Assembly: GCF_001192795.1 (NCBI RefSeq)
Contig: NZ_DF968179.1
Location: forward strand, 186,001-250,000
Length of the DNA: 64,000 nucleotides
From: Flexilinea flocculi
Lineage (GTDB): Bacteria > Chloroflexota > Anaerolineae > Anaerolineales > Anaerolineaceae
Direction of reading: 5' to 3'
Shown here: positions 1 through 64,000 of the stretch, piece after piece
Layout of the letters: each line of letters starts with the position of its first letter
Numbering within the stretch: the stretch's first letter is position 1
Position numbers and translations under genes: made by a program
The notes under the pieces: generated by a model
The model's database searches: none
Told to the model about the DNA's origin: nothing
The model's input: the letters and a program-made list of their open reading frames with translations, nothing else

Positions 1-492
1 ACAGTGATTCTCAGTCCTTGTATTGTGATTGGACCTGGTGACCATTATCGAAAATCGAATTCATTCTTGGTACAGTTTCATGACCATCCTCCGTTATTTC
101 ATGTTGATGGCGGAATTAATTTAATCCATGTGCAGGATGTTGTGGAAGGATTGATACAATCCGTCACGTATGGGGAAAGAGGAGAACGATATCTTCTAAG
201 CGGAACGAACGTTTCTTTCCAGAAATTATTTCTTCTGATGTCCGATGTCCTAAACTTCACATCTCCGAAATTAGCGTTATCGAATCGTTTCTCCAGAATC
301 TTGTTTCAATTTATAAATGGAGAAAAAAATCCATCCAACGTCGGAAATATTGAAAATGATCTGTTTCATTTTGCAGGATATTATTTTTTTTATGAATCAA
401 GAAAAGCTCGCATACAGCTCCGGCTTTCTCCTCCGAGGAATCTGACTGATTCATTAAAAGAATCCTGGAATTGGTTTAAAGGAATGCAGTAA
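1..492 (+). CDS. C-terminal part of an NAD(P)-dependent sugar epimerase/reductase (extended SDR), cut by the window edge
   Basis: The reading frame is open from base 1, so the N-terminal Rossmann half with the nucleotide-binding Gly motif lies outside the window. The visible part starts TVILSPCIVIGPGD, matching the segment that follows the active-site Tyr-Lys helix in dihydroflavonol-reductase-like or epimerase-like extended SDRs. It continues with NLIHVQDVVEGLI, the usual 'VHVDDV' motif, and with GERYLLSG, typical of this subgroup. The ATG of the next gene follows the stop directly, so the two are co-transcribed, which suggests a role in surface glycan or lipid-linked sugar synthesis. The substrate cannot be told from this half. 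Confidence 0.8.
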   Translation, partial: TVILSPCIVIGPGDHYRKSNSFLVQFHDHPPLFHVDGGINLIHVQDVVEGLIQSVTYGERGERYLLSGTNVSFQKLFLLMSDVLNFTSPKLALSNRFSRILFQFINGEKNPSNVGNIENDLFHFAGYYFFYESRKARIQLRLSPPRNLTDSLKESWNWFKGMQ

Positions 493-1530
493 ATGGAAAA
501 AAAGACAATTTGTATGTTGCCTGAAATTACTTCTTTGGGCGGTCCGGGGACGTTTCAGAAGAAATTTCAAGAAGAAGCTGCAAAATCGGGCATTGAAGTG
601 CATTTTAATCCCGAAAGGAAGGATATCGGTGCCTTTCTCATCATTGGAGCTCCGCGCCGTTATATTCCATATCTCCTTCGGGCTCGTCTATGCAATATTC
701 CCGTGATTCAGCGCCTGAACGGGATGAATTGGATTCATCAGGTTGTGGATTCAGGATTGAAGTATTATCTTCATTCGGAATTCGACAATCTTTCCATCGC
801 ATTTGTACGAAGATGGATTGCTTCCGGCATTATCTATCAAAGCCCATTTTGTGAAGAAAGATGGAACAAAAAATTTGGAGTATTAAAGAAACCAGTAAAA
901 ATTATTTATAACGGTGTCAATCTGGATGATTTTAAACCTTCTGAAACGACACCGGATTCACACTCAATTCAAATTATGATGGTTGAAGGGAATCTTGAAC
1001 ACGGAAGTGAGTACGGTATTGAAATTGCTATCCGAATGATTCTGGGTTTGTCAGAAATATTTCCTTGTTCGATCGTTCTTCAAATTGCCGGAAATGTCAA
1101 TCCGCAATCCAGGGAACGAATTCAAGCGACTTTCAATGCATTACCATCTCATGTTCAAGTAAATTTTCTCGGAGTTCTTCCAAAACAGGAGATTGCTGCA
1201 TTGGAATCACAGTCAACATTTTTCTATTCTGCTGAAATACTGACTGCATGTCCAAATTCCGTGATCGAAGCTCTGGCTTGCGGTTTGCCAGTGTTGGGTT
1301 TTGATACCGGATCACTGAAAGATGTTGTCGGAGATGGTGGTATCGTGATTTCTTATGGCGCTGATTATTTAAAACTGGAGGAACCGGATATAAAAGGGCT
1401 AATTCAGGCAGCAGAAACAATTGTTCGTGATAATTTGAAGTACCGTATCCGAGCAAGAAAACGAGCGGAAAACGTCTTCCCTTTGGATCAAATGACTCTG
1501 GACTATATTCGATTTTGTTTAAAAGATTGA
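493..1530 (+). CDS. GT4-family glycosyltransferase
   Basis: A 345-residue cytoplasmic glycosyltransferase with GT-B features. There is an N-terminal Gly-rich start (SLGGPGTFQKKF, about residues 14-25), the inter-domain motif IIYNGVNLDDF near 137-147, and the nucleotide-sugar-binding segment EALACGLPVLGFDTGS near 259-274, whose Glu normally contacts the donor ribose. The family transfers sugars from nucleotide donors onto lipid carriers or growing polysaccharides. The start directly abuts the stop of the SDR gene, with an AGGA-like site inside that gene, so both are one operon. The N-terminal half is poorly conserved, so the acceptor is unknown. Confidence 0.85.
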   Translation: MEKKTICMLPEITSLGGPGTFQKKFQEEAAKSGIEVHFNPERKDIGAFLIIGAPRRYIPYLLRARLCNIPVIQRLNGMNWIHQVVDSGLKYYLHSEFDNLSIAFVRRWIASGIIYQSPFCEERWNKKFGVLKKPVKIIYNGVNLDDFKPSETTPDSHSIQIMMVEGNLEHGSEYGIEIAIRMILGLSEIFPCSIVLQIAGNVNPQSRERIQATFNALPSHVQVNFLGVLPKQEIAALESQSTFFYSAEILTACPNSVIEALACGLPVLGFDTGSLKDVVGDGGIVISYGADYLKLEEPDIKGLIQAAETIVRDNLKYRIRARKRAENVFPLDQMTLDYIRFCLKD

Positions 1531-1593
1531 TTGAAAATAATCGTAAAAGCGAATTTTTCAAATCTTAAACAGCGACTCGAAAAGCATCTCAAG

Positions 1594-2103
1594 TCAGATG
1601 ATTTTCGGTTCATGGTTTGTAACGGTTAAGAACTTTTCAATCCCCTGATGTTTAAGAATCAATGTGGCAGTGTTAACAAGCGGATGACAGAAAATTCGAT
1701 CCGCTTCCCAGGCTTCTCTTAAAAAAATGGTTTGCACTTGCCGGCTGGTATCATTGATGACTGCCAACGGGGTGACCGAGCCAGGTGTAATTCCCAAAAG
1801 CTTCTGCATCTTTTCTTCACTGCCAAACCGCAGTTTCGATTCATTCAATTGTTCACCCAGCGTTTTCAAATCCGTTTTCATGTCCGAACGGGTGATAAGC
1901 AAGAAAAAACGGTTCCCTTTGTGATTTGACAAAAACAGATTTTTTGCGGAAAAACCGTTTAGGTGATTGGTATAAAGATCTGCTTGCTCATTGGTATATA
2001 CAGCAGGATGTGCATAGTACTCGTAATCTATTTCGTGTTTGTCCAAAAAACTCAATAAAGATTTCTCATCATAAATTAATATTTGCGGGTCAGAATTCAT
2101 CAT
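1594..2103 (-). CDS. YbaK/ProX-domain protein, probable trans-editing prolyl-tRNA deacylase
   Basis: A 169-residue single-domain protein of the YbaK/aminoacyl-tRNA deacylase superfamily, closest in character to ProX (PrdX, ProXp-ala). Recognisable segments are LLSFLDKHEIDYEYYAHPAVYTNEQ at the N-terminus, AKNLFLSNHKGNRFFL (the usual 'KNLFLRDKKGRRHYL'), and LLGITPGSVTPLAVIND, the hallmark 'L.PGSVTPFGLIND' loop. ProX proteins hydrolyse Ala mischarged onto tRNA-Pro. Two ATG codons are adjacent at the start and the ribosome site is weak. It lies 9 bp downstream of the phosphoribosyltransferase gene and is probably translated from the same mRNA. Confidence 0.85.
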   Translation of the reverse strand: MMNSDPQILIYDEKSLLSFLDKHEIDYEYYAHPAVYTNEQADLYTNHLNGFSAKNLFLSNHKGNRFFLLITRSDMKTDLKTLGEQLNESKLRFGSEEKMQKLLGITPGSVTPLAVINDTSRQVQTIFLREAWEADRIFCHPLVNTATLILKHQGIEKFLTVTNHEPKII

Positions 2104-2112
2104 CCGTTTTTT

Positions 2113-2622
2113 TTAGCAAAAATTTGCTAACAATATGTCCTTTCCCCTTGCGGCTTCCCAAGGATAAATGATCCATGCGTCCGTAATTGCTGCAAAAAAA
2201 TCAGGTTTGTCATTTTTAAATAGATTCATTTTTGGATTGAAATGGAGAACACAGGTGAACGGGATTCCCTGAACTCCGCTGATTCTGCTTTTGATTGTCG
2301 AAAGACATCTGCCGGTCCCCCATGCGTTACTGACAATCAGAATATTCTTATTGGCAAGCTGTGAATCGGCTGGAAAGTTCTTGATATTTGGCCATGCCAG
2401 TAAACGCGGATCCTGGCGCTGTGTTTCCATTTCAAATTCTTTGGGGTAATCAATTTTTACCAATAGTAAATCCTCAATGCCCAAAACCTCGGATAAGATG
2501 CTGCCGGGGATAGTTCCTCCTTTGCTCAGCATCAAAATCGCATCAAAATTTGTGTGAAATTGCGGGATCAGATGATCGATCAGCCGATCGACTTCCTGCC
2601 ACGAAATCAGTTCTTTGCGCAT
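2113..2622 (-). CDS. Phosphoribosyltransferase-fold protein with altered PRPP motif
   Basis: A 169-residue protein resembling archaeal-type hypoxanthine/xanthine-guanine phosphoribosyltransferases: SWQEVDRLIDHL, then DAILMLSKGGTIPGSILSEVLGI. The PRPP-binding motif of type I PRTases, normally four hydrophobic residues, two acidic residues and TGxT, reads ILIVSNAWGTGRCL (about residues 92-105). Both acidic residues are replaced by Ser-Asn and the final Thr by Cys. The fold is therefore clear but catalysis is doubtful, and a binding or regulatory role is possible. The start is ATG at 2622 because a GAGG sequence lies 8 bases upstream. An in-frame TTG 15 bases further upstream would consume that site. 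Confidence 0.7.
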   Translation of the reverse strand: MRKELISWQEVDRLIDHLIPQFHTNFDAILMLSKGGTIPGSILSEVLGIEDLLLVKIDYPKEFEMETQRQDPRLLAWPNIKNFPADSQLANKNILIVSNAWGTGRCLSTIKSRISGVQGIPFTCVLHFNPKMNLFKNDKPDFFAAITDAWIIYPWEAARGKDILLANFC

Positions 2623-2868
2623 ACTTGTATTCCTCAAATCTTAAAAAACCATTTGCAAAATCGAAATCTCTTGTAAGCAAATAATCGAGGGACAGCAACC
2701 TGTTTGTCTGGATATTTAAATGCTTATCCTTGGATTCTTCATAATTTTTTTCTTTTCTCATACGGTCTTTCGAAAAATCGAATTACTGAATCAGAAGAAA
2801 GCATGTCCCTAAGAATAATTTTATTATAGTAAATTTTAACTTCAAAAATTATCAAGTGCGGAATTCGT

Positions 2869-3066
2869 CAGCAATTCCAAATGTGGAAAGAATTCTTTAT
2901 TGTTGTATTGTTTTAAATACTTTACACCAAAGATTTAAATGATAAATCCATTCCATTTGGCTTGTTTCATATAATTTCATGTCGTTCATCATTCATTCTG
3001 ATAAAAGTCTTTAATTTTTTCGACAATTTTTTTCGTTTCTTCGAATTCCCATATTTCGAATTACTG
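2869..3066. repeat. Intergenic palindromic element, diverged copy R1
   Basis: The left end (CAGCAATTCCAAATGTGG) and right end (CCATATTTCGAATTACTG) of the dispersed family are present, with ATTGTTGTATTG beside the left end, but the interior is unusual and no central hairpin is clear. It occupies most of the gap between divergent genes (2623-3152). Otherwise that gap shows only AT-rich DNA. Confidence 0.6.
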
Positions 3067-3152
3067 ATTGCTGCCGGCCGTCTTTGAAAAACAGCACAGG
3101 GTAAACTATAATTATTTTGATTCGGACAGACCAAGAAAGTGAACTGATTTTT

Positions 3153-3638
3153 ATGAGGCTAAATCGAATTATCTGGTTTTTGATTATGATCGTTGCAGGT
3201 GCTGTGCTTGGGCTTTATTATGCCTGGATCGTGAATCCTGTGCGGTTTATTGATGCGACTTTCTATGATCTACGCCAGGATTACAAAGCGGATTATATCC
3301 TGATGGCTGCAGAAATCTATCACGAAAATCCTGTCCTGTTTCAAACGATGATTCGCATTGATCGGTTAATGGAAAATTCTGCGGAGGAAGCAGTGGCTAA
3401 TGCGATATCCAATGCTGAAAAATTAGGCTATTCTGAAAACGATTTGGATCTGTTATATAACTTGAATAATGCTGTGGGCGGAAAAAAAGACGAGACTGTT
3501 GAACCGGAAGATATCTTTATCGAATATAACATTCCCGAAATCAATCATCAGGACATTTCTACGCCAACGGTTCCAGCCAATGAGGACTTCCATAATTCGT
3601 CTGAGAATCCATTTGAGCAAGGTGACGGTAATGGTTGA
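3153..3638 (+). CDS. Small single-pass membrane protein, paralogue of the next gene
   Basis: About 161 residues, with one N-terminal transmembrane segment (IIWFLIMIVAGAVLGLYYAW, about residues 5-24) and a soluble remainder rich in acidic and Asn residues. After the membrane segment comes YYAWIVNPVRFIDATFYDL and a DY motif that recurs almost unchanged in the following gene, so the two are tandem duplicates. The start is ATG at 3153; an upstream TTG at 3117 is possible but has no ribosome site. It overlaps the next gene by 8 bp. I do not recognise the family; the C-terminal tail (PEINHQDISTPTVPANED) looks disordered. The exposed side is uncertain. Confidence 0.7.
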   Translation: MRLNRIIWFLIMIVAGAVLGLYYAWIVNPVRFIDATFYDLRQDYKADYILMAAEIYHENPVLFQTMIRIDRLMENSAEEAVANAISNAEKLGYSENDLDLLYNLNNAVGGKKDETVEPEDIFIEYNIPEINHQDISTPTVPANEDFHNSSENPFEQGDGNG

Positions 3639-4158
3639 ACATAAAAAGCGGGGACCTTATTATTTAATAACCGGACTGGTGATTGGATTGATCATTGGTC
3701 TGTTCTATGCCTGGGTGATGAATCCTACCCGATATGTTGATATCACGCCAAAATCACTGCATGCAGATTATCAAAAATTATATTTGCAGATGATTGCAGA
3801 ATCTTATCAGGCGAATGAAGACATGGGAAGATCCTATTCCCGGATCAAACAGATGATGGATCCAGTTAATCTGGATACCCTTCGTTCCATGTTGTTAGAG
3901 ATGGAAAGCGATCCTGATTTTAAGGAATCTTTTGATGTAATCAGAAATTTTATTAATGATTTGGATATCTATATCCGGAATCAAAACAACTGGCAAGCGG
4001 AAAATCACCAGAATCCGGTTATAGAGATGTCTCCCGTAGAAAATTTCGAATTTGAAAATCAAACGAAACCCACTGCAGAAACTCTTCGCGTTATTGCTCC
4101 TGAATCATCCGGCGGTTCTCAACAGTCAGATGGTTTTTATGTGATTTCCAATCCCTGA
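3631..4158 (+). CDS. Small single-pass membrane protein, paralogue of the preceding gene
   Basis: About 175 residues with a transmembrane segment near residues 9-28 (YYLITGLVIGLIIGLFYAWV), then NPTRYVDITPKSLHADYQKLYLQMIAESY. This closely parallels the preceding protein (NPVRFIDATFYDLRQDYKADYILMAAEIY). The middle is probably helical and the last 50 residues are low in complexity (Asn, Glu, Ser, Pro). The ATG at 3631 has AAGGTG just upstream and lies before the previous stop (3636-3638), which implies translational coupling. An alternative upstream start would run deep inside the preceding gene. Function unknown. Confidence 0.75.
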   Translation: MVEHKKRGPYYLITGLVIGLIIGLFYAWVMNPTRYVDITPKSLHADYQKLYLQMIAESYQANEDMGRSYSRIKQMMDPVNLDTLRSMLLEMESDPDFKESFDVIRNFINDLDIYIRNQNNWQAENHQNPVIEMSPVENFEFENQTKPTAETLRVIAPESSGGSQQSDGFYVISNP

Positions 4159-4188
4159 TGTGGAACGGAGATCAAAAACTCAAGTGTT

Positions 4189-4369
4189 CAGTAATTTGAA
4201 ATCAGAAAAAGCTTTATAGAAAAAAGAGAAATCTTGTTGTTATGGTGTTTTTATGCTTCGCGCAAAAACATCATGACTACAAATAATTCAATACATGTTT
4301 CGAACAACGGATGAAAAATATTACATATCCAATCATGAAAATTGAATTCTATTTTCGTAGGAATTACTG
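4189..4369. repeat. Intergenic palindromic element, long composite copy R2
   Basis: Left end CAGTAATTTGAAATCAG; central hairpin at about 4233-4282 with GTGTTTTT and AAAAACATCA arms around ATGCTTCGCGC. Next is an ATGTTTCGAAC block and a further extension ending in GGAATTACTG. The extension is shared with the copy at 54174-54352. It lies between the membrane-protein pair and frr. Confidence 0.8.
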
Positions 4370-4381
4370 TGTTGCAGCGTG

Positions 4382-4387
4382 TATAAT
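4382..4387 (+). promoter_or_regulatory. Possible -10 element of the frr-uppS-cdsA operon
   Basis: TATAAT preceded by TG, 50 bases before the frr start and 13 bases after the end of repeat R2. No convincing -35 hexamer is at the right distance, so this may be an extended -10 promoter. Confidence 0.4.
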
Positions 4388-4437
4388 GGAAACATTATCT
4401 GCGATGAGTTTTGAAAGAAAAATATTTGGAGGTTTTT

Positions 4438-4995
4438 ATGATCAATGAAGTTTTAGATGATGCAGAGAATCGAATGAAAAGCGCAATTAAGGTATTGGAA
4501 GATGATTTGGAGGGTATTCGAACTGGCAGAGCCACGCCGACTTTGGTCGAAAAGCTGATAGTCGAATATTATGGAATGCCGACACCTTTTAATCAGGTTT
4601 CAACCATCAGCATACCCGATGCTCGCACAATTCTAATTCGTCCATTTGAATCCTCACTGATTAAAGCAATGGAAAAATCAATTCAGGCGTCAGAGTTGGG
4701 ATTGACTCCCAGCAATGATGGGAAATCCATTCGCCTGATGTTGCCCCCATTGACCGAGGAGCGCAGAAGAGATTTGATGAAGGTTGTTAACAATCGACTT
4801 GAAGATGCGCGTGTTGCAATCCGAAACATCCGCAGAGATGTCATTAAAGATATTAAAGATTTTGAAAAAGAAAAAATGATTTCTGAAGATGATCGGAAAA
4901 AAGGCGAAGAAAAAATTCAGAAATTAATCGATCAATATATTGCTCAAATTGATGAAGTTGGAAGACATAAAGAGAAAGAAATCATGGAGGTTTAA
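4438..4995 (+). CDS. frr: Ribosome recycling factor
   Basis: A 185-residue protein of exactly the usual RRF length. It works with EF-G to split post-termination ribosomes. Family signatures are visible throughout: the N-terminal helix ENRMKSAIKVLEDDLEGIRTGRATP, then LIVEYYGMPTPFNQVSTISIPDARTILIRPF, LTPSNDGKSIRLMLPPLTEERR, and the C-terminal helix with KDFEKEKMISEDD. The ATG at 4438 is preceded by GGAGG with a 7-base gap; an in-frame ATG at 4411 would add nine residues and ignores that site. It starts an operon with uppS (9 bp gap) and cdsA, the common bacterial order frr-uppS-cdsA. Confidence 0.97.
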   Translation: MINEVLDDAENRMKSAIKVLEDDLEGIRTGRATPTLVEKLIVEYYGMPTPFNQVSTISIPDARTILIRPFESSLIKAMEKSIQASELGLTPSNDGKSIRLMLPPLTEERRRDLMKVVNNRLEDARVAIRNIRRDVIKDIKDFEKEKMISEDDRKKGEEKIQKLIDQYIAQIDEVGRHKEKEIMEV

Positions 4996-5004
4996 TCAAA
5001 ATCA

Positions 5005-5730
5005 ATGACTGAGTTGAAATTAGATGTTCCACCTGAACGGATCCCACGCCACATTGCTATCATTATGGATGGAAATGGCCGATGGGCAAAAAAACGCGGA
5101 TTGCCTCGGTTAGCTGGTCATAGACAGGGAACGGAAAATTTACGCAGAATTATTAAGGCGTGTGTTGAGTTTGGAATCAAGTATCTTACGATCTATGCGT
5201 TTTCAACCGAAAATTGGGGAAGACCTGAAGATGAGGTTAGAGGACTCAATCAGATATTCAATGATGCTTTTGTAAATGAATTTGATGAATTGAACCGTCA
5301 GGGTGTGCGGATTATCCATCTCGGACAACGAGAAGGGATCGGAAGCGATATGATGGCAAAAATCGATGATGCGGTTGAAAAATCGAAGACAAACGATCGG
5401 TTAACACTATCTGTCGGTTTAAATTATGGCAGCCGTAATGAAATTATGCATGCTGTCCGTAAAATTGTAGCAGATGGAATTCCTGTCGACCAAATTACAG
5501 AACCATTGATCAGCGATTATTTGTTTACAAAAGGGATCCCTGATCCGGATTTGGTAATCCGAACATCAGGTGAATTACGTTTAAGCAACTTCCTGCTTTG
5601 GCAGTCAGCATATTCTGAGTGGGTATTCCCGGATGTGCTATGGCCTGACTACAGTCGTGAAGAATTAATAAAATCAATCCAAGAATATGCAAAAAGGGAC
5701 AGACGTTTTGGCAAAATTAACGATAAATGA
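5005..5730 (+). CDS. uppS: Isoprenyl transferase (undecaprenyl diphosphate synthase)
   Basis: A 241-residue cis-prenyltransferase. It extends farnesyl diphosphate with isopentenyl diphosphate to make the C55 lipid carrier for wall and surface glycans. The diphosphate-binding motif IMDGNGRWAKKRG lies at residues 20-32, with the catalytic Asp at 22. LAGHRQG, IYAFSTENWGRP and the C-terminal RTSGELRLSNFLLWQSAYSEW are all family signatures. It is the second gene of the frr-uppS-cdsA operon, and its 3' end is followed closely by cdsA. Confidence 0.97.
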   Translation: MTELKLDVPPERIPRHIAIIMDGNGRWAKKRGLPRLAGHRQGTENLRRIIKACVEFGIKYLTIYAFSTENWGRPEDEVRGLNQIFNDAFVNEFDELNRQGVRIIHLGQREGIGSDMMAKIDDAVEKSKTNDRLTLSVGLNYGSRNEIMHAVRKIVADGIPVDQITEPLISDYLFTKGIPDPDLVIRTSGELRLSNFLLWQSAYSEWVFPDVLWPDYSREELIKSIQEYAKRDRRFGKINDK

Positions 5731-5746
5731 GCAAGGTGATCATTCT

Positions 5747-6571
5747 ATGCTGAAACGTGTTATTTCAGTAATCGTACTTGCACCGATTTTGTTGTACCTG
5801 GTTTATCTGGGCGGCATTCCATTTCTTATTGGCTGCTTCCTGATATTGGGCATTTCGGCTTATGAATTTGGTCATATTTATAACCGTGATGAAAAATGTA
5901 AAACACCTATCGCCCTATTGGTGGTTATGGTCCTGCTGCTGGCGTCTGCAAGGTATTTTATCGGTTTTGATGCTTCGCAGCGCATGATGACAAGCTGCAT
6001 CATGGTTTCGATGATCTGGGGTATTTTTGCCTATGAGCATCATAGTACGAGAGCTGCTTTTGGCTTTGCAGTCCTGGTGACGGGTTTGGTCTATATCGGC
6101 TGGCTTGGCAGTTACATGATTTCTCTGCGTCAGGTTGATAACGGGTTTTGGTGGCTGACCCTTTGTCTATTGATAGTATGGATGAACGATACAGGAGCTT
6201 TATTCGTTGGTAAGAAATTTGGCAAGCATCATATGCTGCCCAAAGTCAGCCCGCAGAAATCCTGGGAAGGGTATCTGGGCGGAATTCTGACAGCTTTACT
6301 GACAGCGTGTTTATTGCATATTGCTTTTCCGGCAATCTCAAATATGCTGACCAGGAACCAGGTCCTGATTTTGGCTTTCATCTTATCTGCCTTTGCCTCC
6401 ATGGGGGATTTTGGAGAGAGCATGATCAAACGGACATTCGACATTAAAGATTCTTCCAATATCATTCCCGGTCATGGCGGTTTCTTTGACCGTTTTGACA
6501 CGGTTTTCTGGGCAATGCCGATTTGTTATTTGTTCTATGAACTGATCAGTTACGGGCTGTTACAAGTTTAA
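5747..6571 (+). CDS. cdsA: Phosphatidate cytidylyltransferase
   Basis: A 274-residue polytopic membrane enzyme that converts phosphatidate and CTP to CDP-diacylglycerol, the precursor of acidic phospholipids. The C-terminal signature is clear: VSPQKSWEGYLGG, then GDFGESMIKRTFDIKDSSNIIPGHGGFFDRFD. The preceding two thirds form a series of hydrophobic helices. ATG at 5747 has AAGGTGA upstream; a longer in-frame opening inside uppS is not needed. Its last 26 bp overlap the 3' end of the convergent gene on the minus strand, so no terminator separates the two. Confidence 0.95.
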   Translation: MLKRVISVIVLAPILLYLVYLGGIPFLIGCFLILGISAYEFGHIYNRDEKCKTPIALLVVMVLLLASARYFIGFDASQRMMTSCIMVSMIWGIFAYEHHSTRAAFGFAVLVTGLVYIGWLGSYMISLRQVDNGFWWLTLCLLIVWMNDTGALFVGKKFGKHHMLPKVSPQKSWEGYLGGILTALLTACLLHIAFPAISNMLTRNQVLILAFILSAFASMGDFGESMIKRTFDIKDSSNIIPGHGGFFDRFDTVFWAMPICYLFYELISYGLLQV

Positions 6572-7658
6572 TCGTTCCATTTGAAAGCCGTATATTAACC
6601 GGGATAACTGGCCCAGTCATTTCCATTGGATATATTTCATTACCGGACTGCATATAGTTTTCCGGATATGTGACTGTTGTATTTTCTCCAGAGTATGTGC
6701 AATAAACCGCTGTGCCCTCTGGAATAAAAATTCGAATGGTACCATTCGCTGATTGGAGGTTAATCGGTATTTGCGATGAATAGGGCAGCATGATATCAAT
6801 GTTGCCGGTATTATTCATGATATCAGCGCTTGCGAGACTCATTCCTCGAAAGTCGATGATTTGATAACCGTTGTTCATCTTTAAGGATAAAGCAACGTTT
6901 TTTCTCTGACTGACTTTTAGATTCCAAAAAGCATCTGAGTCTTTGTTTTCATTTGCCGCAGTACTGGACAGCGCATAAGTAACTGAATATTCATCCTGGA
7001 GCATTTCTTCTGAAAATGTCTCATTGGAAGCTAATGCGATTGAACCAGTGAGTGAGCGATTGTCCAGATTTTCACTTTTTAATTGTAACTTTCCTGAGTT
7101 GACGCCAAATCGCAGCGTGATATTCGCTTGCTGCGGCAGTAAATAATCGATCTGACGGGATCGGGAACCGGATGAAACGCCCCCCGGTCCGGGAGTAGTC
7201 AGCGGATAGCTTTTCGCCATGCCTGAACTGGTAGGAAGCGGAACATCTGGTATCGGCACAATTCCTTTTGCTCCTAAAATGGCATAAACCAGAATGGCGA
7301 TGATAATGATTACCAGCAAACTTCCAGCCAGACTCCTTCCGCATAACAGCATATCGATTCCAAAAAGAATTAGAAGCAATGGCCAAAAATTAATAAAAAC
7401 ATTCCAAGTCTCACTGGATCCGGCTGTGATATTAAAAATAAGAACTGCCAATCCGGAGAAGACCAGAACAGCAGCACCAAGGATTCTTTTCGCTCCGAAA
7501 AACAAGTCCAATCCCGCTGCGATAAAAATTGCAGGCCAAGCGATTTCCATCAATGCTCCGCTCGATGTACCGAGCAGCCCCATAGCTTGTAGCTGGAAAA
7601 AGGCACCAGCAAGAATCACAATGATCGGCATGAAATAGGTCTTATTCGAATTTTCCAT
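6546..7658 (-). CDS. LiaF-like membrane protein with beta-helical C-terminal domain
   Basis: About 370 residues. The N-terminal third has four or five transmembrane helices in the pattern of DUF5668/LiaF-type proteins (YFMPIIVILAGAFFQLQAMGLL, IAWPAIFIAAGLDLFF, WPLLLILFGIDMLL). It is followed by a Gly/Ser/Pro-rich linker and a C-terminal domain of about 200 residues with recurring NxGNIDI/NGTIRIFIP/NGTIKLV strands, as in the 'cell wall-active antibiotics response' fold. Related proteins inhibit envelope-stress kinases, but no LiaRS pair is adjacent. Start uncertain: ATG at 7658 or TTG at 7676, neither with a clear ribosome site. Convergent with and overlapping cdsA. Confidence 0.65.
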   Translation of the reverse strand: MENSNKTYFMPIIVILAGAFFQLQAMGLLGTSSGALMEIAWPAIFIAAGLDLFFGAKRILGAAVLVFSGLAVLIFNITAGSSETWNVFINFWPLLLILFGIDMLLCGRSLAGSLLVIIIIAILVYAILGAKGIVPIPDVPLPTSSGMAKSYPLTTPGPGGVSSGSRSRQIDYLLPQQANITLRFGVNSGKLQLKSENLDNRSLTGSIALASNETFSEEMLQDEYSVTYALSSTAANENKDSDAFWNLKVSQRKNVALSLKMNNGYQIIDFRGMSLASADIMNNTGNIDIMLPYSSQIPINLQSANGTIRIFIPEGTAVYCTYSGENTTVTYPENYMQSGNEIYPMEMTGPVIPVNIRLSNGTIKLVTARN

Positions 7659-7711
7659 ATAAACAGAGGGTTGCAATATTCATGCCGGATAAACCGGAAA
7701 CAGCAGGGAGA

Positions 7712-8779
7712 TTATTTGCGAATAAAGGTGAATACCAGTCCCAGCACGCTTAATAGTATCAGAGTCAGTCCAATTGTTTGACGGTAGGATTCCATCTGAT
7801 TAAGTACTGTTGAAAAACCAATTTTGGTTTCTTCTGGCGTGGGCTGCTCCAGGGAAGGTGAGGGATTGAAGTTTATTGTATAGGTAGGTCGGGGTGTGCG
7901 TGTTGGAGGACGCGGTGTATCCGTGATCGTTGGAGTCGGAGTAATTGTGTAGGTTGGTTCAATAATGAGTTCCTTCCCTTCATAAATGACCGGATTCTCA
8001 AGATCCAGGTGATTTAATACTGCAATGGTATTCCAGTCAACTTTATAAGCGTAAGCGATTTCTGACAACGTCTGACCGCTGGTAATTTCATGAACAACCG
8101 AACCGTCAGGTTGTCTTGTCGCAGTCATCAGAGGAATTGGCGAGGGTGTCGTTGAGACAATCGGTTTTGGCGTTCGAAAATCATAAGTCGGCAGCGGTGT
8201 GTACTGAATGGAGCCATCCAGGAGGTAGCCGACCATCACGACAACAAAACGGCGATTTCGTTCATCTGCAACACCAATTCCGATATGCTGTCCCTTCATA
8301 TCCAATAATTTTTGGATACTTTTCGGATCCGATTTCCAAATTGAATGAATTAAATATTCTGGTGTTGTATCAACCCAAATCATTGCCACATTTTGGCTGA
8401 CAGAAAAAGGCGCTCCTCCTCCATAACCGACATCGATTGCCCTTGTCTGAACCGTTTCTCTCTTCGGTCCCTCTTCGGTTAATTTTCCGATTTTCAAAAG
8501 ATAGGCGGCAAAGTTTTGTGCTGCCATGGATAAATTTTTATCAAAAATGAGCATCGGAGCTTTTTTTTCAGCCCGTAGCATATTGATTTGGCTGAAAATT
8601 GATTGGATTGCTTTTTCTTGTTCACTCACGGGAGTGGCTGTGGTAGTGCTTGTGTGATTAATGGATTCTTGGATGGCTGTTGCTGTGATCGAATTTGCAT
8701 CAGTTTGTGTGTTTGCAGCAACAAAAAAGACAGTTACTGACATCAGAATTTCGGTAAGAAAAGCACGACTTTTTCTCAT
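7712..8779 (-). CDS. Secreted CAP-like plus LysM protein with Thr/Pro stalk and C-terminal anchor
   Basis: About 355 residues: an N-terminal membrane or signal segment (FLTEILMSVTVFFVAAN), a CAP/SCP-like domain near 55-190, and a LysM domain near 230-275 (VHEITSGQTLSEIAYAYKVDWNTIAVLNHL). Then come a Thr/Pro stalk full of 'TPTPT' and 'TPRPPTRTPRPT' and a final transmembrane helix (IGLTLILLSVLGLVFTFIRK). The CAP part is degenerate: the His and Glu found at matching places in the upstream paralogue are replaced (SQNVAMI in place of the ENV motif). It therefore probably has a binding rather than enzymatic role at the peptidoglycan. Its ATG overlaps the previous stop as ATGA, showing translational coupling. 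Confidence 0.8.
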   Translation of the reverse strand: MRKSRAFLTEILMSVTVFFVAANTQTDANSITATAIQESINHTSTTTATPVSEQEKAIQSIFSQINMLRAEKKAPMLIFDKNLSMAAQNFAAYLLKIGKLTEEGPKRETVQTRAIDVGYGGGAPFSVSQNVAMIWVDTTPEYLIHSIWKSDPKSIQKLLDMKGQHIGIGVADERNRRFVVVMVGYLLDGSIQYTPLPTYDFRTPKPIVSTTPSPIPLMTATRQPDGSVVHEITSGQTLSEIAYAYKVDWNTIAVLNHLDLENPVIYEGKELIIEPTYTITPTPTITDTPRPPTRTPRPTYTINFNPSPSLEQPTPEETKIGFSTVLNQMESYRQTIGLTLILLSVLGLVFTFIRK

Positions 8780-9774
8780 GTACGATAAAAACCGTAAAAG
8801 ATGGTCAGGAGAAGACCGATTCCGCAAATGATTGTGAGCATAAAACCAAATTTACGAGCGCCTGGTGTATCAAAAAAACTGATGTGCCCGATCAATGGAG
8901 AAGGTGTAGGTGTTGATGTAATGGTCGGGGTTAAAGATGCCAACGGCGGCAGTGTCATGGTGATTGTAGAGGTTGGTTTTGGTGTGTTTGTGACAGGAGG
9001 AGGAGTCACTGTAGGAGTCAAAGTGTCGGCAACTGGAGTCCCTCCGTAAAAAATCAGGATTCGCCGACCTGCAACTACACTGGTGTCATCGGGAGACATG
9101 CCGTTCAATTCCTGCAATTTTGCTATGGTTGTCCCATAATTTATGGCAATTGTCCAAAGTGTTTCGTTGACTTGCACTGTGTGATAGACTGATCCGTCCA
9201 ATTCAGGCGTACTGGTGGCAAATTCACCGGGTTGGACAGGCGCGGCCTGAATGTCAATGAAACTTGAACCGGCGTTTATATTGGGAGCAATTACGGTAGA
9301 GGCGCTTTTCTTATCCAGGTTGGTATCATTTCCAGAGCTGTTGACTTGCAGTGTGTAATACCTGGTTCCATCAGTTCCTACTGCCATACCTGCCCCAACT
9401 GTTCCACTGTCCAATCCGATCATGGTATATAAATGGAGTTGATCCGTCCACATCTGTTTTACACAATAGGAAGCGGCAATGTTTTGTCCTGCACAGACAT
9501 TTTCTGATCTGGCTGGAATTCCGGAGCCATCGGCACGGTTGTGTGTGGAGGTATTGATAGATGCCTGATATTCGCTATGCGCCTGGGCAGAAGCCGAAAG
9601 TGCAGGATCCACTGTGTATGCAGCTAAACCGTTGGCAGCTCGCAGGGCATTTACTTCCGATATTAATGAATTCGCGTCCTGGGCTGAACAACTTATTTTT
9701 GGTATGCAAAAAAAAATGGCAATGAGAAAGATGATCGATAATGTCATTTTTGGAAATTTGCTTTTTTTACTCAT
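8776..9774 (-). CDS. Secreted CAP plus LysM protein with Thr/Pro stalk and C-terminal anchor
   Basis: About 332 residues: signal peptide (MTLSIIFLIAIFFCIPKISCSAQ), CAP/SCP domain near 30-160 with canonical elements (LISEVNALRAANGL, AQAHSEYQ, THNRADG, SENVCAG), and LysM near 200-245 (YHTVQVNETLWTIAINYGTTIAKLQELNGM). A Thr/Pro-rich stalk and a C-terminal transmembrane helix followed by YGFYRT complete it. It should be exported and tethered at the outer face of the membrane, with LysM holding peptidoglycan. First gene of a coupled pair with its degenerate paralogue. The start is the ATG at 9774, only seven bases after a TATAAT, so the mRNA may be nearly leaderless. A longer opening upstream runs through repeat R3 and is rejected. 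Confidence 0.85.
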   Translation of the reverse strand: MSKKSKFPKMTLSIIFLIAIFFCIPKISCSAQDANSLISEVNALRAANGLAAYTVDPALSASAQAHSEYQASINTSTHNRADGSGIPARSENVCAGQNIAASYCVKQMWTDQLHLYTMIGLDSGTVGAGMAVGTDGTRYYTLQVNSSGNDTNLDKKSASTVIAPNINAGSSFIDIQAAPVQPGEFATSTPELDGSVYHTVQVNETLWTIAINYGTTIAKLQELNGMSPDDTSVVAGRRILIFYGGTPVADTLTPTVTPPPVTNTPKPTSTITMTLPPLASLTPTITSTPTPSPLIGHISFFDTPGARKFGFMLTIICGIGLLLTIFYGFYRT

Positions 9775-9781
9775 GAATTGG

Positions 9782-9787
9782 ATTATA
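9782..9787 (-). promoter_or_regulatory. -10 element of the CAP/LysM operon, leaderless type
   Basis: TATAAT on the minus strand, seven bases from the ATG at 9774, with only a weak -35 (TTAATA) at the expected distance. Transcription from here would give almost no 5' leader, consistent with the missing ribosome site. Confidence 0.45.
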
Positions 9788-9814
9788 ACGCGAACCATCA
9801 TATTTATTAAAGAG

Positions 9815-9877
9815 CAGTAATTTGAAATATGAAAAGAATTCTGTATGCGAAAAGTCACTCCATCTTTCAAATTGCTG
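9815..9877. repeat. Intergenic palindromic element, short copy R3
   Basis: A 63-bp copy holding only the outer parts: CAGTAATTTGAAATATG on the left and CATCTTTCAAATTGCTG on the right. The central hairpin is absent. First of three copies in a row. Confidence 0.75.
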
Positions 9878-9886
9878 ATTAGAGAG

Positions 9887-9958
9887 CAGTAATCCGAAAG
9901 TTAGATCTGAAATTTGAATCTATCATAACGATAAAAAAATCCTCCCTTTGTATTACTG
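9887..9958. repeat. Intergenic palindromic element, short copy R4
   Basis: Starts CAGTAATCCGAAAG and ends CCTTTGTATTACTG. It is nine bases from R3, and GAG precedes R3, R4 and R5, as if units were repeated end to end. Confidence 0.6.
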
Positions 9959-9966
9959 AGTAAAGA

Positions 9967-10088
9967 GCTGTAATGTAAATTCTGGAAAAGCCTTTTGAGA
10001 GAAACATGAAAAATTGTGTTTGTGGTGTCAGTCTGAGAAACGTATAAACAGCAGATCACAATTTATTCTTCTCTTTTTTCAAATAACC
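9967..10088. repeat. Intergenic palindromic element, degenerate copy R5
   Basis: Third unit of the row. It has a CTGTAATG left end, an inner inverted repeat AAATTGTG (10011-10018) / CACAATTT (10057-10064), and a decayed right end (TTTTTTCAAATAACCG). Confidence 0.45.
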
Positions 10089-10114
10089 GAGTTTTCGTGA
10101 TTTACTTGAATCGT

Positions 10115-11614
10115 TCATTTGAGGATAGTAACGTCTCGGGCAGTCTGATCCGTACGTAAAAGGGGCAGTGTGAGGACAATTCGGGTTCCATAACCGGTTT
10201 GATTTTGATCATGAAAAATTGGGCTTTCTGCCCAAACCTTCCCGCCATGAGCTTCAACCAGATTTTTTACGATAGCCAATCCAAGACCTGAACCTCCGCT
10301 GCTTCGGTTACGTGATTCATCTCCTCGATAAAATCGGTCAAAAATATATGGGAGGTCAACCGGATCTACACCGGATCCCGTATCCTGAACAACAATCTCG
10401 CAATTGTTCTGTTGAATATCCGATTTAACTTGGATTGAAATCATTCCGCCTTCTAATGTGTATTTCAATGAATTCCGAATCAGATTCATTAAAACCTGTT
10501 TGATTCGATCAGCGTCTGCAGTAAGCGTCGTTTCTCCTTGAAAATCATTGATGATTGTGATACCTTTTTGATCTGCCTGCGGTTTTATTTGATCGATAAC
10601 TTGTTTGACCAGTTCTTCGATATTAATCTCGGAGAAATCAAGCTTCAATTGCCCTGTTTCGGATAACGAGATCAACCGTAAATCGTTTACCAACCGATTC
10701 AAAAGAAGTGTTTCCGAATAGAGAACGGCGATCTGCTCTTTAGAAAAAGGCAGAATGCCATCCTGGATGCCCTCCAGAGTACCCTGCATAGCGGTCAGCG
10801 GTGTGCGTAATTCATGTGCGATGTCTGCAGTCAGATGGCGTCTTTGGACTTCTGCTGTTAAAAGACTTTCTGCCATTTTATTGAAAGTTTTTCCCAATTC
10901 TCCGAATTCGTCCTGTGTTCGAATATCAACTCGCTGGTTTAAATCACCCCCTGAAATTTTCATTGCCGCGGCTTTTAATTTCCGAATTGGAGAGATTATT
11001 TGCAGGAAAAGAATACTGCCTAGCAGGATTGCAATTGCTCCGGCAATTCCCGCCGAGCTGATAATCGCTTTGTTCATAGAAGAGTAAAAATCATCTGTCA
11101 GAGAATTCTGCTGCTGATTTATGAAGGGACTGACCAGTAAAGTACCGACTTGTTGATCCTGAGCATTGACGGGTAAACCACGTTGCAGGTCGGATTTAGA
11201 AATTTGATTACCGTTCATTTCTTTTTGGGAATCCATAACGACAATTCCTTTATTATCGGTAAGGATGACTCTGAATTCCATTGAGCTCATTCCAACAGCA
11301 ATCGAACCATTCCCCTGGCGATTCTCATTCCAGTTCTGGTTCTTTCCCATGCCATATCCGCCCATCCCGGGTTTAGCCAGATCGCTTTCTGTTGAGAATA
11401 AATCAGTTTCCACGTTGTCCCAGGATTGATAGGATTCATAGTAAGCCGATAAAACCGGTATCAAGCGGTTGGCATACATTTGACTGCTGCGATTCGAATA
11501 ATATTGGAAAGCGTTATGAATTCCTTTTGGCATTAATGTGAAAATCACAGCTCCGCCGATGGCAATAACAAATAAAAATGCTCCAAGTAGTTTGACAATC
11601 AGACTATTCCGCAT
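10115..11614 (-). CDS. Sensor histidine kinase (BaeS/PhoR type)
   Basis: 499 residues. The first transmembrane helix (LLGAFLFVIAIGGAVIFTLM) is near 9-28. An extracytoplasmic sensor region of about 150 residues contains a Gly/Met/Asn-rich patch (GMGGYGMGKNQNWNENRQGN). The second helix lies near 185-207, followed by HAMP, a HisKA domain with the phosphoacceptor His267 in DIAHELRTPL, and HATPase_c with N-box RIKQVLMNLIRNSLKY, DTGSGVD and GGSGLGLAIVK. All catalytic motifs are intact. ATG at 11614 has GAAGGCGG upstream and overlaps the regulator gene by 11 bp. It should phosphorylate the OmpR-type regulator encoded upstream. Confidence 0.93.
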   Translation of the reverse strand: MRNSLIVKLLGAFLFVIAIGGAVIFTLMPKGIHNAFQYYSNRSSQMYANRLIPVLSAYYESYQSWDNVETDLFSTESDLAKPGMGGYGMGKNQNWNENRQGNGSIAVGMSSMEFRVILTDNKGIVVMDSQKEMNGNQISKSDLQRGLPVNAQDQQVGTLLVSPFINQQQNSLTDDFYSSMNKAIISSAGIAGAIAILLGSILFLQIISPIRKLKAAAMKISGGDLNQRVDIRTQDEFGELGKTFNKMAESLLTAEVQRRHLTADIAHELRTPLTAMQGTLEGIQDGILPFSKEQIAVLYSETLLLNRLVNDLRLISLSETGQLKLDFSEINIEELVKQVIDQIKPQADQKGITIINDFQGETTLTADADRIKQVLMNLIRNSLKYTLEGGMISIQVKSDIQQNNCEIVVQDTGSGVDPVDLPYIFDRFYRGDESRNRSSGGSGLGLAIVKNLVEAHGGKVWAESPIFHDQNQTGYGTRIVLTLPLLRTDQTARDVTILK

Positions 11615-12299
11615 CGCCGCCTTCTTCAAATTTATATCCAATACCAAAAACTGTCTTGATATACGCAGGCTTTTTGGGATTTTTCTCCAATTTCATCCGG
11701 ATATTCTTGATATGCGCATCGATGGTGCGTTCATATCCTTCGAATGCACTTCCTTGCGATTGTTCCATAATTTGCAGACGACTCAGGACACGTTTCGGCT
11801 GGCTTGCCAGTACCGTTAAAATATTAAATTCTGTGGGAGTCAAATCCACAGTACGTCCGGCTACTTCAACAATATGCTGGTCAGTATCGATTATCAGATC
11901 TCCGACACGAATCTGGCTTGGCTTCGAGGCTTCGACATTTGTTCTCCGAAGAATTGTCTTCACACGTGCTGTCACTTCGCGCGGGCTGAAGGGTTTTGTG
12001 ACATAATCGTCAGCGCCTAATTCCAATCCAATCAGCCGATCCATCTCCTCAACTCTCGCCGTCAACATGAGAATCGGGACATCGGATTCTTTTCGGATCA
12101 TTTTGCATAAGTCAATTCCGTTGATATAGGGGAGATTCAAATCGAGAATAATGAAATCGGGTTTTTCGCTTTGAAATTTTAAAAGAGCGGCTTTCCCATC
12201 CGAAGCAGTTGAGACGAAAAAATCAGCATTTTCCAAATATGCTTTCAGAATTGCGACAATTTGAGGTTCATCATCGACCACTAAAATTCTCTCTCTCAT
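11604..12299 (-). CDS. OmpR/PhoB-family response regulator
   Basis: 231 residues. The receiver domain (ILVVDDEPQ) has the phosphorylation site Asp53 in IILDLNLP and a KPFSPREV lysine. It is followed by a winged-helix DNA-binding domain (VDLTPTEFNILTVLASQPKRVLSRLQIM ... RTIDAHIKNIRMKLEKNPKKPAYIKTVFGIGYKF). The start at 12299 is immediately before the receiver and has AAGG about eight bases upstream; a longer frame adds an unlikely tail. Partner of the overlapping histidine kinase. The nearest likely target is the Asn/Gln-rich secreted protein gene directly upstream on the same strand. Confidence 0.95.
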   Translation of the reverse strand: MRERILVVDDEPQIVAILKAYLENADFFVSTASDGKAALLKFQSEKPDFIILDLNLPYINGIDLCKMIRKESDVPILMLTARVEEMDRLIGLELGADDYVTKPFSPREVTARVKTILRRTNVEASKPSQIRVGDLIIDTDQHIVEVAGRTVDLTPTEFNILTVLASQPKRVLSRLQIMEQSQGSAFEGYERTIDAHIKNIRMKLEKNPKKPAYIKTVFGIGYKFEEGGDAE

Positions 12300-12397
12300 A
12301 CCTTCGTCCTTATGCAATCGTTGCGTTGATTGATTAATAATATAAAATATTGACTTGTTTTTCAAATCCATTCACAAAAAATGTTGTTATTCGACAG

Positions 12398-12443
12398 CAG
12401 CAATTCCTGCGAAAATAGAATTCTATTTTTGCAGGAATTGCTG
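12398..12443. repeat. 46-bp near-perfect palindrome, minimal form R6
   Basis: Arms 12398-12420 and 12421-12443 are reverse complements with a single mismatch. It begins CAGCAATTCCTGC and ends GCAGGAATTGCTG, the same outer bases as the dispersed family. The right arm resembles the terminal extension of the long copies at 4189 and 54174. Confidence 0.8.
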
Positions 12444-12475
12444 GAAACCATTACGGAGAAATTCTGCGCGACATA

Positions 12476-12520
12476 AAAGAGTGTTGAACTTTCTCGAATT
12501 TCCGGGATCATTCAACACTC
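12476..12520 (-). terminator. Rho-independent terminator of the secreted-protein gene
   Basis: Ten-base arms GAGTGTTGAA (12480-12489) and TTCAACACTC (12511-12520). On the minus strand the hairpin is followed by TTTT. It lies 29 bp past the stop at 12549 and separates this gene from the response regulator. Confidence 0.7.
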
Positions 12521-12548
12521 AAAACCTTAAGTTTGATGGTTCTTGAAT

Positions 12549-13127
12549 TTACTCGTCATTGTCGTTATAGGGACAATCATTATTGATCGGGCAATTCTTA
12601 TAATTCTGCATACGATTTCCCCCGCCGTTTTGATTCATCTGATTTCCCATTCGGTTTCCAGATTGAGAATTCATTGTGTTTCTGCCGGAGAATTGATCTC
12701 TCATTTCTGTCATGATATCCTGGAATTGTTCGATGGTCAGACCGGATTCATCCGCAATTTGGGATAAAGTTTTTCCGTTTTCCAATTGAGTATTCAAATC
12801 CTCTTCTGAGATTCCAAGTTTCTCTGCAAAATATGCGATTCGTTCATCATGGAAAACGCCATCACCGGTTCCGGGTGTGTTCTGGTTTCCCATCATATTG
12901 TTCTGTCTGTTTGTGTAACCGAAATTTTGTTGGGTCTGATTTCCCATCATATTATTTTGTCCGTTTGAAAAACCAAAATTCTTTTGCGTTTGATTTCCAA
13001 AACCCTGTTGATTCTGATTTCCAAAACTTTGACCATTTGGATTCGATGGACGGGCGCTCACAATACTTGTAAAAGAAAGAATGATGATCAGCATCAGTGT
13101 CAATAGTAAAATTTTATTTGTTTTCAT
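12549..13127 (-). CDS. Secreted Asn/Gln/Met-rich protein next to a two-component system
   Basis: 192 residues. A signal peptide (ILLLTLMLIIILSFTSIVSA) is followed by a low-complexity region with near repeats of GNQTQxNFG and QNNMMGNQ. A short helical domain comes next, FAEKLGISEEDLNTQLENGKTLSQIADESGLTIEQFQDIM (residues about 98-138), like the helical repeat of YckD/DUF2680-type secreted proteins. A second Asn/Met/Gly-rich tail ends with CPINNDCPYNDNDE. The ribosome site AAGGAG is strong. The kinase downstream has a similar Gly/Met/Asn patch in its sensor domain, so this protein may be a ligand or target. The Met and Cys clusters could bind a soft metal; that is speculation. Confidence 0.75.
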   Translation of the reverse strand: MKTNKILLLTLMLIIILSFTSIVSARPSNPNGQSFGNQNQQGFGNQTQKNFGFSNGQNNMMGNQTQQNFGYTNRQNNMMGNQNTPGTGDGVFHDERIAYFAEKLGISEEDLNTQLENGKTLSQIADESGLTIEQFQDIMTEMRDQFSGRNTMNSQSGNRMGNQMNQNGGGNRMQNYKNCPINNDCPYNDNDE

Positions 13128-13245
13128 GATATATCTCCTTAATATTTATTTTTCGTTTTATTTCACTTTCAATAATGATGTTATCGACCAGTCTTGAAAA
13201 AGGAATGAAGAAGATGTGAAGATTTGATGAAGATTCTTTTTGCCC

Positions 13246-13306
13246 CGAAATTCGAAATACAAACCAACTGAACAACAAGTAATTCTCTTCATATTTCAAA
13301 TTGCTG
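13246..13306. repeat. Intergenic palindromic element, partial copy R7
   Basis: GAAATTCGAAATAC on the left and TCTCTTCATATTTCAAATTGCTG on the right. The right end stops 13 bases before the lexA -35 hexamer. Confidence 0.6.
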
Positions 13307-13319
13307 ATTTTGGGTGGGC

Positions 13320-13348
13320 TTGACTGCGAACAATTGTTCTGTTATAGT
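13320..13348 (+). promoter_or_regulatory. lexA promoter with LexA operator in the spacer
   Basis: TTGACT (13320-13325), a 17-base spacer and TATAGT (13343-13348). The perfect palindrome GAACAATTGTTC (13328-13339) sits inside the spacer. It fits the GAAC-N4-GTTC operator known for Gram-positive-type and Chloroflexota LexA, so bound LexA would block its own promoter. Confidence 0.85.
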
Positions 13349-13355
13349 TATTTTA

Positions 13356-13377
13356 GAACAAATAGAAAATTTTGTTC
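13356..13377 (+). promoter_or_regulatory. Second inverted repeat downstream of the lexA promoter
   Basis: GAACAAA (13356-13362) and TTTGTTC (13371-13377) form an inverted repeat just after the -10 element. The half-sites GAAC/GTTC match the operator, but the spacing is wider than the canonical one. It could be an auxiliary LexA site or simply an early-transcript hairpin. Confidence 0.45.
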
Positions 13378-13411
13378 ATTTCGTTTTAATTCTGGTTCCT
13401 GGGAGGTAAAA

Positions 13412-14107
13412 ATGGCAAGAAAAGGGAAGTTAATGAATGAACGACATGAGCGAATCATGAAATTCCTTCAGGACTATCAGCAAAAAAATCAGTATTCTCC
13501 TTCAATCCGGGAAATTGGAAATTTTATCGGAGTGAATTCGACATCTTTGGTTGATTACTATGTTCGTCAGCTGGTTGAGATGGGATATTTAGAACGGGAT
13601 GAACATGTATCTCGCAGTATCCGAATTGTCAGGTCTTTTGAAAATAAAAAAAACAAGCCCCAATCGGTTTCATATTCAAAACAGGAAGTGTTGCGATTTC
13701 CGGTTTTGGGTAGAATCGTTGCAAGCGCTCCGATTCCGGTTCCGAACTCTGATCTGGCGTATTTTGACGCAGAAAGTTACATTGAAATACCGCGGAAGAT
13801 GATCCCGCTGAATGAAAAAGATTCCGAACTGTTTGTACTGGAAGTCTCCGGTGATTCAATGATTGATGCAATGATCAATGACGGGGATAAAGTTATCTTT
13901 CGGCAGGCAACTGCAGCAGTCAATGGGGATATGGTTGCAGTCTGGTTATCTAATAATGACGAAACCACCTTAAAATATTTCTATCATGAAGGCGATCGTA
14001 TTCGCCTTCAGCCTGCTAATCCCACGATGGGACCGATCTATATCGATAATCCTGAACAGGTCCACATTATGGGAAAGGTAGTTATGGTAATTCGGAATTT
14101 ATTATAA
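13412..14107 (+). CDS. lexA: LexA repressor
   Basis: 231 residues. The N-terminal winged helix-turn-helix (residues about 9-70: RHERIMKFLQDYQQKNQYSPSIREIGNFIGV) is longer than in E. coli LexA in its recognition part. The C-terminal S24 latent protease has Ser149 in SGDSM and Lys188 in TTLKYF as the dyad. The expected self-cleavage site, normally Ala-Gly, reads Ala104-Ser105 in GRIVASAPIP. ATG at 13412 has GGGAGG upstream. The gene represses SOS genes until RecA filaments trigger cleavage, and the operator in its own promoter shows autoregulation. Confidence 0.95.
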   Translation: MARKGKLMNERHERIMKFLQDYQQKNQYSPSIREIGNFIGVNSTSLVDYYVRQLVEMGYLERDEHVSRSIRIVRSFENKKNKPQSVSYSKQEVLRFPVLGRIVASAPIPVPNSDLAYFDAESYIEIPRKMIPLNEKDSELFVLEVSGDSMIDAMINDGDKVIFRQATAAVNGDMVAVWLSNNDETTLKYFYHEGDRIRLQPANPTMGPIYIDNPEQVHIMGKVVMVIRNLL

Positions 14108-14156
14108 GAAAAACATATTGAAAAATGCGAAAAGCTGTTGTAATTTGGAAAACAAC

Positions 14157-15281
14157 ATGAAGGAATTCCGTCATATTGTTATTGTTTCATCCCTCTATTT
14201 ACCGCATCTTGGAGGTGTTGAACAATTTACACAATCCCTGGCAAAATCTCTTGCCGTTGAATGCAAAGTGACTGTTTTATGTCTTAATACAGAATCCATC
14301 CCGCAGGATACTCGGGATGGCCGATTAACCGTGCAATACCTGCCTTGTTATTCTATGTTTTGCGGCAGACTTCCAATACCCAGACCGATCACCGGCAATC
14401 TGTTACGATCATTTTTTCAATCGAATCAAGTAGATTTTGCGATCATTCAAACTCGCTTATATCCGTTAAGTTTTCAAGCTGCCCGTATTTTGTCTGAAAA
14501 GAAGATCCCATTTATTTTGATCGAACATGGAACCGGACATATCCAATTTGGAAAAGGTTTCATGAATCGACTTTGGAAATTGTATGAACATGGCATTACC
14601 TTCGGTCTGAAACGTTATTGCAAAAATTACTATGGCGTTTCTCAAGCCAGCCTTGACTGGCTCCAACATTTCGGTATCTCAGGAAAAGGTGTTATTCATA
14701 ATGGTGTGAATCCGGTGGATTTTCAGGAACTGCAGCCATTTTTCCGTGAAAAATATAACATTCCATCCCAGGCGATTCTCATTGTCTTTGCAGGACGAAT
14801 TCTGAAAGAAAAAGGTATTCTCGATCTGCTGCAGGCTTTTTATCAAATCGATTCTGACAATGTCCATCTTTTTATTGCCGGCGCAGGGGATATGGAGCTA
14901 TTGGATTCTTGGCGGGTGAATTCTCACATCCATATTCTGGGACAAATTTCACATTCAGAATTATTATCGTTATTCGCTGAAAGTCAAATTTTTTGTCTGC
15001 CTACAACCTATCCTGAAGGATTACCCACAGTCATTCTTGAAGCAGGTTTTTCCGGGATTCCGGTTATCACAGTTGATTCAGGGGGAATCCGTGATGTCAT
15101 TTTTGATGATATCACCGGTTTATTTGTGGAATCCGGTTCTCCCGAACAATTGCGCATAAAACTGGAACTTCTGATTCGTAACAGTTCGGAAAGGCAACGG
15201 TTAGGTTCCAATTTGCAGAATCTGATACAAAAAGAGTTTATCTGGCCTGAAATTATTAAGAACATCAAATCACTATGGTAA
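14157..15281 (+). CDS. GT4-family glycosyltransferase
   Basis: 374 residues, GT-B fold. The N-terminal acceptor domain starts IVIVSSLYLPHLGGVEQFTQSLAKSL. The linker has GVIHNGVNPVDF near residue 180, then IVFAGRILKEKGILDLLQAF, and the donor site has FCLPTTYPEGLPTVILEAGFSGIPVITVDSGGI (about 278-310). The E-x7-E motif is present. ATG at 14157 has GGAA upstream; a TTG at 14118 would add 13 residues. It follows lexA on the same strand but is probably functionally linked to the UDP-sugar epimerase gene downstream. The acceptor is unknown. Confidence 0.9.
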   Translation: MKEFRHIVIVSSLYLPHLGGVEQFTQSLAKSLAVECKVTVLCLNTESIPQDTRDGRLTVQYLPCYSMFCGRLPIPRPITGNLLRSFFQSNQVDFAIIQTRLYPLSFQAARILSEKKIPFILIEHGTGHIQFGKGFMNRLWKLYEHGITFGLKRYCKNYYGVSQASLDWLQHFGISGKGVIHNGVNPVDFQELQPFFREKYNIPSQAILIVFAGRILKEKGILDLLQAFYQIDSDNVHLFIAGAGDMELLDSWRVNSHIHILGQISHSELLSLFAESQIFCLPTTYPEGLPTVILEAGFSGIPVITVDSGGIRDVIFDDITGLFVESGSPEQLRIKLELLIRNSSERQRLGSNLQNLIQKEFIWPEIIKNIKSLW

Positions 15282-15315
15282 TCCAGTGAAAAATGTTTTT
15301 TATCAATATTCCATT

Positions 15316-15432
15316 CAGTATTCTTAAATTTGGTAAAACCTTTAATTGAAAAAGTGAAATTTTATTGTTGTGTTGTGCTCCGTTCAAAAACATCGCAACA
15401 ACAAAAAATTCTCCCGATATTTCAAATTGTTG
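15316..15432. repeat. Intergenic palindromic element, full copy R8
   Basis: Starts CAGTATTCTTAAATTTGG; hairpin arms ATTGTTGTGTTG and CATCGCAACAACAA; ends CCCGATATTTCAAATTGTTG. It lies between the glycosyltransferase stop and the epimerase gene. Confidence 0.75.
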
Positions 15433-15512
15433 TGTATAAAACCGAAACTCGAAATTATTGGTACAATAGGTAAAGTTTTCCAGATATCATCCGAATGATC
15501 AGGAGTAGTCCT

Positions 15513-16439
15513 TTGAAAGTATTGGTAACAGGAGCTGCGGGTTTTATAGGCACTTCACTTTCGAATCGCTTGATTAAAGACGGTTATGAAGTGATTGGAT
15601 TGGACGATTTTTCAGCAGGCAATCCATCCGGGCTGATGCCTGAAGTAAAACTTACGGAAGCTAAAATTAATGATCAAAAAAAACTATGGGAATTACTGCA
15701 AGGAGTAGATTGTGTTTTTCACCTGGCAGCAAAAGTGATTGTTCCTGATTCCATTCTCTATCCGCGTGAATACGAAAAAATCAATGTTGGTGGAACGGTA
15801 ACACTCCTTGAAGCCATGCGGGATGTCGGTATCAATCGTATGGTATTTGCATCATCCGGCGCAATTTATGGCATACAAGATGAACAACCTCTGAAAGAGA
15901 CTGCAAAACCAAAACCTGCTTCTCCATATGCTGTTTCGAAACTGGCATCTGAATATTACATCAATACAATCGGCAGGTTATGGGGATTGGAAGCGGTATG
16001 TCTGCGGATTTTCAACGCATATGGACCTGGCCAAAAATTTTCTTTTGCACATGCTCCGGTCATTCCGACATTTCTCAAACAGGCGGCTTCCATGGGTACG
16101 ATCGTGATCCATGGCGATGGAAATAAAACTCGGGACTTTATTTATATTGACGATGTTGTGGAGGCATTGGTAGCTGCCTCAAAAATTGACAGGCCTGTAG
16201 AATTGGTAATCAACGTCGGAAGTGGCACAGAAACATCTGTCAACGAAGTATTAAGTCTTGCCAAGAAAATCACGAATGGATCTCCGGAAGTTGTTTACAA
16301 TCAACGTCGTCCCGGCGGACCCGACCGAATGTGTGCGGATATTACACAAGCAAAGACGCTACTTGGTTTTAAACCGAATGTGCATTTGGAAGATGGTATG
16401 CGAATGACTCATGAATTTATTGAGCGATTCCGTAAATAA
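15513..16439 (+). CDS. NAD-dependent epimerase (UDP-glucose 4-epimerase-like)
   Basis: About 308 residues, extended SDR. The NAD motif GAAGFIG is near the N-terminus, followed by DDFSAG, FHLAAKV, the catalytic ASSGAIYG and YAVSKLASEYY (the YxxxK pair), then RIFNAYGPGQ and HGDGNKTRDFIYIDDVVEAL. These are standard for GalE-like or UDP-GlcNAc epimerases in polysaccharide synthesis. The start is TTG at 15513 because AGGAG lies seven bases before it; the in-frame ATG at 15495 has no such site and would add six residues. It fits with the glycosyltransferase just upstream. Confidence 0.9.
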   Translation: MKVLVTGAAGFIGTSLSNRLIKDGYEVIGLDDFSAGNPSGLMPEVKLTEAKINDQKKLWELLQGVDCVFHLAAKVIVPDSILYPREYEKINVGGTVTLLEAMRDVGINRMVFASSGAIYGIQDEQPLKETAKPKPASPYAVSKLASEYYINTIGRLWGLEAVCLRIFNAYGPGQKFSFAHAPVIPTFLKQAASMGTIVIHGDGNKTRDFIYIDDVVEALVAASKIDRPVELVINVGSGTETSVNEVLSLAKKITNGSPEVVYNQRRPGGPDRMCADITQAKTLLGFKPNVHLEDGMRMTHEFIERFRK

Positions 16440-16571
16440 AAAAATTCCGTTTCATATCGGCTTTAGAAGAATACAAAATGATTGAAGTATCGATTCACGT
16501 TTCATGGGAAATGACACTTCAACGAAATTCCCCTCTTTGCTAACAAGACTTTTCCATATTTTGAAATTCTG

Positions 16572-16625
16572 GTTGACATAAATCATCGCAACAATAAAAA
16601 AATTCTCTCGATATTTCGAATTGCT
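16572..16625. repeat. Intergenic palindromic element, right half only R9
   Basis: CATCGCAACAA, TTCTCTCGATATTTCGAATTGCT. The left half is missing or unrecognisable. Bases 16440-16571 show nothing else I can name. Confidence 0.55.
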
Positions 16626-16670
16626 CACATTTCGGATAGCAGGTTAAATTTCCTGAAACTATCGTCAGGT

Positions 16671-16676
16671 ATAATA
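16671..16676 (+). promoter_or_regulatory. -10 element before the 54-residue membrane protein
   Basis: TATAAT ten bases before the ATG at 16686. With a start site six or seven bases downstream the mRNA would have almost no leader. No clear -35 hexamer. Confidence 0.4.
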
Positions 16677-16685
16677 GATAGTATT

Positions 16686-16850
16686 ATGGAATGGATCGAT
16701 TGGCTTCTTTGCGCTGGTACAGTGATGGCATTTGGGTTCGCATTTCAAATGCTCTTACCTCCATATGGATGGCTTGCCGGTATTTTTGTCGCCGGTCTTA
16801 TGTTGTTCAGAGCAAAGAAAAAAAGGGATGACCTTCATAAAAAAGAATAG
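16686..16850 (+). CDS. 54-residue membrane microprotein
   Basis: A short frame starting MEWIDWLLCAGTVMAFGFAF. It has two hydrophobic stretches (about 6-22 and 26-43) separated by LLPPYGW, and a strongly basic end (RAKKKRDDLHKKE), which suggests a two-helix hairpin with a cytoplasmic tail. It fills the gap between the epimerase and the FKBP gene, on the same strand, with the stop ten bases before the FKBP ribosome site. There is no ribosome site of its own, but a TATAAT lies close upstream. I do not recognise a family. Confidence 0.55.
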   Translation: MEWIDWLLCAGTVMAFGFAFQMLLPPYGWLAGIFVAGLMLFRAKKKRDDLHKKE

Positions 16851-16874
16851 ATTTAGAATTTGGAGAAAATTAAA

Positions 16875-17399
16875 ATGGATGAAAGTTTATTGGTAGACGA
16901 CAATATGGTGGTCAGCCTTGCTTATGTGTTATATGTGGATGATGAAATTGCTGATTCAGCAGATGCTTCAGATCCACTGGATTATATTCATGGACAAGGA
17001 TATATCATCCCGGGTTTGGAAAGAGAATTAACCGGTTTGAAAGTTGGCGATAAAAAGACCATCCTGGTTGACCCGGTAGATGGATATGGCGAACGGATGG
17101 ATGATTCAATTGTTGAATTAGAACGTAGTTTGTTTCCGGCAGAATACGAACCAGTAATAGGGAATTCATTGAATTTACAGGATGATCAATCAGATCAGGT
17201 TTTTACCGGTTATATTCACAGTTTTGATGATTCAGTTGTCCGTGTTGATTTGAATCACCCCATGGCTGGAAAAATATTAAAATTTGATACGGAAATCGTT
17301 GGAATTCGTCCTGCAAGTGCGCATGAACTGGAATCCGGTCTGCATCAACACGATTGTTCGTGTTGTGGCGGATGCGGTGATGAACATAGCTGCGGTTAA
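16875..17399 (+). CDS. FKBP-type peptidyl-prolyl isomerase, SlyD family
   Basis: 174 residues. The pattern is that of SlyD: an FKBP half (VVSLAYVLYVDDEIADSADASDPLDYIHGQGYIIPGLERELTGLKVGDKKTILV), an inserted chaperone flap, the NHPMAGKILKFDTEIVGIR strand, and a His/Cys-rich tail (HQHDCSCCGGCGDEHSCG) like the metal-binding tail of SlyD. It accelerates proline-limited folding and may store or deliver nickel or zinc. ATG at 16875 has GGAG nine bases upstream; a TTG at 16860 would lie before that site. The aminotransferase gene follows after 12 bp. Confidence 0.92.
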   Translation: MDESLLVDDNMVVSLAYVLYVDDEIADSADASDPLDYIHGQGYIIPGLERELTGLKVGDKKTILVDPVDGYGERMDDSIVELERSLFPAEYEPVIGNSLNLQDDQSDQVFTGYIHSFDDSVVRVDLNHPMAGKILKFDTEIVGIRPASAHELESGLHQHDCSCCGGCGDEHSCG

Positions 17400-17411
17400 A
17401 TCAGGATTATC

Positions 17412-18494
17412 ATGGTTCGTTACGAAATTCCGATGACTCCGGGGCCTGTAAGAATTTCCAAGGCTGCTTTTCCAGCACTAATAGCTGATTTTGGCGCTGG
17501 ATACATGGAAGATGAGTTTTACGACACCTATCGCAAAGTAGGTGAGAAACTTCAAGTTCTTATGGGAACTGCCAATGAAGTCATTATTCAGTCAGGTGAA
17601 GCCATGTCGATCCTCTGGGGTGCATTAAAGAGCTGCATTCTTCCTGGGGACAGAGTCTTATGTATCAGTACCGGTTTTTTTGGTTCTGGTTTTGCGGACA
17701 TGGCAAAGAGTCTTAAAGCCGACGTAAACTTATTGGAATTTGGCTTTGATGAGACACTGCATGATTTTGACCGAATCGAATCGGTTGTAAAAACTTTTTC
17801 TCCGAAGGTGATCACAGTGGTTCATTGTGAAACTCCTTCAGGAACACTAAATCCGATAGCTGAATTGGGACAGATCAAGAAAAAGTATCACGTTCCTGTC
17901 ATGATTGTCGACGCTGTCTCATCAATCGCGTGTACTCCAGTAAAGGGTGATGAATGGAATGCGGATATTGTCATGGGAGGATCTCAGAAAGGTTTGTCCC
18001 TTCCTCCGACTATTGGTTTTTGTTCTATCAGTGATTCGGCATGGGATGTCATCCGAAAGACAGCCTATGAAGGCTACGAAGCTTTTCTCCCCTGGTATCG
18101 TTTGAACGAATCAAAATGTCACCCGAATACACCGGATTGGAATGGAATTGCTGCAATGGATGCTGTTCTGGATGAATTGGCAGACGAAGGATATGAAGAA
18201 GTCTTTTCCAGGCACATACAAGTTGCAGAATATATACGGAAAACTGTATGTGAACTTGGTTATCGACTTTTTCCAAAAGAAGACGCTGTCCAGTCCCCTT
18301 CTGTTTCCGCTGTATATATCCCCGACGGATTATCGTTTTCTGAGTTTAATCAGAAAATTCGATCATTTGGAATGGGGATAGGCGGAAGTTTTGGCCCATT
18401 GGAAGGTAAAATATTCCGAATCGGGCATATGGGTTCTCAGGCAACCATGCATAATGCAAAAGCGGCATTGGATGTTTTAGCACAAGTCATCTGA
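17412..18494 (+). CDS. Class V PLP aminotransferase (alanine/serine-glyoxylate type)
   Basis: 360 residues, fold-type I PLP enzyme. It begins MTPGPVRISKAAF, as in alanine-glyoxylate and serine-glyoxylate aminotransferases. The cofactor aspartate is in MIVDAVSSIA, and the Schiff-base lysine is Lys193 in GGSQKGLSLPP. HCETPSGTLNPI is also typical. The likely reaction is transfer of an amino group between alanine or serine and glyoxylate or another keto acid. It follows the SlyD-like gene by 12 bp and precedes a CrtI-like oxidase by 23 bp. A related gene without the lysine is found at 20045-21160. Confidence 0.9.
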   Translation: MVRYEIPMTPGPVRISKAAFPALIADFGAGYMEDEFYDTYRKVGEKLQVLMGTANEVIIQSGEAMSILWGALKSCILPGDRVLCISTGFFGSGFADMAKSLKADVNLLEFGFDETLHDFDRIESVVKTFSPKVITVVHCETPSGTLNPIAELGQIKKKYHVPVMIVDAVSSIACTPVKGDEWNADIVMGGSQKGLSLPPTIGFCSISDSAWDVIRKTAYEGYEAFLPWYRLNESKCHPNTPDWNGIAAMDAVLDELADEGYEEVFSRHIQVAEYIRKTVCELGYRLFPKEDAVQSPSVSAVYIPDGLSFSEFNQKIRSFGMGIGGSFGPLEGKIFRIGHMGSQATMHNAKAALDVLAQVI

Positions 18495-18517
18495 AACTCA
18501 ATTACTGATCAAGCTGA

Positions 18518-20008
18518 ATGAAACCACTTCGAATTGTTATCATAGGTTCGGGTTTAGGAGGGCTGGCTGCTGGAATTCGCTTAGTATCTGAAGGTTATCA
18601 GGTAACGATTCTGGAAAAGAATACGCTTCCAGGCGGTTGCCTGCGAACGAAAGAGATTAACGGTTTTCGTTTTAATTATGGTGCGGAGGTAATTACCGCA
18701 CCATTTCTTTTTGATCAGCTTTTTGAACAGGCGGGCAAAAATCGGCATGATTATTTTGATTTGCTGCCTTTTGAACCTGTCTTTCAGGTGATTTTTCCAG
18801 GGGAAAAACGGTTTGCATTTTTCAGCGATCCTCAAAAAACGCTACAATGGAACAACCTGTTTTCTCAGGAAGAAGAAAGAGCGTTGCTTTCATATTTTCA
18901 GGCTAATGAAGAAATCTTTAACGATGTCTTCTTTGACTATTGTTCGAAACCGATTCAGGACAGTCAACTTCGATCCTTTTTCCCTTTTCTGCCCCAAAAG
19001 CTGCAAAATCAAAAATCGTCCCTCCAGGTTGCAGAAGCATATTATAAAACGCCAGAATTGCAGCTTGTATTTGGTTTTTGGCCATTATTAGCAGGTGGTG
19101 ATCCGAGAGAATCCGGTTCCCTTTTTCGGATAATCCCATCCATTTTCTCGCATTGGGGCGCCAGCATTCCTGTCGGCGGAATGAAAAGGGTGCTGAATTC
19201 ATTACTTAGTGTTTTTCTTGAACAAGGTGGTGAGATTTTATACAATTCTGAAGTTCAGGAAATCCAGATTTTTAATCGTACTGTTTCGGGTGTTCGGTTG
19301 ATTGATGGAAGTATTTATCATGCAGACATTGTAATTTCGGATGTTGATGCTCTCACTACATTTCGTTTTCTGATTGATTCCGATAAAAACAAATATTCTT
19401 CAGTATCTCAGGCGAAAACAAAAAATCCGGGAATCAGTGTTTTTTCCTATCACCTCGGACTTGATTGTACGCTTGAAGAAAAAATTTCTCTTGCCGGTTG
19501 CAATTTTATATTTCCGAATCATTTTGATGCGTTTCTTTCAGATTTGTTTCATCGAAAAACATTGTCTTCTGATCCCTTTTTTCTCTTGAAAATTCCTGCT
19601 AAAACCGATTTATATGCCGCTCCGCATGGATTTGAAGCATTGTCTGTCGTCATTCCGGTTCCGAATCTGGCAAGCGACATTTCATGGGAGAGGGAGTCCT
19701 ACCTGTTTCGGACTCATGTATTGGAGTTGATTCAGGATTATTTTGTGACAGATCTTCGAAAGCATATTCTTTTTGAAGATTATTCAGATCCAGTCAGAAT
19801 GTGGACTGAGAATAGATCCTATCTTGGCGCTGCATTTTCAGCAATGCCGAGTTCTGCAAAAAAAAATGACCACAGATTTCCCAATCGATGCAAAGATATC
19901 CGAAATCTGTATTTAGTGGGTGCAGGAACGCATCCAGGACCTTCGATTCCGGGTGTGCTCATGGGGGCTGCAAATGCTGTATCGCAGATTAAAGCTGATT
20001 TTTCTTAG
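18518..20008 (+). CDS. CrtI-like FAD/NAD(P)-dependent oxidoreductase (phytoene desaturase family)
   Basis: 496 residues. The N-terminal dinucleotide motif is IVIIGSGLGGLAAGIRLVSEGYQVTILEKNTLPGGC. A middle region contains VGGMKRVLNSLLSVFLEQGGEILYNSEVQEI and the C-terminal FAD signature is RNLYLVGAGTHPGPSIPGVLMGAANAV. This C-terminal motif is characteristic of the carotenoid desaturase/isomerase and retinol saturase family. No other carotenoid genes are nearby, so the substrate may be a different polyprenoid or lipid. The start at ATG 18518 has a weak ribosome site. It is the last gene of the run from 16686 on the plus strand. Confidence 0.85.
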   Translation: MKPLRIVIIGSGLGGLAAGIRLVSEGYQVTILEKNTLPGGCLRTKEINGFRFNYGAEVITAPFLFDQLFEQAGKNRHDYFDLLPFEPVFQVIFPGEKRFAFFSDPQKTLQWNNLFSQEEERALLSYFQANEEIFNDVFFDYCSKPIQDSQLRSFFPFLPQKLQNQKSSLQVAEAYYKTPELQLVFGFWPLLAGGDPRESGSLFRIIPSIFSHWGASIPVGGMKRVLNSLLSVFLEQGGEILYNSEVQEIQIFNRTVSGVRLIDGSIYHADIVISDVDALTTFRFLIDSDKNKYSSVSQAKTKNPGISVFSYHLGLDCTLEEKISLAGCNFIFPNHFDAFLSDLFHRKTLSSDPFFLLKIPAKTDLYAAPHGFEALSVVIPVPNLASDISWERESYLFRTHVLELIQDYFVTDLRKHILFEDYSDPVRMWTENRSYLGAAFSAMPSSAKKNDHRFPNRCKDIRNLYLVGAGTHPGPSIPGVLMGAANAVSQIKADFS

Positions 20009-20044
20009 AACGATTGCGGAATATCTGCGGAGAAAAAATTAGGT

Positions 20045-21160
20045 TCAACGGAATATTTTGCCTGAATTGTACCAACTCGATTTTGGAATAGATCTTCTCG
20101 TATCGTAATCAGCCAGAAATCGGTTCATAGCAAAGAATAAATGTTCCATGTCTTTTTCAGTCGCACTGTTCATGTGGGCTATAACGAAAAAAGTATCTTT
20201 CATTTCACCGGGGCAACTTCCGATGGATATACCATACCCGTCTAAGAAACCGATCAGGTCTGCCGGAGTGAATTGAGGAAGCGTTTGTAGAACGGAAAAA
20301 TTCGGGGATGAGGATTGCGGGTCTGCTAAGAGTTGAAAACCTTTTGATACTGCCCATGTTTTTACCAATTCTGAAAGGTGTTCAATCCGCTGAATTCTTT
20401 GTTCAATTCCTTCATACTGAATTTCTTCCAATTGTCTTTCCAGAGCATACAGCAACGGATAAGGAATGGGTGAAGTGATTGAATTATCTCGCATCAGCAG
20501 CTGTCTGTTCAGATTCAAATACCATCCTTTACCTGGATTTCCCAGCGCCTTAAAATTTGCATGTTCATCCAGAGCGATCATTCCGAACCCCGGTGGAAGT
20601 CCCAGCGATATCTCACTGCATGCCAGCATGACATCAATTTCCAATCCAAATTTTAATGGTTGAACGCTGGTTATACTTGAGGAGCAGTCTGCTATGATGA
20701 TCGTTTCTGGCGAGTTTTTGCGAATTATCGCTGAAAGCGCTGGAATGTCATTATATATGCCGGCGTATGGATCAATTTCCACCAGGCAGACAGCATCAAA
20801 ATCCCGTTCCATGATTCTTTTTTCAAATTGGGCGAGAGAAAAAACATTTCCATAATTTGCATCAAAAATTGAAACATTGATTTCCATATTCTTGCTGATA
20901 TCCAGCCATTGTTTTGAAAGCGGTCCATTAACACAAATTAAAACCTCTTTCTGAACGAAACTGTTCAAAGCTATTTCGTACAAACCTTCCCGTGAACAAT
21001 GGAAAAATTCCAGCAAATATGCATCCGGAAATAATAGCTCCTTAGTCCGAGTCTTCAGATCAATTTGGAAATCCGAGATGGAAAGGGGCTGTGATTTTGC
21101 CTGAGCAGCCAGAACCACAGGAGAAACATCCGCCGGAATCGGTTTAAAATTTAATCCCAT
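20045..21160 (-). CDS. Class V aminotransferase homologue lacking the PLP lysine
   Basis: 371 residues with the overall layout of serine/alanine-glyoxylate aminotransferases: SREGLYEIALNSFVQKEVLICVNGPLSKQW, then TIIIADCSSSITSVQPLKFGLEIDVMLACSEISLGLPPGFGMIAL. In active relatives the last segment reads SQK-x-LGLPPG, with the lysine forming the Schiff base; here that position is Ile184 (SEISLGLPPG). The aspartate IIADCSS is kept. The reading frame is intact and the rest is family-like, so this is probably a pseudoenzyme or has another chemistry. Convergent with the CrtI-like gene. Confidence 0.75.
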   Translation of the reverse strand: MGLNFKPIPADVSPVVLAAQAKSQPLSISDFQIDLKTRTKELLFPDAYLLEFFHCSREGLYEIALNSFVQKEVLICVNGPLSKQWLDISKNMEINVSIFDANYGNVFSLAQFEKRIMERDFDAVCLVEIDPYAGIYNDIPALSAIIRKNSPETIIIADCSSSITSVQPLKFGLEIDVMLACSEISLGLPPGFGMIALDEHANFKALGNPGKGWYLNLNRQLLMRDNSITSPIPYPLLYALERQLEEIQYEGIEQRIQRIEHLSELVKTWAVSKGFQLLADPQSSSPNFSVLQTLPQFTPADLIGFLDGYGISIGSCPGEMKDTFFVIAHMNSATEKDMEHLFFAMNRFLADYDTRRSIPKSSWYNSGKIFR

Positions 21161-21212
21161 GAATAAACTCTTGATGCATGAATATAAAAATTACCCGCTT
21201 TCAGGTTTTTCC

Positions 21213-21334
21213 CAGTAATTCGAATTATAAAAAGAGTATGTTGTTGTTCTGATGGTTTTATGCTTCGCGCAAAACCATCAGAACAACAAATTTCTTTCTT
21301 TATTCGAAAAGTCAATCCATATTTCGAATTGCTG
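21213..21334. repeat. Intergenic palindromic element, full copy R10 (near consensus)
   Basis: Left end CAGTAATTCGAATTATA; right end CCATATTTCGAATTGCTG. The central hairpin has 17-base perfect arms GTTGTTCTGATGGTTTT and AAAACCATCAGAACAAC around ATGCTTCGCGC. The best-preserved copy for the hairpin. Confidence 0.9.
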
Positions 21335-21587
21335 AGTTTTTCCTCTGAAAAGGGTAACCATGAATATAAAAAAGTAAACAAATCAACACATTTCTTCTCG
21401 TTATTTATTCAGAAAAACCGAAAAGACAGCGTTGTCTGTCATTTAATTCGCCATATATTTGGCGTTTATGTTGATGCAAAATAATTACTGATCTTTTTTC
21501 TTCTTTTTTCAGCGAGTCTGGATTGCAGAGAACCTTTATTCTAAAGCTCAAATCAACTGTAGAATAATCTGTATCTGGAGGTTCGTG

Positions 21588-21698
21588 TTCCGAAATTTGG
21601 ACAAGTCATTAAAAAAAATAAATTCGTTATCATGTTGTTTTCTTGCAGAGCGTAAAAAACACGATAACAATTATTCCTTGCCAAATTTCGAATCGCTG
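21588..21698. repeat. Intergenic palindromic element, full copy R11
   Basis: Hairpin arms contain GTTATC and GATAAC; the loop (TTGCAGAGCGTAA) is in the reverse orientation. Right end CCAAATTTCGAATCGCTG. Read on the minus strand, the hairpin is followed by a run of eight T, and it lies 29 bp after the stop of the sortase operon, so it can serve as its terminator. Confidence 0.8.
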
Positions 21699-21726
21699 CC
21701 GGAAAGCGACAAAAAAAGATTCGAAT

Positions 21727-21915
21727 TTATATAATAAATGATAAAACGATCAGAAATGCGATGAAAACTAATGCCATCAATCCGATCTTTTTCAAATCCT
21801 TAACTACATATGTATAATCAGGATTGAAATCTGAAGAACCTGCTTTGGCAATTGCCGGCATATCTTTTTTCATTTCCATTGAGGCGCTGACTTTTCTTTT
21901 TTGTTTCTTTTCCAT
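21727..21915 (-). CDS. 62-residue single-pass membrane protein in the sortase operon
   Basis: A basic N-terminus (MEKKQKRKVSASMEMKKDM) and a C-terminal transmembrane helix (IGLMALVFIAFLIVLSFII) give a tail-anchored layout. It has a strong GGAGG ribosome site six bases before the ATG and starts 22 bp after the sortase gene. No sorting motif is visible. It may assist the sortase or be an independent small protein; I do not recognise the family. Confidence 0.75.
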   Translation of the reverse strand: MEKKQKRKVSASMEMKKDMPAIAKAGSSDFNPDYTYVVKDLKKIGLMALVFIAFLIVLSFII

Positions 21916-21937
21916 AAAAAACCTCCAATAAATTCAC

Positions 21938-22825
21938 CTAATCTCTGAGTTTTCCTGTCACGACGATTCTTTGATTATCGACAAGATAAGGATAACAGGA
22001 AATCAGTGTTATCGTTGCGTTTGATGTTTGGGCTAACACCTCAACTTGCGTTGGTTGTACAATCTGTGTTCCCTGAACGTTATAAGTATAAGTCATTTTT
22101 TCCGTTAAGATAATAATTTCATCACCTGTTTTTAATTGATCCAGTTTTCGGAATACCTGTCCGAAAATATCGTTATGTCCGGATAAGATAATATTGCCTG
22201 GTTTTCCTGCCTTGGCGCTGTAACTGTTGAGACCTACACCTTTTTTCAACGATTCCCAATCATCCCCCTGGATAATCGGAGCATCCACTTCGATGGCAGG
22301 AATTCTGATACGGACAATTTGCTCTCCAGATAGGTCAGGGATCGGTGACGGTTGAACTGAGTCAACAATATCTCTCAGATGTTCGGGAATTTCATTCTGA
22401 TTGAACGATGTTTTACCGCTTGCATCCGGGGGTGTATGACCACCGGGAAGTACAATTGCCTGGATCAGCGGCGTCGGCGTCAATGTCGGCAGAACCATTG
22501 CCCTGGATGCCTCCTGATTAATGTCTGTCAGTATCTGCGTGCCGATAATCAGCATGACTACGATTCCAATAACGGCTGCGATTTCAATGAAAAGCAAAAT
22601 TTTGTCGAATTTTCTAATTGGAGGAATTAAAGGCATCTTTTCCAGAACCTCTCCTTCCGGTTTCCATTTCAGCTCTTCGTTGATAGGAGCGTTTTCTTCA
22701 TCGACCGTACGTCCTGATGCCCTATAGGAAGCGATTCTTGCCTCTCGTCCAAGAACTTTTTTTTGCATCAGACGGTATCGCAGTTCTTCTTCGGTTAATT
22801 CATCCGCATATTTCTTTCGTGTCAT
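21938..22825 (-). CDS. Sortase
   Basis: 295 residues. A basic cytoplasmic N-terminus of about 75 residues, a transmembrane helix (ILLFIEIAAVIGIVVMLIIG, about 75-94), a Thr/Pro linker, and a C-terminal sortase beta-barrel. The catalytic His217 is in LSGHNDIFG, Cys277 in TLISCYP, and Arg286 in NQRIVVTG. The family cleaves LPxTG-like signals and links proteins to the wall or builds pili. No substrate with a clear sorting signal is encoded in this window. The ATG lies six bases after a TATAAT on the minus strand (22837-22832), so the mRNA may be leaderless. Confidence 0.93.
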   Translation of the reverse strand: MTRKKYADELTEEELRYRLMQKKVLGREARIASYRASGRTVDEENAPINEELKWKPEGEVLEKMPLIPPIRKFDKILLFIEIAAVIGIVVMLIIGTQILTDINQEASRAMVLPTLTPTPLIQAIVLPGGHTPPDASGKTSFNQNEIPEHLRDIVDSVQPSPIPDLSGEQIVRIRIPAIEVDAPIIQGDDWESLKKGVGLNSYSAKAGKPGNIILSGHNDIFGQVFRKLDQLKTGDEIIILTEKMTYTYNVQGTQIVQPTQVEVLAQTSNATITLISCYPYLVDNQRIVVTGKLRD

Positions 22826-22874
22826 GCAGTAATTATAAAATACAGCAAAGAATTCACAAACCTCAGATTGTGCT

Positions 22875-22900
22875 CAGCAATTTGAAATATGCAGAGGATT
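22875..22900. repeat. Solo left end of the intergenic element, R12
   Basis: CAGCAATTTGAAATATG followed by unrelated sequence. A remnant between the sortase gene and the GtrA-fusion gene. Confidence 0.5.
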
Positions 22901-22975
22901 ACTTGGTTTTGTGCTGATCAGGTACCCAATGTTTTGGATTGGTTTTCCTATTCGTTCTGAAAAGACTTTTTTAAA

Positions 22976-23998
22976 TTATTCAGGAAAGTGAATCTTTTTG
23001 GCAAAAACAAATTTCTTTGTCACGAAATAATTGAAAAAAAACATAACGAATTCGACACTCATCTTAATAAAAATAGAGGGAATCGCGAGATATTTAGATC
23101 CAATCTCCAAGGAAAGCCAAACGATTGCACCAGAAAAAATGACCAGTGCAATATAACGGATTAAAGAATCATAGTGATTGCTTTTTTCTCTGAAAACGAT
23201 AATTCGCAGGAGTGAATAATTTATCAGCATTGAAAATATTCTTGCAAAAATTAAGGAACATAAGTGGTTTTGCCCTAACATATTCAGAAAAACAAACATT
23301 GCATTGTCAGCAATTAAACCGACAGAGGCGCTTAATAGATATCGAAAGAAAAGCCCCAGGGAATAAAATAGCACCAGGTACTGGTTAATAAAACGATGTC
23401 CATGATATCTTTCTGTGGTTTTATCCAAAAATGATACTCGGATAGGAATATTCTCTTTATGACATATATTCAGCCATGTTAGTGGAAAGAAACCTGAGCC
23501 GTTACTTTTTTCCGATAGAACCATGACAGCTTTTTTTGGTACGATCCATAAATATGGATCCGGTTCATCCAGGCGTGTCCCGAAGATTTTTTCAGTCATC
23601 CACATCAAAGTTCGCGGTTGTTTTTGAATTGATATTTCTCTCTCGATGATGTGAAATGCTTCCGGTTCATAGACGGAAAAATAGATACCCTGAAGAATGT
23701 CATGTTCATTTGCGGAAGTGTCATCTTTGTAAATAATAATCTGATCGAAATCGATGGATGAATGACGGATATTCAGAACGGTTTCGCTAATTCTTTTACT
23801 GATATTTTTCTCATCTGCCCAAACAGCTGGAATTGACAGATCCGTGGGAATTTTCTCCTTTAATTTTGTTAAAAAAATTATGCAATAGGGAATTGTGCCT
23901 GTGCTCTCAATTATCTCCAATTCTTTAGCCAAGGGTATTTCCTGATTCAAGTGAACCAATATAAATGGAATTTTCTTTAATGATCCCAAAATATACAC
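22976..23998 (-). CDS. GtrA-domain membrane protein fused to an unrecognised N-terminal domain
   Basis: 340 residues. The C-terminal 130 residues form four transmembrane helices of the GtrA/DPMS type (FFRYLLSASVGLIADNAMFVFL ... ARIFSMLINYSLLRIIVF ... KMSVEFVMFFFNYFVTKKFVF), proteins that help flip or modify polyprenyl-linked sugars. In many bacteria this domain is fused to a GT2 transferase. Here the N-terminal 200 residues have the rough length of such a domain but I cannot see its DxD or nucleotide-binding motifs, so it may be degenerate. The start is uncertain: GTG at 23998 lies only three bases after AGGAG. Confidence 0.65.
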   Translation of the reverse strand: MYILGSLKKIPFILVHLNQEIPLAKELEIIESTGTIPYCIIFLTKLKEKIPTDLSIPAVWADEKNISKRISETVLNIRHSSIDFDQIIIYKDDTSANEHDILQGIYFSVYEPEAFHIIEREISIQKQPRTLMWMTEKIFGTRLDEPDPYLWIVPKKAVMVLSEKSNGSGFFPLTWLNICHKENIPIRVSFLDKTTERYHGHRFINQYLVLFYSLGLFFRYLLSASVGLIADNAMFVFLNMLGQNHLCSLIFARIFSMLINYSLLRIIVFREKSNHYDSLIRYIALVIFSGAIVWLSLEIGSKYLAIPSIFIKMSVEFVMFFFNYFVTKKFVFAKKIHFPE

Positions 23999-24050
23999 AC
24001 GCTCCTGTTTTAATTATGCGTCATTTTCAAAAATACAATTGGCTTTTTAT

Positions 24051-24172
24051 CATCGATTCGAGCTATTGATTGGCTTTTCGGAAAGAGAGTGAAATATTAT
24101 TGTTGTGATTTTTCTTTCGCTTTCCGCAAAAACAACACTACAAAAAAATCCTCTCTGTATTTCGAATCGCTG
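24051..24172. repeat. Intergenic palindromic element, full copy R13
   Basis: Left CATCGATTCGAGC; an inner block GCTTTTCGGAAAGAGAG; hairpin arms ATTGTTGTGATTTTT and AAAAACAACACTACAA; right end CTCTGTATTTCGAATCGCTG. Confidence 0.8.
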
Positions 24173-24202
24173 AATTTTAATCGAAATCTTTGAATTGTTA
24201 CG

Positions 24203-24329
24203 CAGCAAATTAATTTAAAATATAGACATTCTTTTCGAATAGAGAAAGAAAATATGTTATTGTGATGTTTTTACGCTCTGCGCAAAAACGCCACAATAAC
24301 TGTTTATTTTTTTAAATTTCGGAACACTG
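24203..24329. repeat. Intergenic palindromic element, full copy R14
   Basis: Left CAGCAAATTAATTTAAAATA; inner block TTTTCGAATAGAGAAAGAAA; hairpin arms GTTATTGTGATGTTTTT and AAAAACGCCACAATAAC around ACGCTCTGCGC; right TTTCGGAACACTG. It is 31 bp after R13 in the same orientation. Confidence 0.85.
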
Positions 24330-24403
24330 ATCGTTGCGAGGATTCAGTGTCGTTCAAACAACGGGTAAAATTATTCTATAAAATATCGATTTAGGGAGTC
24401 ATT

Positions 24404-25687
24404 ATGCGAATTGCTATCATCGGAGCCGGGATGTGCGGGCTGACAACAGCATGGAACCTTCAGAAGAAAGGACATGACGTTACAATTTTCGAGAAAGAAT
24501 CCATTCCTGGCGGTTTGGCTTCTGGATTTCGGGAGCCTCAATGGGAAAACTACGTCGAAAAATTCTATCATCATTGGTTTAAGACCGATACAGCGCTTAT
24601 GCAATTAATGAAAGAATTAGATTTATTTCCTGAGGTCGAATTCAAAAAACCAACAACCGTTATGTTTTATAACGGAAAATTCTATCCATTTGATTCCATT
24701 CCTGCCGCCATCCTTTACCCGGGGTTGGGTTACGGCATCAATAAAATCCGTTTCGGATTCATCGGTTTGTATCTGAAACTGACGAAAAATTGGAAAAGTT
24801 TGGAAAAATTTACGGCGGAATCCTGGATGACAAAATATGCCGGCGCTGCTGTTTATCATTCCATGTGGGAGCCCATGATGGTTGGAAAATTTGGCGAGCA
24901 ATATGCTCATCAGGTAAATATGGCTTGGCTCTGGGCAAGAATCTATTCTCGGACAACGCAACTCGGGACATATCGCGGTGGAATGCAAAGCTTTTTTTCT
25001 GCTTTCACCGCAAAATTAAGAGAGCGTGGTGTAAACATCCTTTTTAATTCAGCTATTCGCTCTGTTTCAAAAAATGGCGAAATCGACCTGATTGTTGAAA
25101 CGGAGGATCAGACCTCTCATTTTGATCGCGTAATTATCACCACTTCTCCAAAATCATTTTTGGATCTGGTGCCAGAAATCACAGGTTCCTATCGGGATCA
25201 GCTCCAGTCCTTAAAAAGTATTGGCGCTGTTGTTCTGGTTGTTTCTTTGAAACGACCCCTTTCTCCAAAAGACTATTATTGGTACAATCTCCCGAAAAAT
25301 GCAGGTTTCCCTTTTCTTGCATTGGTGGAACATACGAATTTTGTTCCTTCCTCAAAATTTCATGGAGAAACGATCATCTATGCAGGTGATTACCTGGAAT
25401 CAGAACACGAATATTTTTCCCTTTCTGAAAGAGATTTATTGCAACGGTTTATTCCGGGGTTTCAAAAGATCAATCCAGAATTTTCAGCGGATTGGATTCT
25501 AAATTGTTGGAAATTTTCGACGTATTATGCACAACCGATCCCATTTCTTAACCATTCTGCTAATATTCCGGATGTAAAGACCCCGATTCGGGGATTGTAC
25601 TTTGCATCGATGAGTCATATTTATCCATGGGACCGTGGGACAAATTATTCTGTCGAACTGGCAAATCTCTTGTCAAGTGTTATTTGA
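24404..25687 (+). CDS. FAD-dependent amine-oxidase-like protein (PPO/UDP-galactopyranose mutase-like fold)
   Basis: 427 residues. The N-terminal FAD/NAD motif is IAIIGAGMCGLTTAWNLQKKGHDVTIFEKESIPGGLASGF. A helical middle region contains MWEPMMVGKFGEQYAHQVNMAWLWARI and YRGGMQSFFSAFTAKLRERGVNI. The C-terminal segment is RGLYFASMSHIYPWDRGTNYSVELANLL. Such proteins resemble protoporphyrinogen oxidase and UDP-galactopyranose mutase and often sit in surface-glycan clusters next to GtrA or GT2 genes, as here, so a lipid-linked sugar or polyprenol substrate is likely. ATG at 24404 has AGGGAG upstream. Confidence 0.85.
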   Translation: MRIAIIGAGMCGLTTAWNLQKKGHDVTIFEKESIPGGLASGFREPQWENYVEKFYHHWFKTDTALMQLMKELDLFPEVEFKKPTTVMFYNGKFYPFDSIPAAILYPGLGYGINKIRFGFIGLYLKLTKNWKSLEKFTAESWMTKYAGAAVYHSMWEPMMVGKFGEQYAHQVNMAWLWARIYSRTTQLGTYRGGMQSFFSAFTAKLRERGVNILFNSAIRSVSKNGEIDLIVETEDQTSHFDRVIITTSPKSFLDLVPEITGSYRDQLQSLKSIGAVVLVVSLKRPLSPKDYYWYNLPKNAGFPFLALVEHTNFVPSSKFHGETIIYAGDYLESEHEYFSLSERDLLQRFIPGFQKINPEFSADWILNCWKFSTYYAQPIPFLNHSANIPDVKTPIRGLYFASMSHIYPWDRGTNYSVELANLLSSVI

Positions 25688-25908
25688 ACATTATTTTTGT
25701 AAATTTGAATTTGGTTCTTCTATTAAAAATAATTGAATTTTCGGATCTTTAAAATCTCCAAAATAGAATTTGTGTTCCAATAAATATACGAATAAAAAAA
25801 ATGGTATTTCATTCGAATTATGACGCACGATCGACAAATATTATGCAAAAGTTAGGCAGCCATGTTTGTAAACACGAAAATATATAGCTTTCAACTAACA
25901 ATTTTAAG

Positions 25909-25952
25909 ATTCTTAAACCTTAAAAGTTTCTGTTTTTTAAAGTTTAAGAATC
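25909..25952. other. Inverted repeat in the dnaA upstream region
   Basis: Arms GATTCTTAAAC (25909-25919) and GTTTAAGAATC (25942-25952) with an AT-rich centre. It may be a weak terminator or a cruciform; it lies in the 460-bp gap 25688-26147, which otherwise is AT-rich with no gene. Confidence 0.4.
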
Positions 25953-25986
25953 CATTTTATTCTTGTTCTTAATGCTAAAATATTAT

Positions 25987-26019
25987 TTATCCTTATACAG
26001 AAAATCATTCTGTGGATGA
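25987..26019. promoter_or_regulatory. Possible weak DnaA boxes upstream of dnaA
   Basis: TTATCCTTA (25987-25995, two mismatches to TTATCCACA) and, inverted, TGTGGATGA (26011-26019, one mismatch). Two weak boxes could support autoregulation, but are too few to call an origin. Confidence 0.25.
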
Positions 26020-26050
26020 ATTGACTATACCGATTAAAATAATCGATTTG

Positions 26051-26118
26051 AAAAAAAAGCGAAAACGAAAGATCTTTAAGATAACACGTCTTAATGTTAT
26101 TTTTTATTCGCTTTTTTT
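26051..26118 (+). promoter_or_regulatory. Large hairpin in the dnaA leader
   Basis: AAAAAAAGCGAA and TTCGCTTTTTTT form the outer arms, with a second pairing (ATAAC/GTTAT) inside. It ends 29 bases before the dnaA ATG. It could be a 5'-UTR structure controlling dnaA or a terminator for upstream transcription. Confidence 0.5.
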
Positions 26119-26147
26119 GACCAAAAAGAACGGAAATGTGAAAAGTA

Positions 26148-27515
26148 ATGGATAATGATGAAAAAATTAATGCTGAAAAAGCCTGGGAAGCGACGCTGGG
26201 ACAATTAAAATCGTCCTTAGATCGACAAACCTTTTCCACTTTACTTGGAGCTGCAAAATTTGTTTCACAAACCAATAATACTTTTGTGATCAGTGTTCCA
26301 AATGCATTTACACGTGATTGGCTTGAACAGCGTCTGACCGAAACAATCGTGCGATTACTGTCAGGAATTATTGAAGCGCCTCAGCAAGTCAAATTTGTCG
26401 TCGATAATGGCGAGCCCGCTGAGCCTGCGATAAAGAACACAACCGAATATTTGACTCAGAATGGAAAACCTTATGGTCGTACTTTGACCATCAATGCTCG
26501 TTATACATTTGATAATTTCGTCATTGGATCATCGAATAACTTTGCACATGCTGCCTGCCGTGCAGTTGCGGAAATACCGTCTTCTGCCTATAATCCGCTC
26601 TTTTTATACAGTGGAGTCGGATTGGGGAAGACTCACTTGATGCATGCCATCGGAAATCACATCATAAAAAATACAGAAAAAAATGTTCTCTACGTTTCCT
26701 CGGAAGAATTCACCAATGATTTTATCAATTCCATTCAGCGTCACGAAAACACAACTTTCCGAGAGAAATACCGCAATGCTGATGTTTTATTGATCGATGA
26801 TATTCAGTTTATTATTGGCAAAGAAAGCACACAAGAAGAGTTTTTTCATACATTCAATACACTTTATCAGCAGGATAAACAGATCGTTATCACATCCGAT
26901 CGTTCGCCGAAGTCCATGTCCACGCTGGATGAACGGATGCGTTCACGTTTTGAATGGGGATTGACGGTAGATATTCAACCTCCGGATATTGAGACGCGAA
27001 TCGCTATTCTTGCTTCAAAGGCAGAACGGATTAATCGAAAAATACCGATGGATGTATTGGAGTTGATTGCCAAAGGAATCCAATCCAACATTCGCGAATT
27101 AGAGGGAGCCTTGACCAGGATTTTGGCGGTTTCAGACCTTTGCAAACGGCCATTAGACAAAGATTTGGTGTTGATGTCTCTTGCGGATATGATTCCTGCC
27201 CATGCTGGATTACAGACCAGCGATATTGTTAATGCTGTTGCAAAAACGTTCGGTGTTGATCCGGAAAAAATCATGAGCCGAGACAGAAGCCGAGATGTAT
27301 CCCTATCACGACAAGTCGTGATGTACTTAATGCGCGAGGAAGAAAATGTCTCTTTGCCGCAAATCGGACAGGCTTTGGGCGGCCGCGATCATTCCACGGT
27401 GATTCATGGATGTGAAAAAATTGCCAGTCTGTTAGAAAGCGATAACCGATTTCGCAGACAATTTAATCAAGTTCGAGATCAGCTTTATGGAATGCCGCAT
27501 CCTGTTGCAGTCTGA
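26148..27515 (+). CDS. dnaA: Chromosomal replication initiator protein DnaA
   Basis: 455 residues. Domain I near the N-terminus is WEATLGQLKSSLDRQTFSTLLGAAKF. After a short linker comes the AAA+ domain: YTFDNFVIGSSNNFAHAA, Walker A GVGLGKTH, Walker B VLLIDDIQF, and sensor motifs around DERMRSRFEWGL. Domain IV holds the DnaA signature (SLSRQVVMYLMREEENVSLPQIGQALGGRDHSTVIHGCEKI). The gene stands alone: no dnaN, recF or gyr genes follow, unlike the usual order. The ATG at 26148 lacks a strong ribosome site and follows a large hairpin. A terminator follows. Confidence 0.97.
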   Translation: MDNDEKINAEKAWEATLGQLKSSLDRQTFSTLLGAAKFVSQTNNTFVISVPNAFTRDWLEQRLTETIVRLLSGIIEAPQQVKFVVDNGEPAEPAIKNTTEYLTQNGKPYGRTLTINARYTFDNFVIGSSNNFAHAACRAVAEIPSSAYNPLFLYSGVGLGKTHLMHAIGNHIIKNTEKNVLYVSSEEFTNDFINSIQRHENTTFREKYRNADVLLIDDIQFIIGKESTQEEFFHTFNTLYQQDKQIVITSDRSPKSMSTLDERMRSRFEWGLTVDIQPPDIETRIAILASKAERINRKIPMDVLELIAKGIQSNIRELEGALTRILAVSDLCKRPLDKDLVLMSLADMIPAHAGLQTSDIVNAVAKTFGVDPEKIMSRDRSRDVSLSRQVVMYLMREEENVSLPQIGQALGGRDHSTVIHGCEKIASLLESDNRFRRQFNQVRDQLYGMPHPVAV

Positions 27516-27640
27516 GAACTCCGCTTTTTTCAAGAAAATAATATACAGATGATATTTTGTTAATCATTTTTATGCAGATGTAATTCGACCTAAACGAAAT
27601 TAGGTTTTTCAGCAGTATCATAAGCATCCGTTACAGTGTG

Positions 27641-27680
27641 AAACCGTTCTTTCCTTTTGAAAAGAAGAACGGTTTTTCTA
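27641..27680 (+). terminator. Rho-independent terminator after dnaA
   Basis: Arms AACCGTTCTT and AAGAACGGTT followed by TTTTCTATTT. 125 bp past the dnaA stop. Confidence 0.8.
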
Positions 27681-27779
27681 TTTATTCAATCAGAAATGGC
27701 AATTTACTCAATCTGGATTCTCTCATTTGAAAAATTTGATGAATCAACAGAATTATTCAGAGAATCAGTTACTCTTTGT

Positions 27780-27867
27780 CAATAATTCGAAATATAGAAT
27801 TGCTATTTGAAATATTCTGGAAAAAAATCACAACGCCAAAGAATCCGCCCGATCTTTTGAATTACTG
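27780..27867. repeat. Intergenic palindromic element, degenerate copy R15
   Basis: Left CAATAATTCGAAATATAGAA; inner CACAACG; right CCCGATCTTTTGAATTACTG. It is part of the 570-bp gap 27516-28085, which otherwise holds the terminator above and the promoter region of the next gene. Confidence 0.6.
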
Positions 27868-28022
27868 CTTTCTAAAATATTTTTTAATTTTTTTGAACGG
27901 TTGATTTTTGGTCGGGAAACTATTTTCTTGATCCAGCGTACTAATAATAGAAAAACACATCGTTTGCATAAAAAGGCAAGTTTTTTCAGTGATAAAACAC
28001 CAATTTTGAAAATAAGTACAGA

Positions 28023-28040
28023 ACTTGCACGATAGGAAGT
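28023..28040 (+). promoter_or_regulatory. Shared upstream motif ACTT-N10-AAGT, copy 1
   Basis: ACTTGCAC-N6-AAGT occurs here, 45 bases before the first FW-domain gene, and again at 28963 before the second. The two genes probably share a promoter type or regulator. Confidence 0.5.
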
Positions 28041-28085
28041 ATTCAGAGAAATATCGGGCTGAAAATTTTTAAAAAGGAGGTATTT

Positions 28086-28775
28086 ATGAAAAAGAAATTC
28101 GTTTTGGCGCTTCTTTCTGTGGTACTGATTTCCTTCGCTACAGCGGGAATGGTTTCAGCCGATGGCGACCAATGGTGGCAATATCCGCATCACAACAATC
28201 CGGATCCTTGGAATCAGAATTGCTGGAGTGGAAGTTCCTGGAATTGCGGATATCCCAATCCGTGTTATGGATGGAATTGCTACAGACCGGCACCTTCGTT
28301 ATGCGGATCTTTTGTGAGCGATGTAACGATTCCTGACAAGACGTATATTGCGCCGGGAACCGCGTTTACGAAAACATGGCGAATTCGTAATTCCGGAAAC
28401 GTAACCTGGACTACAGGTTATCAACTGGTGTTTTCGAACGGGAACCAAATGTCAGGTCCATCGGCAATTTCTCTTCCGTATAATGTAGCTCCAGGACAGA
28501 CGGTTGATTTGTCTGTCAACCTGGTGGCACCAAATTACGGTGGCACATTTAAGGGAAACTGGATTCTCAGAAGCGATACAGGACAGACCTTTGGTGTTGG
28601 AGCTTCCTGTCAAGTTGCAGTTTGGGTAGAGATCACAACAACGCAGACATGGAATTACTATAACAATTGCGGCTATAACTACTATAATTGTTACCCGCAA
28701 TGTTATGGATATTCATGTAATCAATATAACCCAAGACCGCCTTATGACCCCAATCCGTGGCCGAATTGGCCATAA
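28086..28775 (+). CDS. Secreted protein with one NBR1-type FW (four-tryptophan) domain
   Basis: 229 residues. Signal peptide (FVLALLSVVLISFATAGMVSA), a Trp/Asn/Cys/Pro-rich segment (QWWQYPHHNNPDPWNQNCW), then one Ig-like FW domain near 75-187: FVSDVTIPDKTYIAPGTAFTKTWRIRNSGNVTW, VAPGQTVDLSVNLVAPNYGGTFKGNWIL, FGVGASCQVAVWVEI. The C-terminal 40 residues are rich in Tyr, Asn, Cys and Pro. Bacterial FW domains are common in secreted proteins of Chloroflexota, while in eukaryotic NBR1 the fold binds partner proteins. Strong GGAGG ribosome site. It is followed by a terminator, so it is transcribed alone. Confidence 0.88.
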   Translation: MKKKFVLALLSVVLISFATAGMVSADGDQWWQYPHHNNPDPWNQNCWSGSSWNCGYPNPCYGWNCYRPAPSLCGSFVSDVTIPDKTYIAPGTAFTKTWRIRNSGNVTWTTGYQLVFSNGNQMSGPSAISLPYNVAPGQTVDLSVNLVAPNYGGTFKGNWILRSDTGQTFGVGASCQVAVWVEITTTQTWNYYNNCGYNYYNCYPQCYGYSCNQYNPRPPYDPNPWPNWP

Positions 28776-28840
28776 ACCAAAGGACTTTGCAGTTTGATCT
28801 GCGATATTCAGAAATCAACGCAATCAATACCTGAAAAAGA

Positions 28841-28884
28841 AAAACAAGAAAAGTCATCTGTTATGGGTGACTTTTCTTGTTTTT
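28841..28884 (+). terminator. Strong Rho-independent terminator
   Basis: Sixteen-base perfect arms AAAACAAGAAAAGTCA and TGACTTTTCTTGTTTT. T-rich sides on both strands, so it may act in both directions. Confidence 0.85.
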
Positions 28885-28962
28885 CATCTACTTTTCTCTT
28901 TGGTCTGATGATTTTCCAATGATTTGAACCGTTTAATTCGAAAATAATCAAGTTAGCATGAA

Positions 28963-28980
28963 ACTTGCACTACACTAAGT
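28963..28980 (+). promoter_or_regulatory. Shared upstream motif ACTT-N10-AAGT, copy 2
   Basis: ACTTGCAC-N6-AAGT 143 bases before the ATG at 29124, matching the copy at 28023. Confidence 0.5.
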
Positions 28981-29123
28981 AGAAAGAAACCGGGAAAAAT
29001 CAATCCGGAGGAAGAAGAACCACGTTTGGATCGATGTATTCTTTATCAACCGAATTTTCAAAACCCGGAGACTGCTCTCAACATAAAGGAAAATACTACT
29101 GGAGATCATTATTGGAGGTAGAT

Positions 29124-30683
29124 ATGAATAAGAAGTGGATTGTTGTATCAATCATGTTGATAGGGATTCTTTTATTGGCAGGGATGAATGCGGCAGAAGC
29201 ATCCGGCCAGATTTCACAAGAGCAATATTATAACGGCTATGATCCATATACTCCGGAATGGAATTCTCCCTATCCGAATTGGGATAACGATTGGTGGCAA
29301 GGTAATAGATCCGGCAATAACTGTAATTATGGCTATTGCTGTCCTGTTCAGTGGTTTAATCCTTGTAATCGAGCAGAATTTGTCCAGGATGTAACCTATG
29401 CGGATGGAACTTATATTGCGCCCGGATATTATTTTACAAAAACATGGAGAATTCGGAATACAGGATCCTGTGCCTGGAACAGCAGTTATAGACTGGTGTT
29501 TGTGAGCGGGGATAGCATGTCCGCTCCGCAGTCGATTCCGATACCGCGCTATGTGGCTCCTGGACAAACAGTGGATATCAGTGTTAATCTAATTGCCCCT
29601 AATAGTGTTGGAACTTTTCGCGGCAATTGGATGATCATGAGCCCTGATGGAACAACATTTGGCGTTGGTCCTTGCGGCGACATCCCGATATGGGTCAATA
29701 TTTCTACATGGCAGAATAATTGTTATTGTGTTGGAACTTACAACTGCAATTGCGTGAAGCCTTGTTATGGAGTGCAATGCAGCCCAATGCCTCAATCCCA
29801 TCAGACGGGCAGAAACCCGTTCTGCAATAACAAAATCAAGTCCAAGTCAGTCAGCGACGTGACGATACCCGACGGTGAAATCTTTGCTCCTAACACATAT
29901 TTCCGTAAAACCTGGCGAATGACAAACGGCGGTACATGTGTTTGGGATGAAAGTTATACCTTGATCTTTACTGGCGGCGATTCAATGAGTGGTCCGGAAT
30001 ATATCCATCTTCCGAAGAAAGTCTATCCGGGGGAGACCGTTGAAATCAGCATTGATCTTCGAGCCCCTGCCAAACCTGGTTTGTATCGCGCATATTACAT
30101 GCTTCAGGATAATCTGGGATATTCATTCGGTTTTGGTGCATATGCCAATACTGCTTTTTGGGTAGAAATTCAAGTTCGGGAAGAAGCTGCTGAAACCGCA
30201 GATACTGCCGATACAAAGGATAGTTCTGAGCCAGTTGTGGATAATCTAAGCGTCAACTCAACAGAAACGGTTGAATTGGAAAAACCGGAGGGCACTGACA
30301 GCGACATAAATCCGACAAGTATTCCGGAAGCGGATACCGCAGAGGCTGAACCAACTGCATTAAATGCCTGCGGTACACAACATATTGAGGTCGATCATTC
30401 ATTGGAAGATACCTATAACATCACCTGGTATGTAACAAACGCTGGCTTTTCAACATGGAGTCCTGATAAATACACACTTGTCAGTTCGGGTATAAGCGAT
30501 AATCTTTATTTAGACAGCGAATCCATTGTAATTCCTGAAACTCAACCTGGCCAGGAAGCAAAAGTCGAATTTACTGCAAAATTATGGAATAAAGATGATA
30601 CAACGACGAAACCATGGATGAAGTTCTACATGAGTGATGGCAGTGAATCGTTTTGTGATGTTTATTTTGATCTCCAAAATTGA
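29124..30683 (+). CDS. Secreted protein with two FW domains and a C-terminal Ig-like domain
   Basis: 519 residues. Signal peptide (IVVSIMLIGILLLAGMNAAEA), a Tyr/Trp/Asn-rich segment, FW domain 1 near 85-195 (FVQDVTYADGTYIAPGYYFTKTWRIRNTGSCAW) and a Cys-rich linker (CYCVGTYNCNCVKPCYGVQCS). FW domain 2 lies near 248-355 (SVSDVTIPDGEIFAPNTYFRKTWRMTNGGTCVW). An acidic Thr/Glu-rich spacer follows, then a third Ig-like domain near 420-519. ATG at 29124 has GGAGG upstream; a longer frame starting at 29034 has no site. A homologue of the neighbour at 28086, apparently by duplication and extension. Probably a surface-exposed adhesion or scaffold protein. Confidence 0.88.
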   Translation: MNKKWIVVSIMLIGILLLAGMNAAEASGQISQEQYYNGYDPYTPEWNSPYPNWDNDWWQGNRSGNNCNYGYCCPVQWFNPCNRAEFVQDVTYADGTYIAPGYYFTKTWRIRNTGSCAWNSSYRLVFVSGDSMSAPQSIPIPRYVAPGQTVDISVNLIAPNSVGTFRGNWMIMSPDGTTFGVGPCGDIPIWVNISTWQNNCYCVGTYNCNCVKPCYGVQCSPMPQSHQTGRNPFCNNKIKSKSVSDVTIPDGEIFAPNTYFRKTWRMTNGGTCVWDESYTLIFTGGDSMSGPEYIHLPKKVYPGETVEISIDLRAPAKPGLYRAYYMLQDNLGYSFGFGAYANTAFWVEIQVREEAAETADTADTKDSSEPVVDNLSVNSTETVELEKPEGTDSDINPTSIPEADTAEAEPTALNACGTQHIEVDHSLEDTYNITWYVTNAGFSTWSPDKYTLVSSGISDNLYLDSESIVIPETQPGQEAKVEFTAKLWNKDDTTTKPWMKFYMSDGSESFCDVYFDLQN

Positions 30684-30696
30684 TTTTTACAATCAA

Positions 30697-30729
30697 AGAG
30701 ACCGGATGGATTTTCATCCGGTCTTTTTA
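30697..30729 (+). terminator. Rho-independent terminator after the two-FW-domain gene
   Basis: Arms AGACCGGATG and CATCCGGTCT followed by a T run, 14 bp past the stop. Confidence 0.9.
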
Positions 30730-30738
30730 TGTTAATTT

Positions 30739-30838
30739 CTGCGATTCGAAATTTCGGAGAATTCTTTGTTGTTGTGTTGTCTTTGCGCGAGGTGCAAAAG
30801 CAACTTAACTACTTTTTTCTCTCAAAATTCGAATTGCT
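30739..30838. repeat. Intergenic palindromic element, full copy R16
   Basis: CTGCGATTCGAAATTTCGGA on the left, hairpin region TTGTTGTGTTGTCTTTGCGCG, right CAAAATTCGAATTGCT. It begins ten bases after the terminator. Confidence 0.75.
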
Positions 30839-30871
30839 ATTTTTTGAAAATTGTCAAATAATTCAAAAAAT

Positions 30872-30900
30872 TTGATAGAAATTGATGAATACGCTAAAAT
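30872..30900 (+). promoter_or_regulatory. Sigma-70-type promoter of the metallo-hydrolase gene
   Basis: TTGATA (30872-30877), 17-base spacer, TAAAAT (30895-30900). It leaves a leader of about 110 bases before the ATG at 31017. Confidence 0.6.
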
Positions 30901-31016
30901 AACATCAAATATCGGCATTTTTTTGATAAAGATATCGTTATCTTAAAAAACGTTGCTGAATCAAGAAAAATCTGACAGCGCTTTGCCAATTGTGAATTTA
31001 TGTTAGGGGGCAGCAT

Positions 31017-31880
31017 ATGTTATACCAAATTAGTGACCATACATGGTATTTACCAAAGGATGATCAAACCAACCGGCCGGCTTTGGGATATGTCGCATGC
31101 GGCCGCGCCAGTCTGATGATCGATGCAGGAAATTCTCCCGATCATATTTCTCATTTTTATGGGAATGTTCGAAGCATCGGATTACCCGATCCAGAGTTTA
31201 TTGTCTTGACTCATTGGCATTGGAATCACATTTTTGGTTTATCCGGATCACCTGCAAAATCAATAGCACATGCATTAACCAATGAACGCCTTCAGATCAT
31301 GCAACGATGGGACTGGTCGGACAGTTCTCTAAACTCAAGGGTAGCTGCTGGAGTTGAAAATCCGGCTGCGGCGGAAATGATCAAAAAAGAAATGCCTATA
31401 CGTCACTCTTTCAAAATAAAACCAGCAGATATTACATTCGTGGTTCAATGTGCTGTTCGAATCGGCGATATTGACTGTCAACTGATTCATGTCGGCGGAT
31501 CACACAGCGATGATTCCACCATCGTTTATGTTCCGCAGGAAAGTATTGTGTTTTTAGGTGATTGCTGTTATGAAGATCCATATCGAAACGGATCAATCAA
31601 GCTCTCAGAATTCCAAAAAACGATAACGATCTTAGATCATTTAGAAGCAAAATGGTTCCTTCCTTCTCATGAAGCTTTGGTCGAAAAAGAAAAATACATG
31701 GAAAAACTTTTTCAAATGGAAGAAATCGGCAGCGTCGTTGCGGATACGGATGATATTGAGGTCGGACGAGAAAAGCTGAAAAACTATTTTAACAGGTTGA
31801 TCACAGTGGACGAGTCTCGAATTTCAGATCAATTTGTGAATGGAAATAGAAAATTTGAAGTTCCTGCGGCTTTTCAATAA
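31017..31880 (+). CDS. Metallo-beta-lactamase-fold hydrolase with HxHxNH in place of HxHxDH
   Basis: 287 residues. The fold is shown by LMIDAGNSPDHI, the metal motif THWHWNH (His66, His68, Asn70, His71), HVGGSHSDDST, FLGDCCYED and FLPSHEALV. In the standard motif position 70 is Asp, a ligand of the second zinc; Asn is unusual and may leave only one metal site. A last stretch of about 60 residues is helical and not obviously catalytic. Good ribosome site (GGGGG) before the ATG. Substrate unknown. Confidence 0.85.
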   Translation: MLYQISDHTWYLPKDDQTNRPALGYVACGRASLMIDAGNSPDHISHFYGNVRSIGLPDPEFIVLTHWHWNHIFGLSGSPAKSIAHALTNERLQIMQRWDWSDSSLNSRVAAGVENPAAAEMIKKEMPIRHSFKIKPADITFVVQCAVRIGDIDCQLIHVGGSHSDDSTIVYVPQESIVFLGDCCYEDPYRNGSIKLSEFQKTITILDHLEAKWFLPSHEALVEKEKYMEKLFQMEEIGSVVADTDDIEVGREKLKNYFNRLITVDESRISDQFVNGNRKFEVPAAFQ

Positions 31881-31937
31881 AAAATTTGTCATCTCTAATA
31901 AAAATCCGACAATTACATTGTAAAATCTTTAATAGTA

Positions 31938-31973
31938 GGGAGTGTCCAAGAGATATCCGGCACTCCTTTTTTT
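31938..31973 (+). terminator. Rho-independent terminator
   Basis: Arms GGAGTG and CACTCC, then a run of T, 58 bp past the stop of the metallo-hydrolase. Confidence 0.75.
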
Positions 31974-31976
31974 AAG

Positions 31977-32053
31977 CAATTATGCGGAATGTAGATTTGC
32001 TTTTGGGATAAAGAGAGAACGATAATAATCCTCCCCATATTTCAAATTTACTG
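31977..32053. repeat. Intergenic palindromic element, copy without hairpin R17
   Basis: CAATTATGCGGAATGTAG on the left, the inner block CTTTTGGGATAAAGAGAGAA, and CCCCATATTTCAAATTTACTG on the right (shown minus its first base). The central hairpin has been lost, as in R28. Confidence 0.65.
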
Positions 32054-32126
32054 ATTTTTTGACCACTCGAATAATAGATCAAACGATTGAAGATATCGGA
32101 ATAAATTCGTGTGATGAAGAGGAAAC

Positions 32127-33107
32127 ATGCAATACAAAGATTACTATCAAGTACTTGGAGTATCAAAAACTGCTTCAAGTGAAGAAATTCGAAAAGCTTA
32201 CAGAGAATTGGCAAAGAAGTACCATCCGGATCACAATCCGGGTAATAAAAAAGCTGAGGAAATGTTCAAGGAGATCAATGAAGCGTATGCCGTATTGAAT
32301 GATAAGGAAAAACGGGCACGCTATGATCAATTGGGATCGTCCTATCATGATTGGGAACAACAGGGCGGTAACAGCAGCAACTACAATTGGAGTAATTGGT
32401 ATTCGACCACTGCACAAAAAGGAAATACTCAAAGTTCTTATCAAGATTTTAGCGATTTCTTCGGCAGTGAATTTGGAGGAGCAGGCGGGTTTTCCGACTT
32501 TTTTTCCCAGATTTTTGGCGGTATGGGTTCTTCCCAAAGATCGCAGTCCCCTTTTGGCAGTACCAGAAGGACACGCACAAGTGATTTTTCATCGGTCTTC
32601 CAACAAGATGTTCCGCAGATTCAAGAACAAAAGGTAACAATAAACCTGGAACAGGCATTCCACGGAACGCTGCTCATCTTGAATATCAACGGAAAAAAAA
32701 TCGAAGCAAAAATTCCGGCAGGGGCAAAAAATGGAACGAAAATTCGCCTCGCAGGTGTTCTGGATCAGGCAGGTGGAAAAGGTGATCTGATTCTGGTTAT
32801 TGAAGTGACAAAAGATATGCGCTTTGAAAGAAAAGGTGATGATCTGTATATTGATATACCGGTTGATCTCTATACAGCAGTGTTGGGAGGTCAGATAATT
32901 TTCCAGTCAATTGATGAAAAACTTGAACTTAAGATTCCCGCTGGAACGCAACCGGATCAATTAATTCGGCTTACTGGTAAAGGTATGCCAAAATTGAAAG
33001 ACAAAAACAGCCGCGGTGATTTATACGGAAAGATAAAAGTAATCCTCCCGCGTACGTTAAATGAAAAACAAAAAAACCTTTTTGAAGAGTTAAGAAAGAT
33101 AAAATAA
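32127..33107 (+). CDS. DnaJ-family chaperone without zinc finger (CbpA type)
   Basis: 326 residues. J domain 1-70 with HPD in [10 protein letters not shown], and a Gly/Phe/Ser-rich segment near 95-150 ([23 protein letters not shown]). The two beta C-terminal domains lack the four CxxCxGxG repeats of true Dna[43 protein letters not shown] and [19 protein letters not shown]. It should stimulate a DnaK partner and bind unfolded client proteins. SD GAGG precedes the ATG. RNase J starts only 4 bp after the stop. Confidence 0.9.
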
Positions 33108-33111
33108 TTTT

Positions 33112-34917
33112 ATGAGTGAACAAAAAGAACAAAAGATATCCGGAAAGAAAAAGGGACAAAGGACAGGAGCAAAACAGGTAAAGGAAACTCCACTTGTTCC
33201 TCAAAAAGTATCGGATACTCTTCAAGACAAATCAAATAAAAAAGCCTCCCACGGAAAATTACAGAAGGAACAGGATTTACTGATTCTTCCGTTAGGAGGT
33301 TTGGGCGAAGTCGGCAGAAATATGATGATAGTCGGTTTTCAAAACCAATATCTCATTATTGATTGCGGCGTCCAATTTCCAGACAACAGCATGATCGGTG
33401 TTGACTATATCATTCCGGATATGCATTTTCTGCAAGGGAAATCGAAACAAATACTTGGAATTCTCCTGACTCATGGTCATGAAGATCACATTGGCGGTTT
33501 ACCGCATCTGTTTGATGTGATTGAAAATGTTCCAATATTTGCGACTCCTCTGACGGCTGGAATGGCAGAAGTCAAACTGGCTCGAGGCGGCAAACTGGCA
33601 AAAACCAAAATAAATATTAAGAACGCAGGAGATGCCTGGGATTTAGGTCCATTTCACATTGAGACATTTCACATGACGCATTCCATTCCTGACGGAGTAG
33701 GGCTTGCCATTACGACACCGGCAGGATTAATCGTTCACAGTGGCGATTATAAATTTGATCAGACCCCGATCGATCATTGGCCAAGCGATTTTGGAAAACT
33801 ATCTGAATTGGGAAAGCGCGGTGTTTTAGTCTTGTTAAGCGATTCGACCAATGCGGAACGGCCAGGAACAACACCTTCTGAAATGGATATCAACAAAGCG
33901 TTTGAAGATGTATTTGCTGAAGCCAAAGGCAGAGTCATTATTTCCAGTTTTGCCTCTTTGATTTCTCGCTTACAGCAAGTCACAACCATTGCTCGGCGAC
34001 ATCGCAGAAAGATCTGTATTGTCGGAACGAGTATGATTGACAACGTCAGTCTGGCGACAAAGCTTGGTTATATCAAAATTCCTGAAGACAGCATCGTTTC
34101 AATGGAAGAGGCGCTAAGTCTTCCCGATAAAGAAGTATTAATTCTTTGTACAGGTTCTCAGGGAGAACCGACATCGATTTTAGGGCGTCTGTCAACTGGC
34201 AAATATAACGCGTTCAGTATTAAATCTGGCGATACGGTAGTATTCTCTTCTCATCCCATACCTGGAAATGAAGAAAATGTTTCAACTGTAATTAATCGGC
34301 TTTTCCGTATGGGTGCAAACGTAATCTATCATTCATTGATGTCCGTCCATGTTTCCGGACATGCCTGTCAGGAAGAAATGAAGCTGCTTTTAAATTTAAT
34401 CCGGCCAAAATATTTCATTCCTGTGCATGGAGAATTACGGCATTTATATCAGCAGGCAAAAATCGGTATGTACATGGGCATTCCAGAACAGAATATTGCT
34501 GTGATTGAAAATGGCCAGTCGATTATATTCAACCACGGAAAAATGAGGTTGGGAGATCAGTATCCTGCCTCAATGGTATTGGTGGATGGATCCAATGTTG
34601 GCGATATAAATTTTGATGTGATGCGTGACCGGGAGAAGCTCGCTGAAGGTGGTATTGTGATCATCACACTGTTGTTTGATAAATCTAGCGGAGGTTTGTT
34701 TAAAGAACCGCGAATTCAACAGTATGGTGTTCTGGCTGAAAAAGAGATGTCGGAAATTCAAGAGGAACTAAAAAAAGCGATTATTGATTTTTGCATCAAA
34801 AATAAAAATTCAAACAAAAATAATCTTGAAAAAGATGTGGAACAACTGATCCGGAAATATTTCTACAATTCCATTCGCAGAACACCTTGGGTTTTTGTCA
34901 ATAGCTTTTCTGTCTGA
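33112..34917 (+). CDS. rnj: Ribonuclease J
   Basis: 601 residues. A basic, Lys/Gln-rich N-terminal extension (about 1-58) precedes the metallo-beta-lactamase/beta-CASP core. It starts DLLILPLGGLGEVGRNMMIV, with the two-metal motif THGHEDHIGG (His121, His123, Asp125, His126), then HMTHSIPDGVGLAI, HSGDYKFDQTP and SDSTNAERPG. The beta-CASP motifs are VSGHACQEEM and FIPVHGELRH. A C-terminal RNase J domain follows. The enzyme acts as endonuclease and 5'-3' exonuclease in mRNA decay and rRNA maturation. The basic extension may bind RNA. The start lacks a strong ribosome site and may be coupled to the DnaJ-like gene. Confidence 0.95.
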   Translation: MSEQKEQKISGKKKGQRTGAKQVKETPLVPQKVSDTLQDKSNKKASHGKLQKEQDLLILPLGGLGEVGRNMMIVGFQNQYLIIDCGVQFPDNSMIGVDYIIPDMHFLQGKSKQILGILLTHGHEDHIGGLPHLFDVIENVPIFATPLTAGMAEVKLARGGKLAKTKINIKNAGDAWDLGPFHIETFHMTHSIPDGVGLAITTPAGLIVHSGDYKFDQTPIDHWPSDFGKLSELGKRGVLVLLSDSTNAERPGTTPSEMDINKAFEDVFAEAKGRVIISSFASLISRLQQVTTIARRHRRKICIVGTSMIDNVSLATKLGYIKIPEDSIVSMEEALSLPDKEVLILCTGSQGEPTSILGRLSTGKYNAFSIKSGDTVVFSSHPIPGNEENVSTVINRLFRMGANVIYHSLMSVHVSGHACQEEMKLLLNLIRPKYFIPVHGELRHLYQQAKIGMYMGIPEQNIAVIENGQSIIFNHGKMRLGDQYPASMVLVDGSNVGDINFDVMRDREKLAEGGIVIITLLFDKSSGGLFKEPRIQQYGVLAEKEMSEIQEELKKAIIDFCIKNKNSNKNNLEKDVEQLIRKYFYNSIRRTPWVFVNSFSV

Positions 34918-34920
34918 TCG

Positions 34921-35035
34921 GCAGTTGAAAAAAGAATTCTTTATCGTTGTGTAATTTTTTACGCTTCGTGAAAAAATTGCACAACGATTTTTCTTCTCTT
35001 TCCTCAGGTATCCTCTCGAATTTGTTTGATTACTG
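34921..35035. repeat. Intergenic palindromic element R18, likely rnj terminator
   Basis: Hairpin arms ATCGTTGTGTAATTTTTT (34943-34960) and AAAAAATTGCACAACGAT around ACGCTTCGTG, followed by a T run. It begins four bases after the rnj stop. The ends are diverged (GCAGTTGAAAA; TTTGATTACTG). Confidence 0.75.
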
Positions 35036-35182
35036 CAAACAACCAGGTTGCATTTACTTTTTCAATTCACGAAAACTACTGACTGGTAATGATTTTTATT
35101 AAATGACTTGACCGTTGATTTGGATTCTGATAAACTGCTTTCTGTTTGCGTCGGACGGAGAAACGAGCGTTTTTTAACAATC

Positions 35183-35211
35183 TTGTCATGAAGAAAAAAC
35201 TCTGTTATAAT
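35183..35211 (+). promoter_or_regulatory. Promoter of the tRNA-tuf operon
   Basis: TTGTCA (35183-35188), 17-base spacer, TATAAT (35206-35211), 30 bases before the first tRNA. Confidence 0.8.
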
Positions 35212-35240
35212 AGCCGACGCGAGGCGAACATTAAAATGTC

Positions 35241-35313
35241 GCCGACATAGCTCAGTTGGTAGAGCAGCCGCCTTGTAAGCGGCAGGTCATGGGTTCGAGT
35301 CCCATTGTCGGCT
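35241..35313 (+). tRNA. tRNA-Thr (anticodon TGT)
   Basis: Acceptor arms GCCGACA and TGTCGGC with discriminator T; D-arm AGCTCAGTTGGTAGAGC; anticodon loop CTTGTAA closed by GCCGC/GCGGC; T-loop GGTTCGAGTCC. CCA is not encoded. Confidence 0.95.
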
Positions 35314-35380
35314 CAGTTATAAGTTGGCAAGTGAGTTTGATACGATCAAATTTACTTTCGAACTGATAACAGTTCCATTC

Positions 35381-35463
35381 GGACGGTTACCCAAGCGGCC
35401 AACGGGGTCTGACTGTAAATCAGATAGCAGAAGCTTTCGGAGGTTCGAATCCTTCACCGTCCA
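35381..35463 (+). tRNA. tRNA-Tyr (anticodon GTA)
   Basis: Acceptor arms GGACGGT and ACCGTCC with discriminator A; anticodon loop CTGTAAA; a long variable arm typical of bacterial tRNA-Tyr; T-loop GGTTCGAATCC. Confidence 0.95.
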
Positions 35464-35554
35464 CTGATAATTTTGTAGAGCATATTTATAATTCATGCTC
35501 TTCAAATCAGATCAAAGGAATATTTGCATCGGCGAAGTTCCTGAAGCAAGATAA

Positions 35555-35627
35555 GCCCTCATAGCTCAGTCGGTAGAGCGCAGTCTTGGTAAGACTGAGG
35601 TCATGGGTTCGAATCTCATTGAGGGCT
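35555..35627 (+). tRNA. tRNA-Thr (anticodon GGT)
   Basis: Acceptor arms GCCCTCA and TGAGGGC; anticodon loop TTGGTAA closed by CAGTC/GACTG; T-loop GGTTCGAATCT. It lies 48 bp before tuf, an order like thrU-tyrU-glyT-thrT-tufB of enterobacteria but without tRNA-Gly. Confidence 0.95.
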
Positions 35628-35675
35628 CTTTTTGACGAATGGACTCATAACGTCCGGCAATTTAGGGAGAAAGAA

Positions 35676-36878
35676 ATGGCAAAACAACATTTTGACCGAT
35701 CAAAACCTCACGTAAACGTGGGAACCATGGGGCACATTGATCATGGTAAAACGACATTAACCGCAGCAATCACAAAGTATTGCGCGATGTTAGGTGAAGC
35801 AGATTTCAAAGCGTATGATCAGATCGATAATGCGCCGGAAGAAAAAGCACGTGGAATTACGATCAATATTGCGCACGTCGAATACGAAACAGAAAATCGC
35901 CATTATGCGCACGTGGATATGCCGGGACATCGTGACTATATTAAGAACATGATTACCGGAGCGGCGCAGGTCGATGGAGCGATCCTGGTTGTGGCAGCGC
36001 CGGACGGGCCGATGCCGCAGACCAAAGAGCATGTATTGCTGGCGCGGCAGGTGGAAGTACCGAGCATTCTGATCTTCTTGAATAAGACAGACCAGATGGA
36101 TGATCCGGAACTGCTGGAACTGGTGGAGATGGAACTGCGCGACATGTTGACCGGATACGGATTCCCGGGAGACGAAACACCGATTATTCGCGGATCAGCA
36201 TTGAAAGCGCTGGAGAGCACCAGCACAGATCCGAATGCGCCGGAATATGCCTGCATCAAAGAATTGCTGGCAGCGGTAGACAGCTATATACCGACACCGG
36301 TACGGGAAATTGAAAAACCGTTCATGATGCCGATTGAAGACGTGTTCTCAATCAAAGGGCGCGGCACCGTGGTGACAGGAAGAGTTGATCGCGGGCACAT
36401 CAAAGTATCAGATCCGGTAGAAATCGTTGGACTGCGCGAAAAGAGCATGAACAGTGTATGTACGGGCGTCGAAATGTTCCACAAGATCGTGGATGAAGGT
36501 ATGGCAGGAGATAACCTGGGAATTCTGTTGCGCGGAATTGAACGTGAAGACGTAGAACGCGGAATGGTAGTAGCGAAACCGGGAAGCATCAAGCCGCATA
36601 CCAAATTCAAGGCGCGTGTGTATGTGTTGAAACGTGAAGAAGGCGGACGCCATAAACCATTCTTCAATGGATATCGGCCGCAATTCTACATCCGGACAAT
36701 GGATGTAACAGGAAACATTGGATTACCAGAAGGCGTCGAAATGGTGATGCCGGGCGATAATGTTGATATGACTGTCGAATTAATTATACCGGTCGCATTG
36801 GAACAGGGTTCGAAATTCGCGATTCGCGAAGGCGGTCTGACTGTGGGTGCTGGTGTGATCACCGAGATTCTTGGATAG
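35676..36878 (+). CDS. tuf: Elongation factor Tu
   Basis: 400 residues, full length. The G domain has GHIDHGKTT (G1, with Ile where most have Val), RGITIN (switch I), DMPGH (G3, Met in place of the common Cys) and NKTD (G4). Domains 2 and 3 are complete, ending [13 protein letters not shown]. It brings aminoacyl-tRNA to the ribosome as a GTP complex. ATG at 35676 has GGGAG upstream. The middle of the gene is visibly richer in G+C than its neighbours and uses different synonymous codons (GCG, CCG, CTG). It lies between the tRNAs and rpmG. Confidence 0.98.
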
Positions 36879-36913
36879 AAGGGATTTCAGCATAATCGCT
36901 GAAGGAAAAGAAA

Positions 36914-37084
36914 ATGGCATCAAAAAAGAAAGATATTCGGCCGGTAATCTATCTGGCTTGCACGGAATGTAAAGAGCGGAATTATACGACACAGAAGAAT
37001 CGTCGTAATGATCCCGGCAGAATGGAGCTGAGTAAGTATTGTTCTCGTTGCCGGAAACATACGATGCATCGGGAAACAAAATAA
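36914..37084 (+). CDS. rpmG: 50S ribosomal protein L33
   Basis: 56 residues: [20 protein letters not shown], then [39 protein letters not shown] and CSRC form the zinc-binding four-cysteine version of L33. Ribosome site AAGGA six or so bases before ATG. It lies 35 bp after tuf and 40 bp before tRNA-Trp, the standard tuf-rpmG-trnW-secE-nusG order. Confidence 0.96.
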
Positions 37085-37124
37085 TTGGTAGAACATTGCC
37101 GGTACAATCATATACCGGCAATTT

Positions 37125-37198
37125 AGGTGAATAGCTCAATTAGGCAGAGCGCCTGTCTCCAAAACAGGAGGTTGTGGGTTCAATTCCTGCTTCACCTG
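37125..37198 (+). tRNA. tRNA-Trp (anticodon CCA)
   Basis: Acceptor arms AGGTGAA and TTCACCT with discriminator G; anticodon loop CTCCAAA closed by CCTGT/ACAGG; T-loop GGTTCAATTCC. It lies between rpmG and secE as in many bacteria. Confidence 0.96.
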
Positions 37199-37209
37199 CT
37201 AAAAATGGC

Positions 37210-37233
37210 AACGCCGCTACAATAGCGGCGTTT
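37210..37233 (+). terminator. GC-rich hairpin between tRNA-Trp and secE
   Basis: Arms AACGCCGCT and AGCGGCGTT with only TTT after it. It may be a partial terminator or a processing hairpin. Confidence 0.5.
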
Positions 37234-37263
37234 GTAGCCATACGATAAGGAGTAGGAAAACCT

Positions 37264-37506
37264 ATGGCAGATTTGAAAAATCAAAAAATCGTGAAAACAG
37301 AAGTAAAACAACAGCCTAAAAAAGTTGGCAAACTCAGAAAATGGTGGAATGAAACATTGGGTGAGTTAAAAAAAGTTGTTTGGCCAACACGGGAAGATGC
37401 CTGGCGGATGACAAAAATTGTCCTGGTAGTTGTATTTGCTATGGCAGCTTTTTTAGGTATTATTGATTTCGCTTTTTCAAAACTTATCGGTGCATTATTA
37501 GGATAA
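37264..37506 (+). CDS. secE: Preprotein translocase subunit SecE
   Basis: 80 residues, the short single-helix form. The amphipathic segment KLRKWWNETLGELKKVVWPTREDAWRMT carries the SecE signature 'E(L)KKVxWP', and one transmembrane helix follows (IVLVVVFAMAAFLGIIDFAF). It clamps SecY in the export channel. AGGAG ribosome site. First gene of the secE-nusG pair, 18 bp apart. Confidence 0.95.
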   Translation: MADLKNQKIVKTEVKQQPKKVGKLRKWWNETLGELKKVVWPTREDAWRMTKIVLVVVFAMAAFLGIIDFAFSKLIGALLG

Positions 37507-37524
37507 AAGAAGCAGGTAAAATCA

Positions 37525-38214
37525 ATGAATTCTCAGGAATTTGACGATCTGGATGTTTCAGAGCTGAATGAAAATGCAGATTTTGCTGAAGACAGCAAAG
37601 CTGGAAAAGCAGCTGCTCCCAAGGCGAAACGGACTGCGAAAGTTCCGAAACAAAAGATCAATCAGGATGACGAAAAAATCGAAAGCACCGAAGAACGTGG
37701 CTGGTTTGTTGTTCATTGTTATTCAGGATATGAAAACAAAGTACGGCATAATCTTGAGCAGCGTATCGAATCTATGGGTATGAAAGAAAAAATATTTGAT
37801 GTTGTCATTCCTACCCAGGAAGAGATTGAAGTAAAAGATGGGAAGCGTAAAACGATTGAACGTCATATATTCCCTGGTTATGTTCTTGTCAACATGATTC
37901 TGACTGAGGAATCCTGGTATATTGTACGGAATACCCCGGGTGTGACCGGATTTGTCGGAATGGGAAACCAACCCACCCCGCTGCGTACTGAAGAAGTCAG
38001 TTCAATTATCAAACGGATGGAATCAGAAGCTCCGGTTGTCAGCGTTACCTACAAAATTGGTGAAAGGGTCCGCATTGTGGATGGGCCATTCAACGATTTC
38101 CGTGGTACAGTATCAGAAATTGATCAGGAAAAATCTAAAGTACGCGTCATGGTAAATTTCTTTGGGCGTGAGACACCTGTAGAGTTGGACTTTTTACAGG
38201 TTGAGAAAGCATAA
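37525..38214 (+). CDS. nusG: Transcription termination/antitermination factor NusG
   Basis: 229 residues, longer than the usual 180 because of an N-terminal extension of about 52 residues that is first acidic and then Lys-rich (AKRTAKVPKQKINQDDEKIES). The NGN domain follows (WFVVHCYSGYENKVRHNLEQRIESMGM ... FPGYVLVNMILTEESWYIVRNTPGVTGFVG) and the C-terminal KOW domain is KIGERVRIVDGPFNDFRGTVSEIDQEKSKVRV. It binds RNA polymerase and couples it to Rho or ribosomes. The extension may be lineage-specific. Confidence 0.96.
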   Translation: MNSQEFDDLDVSELNENADFAEDSKAGKAAAPKAKRTAKVPKQKINQDDEKIESTEERGWFVVHCYSGYENKVRHNLEQRIESMGMKEKIFDVVIPTQEEIEVKDGKRKTIERHIFPGYVLVNMILTEESWYIVRNTPGVTGFVGMGNQPTPLRTEEVSSIIKRMESEAPVVSVTYKIGERVRIVDGPFNDFRGTVSEIDQEKSKVRVMVNFFGRETPVELDFLQVEKA

Positions 38215-38308
38215 AAGAAATCGTTGTAAGATGAGAGATTCAGCTGCGATACTGATCTCTTGAAATTTGTGGAAGGATAAAATCCGCTAGTACCACGAAG
38301 GAGAAATT

Positions 38309-38734
38309 GTGGCAAAGAAACTAAAAGCAATTGTAAAACTAAATTTAAATGCAGGAAAAGCAAATCCGGCACCTCCGGTTGGTCCTGCGCTTGCAGGTCA
38401 TGGTATCAACATCATGGCGTTTGTGAAGGAATATAATGCTCGCACACAAAATCGTGTCGGCGAAATTGTTCCTGCTGAAATTACCGTCTACACCGATGGT
38501 TCTTTCACTTTCATTCTGAAAACCCCTCCGGCATCATATCTGATCAAACGTGCAGCAGGAATCGAGACTGCTTCACCGCTTGCCAGTAAAGGCAAGGTTG
38601 GAAAAATTACACGTGCTCAGATCAAAGAAATTGCTGAAACAAAATTCAAAGATATGAATGCTGTTGATATCGAAGGCGCGATGAAACAAATTGAAGGAAC
38701 TGCCCACAACATGGGACTTCAGGTAGTTGACTAA
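38309..38734 (+). CDS. rplK: 50S ribosomal protein L11
   Basis: 141 residues: [41 protein letters not shown] is the L11 signature. The C-terminal rRNA-binding domain is [18 protein letters not shown], ending [14 protein letters not shown]. Start codon GTG with AAGGAG upstream. It lies 94 bp after nusG and 50 bp before rplA. Confidence 0.98.
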
Positions 38735-38784
38735 TTTTATGTGGGAGAGTGTAAGAATACTCGATTGCACCACAAGGAGTGATA

Positions 38785-39504
38785 ATGGCAAGACACGGTA
38801 AGAAATTTAACGAAGCACAAAAAAAAGTAGATAGTTTAACAGCCTATTTGCCGAAAGACGCATTGGCATTAGCGAAAGAGACATGTGTTACGAAATTCGA
38901 TTCGACAATCGAAGTTCACATGAGAATGGGACTCGATCCACGTCAGGCTGATCAACAGGTACGTGATGTAGTTGTTCTTCCGAATGGTTTGGGAAAGACC
39001 GTACGTGTATTGGTTTTTGCACAAGGTGAAGGCGCTGCGAAAGCTTTAGAAGGTGGAGCCGATATTGTGGCAGATAGCGACGAATGGATTCAAAAAATTC
39101 AGCAAGGGTTCACGGATTTCGATGTGGCAATTGCTACTCCCGATATGATGGCAAAAGCTGGACGATTGGGTAGAGTATTAGGCCCCAGAGGATTGATGCC
39201 GAACCCGAAAGCTGGAACAGTTTGCCCGGCAGAAGATCTGCCTCGTGTTATTAAAGAAGCGAAAGCCGGTCGTGTAGAATTCAGATTGGACAAGTCTGCG
39301 AACCTTCATGTACCGATTGGAAAAGCCTCTTTCGAAGTTGAAAAACTGTATCAAAATTTTTATGCCTTTGTCGAAGCGGTTCGAAAAGCAAAACCGTCAG
39401 GTGCCAAAGGGACTTACATTAAGAGGATTACAGTAACTTCAACAATGGGACCTGGAATCAAAGTTGATCTGAACAGCGCTCAGAACATGGAACCACTGGC
39501 ATAA
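38785..39504 (+). CDS. rplA: 50S ribosomal protein L1
   Basis: 239 residues. [57 protein letters not shown] is the L1 signature region, and [20 protein letters not shown] lies near the end. ATG at 38785 has AAGGAG five bases upstream; an in-frame GTG two codons earlier is inferior. The protein is usually also a translational repressor of its own operon. Confidence 0.98.
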
Positions 39505-39524
39505 CATATCGTAATACAACCGCA

Positions 39525-39645
39525 TAAGAATTCACTGTAGACAGCCGGTGCCGCAAGGCTTAATATCCTGCCGAGGCGAATGACAATCATCAACCGATGA
39601 GCTATAGTCTTTGCCTTGCAGTTTGAGGCAAAGACTTTTTTTAAT
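39525..39645 (+). promoter_or_regulatory. Ribosomal protein L10 leader
   Basis: The gap between rplA and rplJ carries ACAGCCGGTGCCGCAAGGCT and CCTGCCGAGGCGAATGAC. These are the conserved kink-turn and bulge strands of the L10 leader motif, where L10(L12)4 binds to repress rplJL. It ends in the attenuator hairpin below. Confidence 0.85.
39606..39642 (+). terminator. Attenuator hairpin of the L10 leader
   Basis: Arms AGTCTTTGCC and GGCAAAGACT, then seven T. It stands 33 bases before the rplJ start, so read-through is presumably controlled by the leader. Confidence 0.85.
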
Positions 39646-39674
39646 CAAATTATGAAGGAAGGAGGATAAATTCA

Positions 39675-40202
39675 TTGGCCTTCACAAAATCTGAGAAAAA
39701 CGAAATGATGGCACGTTATTCCAAATGGCTTGAGAAAAGCAACGCCGTATTCATGATGGAATACAAAAAGATGGATATGAAAGTGATTGATGGAATTCGT
39801 GCAAAAGTCAGAGAAGCGGGCGGAGAATCCCATGTAGTCAAAAACACGTTGATGCAAAAAGTTTTGTCTGAAAACGATTTTGGAAAGATGGATCTTGCCA
39901 GTACAAATCTGGTTGGATTTGCTTTCAATGATGTTTCTGCGGTTGCAAAAGCGATTGTGGACATTTCAAAGGACTACGCTTTCCGCATTAAGGGTGGATA
40001 TCTGAATAAAGATGTTATTTCTGGAGAAGAAATAAAAGCATTAGCCAGTCTTCCGCCATTGCCCGTTATGCGTGCAAAATTGCTTGGAACCATTTTGGCT
40101 CCTGCATCTCAACTCGCACGTGTTATCGCAGAACCGGGACGTTCGGTTGCTGCTGTGGTTCAAGCCCATGTTACAAAAGAAGAAGCACCTGCTGCTGAGT
40201 AA
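39675..40202 (+). CDS. rplJ: 50S ribosomal protein L10
   Basis: 175 residues: MDMKVIDGIRAKVREAGGESHVVKNTLMQKVL, and the C-terminal helix binding L7/L12 dimers (PGRSVAAVVQAHVTKEEAPAAE). Start TTG with GGAGG nine bases upstream; no closer ATG fits. It forms the stalk base with L12 and is the repressor acting on the leader upstream. Confidence 0.96.
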   Translation: MAFTKSEKNEMMARYSKWLEKSNAVFMMEYKKMDMKVIDGIRAKVREAGGESHVVKNTLMQKVLSENDFGKMDLASTNLVGFAFNDVSAVAKAIVDISKDYAFRIKGGYLNKDVISGEEIKALASLPPLPVMRAKLLGTILAPASQLARVIAEPGRSVAAVVQAHVTKEEAPAAE

Positions 40203-40256
40203 ATGTTGGGACATTCGATTTGTAAAAAATAAAAATATTTTTGTAGGAGTTTTATA

Positions 40257-40643
40257 ATGGCTGATATTGCTAAACTTGTTGATGAATTAAGCGCTTTGAG
40301 CGTTTTAGAAGCTTCTGAATTAGTAAAAGCTTTAGAGGAAAAATGGGGCGTTTCCGCTGCTGCTCCTGTTGCTGTTGCTGCTGTTGCTGCAACTGCTGAA
40401 GCAGCTGCTCCTGTTGAAGAACCGACAGAATTTGATGTCATTTTGAAAGATGCTGGCCCAAAGAAGATTGAGACCATTAAAGTGATCCGTGTCTTAACCA
40501 ATCTTGGTTTAGTCGAAGCAAAACAAATGGCAGAAACTGCCGGTGGAAAAGTACTTTCTGCAGTTGGTAAAGAAGCAGCAAATGATGCAAAATCAAAACT
40601 TGAAGCTGCCGGTGCCGTAATTGAAGTAAAAGCTGCTGCATAG
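40257..40643 (+). CDS. rplL: 50S ribosomal protein L7/L12
   Basis: 128 residues. The N-terminal dimerisation helices ([26 protein letters not shown]) are followed by an Ala/Val-rich hinge ([20 protein letters not shown]), and the C-terminal factor-binding domain is [41 protein letters not shown] ribosome site. Ends the rplKAJL block and is followed by a strong terminator. Confidence 0.98.
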
Positions 40644-40660
40644 TTATTCCGTAAAAATAA

Positions 40661-40690
40661 AAAAAACCGCTTTTTTAAGCGGTTTTTTTT
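40661..40690 (+). terminator. Rho-independent terminator after rplL
   Basis: Arms AAAAAACCGCTT and AAGCGGTTTTTT, eight T, 17 bp past the stop. Confidence 0.93.
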
Positions 40691-40727
40691 TACTCAATTT
40701 TTTGTTCCGACAAAGCATGTACGATTC

Positions 40728-40850
40728 CTTTAATTCAAAATTTGGATTCGCTATATGAATAAAGGAAGAAAAAATTATTGTTGTGAAATTTATACGCGAA
40801 AATAAAAACATCATAACAACAAAGGATTCTCTCCATATTTCGTATTGTTG
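40728..40850. repeat. Intergenic palindromic element, full copy R19
   Basis: Left TAATTCAAAATTTGG; hairpin arms ATTGTTGTGAAATTTATA and AAAAACATCATAACAAC; right end CTCTCCATATTTCGTATTGTTG. Confidence 0.8.
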
Positions 40851-41396
40851 AATATTGGAAGCTTCTCGAAAATACTTACTGCTTTCAATTTTGGACTGGG
40901 TTAAGATTGTCATAACGAATGTCAGTAGTTTTTCTGATCAATGACACATAATCAAAAAAGACTTCAATATTAATAAAAAAATAATTACAATTAGTAGTTA
41001 CAAAAAGATGTACCTATTAAAATGATGGCTTAGAAATATAATCAAAAAAAATTGTTTCCCCTTTTGTCAGCTATCTAATCTGGTGTTTCAATATGGAAAT
41101 TCAGTTTCTACGAAAAAATTGTAGTATGTGAATCGTTATCATATAAATCCACATGAGTTGAAATTAATCATTATTTAAGATTTATAACTACTACAATAAA
41201 AAGATTGATGAAAAAAAATTCTTATGGAACGATATTATGAATTATTTCGAGATATCTTAATGGAATATACGCTAAATGTCATACTATCTTAGAACAATTA
41301 TTTACTGTCTCAAAACCGTTCCTTAAAAGCTGATTATTAAAATCGACACTATTCAAATGAATTCATATGAAAAAAGCTGCTATTGGAAGGGGAAAT
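40851..41396. other. AT-rich gene-free stretch
   Basis: No reading frame, RNA or hairpin I can support. It is notably AT-rich even for this chromosome and lies between the ribosomal operon and the cyclase gene. Confidence 0.4.
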
Positions 41397-41519
41397 CAGC
41401 GATTCGAAATCGGAGATGGATGAATTGTAACTGATCATTTTTTGCTAAGCGAAATAATAAGATCAGTAATAAATATTCTTCCTTTTCTAAAAATGTTTAT
41501 CGTATTTTCGAATTATTGA
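41397..41519. repeat. Intergenic palindromic element, full copy R20
   Basis: Left CAGCGATTCGAAATCGGAGA; hairpin with ACTGATC and GATCAGT at its base and TTTGCTAAGCGAAA at its top (loop in reverse orientation); right end GTATTTTCGAATTATTG. Confidence 0.75.
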
Positions 41520-41577
41520 GAAAAAAGCGTCATCGTTTCTGCATTCTTATTTTGGATTTTGACAGGAATTTTCCTTA

Positions 41578-43554
41578 ATGGGTGTATTTGAGAGAAAACA
41601 CAAACAGACAAAAGATTATCAGGCAATAATAATTTCCGTAATTTTTATTTTGGGAATTCTATTTATATTTCTGTTACTAAAAGATTTTTCACAAAATATA
41701 AATAGAATTAAACGAAATGAACATGAACAATATATCAAAGAAATTTCTGCAAGAAACACTGTGTTGCTCATGTCAAAACTTGAACAGCCGTTGGATTTAC
41801 TTTCGAATAGCGCTGTTTGGTACTCGGAATTATCAGAAAACGAAAGTATAAAAAATGACGAAGCGCTAAAGCTTGTACTTCGTGAGGGAGCATTTGACGC
41901 CGTATTTTACGCTGATTCAAAAGGATTGCTGTACTCTTCCAATACTGCTTTTTTGGATATTTCTTCCTATGACTCCTTTAAACAAGCTATGCAAGGTAAG
42001 AGAAATATTTCAGATGTAACGCCATATTCTGTTTTATATCATCAGCCAATGATCAGTTTTGCCAGTCCGATTCTTGATTCAAATCAACAACCGCAAGGAG
42101 TTCTCTACGGTTTTTATAATCCTCAAAAATTTGCCGAAATTTCCTCCATTGATACGGAAAATAAGAATGTAATTACGGTACTGATGGATCAGAAAGGCAA
42201 CCTTCTTACGTCTTCTGATAAATCTAATATTTTCTTCGGCTCAGGAAATTTATGGGAAAATGAAGCATTTAAAGACCATATTTCCTGTGAAAAAATGCAG
42301 CAGGATATAAACTCCGGAAGCAGCGGTTTTCTAAGTTTATCAATCCAAGGAGAACAGCAACTTCTCTATTATGAACCGATTGGGATTAACCAATGGTATA
42401 CCGTTACAGCAATCAAAAAGTCAGATTTGAGCAATAACAGTACATCGGTCAATCAGATGGTGATGGGATTGACAACAAAAATTATTGGATTCTTGATTTT
42501 CTTCTTTTTATCCACAATTGTTTGCAAGCAATTTTTTCAAAAACGAATTTCATCAACAAATCGCGAACTTGTTTTCAGTGAACAGCGGTTTCGTATCGCA
42601 GCTTCTATGACAGCAAATATCATTTTTGATTATGATATTTCTTCTAAAACGATTTCACTATCTGATCAGGGCGGTACGAAAATGATCCTTGATACGAAAG
42701 ATCCAAATTTTCCTAAGAAATTGCTGAAAATGGATGATCTTCCGCAAAAAGAAAGTGATTTAATTATAGAAATCTTTCGCAATATCGATATGGGAATAGA
42801 GTCCGAATCCTGTATAATCTGTGCGGGGCAGGTAAATGAATTGGCACAGTGGTACAAAATCAGGCTGACCAGTATTTTAGATGACAATAAAAATCCAATT
42901 CATACTGTTGGGACGATTGAGGATATTTCTCAGCAGAAACATGTGGAAAAAGATTTATTGATTCGTGCCGAACATGATTCATTAACCGGATTATATAATC
43001 GAAAAGCTGCCATACAGAGAATTGATCAGGTGCTAATGGATCCGGCCAATCAAATATTGATGGAAAACGAAGTGCATGCTGTACTCTTGATTGATATGGA
43101 TAATTTTAAACAGGTCAACGATACGCTTGGACACCTGGTTGGAGATCAGCTTCTGGTTAAATTTTCGGATTTACTGACAAAAAAATTTCGGAAAACGGAT
43201 ACGGTCTGCAGACTGGGAGGCGATGAATTCCTGATCTTTCTTCCAAAAATGAATTCAAAAGAGTTTGTACTGGAAAAATCACAAGATTTATGCAATGCAG
43301 CCAACCAATTTCTTCAGGGAAATCAGGATATGATTGCGGCATCCTGTTCAATAGGGATTGCCTTTGCTCCTTTACACGGGGATACATTTCATGATTTGTA
43401 TCATAAGGCTGATTTGGCTTTGTACCATGCCAAACGTTTGGGAAAAAATCGCTGTTATATTTATGATAATGATTCAGAAGAATCTGCTGAAGTCGAATTA
43501 GAATCAAAGCCTGCTGAAGAAGTAAGTTCGGAAAATGAGAGCTCGAATCGATAA
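41578..43554 (+). CDS. Membrane diguanylate cyclase with Cache sensor
   Basis: 658 residues. Transmembrane helix near 18-37, a periplasmic double-Cache-like sensor near 45-285 (FYADSKGLLYSSNTAF, YHQPMISFASPILDSNQQPQGVLYG), and a second helix near 297-318. Then follow a PAS-like domain (about 335-460) and a C-terminal GGDEF domain (about 465-630). The active motif is LGGDEF near 546-551, preceded by RKTD, the inhibitory RxxD site at the right spacing. So it should make c-di-GMP from GTP with product inhibition. ATG at 41578 with a weak AGGA site. Confidence 0.92.
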   Translation: MGVFERKHKQTKDYQAIIISVIFILGILFIFLLLKDFSQNINRIKRNEHEQYIKEISARNTVLLMSKLEQPLDLLSNSAVWYSELSENESIKNDEALKLVLREGAFDAVFYADSKGLLYSSNTAFLDISSYDSFKQAMQGKRNISDVTPYSVLYHQPMISFASPILDSNQQPQGVLYGFYNPQKFAEISSIDTENKNVITVLMDQKGNLLTSSDKSNIFFGSGNLWENEAFKDHISCEKMQQDINSGSSGFLSLSIQGEQQLLYYEPIGINQWYTVTAIKKSDLSNNSTSVNQMVMGLTTKIIGFLIFFFLSTIVCKQFFQKRISSTNRELVFSEQRFRIAASMTANIIFDYDISSKTISLSDQGGTKMILDTKDPNFPKKLLKMDDLPQKESDLIIEIFRNIDMGIESESCIICAGQVNELAQWYKIRLTSILDDNKNPIHTVGTIEDISQQKHVEKDLLIRAEHDSLTGLYNRKAAIQRIDQVLMDPANQILMENEVHAVLLIDMDNFKQVNDTLGHLVGDQLLVKFSDLLTKKFRKTDTVCRLGGDEFLIFLPKMNSKEFVLEKSQDLCNAANQFLQGNQDMIAASCSIGIAFAPLHGDTFHDLYHKADLALYHAKRLGKNRCYIYDNDSEESAEVELESKPAEEVSSENESSNR

Positions 43555-43594
43555 AATCAATAACAAATGATTTATGAAAAACATGGTTTAAAGT

Positions 43595-43653
43595 CAGCAA
43601 TTAAAAAATTTTCTCGATTATAAAAAAATATTTTTAAAAATTCCGAATTAATG
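43595..43653. repeat. Intergenic palindromic element, short copy R21
   Basis: CAGCAATTAAAAAATTTTCTC on the left (shown with one extra base dropped: first 20 bases match) and ATTCCGAATTAATG on the right, no hairpin. It ends 17 bases before the ACT-domain gene. Confidence 0.45.
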
Positions 43654-43670
43654 ATCCAGAGTGAGGAACC

Positions 43671-44039
43671 TTGCTTTTAGAACGATTGATTGATCAATTC
43701 TCAATTTGTAAAGTCCAGGATTTTTCTGAGCTTCACTTTCATCAAACTCCGATGTTTGTCGGATATACTCATGAAGAGATTTCTATCGTGTGCAAATCGG
43801 ATTCCGTTCCCCGTCATTGGATCGAACGAGAAGACGGATGGACTTGTATCCGGATTTGCGGCAAATTGGACTTTTCTGAAATTGGCATTATTGCAAGAAT
43901 TTCTGCGATTCTTGCATCTAAAAATATTGGGATCTTCGTGGTTTCAACCTATAATACCGATTATTTTCTTATAAAGACAGAGAATTTTGCTCAGGCAGCA
44001 GAAGCGCTCGTTCAAAACGGATATCATTTCACCGAATAA
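43671..44039 (+). CDS. ACT-domain protein
   Basis: 122 residues. The N-terminal half is short and beta-rich (QFSICKVQDFSELHFHQTPMFVGYTHEEISIVC). The C-terminal half is an ACT-type fold, WTCIRICGKLDFSEIGIIARISAILASKNIGIFVVSTYNTDYFLIK, with the Gly/Ile turn where ACT domains bind amino acids. Such small ACT proteins of the CASTOR/GATS type are common and lack an enzyme domain. The start is TTG at 43671 with GAGG just before. Probably an amino-acid sensor; the ligand is unknown. It ends next to a convergent amidohydrolase. Confidence 0.8.
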   Translation: MLLERLIDQFSICKVQDFSELHFHQTPMFVGYTHEEISIVCKSDSVPRHWIEREDGWTCIRICGKLDFSEIGIIARISAILASKNIGIFVVSTYNTDYFLIKTENFAQAAEALVQNGYHFTE

Positions 44040-44041
44040 AT

Positions 44042-45241
44042 TCATGATTTGAAGTACAGATTCTTTGCGTTTTCATAAAAAATTTGCCGATTGAACTCCT
44101 GAGCGTCAACCAGCGATAAATAAAAATTGTCAATATATTCCGCAAAAACTTTTGCAACAACTTGTTTTGCAGCCAACAACGCTCCGAAGCTTTCCTCACT
44201 GGTCCAAGTATCACAACCCCAGGTAATCCGATCCGTAGTCCCGACTTCAATCAGTTCTTTTAGCAATGTTTCACATGCATTGCCTGAAATAATGGGCAGC
44301 CAGCAAATATCAGCATAGACATTAGGATAATTGTGGATTAATGCGCATAAATCTTGAATCCAGGGATAGCTGCCATGAAAAAGAACAAATCGGGTTTGCG
44401 GATTTTTCTCAATGACTTCCTGCATTTGCATGGCATTGCTTTTTTCCAATTTTCCCAGTCCGGTGTGACATTGGAGCGGCACATTGTATTCGGCAGCAAT
44501 ATTGCAAATCTCGAAAAAGACATAATCCTGAAAAGCCTTTATATCTTCGGCATTTGCATTTGGATTCAGAAAGCCTCTTTTTGCTTTTTCTTTGTCAGTC
44601 TCACAAAAATCCAATCCGCGATCATAAGCCAATGCAGATTTCATTGCAACACATCCTGACTGAATGTGCTCTTTGATTTGTTCTTTCATTTTTGCCAAAT
44701 ACTCGTCAAAAGTTAGTGATGACTCCCATCCGTATACGGTATATGGATTGTTGCCATTGTGATCTTGTGCTTGGGTATTGAATCCATAAAGAAACATATT
44801 GATCCGGTACGTCGGGGTAAAAAAACCTGGATGTCCTTCATCGGAACCAGGATTCCAGTATGGATCTAAAATGACTTTTTCATATCCACAACGGTCTTGA
44901 AGTATTTCTAAATGGTAATTTTCATTTTGATGGAGCTGTTGGATCTTTTCGTCAAAAATCGACCAGTTTTCAGCAGTTAAATTCTGAGAAATACCGCAGA
45001 GTTCACAAAGCGCTTTTTCCAACCAATGAAAGTAAGCATTAAATCGTACCAGCCGGAGAAACTCGCTTTTTTTATCAAACGTGTCACCATAATCGACTTT
45101 GCACCATGAAACGTAAGATTTATTCAAAATGAAATCCAAACCAATGTGTTGATGTTCGATATCTGGCAGATGATGACAGTGTGTATTGATTATTTTTAAG
45201 TGTTTATTGAATTCCTGTAGGTTAAGAAAAGCGGCGGACAT
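44042..45241 (-). CDS. Amidohydrolase-superfamily protein
   Basis: 399 residues, TIM-barrel hydrolase of the amidohydrolase-2 type, with some likeness to uronate isomerases. The metal ligands are visible: IINTHCHHLPDI near the start (HxH), PLQCHTGLG in the middle, FHGSYP, and WGCDTW with the C-terminal aspartate. A long insert sits between the first and second motifs. ATG at 45241 has AAAGGAG; a longer frame adds eight unlikely residues. Substrate unknown. It is divergent from the aromatic operon and 3 bp from the convergent ACT gene. Confidence 0.8.
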   Translation of the reverse strand: MSAAFLNLQEFNKHLKIINTHCHHLPDIEHQHIGLDFILNKSYVSWCKVDYGDTFDKKSEFLRLVRFNAYFHWLEKALCELCGISQNLTAENWSIFDEKIQQLHQNENYHLEILQDRCGYEKVILDPYWNPGSDEGHPGFFTPTYRINMFLYGFNTQAQDHNGNNPYTVYGWESSLTFDEYLAKMKEQIKEHIQSGCVAMKSALAYDRGLDFCETDKEKAKRGFLNPNANAEDIKAFQDYVFFEICNIAAEYNVPLQCHTGLGKLEKSNAMQMQEVIEKNPQTRFVLFHGSYPWIQDLCALIHNYPNVYADICWLPIISGNACETLLKELIEVGTTDRITWGCDTWTSEESFGALLAAKQVVAKVFAEYIDNFYLSLVDAQEFNRQIFYENAKNLYFKS

Positions 45242-45370
45242 TTTTTCTCCTTTTATTATCGGCACTTAATATTTTTAGAAGACCTATTAAAGGTATTGAG
45301 GAACTTGTCTGTGATTGTGTTTATTGCACCTCCCGTGAAAATCACTATCTTTACAAGTAATTCTACACAA

Positions 45371-45425
45371 ATCTCCAATCGTTGATTTGAATAACGATGA
45401 ATTTTTTTCACATTTCGAATTACTG
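45371..45425. repeat. Intergenic palindromic element, right half only R22
   Basis: CACATTTCGAATTACTG ends 16 bases before the -35 of the aromatic operon. The left part is not recognisable. Confidence 0.5.
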
Positions 45426-45441
45426 ATTTTCTTTGCATACC

Positions 45442-45470
45442 TTTACAAAACTTGACGGACATGCTATTAT
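45442..45470 (+). promoter_or_regulatory. Promoter of the aromatic amino acid operon
   Basis: TTTACA (45442-45447), 17-base spacer, TATTAT (45465-45470). The expected start is about 10 bases before the leader peptide's ATG at 45488. Confidence 0.7.
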
Positions 45471-45487
45471 GCATTTAAGGATTCAAA

Positions 45488-45598
45488 ATGGATACTTTAA
45501 AATTCTTTGGTTTTTATTTTTTCTTTTTTGGCTTTGCGTATTATTATGCTCGCAAAGCTCATTTGAATTTTACTGTATGCCGGTATCCTGAACCGTAA
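45488..45598 (+). CDS. Phe/Tyr-rich leader peptide (attenuation) of the aro operon
   Basis: A 36-residue frame right after the operon promoter, with AAGGA seven bases before the ATG. Residues 6-20 read FFGFYFFFFGFAYYY: 12 of 15 are Phe or Tyr. It ends RYPEP-stop, about 20 bases before a Rho-independent terminator and 86 bases before the DAHP synthase start. This is the layout of attenuation peptides such as pheL of enterobacteria. Scarce charged tRNA-Phe or tRNA-Tyr would stall the ribosome and prevent terminator folding. Such runs of Phe/Tyr in a short frame at this place are unlikely by chance. The pairing of the anti-terminator is not fully clear. Confidence 0.82.
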   Translation: MDTLKFFGFYFFFFGFAYYYARKAHLNFTVCRYPEP

Positions 45599-45620
45599 AA
45601 AAAGAAAGATTAGAAACATT

Positions 45621-45662
45621 AAGGAGCTCCACAGTGAAATTCACAGCGGAGCTCCTTTTTTT
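45621..45662 (+). terminator. Attenuator terminator of the aro operon
   Basis: Outer arms AAGGAGCTCC (45621-45630) and GGAGCTCCTT, inner pairing GTGAA/TTCAC, seven T. It lies between the leader peptide and the first structural gene, so all operon transcripts must pass it. Confidence 0.9.
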
Positions 45663-45684
45663 ATTCTGCATCGGAGGTCTTATT

Positions 45685-46695
45685 ATGATTGTTATTCTAA
45701 AGAATAATCCGGAAAAACGGCAGTTGGAAAACTTGATCCAGTGGCTGAAAAGTATGAATCTGGATGTCCATATCAGTGTCGGTGCGGCTCATATGATTTT
45801 GGGCTTGATCGGTGATACTTCATCGGTTGATATTGATCTTATTCGGGCTTTGGACATCGTAGAAGATGTAAAACGCATTCAGGAACCATACAAAAATGCC
45901 AATCGGAAATTTCATCCGGACGATACGGTCATCGAGCTGGAGAACCACGTGAAAATCGGAGATGGATCTATGCAAATATTCGCTGGTCCCTGTTCTGTTG
46001 AGTCACGGGATCAGATTTGTTTTATAGCAAAAAGTGTCAAGGAATCCGGCGCCACAATCTTACGCGGGGGCGCATTCAAACCCCGAACGTCTCCCTATGC
46101 TTTTCAGGGTTTGGGAGGACAAGGTATCGATTTGCTGCTGGAAGCAAAAAAGGAAACAGGCCTTCCGATTGTCACCGAGATTATGAATATCACGCAACTC
46201 CCCCTGTTTGAAGAAATTGATATCATACAAATTGGCGCACGAAATATGCAGAATTTTGAACTTTTAAAAGAAATGGGACGTTCTGGAAAACCGGTTTTAT
46301 TAAAACGCGGTTTAGCAAATACACTTGAAGAATTTCTTATGAGCGCCGAATATATCATGGCAAGCGGCAATGAAAAAGTCATTCTTTGTGAACGTGGGAT
46401 TCGAACATTTGAAACTGCCACACGAAACACCCTGGATTTATCCGCAGTACCGCTTTTAAAACAAATGAGTCACTTGCCGGTTATCGTCGATCCCAGTCAT
46501 GCAACAGGTCTTTCGAAATTAGTTAAACCGATGGCGATGGCTGCCGTAGCTTGTGGAGTGGACGGGCTGATGATTGAAGTTCATAACGATCCTCCGCATG
46601 CACTTTCCGATGGCAAACAATCGTTAACTCCCGAAGCATTTCGTGATGTTTCCGCGTGTGTCCGTCAACTTGCTCCTTTGGCGTTTCACTGGTAA
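45685..46695 (+). CDS. aroF: 3-deoxy-7-phosphoheptulonate (DAHP) synthase, AroA-I-beta type
   Basis: 336 residues. The N-terminal regulatory ferredoxin-like part (about 1-70: MIVILKNNPEKRQLENLIQWL ... GLIGDT) precedes the KDO8PS/DAHPS barrel: FAGPCSVESRDQI, RGGAFKPRTSPYAFQGLG, QIGARNMQNFELL, LLKRGLANTLEE, ILCERGIRTFE, and VIVDPSHATGLSKLV. Condenses PEP with erythrose 4-phosphate, the first step of the shikimate pathway. ATG at 45685 has GGAGG seven bases upstream; an in-frame GTG inside the attenuator hairpin is rejected. First structural gene of the operon. Confidence 0.95.
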   Translation: MIVILKNNPEKRQLENLIQWLKSMNLDVHISVGAAHMILGLIGDTSSVDIDLIRALDIVEDVKRIQEPYKNANRKFHPDDTVIELENHVKIGDGSMQIFAGPCSVESRDQICFIAKSVKESGATILRGGAFKPRTSPYAFQGLGGQGIDLLLEAKKETGLPIVTEIMNITQLPLFEEIDIIQIGARNMQNFELLKEMGRSGKPVLLKRGLANTLEEFLMSAEYIMASGNEKVILCERGIRTFETATRNTLDLSAVPLLKQMSHLPVIVDPSHATGLSKLVKPMAMAAVACGVDGLMIEVHNDPPHALSDGKQSLTPEAFRDVSACVRQLAPLAFHW

Positions 46696-46723
46696 TCGAA
46701 AAACTGTTTGGATCTATGCAAAT

Positions 46724-46813
46724 AGCAACAATTTGAAGTATGGGAAGGATTCTTTGCCGTTGTGATGATTTCCCCGATCGATTCGGTGTTCAAATCGATA
46801 TTTCGAATTAATG
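46724..46813. repeat. Intergenic palindromic element R23 inside the aro operon
   Basis: AGCAACAATTTGAAGTATGG on the left, GCCGTTGTGATGATT in the centre, CGATATTTCGAATTAATG on the right. It is the only family member between two genes of an apparent operon (aroF and tyrA), and its centre no longer forms a good hairpin. Confidence 0.65.
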
Positions 46814-46832
46814 AGCATATGGTGGAGGAATG

Positions 46833-47684
46833 ATGAAAATTGGTGTAGTGGGACTTGGTCTGATTGGCGGTTCTATGGCGAAAGCTATCAAGATGCATAC
46901 AGAACACACTGTTCTGGGTATGGATATTATTGAATCTGTTGTATGCAAAGCCCGTCTATTGGAAGCAATTGATGAGGAGTTGACGGTTGACACCTTAAAG
47001 GATTGTGACATCGTTTTCCTTGCGATGTATCCGGGTGATACGATTGCATTTGCCAGGAAAAATGCCGCATATTTTAAACGGGATGGTATCGTGCTTGATC
47101 TTTGCGGAGTCAAAGAGGCAGTATGTCCGATTTTATTGAAGATTGCTCAAGAGAATCATTTCATTTATATTGGCGCGCACCCGATGGCAGGAAGAGAATT
47201 TTCCGGTTTTTCTCATTCCATGGGATCCTTGTTTGAAAATGCGTCCATGATCTTAGTCCCGTTCCATGGAACGCGAATAGAAACTGTTCAATCCGTCAAG
47301 GAACTTTGCAGACAAATTGGTTTTGGTTATATCCAGATTTCGACTCCGGAAGAACATGATCGGATGATTGCTTTTACATCACAATTGGCACATGTGGTTT
47401 CCAGCTCTTATATCAAAAGTCCAACAGCCTTGGAACACATCGGATTCTCTGCCGGAAGTTTTCGTGACATGACTCGTGTGGCAAAGTTAAATGAAACAAT
47501 GTGGACAGAATTATTCCTAGATAATCCAAAGCATCTGTGTAATGAAATTGAATTATTGATACAGCATCTCGAAGAATATGCTGAAGCGATCAGAACCGGC
47601 AACCATGAAAAATTGTTCCAATTGTTAAAAGAGGGGCGGGAACGAAAAGCAGTGGTTGATGGGGAAACGGCTGAAGAAAAATGA
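46833..47684 (+). CDS. tyrA: Prephenate dehydrogenase
   Basis: 283 residues. The NAD motif IGVVGLGLIGGSMAKAIK is at the N-terminus, with VFLAMYPGDT, the catalytic GAHPMAGREFSGF (His), and the C-terminal helical dimer part with FTSQLAHVVSSSY and GSFRDMTRVA. It converts prephenate to 4-hydroxyphenylpyruvate for tyrosine. Two in-frame ATGs lie at 46830 and 46833; GGAGG spacing favours 46833. The stop overlaps the aroB start as ATGA. It lacks an ACT domain, so feedback control may rest on other enzymes or the attenuator. Confidence 0.94.
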   Translation: MKIGVVGLGLIGGSMAKAIKMHTEHTVLGMDIIESVVCKARLLEAIDEELTVDTLKDCDIVFLAMYPGDTIAFARKNAAYFKRDGIVLDLCGVKEAVCPILLKIAQENHFIYIGAHPMAGREFSGFSHSMGSLFENASMILVPFHGTRIETVQSVKELCRQIGFGYIQISTPEEHDRMIAFTSQLAHVVSSSYIKSPTALEHIGFSAGSFRDMTRVAKLNETMWTELFLDNPKHLCNEIELLIQHLEEYAEAIRTGNHEKLFQLLKEGRERKAVVDGETAEEK

Positions 47685-48745
47685 AAAAGTATCAGGTCAA
47701 TTCATCCGGTGGAAACTATGATGTCGTAATCGATTCTGGATTGTTGGAGCATATTGGAGCTTTGATTCAGACTTCGATTTCCGTAAAAAAAATGATCGTC
47801 ATTACGGATTTCAATGTTGACAGATTGTATGCGGATATCGTAATGAATTCTCTGGAGAGAGCTGGCATTTCCGCAGCAAAATACGTATTTAATCCCGGAG
47901 AAGAAAACAAGACCATTCAAACTGTTCTTCAAATGTTAGACTTTTTAGCTCAACAACAAATGACGCGGAGCGATGTAATCCTGGCGCTTGGAGGCGGTAT
48001 TTGCGGGGATATGGCCGGTTTTACCGCAGCTATTTATCTGCGTGGCATTCGATTTCTTCAAGTTCCGACTACGATTTTAGCTGCAATAGATGCCTCTGTA
48101 GGCGGAAAGACAGCGGTGAATCTTTCCGCCGGAAAAAACCTGGCGGGAGCATTTTGGCAGCCATCTCTGGTTCTATGTGATCCGCAGACTTTTTCAACGC
48201 TCCCTCCGACTGTCTTCTCAGATGGAATGGCAGAAATGATTAAACACGGAATGATCGCAGATAAAACACTCTTTCATGAATTACAAGAGAATCGTCCAGA
48301 GAATAATTGGGAAAATATCATCCTGCAAAATATTTCCATTAAAGCTGGTTTTGTTGCAAGAGACACGCGGGATACAGGAATTCGGCAGTTGTTGAATTTT
48401 GGTCATACATTCGGACATGCCATTGAAAAATGCAGTTATTATTCAATTTCTCACGGGCACGCTGTGGCGATCGGTATGATGATGGCAGCACGCGCAGCAG
48501 AAAAAAAAGGAATCTGCCTGGAACCCGTCACTGAACCTTTGAAATCCGTTCTTGATAGGTATCATTTACCAACCGATTGTCCATTTACTGCTGAGTCGAT
48601 TGTTTTAGCGGCATTGCAGGATAAGAAGCGATTTGGCGATCGAATCCAACTGGTTCTTCCGGAACGCATTGGCCAATGTCTTTTGTATCCTGTTGTTATC
48701 GATGATCTGGCAGATTTTGTCAATAGCGGGATCAGGAAGGATTAA
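47681..48745 (+). CDS. aroB: 3-dehydroquinate synthase
   Basis: 354 residues. NAD-binding GEENKTIQTVLQMLDFLAQQQMTRSD and LGGGICGDMAGFTAAIYLRGIRFLQVPTTILAAIDASVGGKTAVN are highly characteristic; the zinc ligands are in NFGHTFGHAIE and HGHAVAIGM. It makes 3-dehydroquinate from DAHP. The ATG overlaps the tyrA stop. Six bp separate it from aroA. Confidence 0.97.
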   Translation: MKKYQVNSSGGNYDVVIDSGLLEHIGALIQTSISVKKMIVITDFNVDRLYADIVMNSLERAGISAAKYVFNPGEENKTIQTVLQMLDFLAQQQMTRSDVILALGGGICGDMAGFTAAIYLRGIRFLQVPTTILAAIDASVGGKTAVNLSAGKNLAGAFWQPSLVLCDPQTFSTLPPTVFSDGMAEMIKHGMIADKTLFHELQENRPENNWENIILQNISIKAGFVARDTRDTGIRQLLNFGHTFGHAIEKCSYYSISHGHAVAIGMMMAARAAEKKGICLEPVTEPLKSVLDRYHLPTDCPFTAESIVLAALQDKKRFGDRIQLVLPERIGQCLLYPVVIDDLADFVNSGIRKD

Positions 48746-48751
48746 TTCAAA

Positions 48752-50020
48752 ATGGATATTCGTATTCATCCTTCACCGTTGTCTGGAACGGTAAGCGCTG
48801 TTCCATCCAAGTCCGATGCTCATCGTTTATTAATTTGTGCAGCTTTAAGTCATGAACCTACCAGTATTTTTATTGGCGGGTTGAATGAGGATATTCTGGC
48901 AACCATGGGTTGTCTGCGAAACATGGGAGCGATGATTGAAAAATCACCAGATGATGAAAATATCTGGATGGTTTCACCTGTTTGGGATTGTATCCAGGAT
49001 TCTCCAGTTTTAAATTGTTTAGAAAGCGGATCGACTTTGCGGTTTCTGCTGCCAGTAGTTGCGTCAATTTGTAAGACTCCTTTACTGACTGGAGCTGGCA
49101 GACTGCCAGATCGGCCGATTTTTCCACTGCAGGAACAGATGGAAGCTCACGGTTGTGGTTTTTCAGCCCCCAAACTGCCTTTTACTTTACAGGGGATATT
49201 AAAAAGCGGTTTATATGAGTTACGCGGGGATATCAGTTCTCAATTTTTTTCCGGATTGTTGTTTGCACTGCCATTGTTGGATGGTGACAGTGAAATTCGG
49301 ATTCTTTCATCCCTGGAATCCTCTGCCTATATCGATATGACGGTAAATGCTCTTTCGAAATTTGGCATCCGGATCGATCGATTTTCTGGCGGTTACCGGA
49401 TTTGCGGGGGTCAGCTTTATCAGTCTCCCGGATTTGTTCGGACAGAAGGAGATTGGTCCGGCGCCTCTTTCTTCCTGACCGCAGGAGCCATCGGCAAACC
49501 GGTATCTTTGACTGGATTGTCACTCAAAAGTGTTCAGCCTGATCGCTCCATTATTTCCTTGTTGCAGCGTTTTGGCGCCGAAGTTCAAATGACTCATGAA
49601 AAAATTGATGTCTTTCCTGGAACGTTTAATGGGATTGACATGGATGCATCAGAGTATCCGGACATTATCCCGATTCTGGCAATAGTGGCTTGTAGAGCAA
49701 ATGGTGAGACGATTATTCGCAACGCATTACGGTTGAAACTGAAAGAAAGTGATCGCCTGACAGCCATTTCAGACTGCATAACACAACTGGGCGGCAAGGT
49801 TCGACTGACATCCGATGGAATGGTTATTGCGGGAAATGGTTGTCTTAATGGGGGTGAAGTGGATGGATTTTTTGATCACAGAATTGTAATGTCCGCTGCA
49901 ATTGCAAGCATTCTGTGCAAGACGCAGGTAATTATTCATGGAGCAGAAGCTGTCCGAAAGAGCTATCCGAATTTTTTTGCAGATTTTCGAAAACTGGGAG
50001 GAAAATACGATGTCCTTTGA
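48752..50020 (+). CDS. aroA: 5-enolpyruvylshikimate-3-phosphate (EPSP) synthase
   Basis: 422 residues. PSKSDAHRLLICAALS at the N-terminus, SGSTLRFLLPV, TGAGRLPDRPI, DISSQFFSGLL, EGDWSGASFFLTAG, LKESDRLTAI and DHRIVMSAAIA are the usual sites for shikimate-3-phosphate and PEP. In the loop 'GNAGTA' region the sequence is ESGSTLRF, which points to a class I-unlike variant. The 3' end overlaps the start of aroC by 11 bp. Confidence 0.96.
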   Translation: MDIRIHPSPLSGTVSAVPSKSDAHRLLICAALSHEPTSIFIGGLNEDILATMGCLRNMGAMIEKSPDDENIWMVSPVWDCIQDSPVLNCLESGSTLRFLLPVVASICKTPLLTGAGRLPDRPIFPLQEQMEAHGCGFSAPKLPFTLQGILKSGLYELRGDISSQFFSGLLFALPLLDGDSEIRILSSLESSAYIDMTVNALSKFGIRIDRFSGGYRICGGQLYQSPGFVRTEGDWSGASFFLTAGAIGKPVSLTGLSLKSVQPDRSIISLLQRFGAEVQMTHEKIDVFPGTFNGIDMDASEYPDIIPILAIVACRANGETIIRNALRLKLKESDRLTAISDCITQLGGKVRLTSDGMVIAGNGCLNGGEVDGFFDHRIVMSAAIASILCKTQVIIHGAEAVRKSYPNFFADFRKLGGKYDVL

Positions 50021-51086
50021 GTTTGGGCGCCATCTTCATATAACGATCTTTGGACAGTCCCACGCTAAAGCAATTGGTGTCGTGATGGACGGATTGCCGG
50101 CGGGTGAAATGATTGATTTTTCAGCTGTTGAAAGCTTTATGTCCCGCAGAGCCCCCGGAAAAAACGTTCTGACTACCGAGCGGAATGAACCTGATTTCCC
50201 CGTGATTCTTTCTGGAATATGTAATGACAGAACATGCGGAGCTCCTGTATGTATGATGATTGAAAATCAGGATCCGCGTCCGAAGGATTATGTGGCGATC
50301 CAGGACATTCCTCGCCCGATGCATGCGGATTATCCCGCTTATATCAAATCCGGCGGTTATAACGATATTCGGGGAGGAGGACCGTATTCAGGCCGTATGA
50401 CCGCTCCACTGTGTCTGGCAGGCGCTGTTTGTCTTCAGCTTCTTGCTAACCGCGGAATAAAAATCGCGGCTCATATTGCTTCCGTTGCAGATGTTCAGGA
50501 TCAGCTGTTCGATCCCGTTGCTGTGGATGCTTCTCAGATGGATTCCTTATTATCCAGAAATTTTCCGGTTCTGAATGAAAAAGCGGGTGAGGAAATGCGG
50601 GAAAGAATTCAAGCGGCGAAATTGGATCAGGATTCTGTCGGCGGTGTAATTGAAGCTGCTGCGATTGGTTTTCCTGCCGGATATGGAGATCCGATGTTCG
50701 ATGGATTGGAAAATCGTCTCGCTCAGGTTCTTTTTGGGATTCCTGCGGTAAAAGGATTGGAATTCGGAGCCGGATTTTCATCGACAAAAATGCGCGGAAG
50801 TGAACATAACGATCCGTTTTATTTTAGCGAAACTGGAGAGATTCGTACCCGAACGAACCATCACGGCGGAATTCTGGGTGGAATCAGTACTGGAATGCCG
50901 ATCATCCTGAGAGTTGCTTTTAAACCCACTCCTTCGATTGGAAAAGAGCAGGATTCGGTTAGTTTCTCACGGAAAGAAAATGTAAAACTGACAATTCAAG
51001 GTCGACATGATCCGTGTGTAGTCTTGCGCGCAGTTCCGGTTGTTGAAGCGGCTATTGCCGTTGTTTTATTGGATTATTTATTGTAA
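50010..51086 (+). CDS. aroC: Chorismate synthase
   Basis: 358 residues. FGRHLHITIFGQSHAKAIGVVMDGLPAGE, RRAPGKNVLTTERNEPDFPVILSG, the FMN-binding HADYPAYIKSGGYNDIRGGGPYSGRMTA, EFGAGFSSTKMRGSEHND, and NHHGGILGGISTGMPI plus RHDPCVVLRAVPVVEAA are all present. Makes chorismate from EPSP with reduced flavin. ATG at 50010 lies inside the end of aroA with GGGAGG upstream; a frame opening at 49938 is longer but not needed. 15 bp before the pheA gene. Confidence 0.97.
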   Translation: MSFEFGRHLHITIFGQSHAKAIGVVMDGLPAGEMIDFSAVESFMSRRAPGKNVLTTERNEPDFPVILSGICNDRTCGAPVCMMIENQDPRPKDYVAIQDIPRPMHADYPAYIKSGGYNDIRGGGPYSGRMTAPLCLAGAVCLQLLANRGIKIAAHIASVADVQDQLFDPVAVDASQMDSLLSRNFPVLNEKAGEEMRERIQAAKLDQDSVGGVIEAAAIGFPAGYGDPMFDGLENRLAQVLFGIPAVKGLEFGAGFSSTKMRGSEHNDPFYFSETGEIRTRTNHHGGILGGISTGMPIILRVAFKPTPSIGKEQDSVSFSRKENVKLTIQGRHDPCVVLRAVPVVEAAIAVVLLDYLL

Positions 51087-51101
51087 AAAAGGATAAAGCG
51101 T

Positions 51102-52241
51102 ATGGAAATTCAAGAGATTCGTTCTCAAATTGATGAAATTGACAAACAAATTGTGAATCTGGTCGTGAAACGGATGAAGATGGCGCTGCAAGCTGCTGAG
51201 TATAAACAAGCGCATCAGCTTCCTCTGCTGGATCGGAAACGCGAGCGCGAAATTTTGGTACAAACAGCTGAGTTAGCAGGAGAAGAATATGCCGGATATG
51301 CAAAAGTCCTTTTTTCAACGCTTTTTGATTTAAGCAAAAGTTACCAGAATCGGATTCTTGTTCATAAAGGAAAATTGGCAGATGAAATTGCGGCTGCTTT
51401 AGTCAATACAGCGAAACAGTTTCCCTCGAAGGCTGTCGTTGCGTGCCAGGGAATTGAGGGAGCTTATTCTCAGATGGCTTGTGATCGAATCTTTTCATTG
51501 CCAAATATTCTGTATTTTCGCCATTTTGAAGGTGTTTTTCAAGCTGTACAAAATGGCCTCTGCAGATATGGTATTTTACCGATCGAAAACAGTTCTTACG
51601 GATCCGTTACGATGGTCTACGACTTAATGAAAAAGTATGATTTTCATATTGCGAAAAGCTTGAAAATGCTGATTTCTCATTCGCTGTTGGCAAAACCGGA
51701 CACTCGAATGGATATGATTAAAGAGATTGTGTCTCACGAACAGGCAATTGGTCAGTGCAGTGAATTCTTGAGAGGACATAAAGATATCAAGATTACTGTT
51801 TGTGAAAATACTGCGATCGCAGCTCAAATGGTTGCTAATTCTGACCGCACGGATATTGCGGCAATTTCTTCGAAAAATTGTGCAGATCTTTACGGTTTGA
51901 CCGTATTGAATGATTCGATTCAAAACAGTGAAATCAACTACACTCGTTTTATATGTATTTCGAAAGAATTGGAGATTTACCCTGGCGCAGATAAAATAAG
52001 CCTGATGTTGACTCTGCCTCATCGTCCAGGTTCACTCTACACGACCATTGCAAAATTTGCTGCGTTGGGATTGAATCTGACAAAATTAGAAAGCCGTCCG
52101 ATTCCAGGAAAAGACTTTGAATTTATGTTCTATTTTGATTTTGATGCATCCATTTATTCTGATGAAGTAATCCGATTATTATGTGATTTGGAGGCAGGTC
52201 CGGATCAATTTGAATTTTTAGGGAGTTATTCAGAAATATAA
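51102..52241 (+). CDS. pheA: Bifunctional chorismate mutase/prephenate dehydratase
   Basis: 379 residues. An AroQ-type chorismate mutase helix bundle (about 1-90: IRSQIDEIDKQIVNLVVKRMKMALQAAEYKQ ... DRKREREIL), a prephenate dehydratase domain (about 107-285: VACQGIEGAYSQMAC, GILPIENSSYGSVTMVYDLM, ISHEQAIGQCSEFL, AAISSKNCADLYGL), and a C-terminal ACT domain with the phenylalanine-sensing GSLYTTIAKFAALGLNLTKLESRPIPG (the ESRP motif). It takes chorismate to phenylpyruvate with expected feedback by Phe. Together with tyrA it completes both branches. Confidence 0.96.
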   Translation: MEIQEIRSQIDEIDKQIVNLVVKRMKMALQAAEYKQAHQLPLLDRKREREILVQTAELAGEEYAGYAKVLFSTLFDLSKSYQNRILVHKGKLADEIAAALVNTAKQFPSKAVVACQGIEGAYSQMACDRIFSLPNILYFRHFEGVFQAVQNGLCRYGILPIENSSYGSVTMVYDLMKKYDFHIAKSLKMLISHSLLAKPDTRMDMIKEIVSHEQAIGQCSEFLRGHKDIKITVCENTAIAAQMVANSDRTDIAAISSKNCADLYGLTVLNDSIQNSEINYTRFICISKELEIYPGADKISLMLTLPHRPGSLYTTIAKFAALGLNLTKLESRPIPGKDFEFMFYFDFDASIYSDEVIRLLCDLEAGPDQFEFLGSYSEI

Positions 52242-52355
52242 CGATTTCTTGTGATTTTATGAATAGTTCCAAGGATAAAGAGATCAGCCTATTCACTCCT
52301 TTTCAATTCGTTAATTAACAAAAATTGGAGAATGAAAATAGCTTCAGAGGTTCAT

Positions 52356-53585
52356 ATGTATGGATTAATCGGTGAGAAATTAGGACATAGCTATTCCGTT
52401 TTGATTCACCAATTGTTGACGAATCATGCGTATCAATATGAATTGATTGAACTATCACAGGATTCCCTGGGTTCATTTCTGGAAAGGAAGTCGTTTGAAG
52501 GATTAAACGTCACGATTCCATATAAAAAAACAGTTATTCCGTTTTTAAAAGGGATATCACCGGAAGCAGAAAAAATCGGTAGTGTTAACACGATTCTGTC
52601 CAAACCGGAAGGTCTGTTTGGATATAATACGGATTATGCCGGATTCCTCTACATGGCAAAACGTGCGGGAGTCCATTTTTCAGGGAAAAAAGTGCTGATC
52701 ATGGGGACCGGAGGTACAAGTGCAGCGGTTTGCGCTGCTGTTAAAGACCATGGAGCTCGTGATATTATTGTGGTTTCCCGATCAGGGCAGGTGAATTATC
52801 AAAATTTGGATGTGCATCACGATTCGCAGATTATTATCAATACGACTCCTGTTGGAATGTATCCCCATAATGGCGAAACCTTGATCGATCTGGAAGATTT
52901 TCCGGACTGTGAAGGTGTGCTGGATGTAATTTACAATCCGCTCTATACGAATCTGGTTCTACAGGCTCGAGAGAAGAAGCTTGCCTTTGGAGGCGGTCTC
53001 GTTATGCTGACGGCACAAGCCAAATACGCATCCGATTTGTTTCTGAATCAAAAGGCGGACGATTCGATTATTGATGTCACTGTCGAACAAATGATCCATC
53101 GAATCCAGAATATCGTGTTCATTGGAATGCCGGGTTGTGGAAAAAGCACAATTGGCAAAGCAATTGCTGAATTGACAGGGAGAAAATTTATTGACACTGA
53201 CATTGAAATTGTTCATCGTGCCGGTAAAGAAATATCAAAGATTTTTTCGGATGACGGTGAATCAGTATTTCGCCGATTTGAAAGAGATGTGATTCAAGAG
53301 AAAGGAAAGGAAAACAGCCTCGTGATTTCCACAGGTGGCGGAGCAGTTTTAGACAAAAAAAATCGCATGGCTCTACGCCAAAATGGAAAAGTCATTTTTC
53401 TAGAACGCAACGTCGATGCTTTGTCGATGGAAGGCAGACCTCTTTCCATAAACCAAGCTGGTTTGTCTCAAATGTATCAGTATCGCCTGCCTTTTTATGA
53501 GGATTGTTGTGATGAACGCGTGATCAACGATCATTTGATTGACATTACTATTCAAGAAATTATGCAAAAACTGGAGAAAAAATGA
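52356..53585 (+). CDS. Fused shikimate dehydrogenase and shikimate kinase
   Basis: 409 residues with two domains. Residues 1-245 are an AroE-type shikimate dehydrogenase: YGLIGEKLGHSYSVLIH, EGLNVTIPYKKTVIPFL, GSVNTIL, GYNTDYAGFL, and the NADP motif VLIMGTGGTSAAV. Residues about 252-409 are an AroK-type kinase: Walker A GMPGCGKST, RKFIDTDIEIV, FRRFERDVI, STGGGAV and EGRPLS. The product order (dehydroshikimate to shikimate to shikimate-3-phosphate) makes the fusion direct substrate channelling. ATG at 52356 has AGAGG five bases upstream; ATG 52332 is in frame and has GGAG too close. Confidence 0.94.
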   Translation: MYGLIGEKLGHSYSVLIHQLLTNHAYQYELIELSQDSLGSFLERKSFEGLNVTIPYKKTVIPFLKGISPEAEKIGSVNTILSKPEGLFGYNTDYAGFLYMAKRAGVHFSGKKVLIMGTGGTSAAVCAAVKDHGARDIIVVSRSGQVNYQNLDVHHDSQIIINTTPVGMYPHNGETLIDLEDFPDCEGVLDVIYNPLYTNLVLQAREKKLAFGGGLVMLTAQAKYASDLFLNQKADDSIIDVTVEQMIHRIQNIVFIGMPGCGKSTIGKAIAELTGRKFIDTDIEIVHRAGKEISKIFSDDGESVFRRFERDVIQEKGKENSLVISTGGGAVLDKKNRMALRQNGKVIFLERNVDALSMEGRPLSINQAGLSQMYQYRLPFYEDCCDERVINDHLIDITIQEIMQKLEKK

Positions 53586-54013
53586 AAATTTTAGTGATAA
53601 ATGGCCCAAATCTCAATATGTTAGGAATTCGAGAACCACATATCTACGGAAATGTAACCTATGCGCAGCTTGAAGAATATATTCGGGAAGAAGCCAGAAA
53701 AAGAAATATTGAAGTCGAGTTATTCCAATCCAATCATGAAGGATCAATAATCGATACAATTCAGGCTGCTTACCAGAAAATGGATGGAATCATTATCAAT
53801 CCCGGGGGATACACTTTTACCAGTATTGCGATTTTGGACGCTCTAAAATCGGTATCGATTCCGGCAGTTGAGGTTCATATCACCGATAATATGAAACGTG
53901 AATCATTTCGTCATCATTCGATCACTGAAATGGCTTGCATCGCAGCGATTGTGGGAAAAGGAATTCCAGGATACAGTCAGGCGATGGATATATTACTCGA
54001 ACATTTTGCATAA
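53582..54013 (+). CDS. aroQ: Type II 3-dehydroquinate dehydratase
   Basis: 143 residues, dodecameric class. ILVINGPNLNMLGIREPHIYG at the N-terminus, the active-site Tyr loop, EGSIIDTIQAAYQKMDGIIINPGGYTFTSIAILDAL, and VEVHITDNMKRESFRHHS, with the catalytic His. Converts 3-dehydroquinate to 3-dehydroshikimate. ATG overlaps the stop of the dehydrogenase-kinase fusion (ATGA). Last gene of the operon; no hairpin other than repeat R24 follows. Confidence 0.96.
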   Translation: MKILVINGPNLNMLGIREPHIYGNVTYAQLEEYIREEARKRNIEVELFQSNHEGSIIDTIQAAYQKMDGIIINPGGYTFTSIAILDALKSVSIPAVEVHITDNMKRESFRHHSITEMACIAAIVGKGIPGYSQAMDILLEHFA

Positions 54014-54042
54014 GCCTCAATCTGATTTCTCATTTTGTTATT

Positions 54043-54154
54043 CAGCCTGGTAATTCGAAGATTCAAAAAGCCTTAAAAAATTGAAAACTTATTGCAGTGT
54101 TGTTTTGTATTCTGCATAAAACCAACACTACAACAAATATTTGAGACGTTGCTG
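54043..54154. repeat. Intergenic palindromic element, full copy R24
   Basis: CAGCCTGGTAATTCGAAGAT on the left, hairpin arms GCAGTGTTGTTTT and AAAACCAACACTACAAC, and TTGAGACGTTGCTG on the right. It begins 29 bp after the aroQ stop and could end the operon. Confidence 0.75.
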
Positions 54155-54173
54155 ATTATAGTTCCTTGTCTGT

Positions 54174-54352
54174 CAGCAATTTGAAATATGGGGTGACCTT
54201 TCGAATAAAAAGACGAAATTTGTAATTCTTATGGTTTTACACTCCTTGCAAAACCATAAGAATAATTATTATTTTTTATATTTCGACCGACAGATGAAAA
54301 ATATTACACATCCAATAATGAAATTTGAATTCTGTTTTCGTACGAATTGCAG
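54174..54352. repeat. Intergenic palindromic element, long composite copy R25
   Basis: Left CAGCAATTTGAAATATGGGG; inner block CTTTCGAATAAAAAGACG; hairpin arms TTCTTATGGTTTT and AAAACCATAAGAA. After ATATTTCGACC it continues with the same extension as R2 and ends GAATTGCAG. Confidence 0.85.
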
Positions 54353-54643
54353 CTCATCTGTCCAGTTCAAATCTTCAATTGTATAATTGATGTAAGTAAT
54401 AGATAAGTTATTATTAAAAAAATCATCCGATACCAAGTTAATTTATTAAGTATTAACCCAATGAGTCGAACGATTTTTTTTACGGTTCTTCATTTTCCCT
54501 TTGTTATATTTGTTTTGGAGATAAATCAGTAGCATAGAACGTTAGGAAATTGCGGGCAATTCTTTAGATTCCTGGTCTCTGAATTGTAAATTCTCTCCAG
54601 AATTTATTTCTTTTTGGGAACAAGGTTGATCATTGACTGCAAT
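54353..54643. other. AT-rich gene-free stretch
   Basis: No gene or RNA I can support. A TATAAT-like TATAATTGATG lies just after R25 (about 54377), possibly a promoter for the large cyclase gene, but far from its start. Confidence 0.35.
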
Positions 54644-54780
54644 GATTGATTCGAAATCAACTTTTCGAAATATTTTTAAAATTTTATCGGATAAGAATAA
54701 AAATTTATTATTGTGATGTTCAAGTGTGGAATGGGAAAAAAGCACACCAATTAACATCCTTCTTGTATTTTGAATCAATG
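54644..54780. repeat. Intergenic palindromic element, degenerate copy R26
   Basis: GATTGATTCGAAATCAACTT on the left, TTATTATTGTGATGTTCAAG in the middle, CTTGTATTTTGAATCAATG on the right. It ends 40 bases before the large cyclase gene. Confidence 0.55.
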
Positions 54781-54819
54781 ATTTGAAAATAGATGACTGT
54801 GTTTGATACGAGGAAATGG

Positions 54820-57800
54820 ATGAGTATTCGAAAGTATATACGATTTGTATTCCCTGTATTCTTGATCATTCTTGTGTTTTTCAGTCTTCATATTCATTCT
54901 TCAAAAGGTTATTCTTCAGGACAATATACAACAGTTCGGGTTGGTTATTTTATTTCCGAATCTTATCAGGACATTTCACCAGATGGAACGCGCAGTGGAT
55001 ATGGTTATGAATTTCTTCAGCGAATCAGTGACTACGCTGATTTTAATTATGACTACGTTGATTGTATCTGGAGCGAATGTTTGGAGAAATTAAAAAATGG
55101 CGAAATAGATCTGCTGACATACGCCGGATATTCTCCAGAAATTGATAAATTTTTTGATTATTCGCAGAAAATAATGGATTACGGATATGGTGCTTTATTG
55201 GTCAAAAAGGACGACAATCGATTTTTCTATAATGATTTTGAAAAATTCGATCAGATGAAAGTAGCAATTCAAAAAGGAAGTATCCGAAATCACCAGCTTG
55301 AAGAATTTGCTCGAGAAAATAATTTTTCTCTGCAACTAATCGAATATTCCAGTATTTCAGAAATGCAGGCAGCGATTGAAAATCATCAAGTTGACGCAAT
55401 TGGGATCTCTAACCAGTTCGTACCTTCAAATTATAAAATTATCACCAGATTTGGATTTGACCCTTATTATGCAATTGTTAAACAAGGAGATACGGAATTA
55501 TTATCGAAGTTAGATCAGGCGATAACCTCCATTGAGCTGGACGATCCCTTATTTAAGAGCAGGTTGTATGAAAAGTATTATGCTTCGAGAAATACTTTTT
55601 CAATTGCGCTGACTCGGGAAGAACACGAGTACATTGCATCTCATGGACCATTTATTGTAGCAGCAGCTTCCAAACGGTATCCTTTATCTGCTTATGATCC
55701 TGAAACAAATAAATATACTGGTTTTGAAAATGCAATTCTATCCGATCTCGCTGAAAATATCGGAATGGAACTTCAATATATTGAAGTAACCTCTTATGTA
55801 GATCGGATTAATAAAGTACAAAGTGGTGAGTCGGATATCATGATCGATATCAGTTATGATTCCGGATTACCTGTCGGTTCCACGATCAAAAAAACTGTTC
55901 CCTATCTATCATTGCCTTATTTAAGTATCTCCCGCAAGGATTTTCAAGGGGATAATCCCCGAATTATTATTCATCCCAGTTTGAATTACGCAGTGAAATA
56001 TGTTCTGAAACTGCCGAGCGACGAAGTGACGATTTGCACTGTCCTGCGTGACTGTATTCGAGCAGTGCGAGATGGGTCTCGAGATATCACCTATGCAAGC
56101 TTATATGAAACCGAATTATTGTTGAAAGAACGAGAAAATAAAGATTTGGTTTCAACAATCAGCAGTGGTTTTTCAATTCCAATCAGCTTCGGAATTAACA
56201 GTGAAAAGAATCCATTACTGATCAGCATACTGAATAAACAGATCCAAGCGCTTGGATCTGAAAAAATCTCTGACATTATTACCGGTTTGACTGTTGGGCA
56301 AAAAGAACCGGTCACTATTCGAAGTATATTTGCAAAATATCCAAATTTATATTTCATTCTTTTTTCTATTGTAATAATAATTGCTGTAGTAATTTTCATT
56401 TGGCGCCGCAAATCGGAAATCATGCTCTATAAAATGGCTTATGAAGATGAACTAACGCGGCTTAAAAATATCCGTTGGCTTGAAAAAGAAGGACAGGCGA
56501 TTATTCAAGCTAACCGCTTTCGCAATTATGCAATACTGTCGATGGATGTTGATCGTTTTGATGTGATCAACGATTGTTATGGGCGTTCAATCGGCGATGA
56601 CATCATTCGACATACAGCTTCTGTTCTGCAAAAAGAATCCGACTACGGTCTTGTTCCAGTGAGGGTTAAGGCGGATCACTTCGTCAGTTTGATCCCATAC
56701 CTTAGTATGGATTCTCTGAATCGTGATCTGTTGTATCTTCATCATAATTGCAGCGCTTATCGGAAAGGCGATACTTCGATTACGCTTCATATGAATTTTG
56801 GCGTTTATTTAATCCCGGATCATGATCAGATGATTACAACTGCGATCAATCGGGCTGAGATTGCAAGAATGGAATCAAAAACATCATCATCGCTCGTCAC
56901 TTTTTATAACGAGACCATGCAGGAAAAACTGAATTATGAGAAAACACTGGAAGACATTCAAAGCCAGGCTTTGCGAGACCATGAATTTCAAATTTTTTAT
57001 CAACCAAAATTCAATATGAAATCCGGTTCAATCATCGGCGCAGAAGCGCTTGTGAGATGGGATAGTAAAGAAAAAGGTTTTATGTTTCCCAGTGCCTTTA
57101 TCCCATTATTTGAGCGAAATGGTTTTATATTACAGTTGGATGATTATGTTTTAGAAGAAACATGCAAGATGATCAGACGCCGCTCTTTATATGGGCAAAA
57201 AATCGTTCCGATTTCTGTCAATCAATCTCGAGCGCATCTTGCAGAAGAGCATTATATTGACCGATTGAAGTTTTTTCTTGAAACTTATCATATACCAAAA
57301 TATCTGATCGAGTTGGAATTGACAGAGACTGCTTTGGCCGAGACGGATAATGCGCAGGAAATTATGTCGCTGATGCGGGATATTGGATTCCTTATATCGA
57401 TTGATGATTTTGGCTCCGGATTCTCTTCTCTTACTCTGCTGAATACTGTTCAGTTTGATATTATGAAATTGGACAGAAATTTTCTATCAGAGACATATAT
57501 TTCCAAGAGAACAAAAGATATCTTAACGCATATCGTTGCAATGGCACATACGCTGAATATTCAGGTAATCTGCGAAGGGATTGAAACCAAAGAACAGTCG
57601 GATTTTCTCATGAGTGCCGGTTGTCTGTACGCACAAGGCTTTTATTATTCCAGACCTGTTTCGCAAGCTGATTTTGAAAAGAAACTGGATGCTGCTTCAA
57701 CCAGTACGAATGAATGGGTTTATGGATATCAACAGGATAATGAGACAAATCTTTCTGCGCAGCAACCGAAAACATCTGCCAGAAAAATGTTCGAATCATT

Positions 57801-59583
57801 TCTGAACGCAATGTATATTGAGCGAAACTCAGAAAAAGCGCTGTCGTTTTTATCTTCCGATGTGTATATTTATGATCCGACTTCTTCTGAAGGCGTATTA
57901 ACCAAATCGGAATTTGGAATGCAGATTACGAACCAGCTTGAAAACAATGTCATGCCGTATATTTATGAAATTGAACGATTCAGTGAAAAAACGACACCGG
58001 ATGGCAGCGAGGATATTTTTGCCGTACTTTCGATTGACCAACTAAATATCACTGCTGATCAGAATAAGACAAAACTTTGCATGTCAGCGTCAATCACCAA
58101 TCTCAGTGGAAAATCTTACATTGAGACTCTTCATATCTCCTATATCAGCGATCTGAAGAAAGATTTGCTGGTGGAAAATGCTGTTAATGAAAGAACCAGT
58201 TTCAATTTATTAAATGAACAGTTTCCGGGTTGTGTGGTCGGATGTTATGTGAGTCCTCAATTTCCGCTTTTCTTCTTTAATCCACAGTTATTGAGCTTAT
58301 TCGGATTTACTATGGAAGAATTTCGTGAAGTATCAAAAAATGGACTGATCAACCTCGTGTATGAAGATGACCGGCAGAAACTTTGGCAGACAATCATCAA
58401 CACACCTGAGCAGCACGAATATGAAATTGATATTCGTCTGATGAAAAAAGACGGAAGTCTGCTCTGGCTTCGCGATCGCGGCAGGCGAATTAAAGCAAAA
58501 AATGGGATGGATGCCGTATTAGCTGTTCTGATGGATATTACTGAAAAGAAAAAGGCACAAATGGAACTTGAGCTGGAAAAAACTCGCTATCAGGTACTCG
58601 TGGATTGTACCGAAGCGATTGTTTATGAATATGATTACAAGAAAGATTTGATGCTTTTTAATTACAAGATTAATACGCCTCAAGGAAAAACACCGGAATC
58701 GATATCCTTTCCTGCTTTTTGTCAAAATATTTATCAAAACAATTTTATTGCTGATGAAGATCGTGTTCAGCTTGTTTCATTCTTGCAAAATGGCAGATCC
58801 AATAAAGATTTCGAATTTCGGCTGATAAATTCCTTTGAATCCGGTAATGAATATTTATGGCATCGAATTAATGGAACGGTTCTTTTTGATGATGATGGCA
58901 ATCCGATCCAGAGCATCGGTTTGATTATTAACGTTGATGATGAAAAGAAACAGATTTCCAAATTAACTGATGAAGCTCGCCGGGACAGCCTGACAGGATT
59001 ATATAAAAAATCAGCTCTTGAATACCTGGTTCAAAAAGAAATTCAAAACACCGAAAAAGGTGTTAGTCATGCATTCATCATTATTGATATGGATGAATTT
59101 AAAAAAGTAAATGATGTTTGCGGTCATCCATATGGTGATGTAATCTTACGGGGATTAGGGCAGGTCTTATTAAAAACGTTTCGCAGTGATGATATTGTCG
59201 CACGAATTGGCGGAGATGAATTTGTAGTCTTTGTCAAAAATATTAAATCCAAAAATCAACTGCGTCAGAAGATCGTGACTTTCTTTGACCTGATGAAAGG
59301 CGATTTTTTTCGAAATTTCATTCAAGAAAATGGACGAAGTCTTTGCCATATTTCCGCAGGCGGGCTGCTCTGCAAAGATTGCCAAATTGTTTTCTCTTGT
59401 TGTGTCGGAGTATCGATGTTTGATGAGGATGGAACGAACTTTGATACGTTATATGGTGCAGCGGATATTGCACTTTATGAGGCGAAGAAGCTTGGACATT
59501 TCCGTTTTGTTTTCTATTCATCAGAAATGAAAAAGAGTGTCTTTGGAACTCAGTCCGGAATTGAATCCAATTCAAATCATTAA
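54820..59583 (+). CDS. Giant c-di-GMP protein: two solute-binding sensor domains, GGDEF-EAL, NTF2-like, two PAS, GGDEF
   Basis: 1587 residues. An N-terminal membrane segment, then two tandem SBP_bac_3-type domains (about 35-255 and 265-480), and a transmembrane helix near 507-530. A degenerate GGDEF follows (about 540-690; VKADHFVSLI at the active site), then EAL (about 715-960; GAEALVRW, ELTETAL, DDFGSGFSSL, CEGIE), an NTF2/SnoaL-like domain (about 985-1110), two PAS domains (about 1127-1247 and 1253-1377), and a second GGDEF (IGGDEF near 1464, with RSDD inhibitory site). The EAL motifs look active, so it may both break and make c-di-GMP in response to an amino acid-like ligand. ATG at 54820 has GAGG six bases upstream; 54793 is a weaker start. 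Confidence 0.92.
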   Translation: MSIRKYIRFVFPVFLIILVFFSLHIHSSKGYSSGQYTTVRVGYFISESYQDISPDGTRSGYGYEFLQRISDYADFNYDYVDCIWSECLEKLKNGEIDLLTYAGYSPEIDKFFDYSQKIMDYGYGALLVKKDDNRFFYNDFEKFDQMKVAIQKGSIRNHQLEEFARENNFSLQLIEYSSISEMQAAIENHQVDAIGISNQFVPSNYKIITRFGFDPYYAIVKQGDTELLSKLDQAITSIELDDPLFKSRLYEKYYASRNTFSIALTREEHEYIASHGPFIVAAASKRYPLSAYDPETNKYTGFENAILSDLAENIGMELQYIEVTSYVDRINKVQSGESDIMIDISYDSGLPVGSTIKKTVPYLSLPYLSISRKDFQGDNPRIIIHPSLNYAVKYVLKLPSDEVTICTVLRDCIRAVRDGSRDITYASLYETELLLKERENKDLVSTISSGFSIPISFGINSEKNPLLISILNKQIQALGSEKISDIITGLTVGQKEPVTIRSIFAKYPNLYFILFSIVIIIAVVIFIWRRKSEIMLYKMAYEDELTRLKNIRWLEKEGQAIIQANRFRNYAILSMDVDRFDVINDCYGRSIGDDIIRHTASVLQKESDYGLVPVRVKADHFVSLIPYLSMDSLNRDLLYLHHNCSAYRKGDTSITLHMNFGVYLIPDHDQMITTAINRAEIARMESKTSSSLVTFYNETMQEKLNYEKTLEDIQSQALRDHEFQIFYQPKFNMKSGSIIGAEALVRWDSKEKGFMFPSAFIPLFERNGFILQLDDYVLEETCKMIRRRSLYGQKIVPISVNQSRAHLAEEHYIDRLKFFLETYHIPKYLIELELTETALAETDNAQEIMSLMRDIGFLISIDDFGSGFSSLTLLNTVQFDIMKLDRNFLSETYISKRTKDILTHIVAMAHTLNIQVICEGIETKEQSDFLMSAGCLYAQGFYYSRPVSQADFEKKLDAASTSTNEWVYGYQQDNETNLSAQQPKTSARKMFESFLNAMYIERNSEKALSFLSSDVYIYDPTSSEGVLTKSEFGMQITNQLENNVMPYIYEIERFSEKTTPDGSEDIFAVLSIDQLNITADQNKTKLCMSASITNLSGKSYIETLHISYISDLKKDLLVENAVNERTSFNLLNEQFPGCVVGCYVSPQFPLFFFNPQLLSLFGFTMEEFREVSKNGLINLVYEDDRQKLWQTIINTPEQHEYEIDIRLMKKDGSLLWLRDRGRRIKAKNGMDAVLAVLMDITEKKKAQMELELEKTRYQVLVDCTEAIVYEYDYKKDLMLFNYKINTPQGKTPESISFPAFCQNIYQNNFIADEDRVQLVSFLQNGRSNKDFEFRLINSFESGNEYLWHRINGTVLFDDDGNPIQSIGLIINVDDEKKQISKLTDEARRDSLTGLYKKSALEYLVQKEIQNTEKGVSHAFIIIDMDEFKKVNDVCGHPYGDVILRGLGQVLLKTFRSDDIVARIGGDEFVVFVKNIKSKNQLRQKIVTFFDLMKGDFFRNFIQENGRSLCHISAGGLLCKDCQIVFSCCVGVSMFDEDGTNFDTLYGAADIALYEAKKLGHFRFVFYSSEMKKSVFGTQSGIESNSNH

Positions 59584-59613
59584 AAGCACAAAATTGCTAA
59601 AAAAACGCTGATT

Positions 59614-59726
59614 TAACGATTTGAAATTTTGAAAGGATGATTCGTTGTTGTGTTGTTTTTACGCTGCACACAAAGACAACACAACATAACAACCACAAAA
59701 ATTTTTTCCCAAATTTCGATTTACTG
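59614..59726. repeat. Intergenic palindromic element, full copy R27
   Basis: AACGATTTGAAATTTTGAAA on the left, hairpin arms TTGTTGTGTTGTTTTT and AAAGACAACACAAC around ACGCTGCACAC, CCCAAATTTCGATTTACTG on the right. It lies between convergent genes and could stop both. Confidence 0.8.
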
Positions 59727-59734
59727 AAAATGAT

Positions 59735-62116
59735 TTACCCGAGCACGCTCTTAGCGATATCCATGGCTGCTTTTGCATCCTTTGCATAATAATCAGCTCC
59801 GATTGAAAGTGCGTAGGATTCTGTCAAAACGGCGCCGCCAACCACAATTTTGCATCGCGTTTCTTTTCGAATTTTTTGGATGGCATCTTCCATGTTTTTT
59901 ACAGTAGTTGTCATCAGTGCGCTGAGCCCGACGAGCTGGATATTCTCATTCTTAATCGTCTCAAGTATTCTCTCATCAGGTACATCTTTTCCTAAATCGA
60001 TGATCTCGTAACCGGAGTTTTCCAGGACTACTTTCACAATATTTTTGCCGATATCATGAATATCACCTTTGACTGTCGCCAGAATGATTTTTCCTTTACT
60101 GAGTGTATTTTGATCGGTTTTATTTTGAGCGAATATTTTCTTAATTACTTCAAAACTTGCCTGTGCTGCTGTTGCGGACTGAATGAGCTGTGGAAGAAAA
60201 ATCTCCCCTCTTTCAAATCGGTTTCCAACTTTTTCAAGGGATGGAATCAAAAAGGAGTCAATAATTTGTGACGGAGACATCGAACGCAGCAATTCAGACG
60301 TCATTTCTGCAGCCGCCTGTTTTATACCGTTTTCAACCGCTTGCTCCAATGAAAGATTGGATACAGGTGTAATTGATTCTGCTGTTTGAGCAGCATTATG
60401 AGCTGCGATGTATTTTTCAGCATGAACATCCATATTGGAAAGCACATTAAAGGCTTCAACAGCGTTGACCATCAGCTCGTTATTGGGATTCATAATCGGT
60501 AAATCCAGGCCATTGGTTAATGCCATGGTCAAAAAAGTTGTATTAATAATTTCCCTTTCCGGAAGACCGAAAGAGACATTGGAAACTCCAAGGATGGTTT
60601 TAACCCCAAGTCTTTCTTTAACAAGACGTACTGCCTGTAAGGTTTCAAGAGCCTGACTTTGCTGTGCAGAGACTGTCAATGTCAGACAATCAATGATCAC
60701 GTCCTGTTTTGGAATACCATAGGAGGCGGCTGTTTTGATGATTTTTTCTGCGATTCGGATACGATCTTCTGCAGTTTGTGGAATTCCGTTCTCATCTAAT
60801 GTCAGACCGATTACGGCAGCTCCATATTTCTTCACCAGGGGGAGTATGGTATGCAGAATTTTATCTTCACCGTTCACTGAATTTACCAGTGGCTTCCCAT
60901 TATAAATCCGCAAAGCTGCCTCGATCGCTTTCGGATCGGATGAGTCGATTTGCAGCGGTGCATCACAGATACTTTGAATCGCTTCCACTACTTCTGCCAT
61001 GAAAGTCGGTTCATCGATTCCTGGCATGCCGACATTAACATCCAAAATCTCAGCTCCAGCAGTGGTCTGCTCTATTGCCTGATTTAGAATATACGCAATA
61101 TCATGATTGGTAATCGCGGCTTTAAATCGCTTCTTGCCTGTCGGATTGATGCGTTCGCCAATCACGCGTACTCGATCAACCACTACCGCTTTAACAGAAC
61201 TGCAAAGGACTGTCCGCTCCTGATTCAGCGTTTTTCCAAAATGACAGGACTGAATTCTTTCTTTTGTTTTTTGGATAAACTCCGGTGTTGTCCCGCAGCA
61301 TCCACCGATCAGGTGAATTCCAATAGCGGGAAATCTGCTCATCGATTCAGCAAATTCATCCGGTGAGATATCGTATTTTCCTGTAGTTAAGTTGGGCATT
61401 CCAGCGTTCGGCTTGACTAAAATTGGCAGATTTGTCCATTCAGTCATTTCTTCAGCAAGCGGGAAAATCTGATCAGGTCCAAGAGAACAGTTGATTCCCA
61501 GTGCATCGACCCCTAAAGCTGTTAAAGTAATCGCTGCGCTGGGGATGGAAACTCCTGAAAATGTTCGTCCATTCTCTTCAAAAGACATGGAGGCGAAAAT
61601 TGGAAGATCCGAATTCTCTTTCGCAGCGAGTATTGCTGCTTTAATTTCTAAAAGATCGGTGAATGTTTCGAAAACGACCAGATCGGCGCCTGCTTCTTTG
61701 CCATAAACCACAATTTCTCGAAATATCTCATAGGCTTCTGTGAAAGAAAGATCACCATTTGGTTTCAGCATGGTGCCTATCGGTCCGCAATCAAGAGCAA
61801 TTCGGACAGAATGGTTTTCATTGTCGGAGGATTCTTTTTCCAGAGCAACTGCTGTTTTTGCATTTTGGACGGCTGCTTGAATCAAATCTTTGACAAGGTA
61901 ACCGCTGCCATCTAATTTGTATCGGTTGACTCCTAACGTGTTGGTATAGATGATTTCCGCTCCGCTTTGAATATAGCGGCGATGAATATCAATGACTGCC
62001 TCCGGATTTGTTCGATTGACCCCTTCCGGTATTCTCTCAGTCATCAATCCCATGGACTGAAGTTCTGTACCCATTGCCCCATCTAATAGGATTACGCATT
62101 GCTCTGGTTCGAACAT
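59735..62116 (-). CDS. metH: Cobalamin-dependent methionine synthase without the activation domain
   Basis: 793 residues. The N-terminal homocysteine-binding barrel has GAMGTELQSMG, INCSLGPDQ and the zinc cysteines GGCCGTTP. The pterin (methyltetrahydrofolate) domain has VIGERINPTGKKRFK and ILDVNVGMPG. The B12-binding cap and Rossmann domain has KGDIHDIGKNIVKVVLENSGYEIIDLGKDVP, with the cobalt-coordinating His. The fourth, AdoMet-binding reactivation domain of E. coli MetH (about 1200 residues) is absent; the next gene upstream supplies it. It methylates homocysteine. Its start overlaps the neighbour by 25 bp. Confidence 0.94.
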   Translation of the reverse strand: MFEPEQCVILLDGAMGTELQSMGLMTERIPEGVNRTNPEAVIDIHRRYIQSGAEIIYTNTLGVNRYKLDGSGYLVKDLIQAAVQNAKTAVALEKESSDNENHSVRIALDCGPIGTMLKPNGDLSFTEAYEIFREIVVYGKEAGADLVVFETFTDLLEIKAAILAAKENSDLPIFASMSFEENGRTFSGVSIPSAAITLTALGVDALGINCSLGPDQIFPLAEEMTEWTNLPILVKPNAGMPNLTTGKYDISPDEFAESMSRFPAIGIHLIGGCCGTTPEFIQKTKERIQSCHFGKTLNQERTVLCSSVKAVVVDRVRVIGERINPTGKKRFKAAITNHDIAYILNQAIEQTTAGAEILDVNVGMPGIDEPTFMAEVVEAIQSICDAPLQIDSSDPKAIEAALRIYNGKPLVNSVNGEDKILHTILPLVKKYGAAVIGLTLDENGIPQTAEDRIRIAEKIIKTAASYGIPKQDVIIDCLTLTVSAQQSQALETLQAVRLVKERLGVKTILGVSNVSFGLPEREIINTTFLTMALTNGLDLPIMNPNNELMVNAVEAFNVLSNMDVHAEKYIAAHNAAQTAESITPVSNLSLEQAVENGIKQAAAEMTSELLRSMSPSQIIDSFLIPSLEKVGNRFERGEIFLPQLIQSATAAQASFEVIKKIFAQNKTDQNTLSKGKIILATVKGDIHDIGKNIVKVVLENSGYEIIDLGKDVPDERILETIKNENIQLVGLSALMTTTVKNMEDAIQKIRKETRCKIVVGGAVLTESYALSIGADYYAKDAKAAMDIAKSVLG

Positions 62117-62790
62117 GAAAAGCCTGCTTTCTTATACACACAGTCAGAATTTTTGCTGCACGTATCACAATGATCTTGTGGAGGAATTTTAATAACTTTT
62201 TTGGTAACTCCAATAATAGCAGTGACAGATTTCGACGGAATCAGAATTAAACTACGACTGACTGTCAATCCAATTTTTCTGGATGTATCCAATGCTCCAA
62301 GCAAATTAATGTGCGTATCTAACGGAAGGTCGCCATAACCGGGGCTAAAACGCCAGGTGATGGATTCTTCATTTTGACTGCACAAATCGCGAATGCTGTT
62401 TTCGGTCTGATCCATCAACATTTCAATGGCAGTGGTTGCACAACTGTCTAAAATGACTCCCTCATCCGGAGATGACACCATTTTCGTTCGTATGAGCTTG
62501 TCCATTTCGATTCCGATTGTACCTGCAAGAAGAAATATCTCTTTGGATTCAAGTAAATGATTTCGGATTGATTTTCCTTTTAATATGATATTTGTACCGG
62601 ATACAGCAATTCCTTCCGATAAAACGGATATCGGATATCTATGATAAATAGATTTTGGCTGGATGGTCTGTAACGTTAATTCCATACAACTTTTAATCAA
62701 TTCTTCCAGAGCTTTTGGAATAGCAGTGTTTCGGTATCCAAGGTATCGAAGAATATCAATATAAGAAAGTTGAGGAATTATTTGCTGCAA
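62092..62790 (-). CDS. Stand-alone MetH activation-domain protein with C-terminal cysteines
   Basis: 232 residues resembling the vitamin B12-dependent methionine synthase activation domain: ILRYLGYRNTAIPKALEELI, IFLLAGTIGIEMDKLIR, DSCATTAIEMLMDQ, RFSPGYGDLPLDTH (the AdoMet motif RxxPGYG) and KSVTAIIGVT. An added C-terminal segment has CDTCSKNSDCVYKKAGFSC, a possible metal or redox site. It should reductively methylate inactive cob(II)alamin in the short MetH encoded just downstream with a 25 bp overlap. A 2 bp gap separates it from metF. Confidence 0.9.
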   Translation of the reverse strand: MQQIIPQLSYIDILRYLGYRNTAIPKALEELIKSCMELTLQTIQPKSIYHRYPISVLSEGIAVSGTNIILKGKSIRNHLLESKEIFLLAGTIGIEMDKLIRTKMVSSPDEGVILDSCATTAIEMLMDQTENSIRDLCSQNEESITWRFSPGYGDLPLDTHINLLGALDTSRKIGLTVSRSLILIPSKSVTAIIGVTKKVIKIPPQDHCDTCSKNSDCVYKKAGFSCSNQSNA

Positions 62791-62792
62791 GG

Positions 62793-63689
62793 TTATTGGA
62801 TTCCTGATTTGTCGTTTTCAGCTGCAATGATATTCTGAATATTATCGCTGATGCGCGCTGCTGTTTCAACATTGTTCATGGTGTATAAATGGATCCCCTG
62901 AACGCCGTTTTCAATTAGATCCATAATCTGTTCAGTTGCATAAAAAATTCCGGCATCTTTGAGAGCCGTCGGATTATCTGCGTATCGATTAATAATTTTT
63001 GCTAATTTCGCGGGGACACTGGCGCCGCACATGCTGACGATCCGTTCAATTTGATTTTTATTGACAATCGGCATAATTCCTGCTTCAATCGGAACTGTAA
63101 TGCCGGTCTGGCGGACTTTTTCCAGAAAGGAATAGAAATTGCGATTGTCAAAAAAAAGTTGTGTGATCAAATGCGTAACGCCATGATCGATCTTTTTCTT
63201 CAAATTTTGGATATCCTCTTCAATCGAATTACTCTCGTAATGACATTCCGGGTAACACGCTCCAATGATATTAAAATCCGGATCAGTTTCTTGAATAAAT
63301 CGAACAAGATCACTGGCATGCTGGAAAACCTTTTTCGGAGGAACATCCGGATTGATATCGCCCCGTAATGCCAGTATGTTCAGAATCTGGTTCTCTTTCA
63401 GTTTTTTTAATGTCTCTCGAATCTCTTCTTCATCTGAATTTACGCATGTCAGATGAGCTACCGGTTCGATATGATAAGCCGACCGGATTAGAGAAGCAAT
63501 TTCACAGGTCTTTTCGCGTTGTGAAATGTTACCGCCCGATCCATAGGTAACACTCATGAAATCCACTGGCAATCCTCGCAGCTTTAACAATGTGTTGTAG
63601 ATTACATTCACCGAGTTATCTTTTTTTGGTGGAAAGATTTCTAAAGAAAAGACTACTTTTTTAATTTTAAATAATTCCGATATATTCAT
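62793..63689 (-). CDS. metF: Methylenetetrahydrofolate reductase
   Basis: 298 residues, TIM barrel flavoprotein. FSLEIFPPKKDNSVNVIYNTLLKLRGLPVDFMSVTYGSGGN is the family start, followed by EPVAHLTCVN, ILALRGDINPD, DHGVTHLITQLFFDNRNFYSFLEKVRQTGITVPIEAGIMPI, and a C-terminal GVQGIHLYTMNN. Makes 5-methyltetrahydrofolate, the methyl donor of MetH. First gene of the metF-activator-metH operon. The first Met is at 63689; no SAM or cobalamin riboswitch is visible in the 310 bp upstream. Confidence 0.96.
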   Translation of the reverse strand: MNISELFKIKKVVFSLEIFPPKKDNSVNVIYNTLLKLRGLPVDFMSVTYGSGGNISQREKTCEIASLIRSAYHIEPVAHLTCVNSDEEEIRETLKKLKENQILNILALRGDINPDVPPKKVFQHASDLVRFIQETDPDFNIIGACYPECHYESNSIEEDIQNLKKKIDHGVTHLITQLFFDNRNFYSFLEKVRQTGITVPIEAGIMPIVNKNQIERIVSMCGASVPAKLAKIINRYADNPTALKDAGIFYATEQIMDLIENGVQGIHLYTMNNVETAARISDNIQNIIAAENDKSGIQ

Positions 63690-63700
63690 AATTCACCGTT

Positions 63701-63777
63701 CAAACAATTCAAAATATGGATTGACTTTTCGAATTAAGAAAGAAAAATTGTTATTCTTTTCATATTTCGAATTATTG
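63701..63777. repeat. Intergenic palindromic element without hairpin, R28
   Basis: CAAACAATTCAAAATATGG, the inner block TTGACTTTTCGAATTAAGAA, a short TTGTTATTC remnant, and TTCATATTTCGAATTATTG. The central hairpin is missing. It begins 11 bp before the metF gene's first base on the minus strand. Confidence 0.75.
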
Positions 63778-63882
63778 CCACTGTTCACTGTTATGTAATT
63801 TTTGTAATTATAAATAGAACAAGGACTAAAAAGATCGGTGTTGCTTCAAACTCGTTATATCATACGTGTTTGAGGTATTCAT

Positions 63883-64000
63883 CTATAATTTGAAGTATGT
63901 ACTCGTTATTCAAATCAAGCGAAAAAAAACTGATTGTTATGATGCTTTTGCGCTTCCCGCATAAGTGTCGTGACAATAAAGAATCCTCACCATATTTCGA
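63883..64000. repeat. Intergenic palindromic element R29, cut by the window end
   Basis: Left TATAATTTGAAGTATG, hairpin arms GATTGTTATGATGCTTTTGC and GTGTCGTGACAAT, right CACCATATTTCGA at the edge. Bases 63778-63882 show nothing I can name. Confidence 0.8.

Follow-up and report, generated by a model that had tools for sequence, protein, structure and literature searches.

A new MITE family whose central palindrome differs between copies while its arms stay complementary

The repeat at 21213-21334 and its parent element

The window, the whole stretch of 64,000 nucleotides that was analysed, holds between the ORFs 20045-21160 (minus strand) and 21938-22825 (minus strand, a sortase) one copy of a 122-bp repeat, at 21213-21334, with terminal inverted repeats of consensus CAGYAATTCGAAATATG. 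The consensus of the repeat is 123 bp long, and individual copies measure 122–123 bp and have no coding capacity. From left to right it consists of CAGTAATTCGAAATATG, a spacer of about 11 bp, the palindrome (two 23-bp arms around a 3-nt loop), a second spacer of about 29 bp and CATATTTCGAATTGCTG, the terminal inverted repeats being 17 bp each; in well-defined copies the centre of the hairpin lies at 48–53. The parts of the copy are these:

21204..21212, plus strand: left 9-bp target-site duplication, GGTTTTTCC
21213..21334, plus strand: full MITE copy, model positions 1-123 (HMM 113 bits; 8/9 target-site duplication; site empty in G010)
21213..21229, plus strand: left terminal inverted repeat, CAGTAATTCGAATTATA (consensus CAGYAATTCGAAATATG)
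21241..21263, plus strand: central hairpin, left arm
21264..21266, plus strand: triloop TTC (GAA in other copies)
21267..21289, plus strand: central hairpin, right arm
21318..21334, minus strand: right terminal inverted repeat, reading CATATTTCGAATTGCTG on the plus strand, an exact consensus match
21335..21343, plus strand: right 9-bp target-site duplication, AGTTTTTCC

The flanks of 66 two-ended copies agree at exactly 9 bp (0.527 against 0.293, z = 12.5), no other length giving a comparable signal in this comparison, and by a mixture estimate a true duplication fits only about half of the two-ended copies. In the genome CAGYAATTCGAAATATG has 839 matches at ≤2 mismatches, and its reversed control has 0. 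The site occupied at 21213-21334 is empty in the syntenic G010, a congener with conserved gene order and ~80% nucleotide identity, where the target coincides with the loop of a small inverted repeat (CCCGTTTTCAG...CTGAAAACGG).

Searching the repeat's own genome for transposase domains revealed a full-length insertion sequence (IS) at L041:821-2452. Its two ends, CAGCAATTCGAAATATG and CAGTAATTCGAAAAATG, lie 1632 bp apart, carry the same terminal repeats as the MITE and are flanked by a perfect duplication, GCATTCTGT. The intact gene within it encodes a 446-aa transposase that matches DDE_Tnp_1 and DDE_Tnp_1_assoc with scores below the Pfam curated cut-offs. In an alignment with relatives from Calothrix, Anabaena and a Parachlamydiaceae bin, D128, D216 and E344 are invariant, and their spacing and context suggest that they form the DDE triad. 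Two cyanobacterial relatives are 39–40% identical to this transposase. The IS that carry them have CAGCAATTCTCATTTT as their ends and are flanked by perfect 9-bp duplications, so that both the duplication and the initial nine bases, CAGCAATTC, are common across phyla. Since the genome contains a full-length IS that shares these ends, encodes a DDE transposase and is flanked by a perfect 9-bp duplication, the 122-bp repeat at 21213-21334 is a non-autonomous transposable element (MITE), and the repeat is a new MITE family. The L041 transposase, or a close relative, probably mobilises it in trans. The IS is single-copy in G000, the genome of the repeat, which holds MITEs by the hundred, and neither of the MITE-rich congeners G010 and G003 yielded a copy of it, so the transposase that moved the MITEs there is unseen. 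The full-length IS has no central hairpin like that of the MITE. The DDE_Tnp_1 genes L040 and L073 were also considered as parent and were rejected, having no matching pair of ends.

With a profile derived from the copies, 24 copies or fragments were detected in the window and 164–167 in 464 kb sampled from the same genome, a sample mildly biased because its 20-kb stretches were picked for the good copies they contain. Extrapolation from the counts of terminal repeats puts the copy number at roughly 650–880 in 3.5 Mb. Both G010 and G003 are rich in copies, and none was found outside the genus among 27 sampled genomes. Because turnover is very fast, orthologous copies shared by G000 and G010 are too few and too decayed for single loci to be followed. 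Profile matches in the window besides 21213-21334 include the following, R-numbers being those of the original prediction:

4189..4308, minus strand: MITE copy
9970..10088, minus strand: MITE copy
13204..13306, minus strand: partial MITE copy, model 1-89
15326..15432, minus strand: MITE copy, model 1-113
21589..21698, minus strand: MITE copy, the second in the intergenic gap of 21213-21334, likewise absent from G010
24052..24172, minus strand: MITE copy
24212..24329, minus strand: MITE copy (R14)
30741..30840, plus strand: MITE copy
34929..35002, plus strand: partial MITE copy (R18)
40732..40850, minus strand: MITE copy
41397..41517, plus strand: divergent MITE copy (R20)
54174..54289, minus strand: MITE copy (R25)
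59624..59726, minus strand: MITE copy, flanking genes convergent
63886..64000, minus strand: MITE copy truncated by the window end

Several arrangements involve more than one element. At L009:4496-4749 two copies lie head to tail, each adjoining an AAATTACK target sequence, as if one had inserted at the edge of the other. Two 71-bp stretches, 4295-4365 and 54278-54348, are 87% alike and extend two copies outward to a second type of palindrome; they are perhaps parts of a longer composite element. That palindrome has half-copies at 4344-4369 and 54327-54352 and is near-perfect over 46 bp at 12398-12443 (CAGCAATTCCTGCGAAAATAGAA / TTCTATTTTTGCAGGAATTGCTG), where it starts with CAGCAATTC, as the IS ends do. 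The flanks of 12398-12443 show no 9-bp duplication by eye, and this palindrome may be a further MITE, of minimal size, that is served by that transposase. Elsewhere in the window, 54793-59583 encodes a protein of 1596 aa that combines solute-binding, PAS, EAL and GGDEF domains, and the only Rfam matches are to tRNAs and to a ribosomal protein L10 leader RNA (RF00557, 39517-39650).

Covariation in the shaft and inversion of the loop

Folding of the 122-nt element is much stronger than that of dinucleotide-shuffled controls, both as DNA (z = -7.7) and as RNA (z = -10.0). The original prediction held that the stems of this hairpin differ between copies while pairing is preserved, and every pair of arms that it quoted is present at the right spacing:

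Window copy 21213-21334: TTCTGATGG at 21247 / CCATCAGAA at 21275
R25: TTCTTATGG at 54226 / CCATAAGAA at 54254
R18: TTGTGTAATT at 34947 / AATTGCACAA at 34975
R20: ACTGATC at 41430 / GATCAGT at 41461
R14: TTATTGTGATG at 24257 / CGCCACAATAA at 24289

In 73 two-ended copies, drawn from two species, pairing of the hairpin amounts to 95.0%, and 20 of its 23 pairs have changed on both sides. Its covariation score is 0.324, compared with 0.108 after shuffling (0/500 reach the observed value) and at most 0.088 when the partners are slid. The terminal inverted repeats of the same 73 copies, which vary between copies about as much as the hairpin does, show no covariation (0.099 against 0.110 shuffled); the effect is therefore specific to the hairpin, and goes beyond the copying of one sequence, as had been proposed. 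The same distinction is seen in the differences between arms, which amount to 4.6% within a copy and 24% between copies for the inner 16 pairs of the hairpin, and to 23.8% and 22.5%, respectively, for the terminal repeats. The arms of the central 23-bp palindrome are thus complementary within each copy and differ between copies.

Perfectly paired inner stems occur in 89 copies, comprising 52 distinct sequences and at least 76 compensated changes, and 33 edges of the spanning tree that joins the 52 stems are changes of a single pair. The compensated changes include 53 transversions and 23 transitions, a composition richer in transversions than that of the left end of the element (155:118), although the difference is marginal (p = 0.048). 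In the third species, G003, the copies have 9-bp duplications, and inner stems are perfect in 20/21 of them, with 11 distinct stems; these copies were selected as BLAST hits to the consensus, a choice that favours intact elements. The hairpin has the same length and position throughout the subfamilies and species.

On a tree for which only the flanks were used, the pairs of the shaft change jointly, whilst the apical pairs and the terminal repeats change mostly separately. Summed over the four apical pairs, parsimony requires 36 steps on the left, 35 on the right and 61 for the two jointly, as for mostly independent change, and the apex of 21213-21334 itself contains a T-G pair and an A-C pair. 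The covariation is confined to the shaft, at least 5 pairs from the loop. The suggestion that the apex is a conserved mini-stem, CGC-NNN-GCG, is weakened to that extent: the motif varies without compensation.

The triloop is found in reverse-complement pairs: TTC in 43 copies and GAA in 28, AAA in 14 and TTT in 13, TCC in 13 and GGA in 7, TCT in 6 and AGA in 5, with TCC in 9 and GGA in 3 in G003. As the orientation of a copy is defined by its asymmetric flanks, independently of the loop, these pairs represent loops in both orientations. Loop orientation has no phylogenetic signal, requiring 19 changes on the flank tree compared with 18.4 when shuffled, whereas stem type (column 38) tracks that tree closely (4 changes against 24.2). 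The common GAA/TTC loop with its GCGC arms includes GCGAAGC, a very stable DNA mini-hairpin.

What keeps the arms matched

Arm homogenisation together with spacer inversion is the published footprint of template switching, and for this reason we consider that the hairpin is probably maintained mainly by polymerase template switching within the MITE. During replication the polymerase would repeatedly switch template between the arms of the palindrome, or to the other strand. Fold-back copying would rewrite one arm from the other, so that a new mutation would be lost or else transferred to the partner, in which case the change would look compensatory, and interstrand switching would invert the 3-nt loop. 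The apex may act as the primer in fold-back copying, which would fit the lack of covariation in the apical pairs. Both features expected of a template-switched inverted repeat are seen here, arms homogenised within each copy and a spacer found inverted. Template switching between the arms of inverted repeats has been described to yield these two outcomes, in yeast with literal TTC/GAA spacers (PMC8604942), and Monttinen and Loytynoja argued that the process is able to create and maintain hairpins (PMC8794818). We lean slightly, and with less assurance than for the process itself, to the view that switching is so frequent that it has randomised the orientation of the loop. Our search of the open-access literature turned up no bacterial MITE for which this process had been reported.

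Two forms of selection were put forward originally, on a folded RNA and on a DNA cruciform. A transcribed hairpin under selection, as a terminator, an RNase III site or a small RNA, would account for the very strong RNA fold and the formal covariation, and transcripts of MITEs are stem-loops, some of which are processed (PMC10969869). The details nevertheless speak against it, and we regard it as quite improbable: in pairs 1-20, G-U (G-T in the DNA) and A-C mismatches are equally common (68 and 66), with no G-U excess and no strand preference, and the compensated changes are mostly transversions, which no wobble intermediate bridges. Nor is there a strand bias relative to genes in tandem gaps (64:49), the loop is present in both orientations, copies are denser in divergent gaps (1.96 per kb) than in convergent ones (1.33 per kb), and 21213-21334 has no Rfam match. 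The absence of a G-U excess, the dominance of transversions and the lack of strand bias leave selection on RNA unsupported. A role in transcription termination was rejected, there being no enrichment between convergent genes and no strand preference. The other proposal held up in so far as the cause appears to lie at the level of DNA. If the palindrome aided transposition, by joining the ends or shielding an intermediate, or were tolerated only where it extrudes cleanly, then only copies with intact pairing would spread. Copies with 8-9/9 duplicated bases do have inner stems that are 96.5% paired, the equality of G-T and A-C mismatches is what such selection predicts, the element folds strongly as DNA and GCGAAGC is present in the common loop. 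It leaves unexplained, however, a loop inverted without phylogenetic signal, which points instead to template switching; the apical pairs, which folding requires, do not covary, and the full-length IS has no such hairpin. As the explanation in its own right, DNA-hairpin selection in transposition is possible but unlikely. It fits most of the data except the loop inversion, and it may act alongside template switching as a possible addition, and the narrow range of hairpin length and the persistence of the hairpin in three species could reflect selection, which is a point against template switching alone.

Two further accounts invoke the history of the copies. Gene conversion among dispersed copies, in either orientation, could homogenise arms and flip loops, given hundreds of copies per genome and the homology of a palindrome to itself in either direction. 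A stem converted from another copy would, however, be transferred whole, and the copies would come to resemble one another, whereas the two arms match inside each copy and the copies differ, and the terminal repeats show no homogenisation within copies; we judge this improbable. That different palindromes were inserted independently, or that there were a few founder subfamilies in which compensation did not continue, is scarcely tenable. Two main stem types, TTCTTATGG and TTGTGTTGT, do cover much of the variation and track lineage, but each contains many variants compensated at a single pair, among the 52 distinct perfect stems, and the hairpin is identical in length and position in all subfamilies and species. 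Independent insertion of palindromes, which had been named as an outcome that would count against the covariation, is refuted for most of the variation by these many one-pair variants. Template switching between the arms, the mutational cause to which loops in both orientations without phylogenetic signal point, had been omitted by the earlier reader.

Covariation is the standard proof of selection on structured RNA. Here the test is strongly positive for what appears to be a mutational process at the level of DNA, and the terminal repeats, taken from the very copies tested, provide a negative control. False RNA families could therefore arise from palindromes borne by repeats. The present MITE family provides replicate palindromes in three species in which the rates and spectrum of bacterial template switching, and loop inversion, are measurable. 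If template switching is indeed the cause, the family would constitute a natural reporter of mutation, replicated hundreds of times, in which strong covariation is clearly produced without RNA selection.

Comparison with known systems

Like other bacterial MITEs (Correia/NEMIS, RUP, Chunjie, Nezha, MITEAba12; PMC10969869), the family is short, non-coding, AT-rich and intergenic, with terminal inverted repeats, a target duplication, ends shared with an IS and transcripts that would fold. It differs in having a separate central 23-bp palindrome that diversifies while still paired, and its ~650–880 copies are at the high end of the figures in that review, which gives 711 copies of ERIC in Photorhabdus (PMC10969869). 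The parent IS resembles a group from cyanobacterial plasmids, one relative being annotated as ISNCY family, in its transposase (39–40% identical to two of them), in ends that begin CAGCAATTC and in the 9-bp target duplication. The subterminal sequence, however, is unlike that of the group, the host is a distant bacterium and the L041 transposase falls under the Pfam DDE_Tnp_1 cut-off. REP/BIME palindromes are also intergenic and present in high copy number. REPs are described as 20–40 bp long with a GTAG or CGTC tag (PMC3733652); the present element is set apart by its full terminal repeats, its 9-bp duplication and its association with a DDE transposase. The closest mechanistic parallel is quasipalindrome template-switch mutation (the Ripley model; PMC8604942, PMC8794818), which shares the arm homogenisation, the spacer inversion and the 3-nt TTC/GAA spacers. 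That process is known from genes and rRNA hairpins (PMC8604942, PMC8794818), whereas here the palindrome lies within a mobile element that supplies natural replicates by the hundred along with an internal control.
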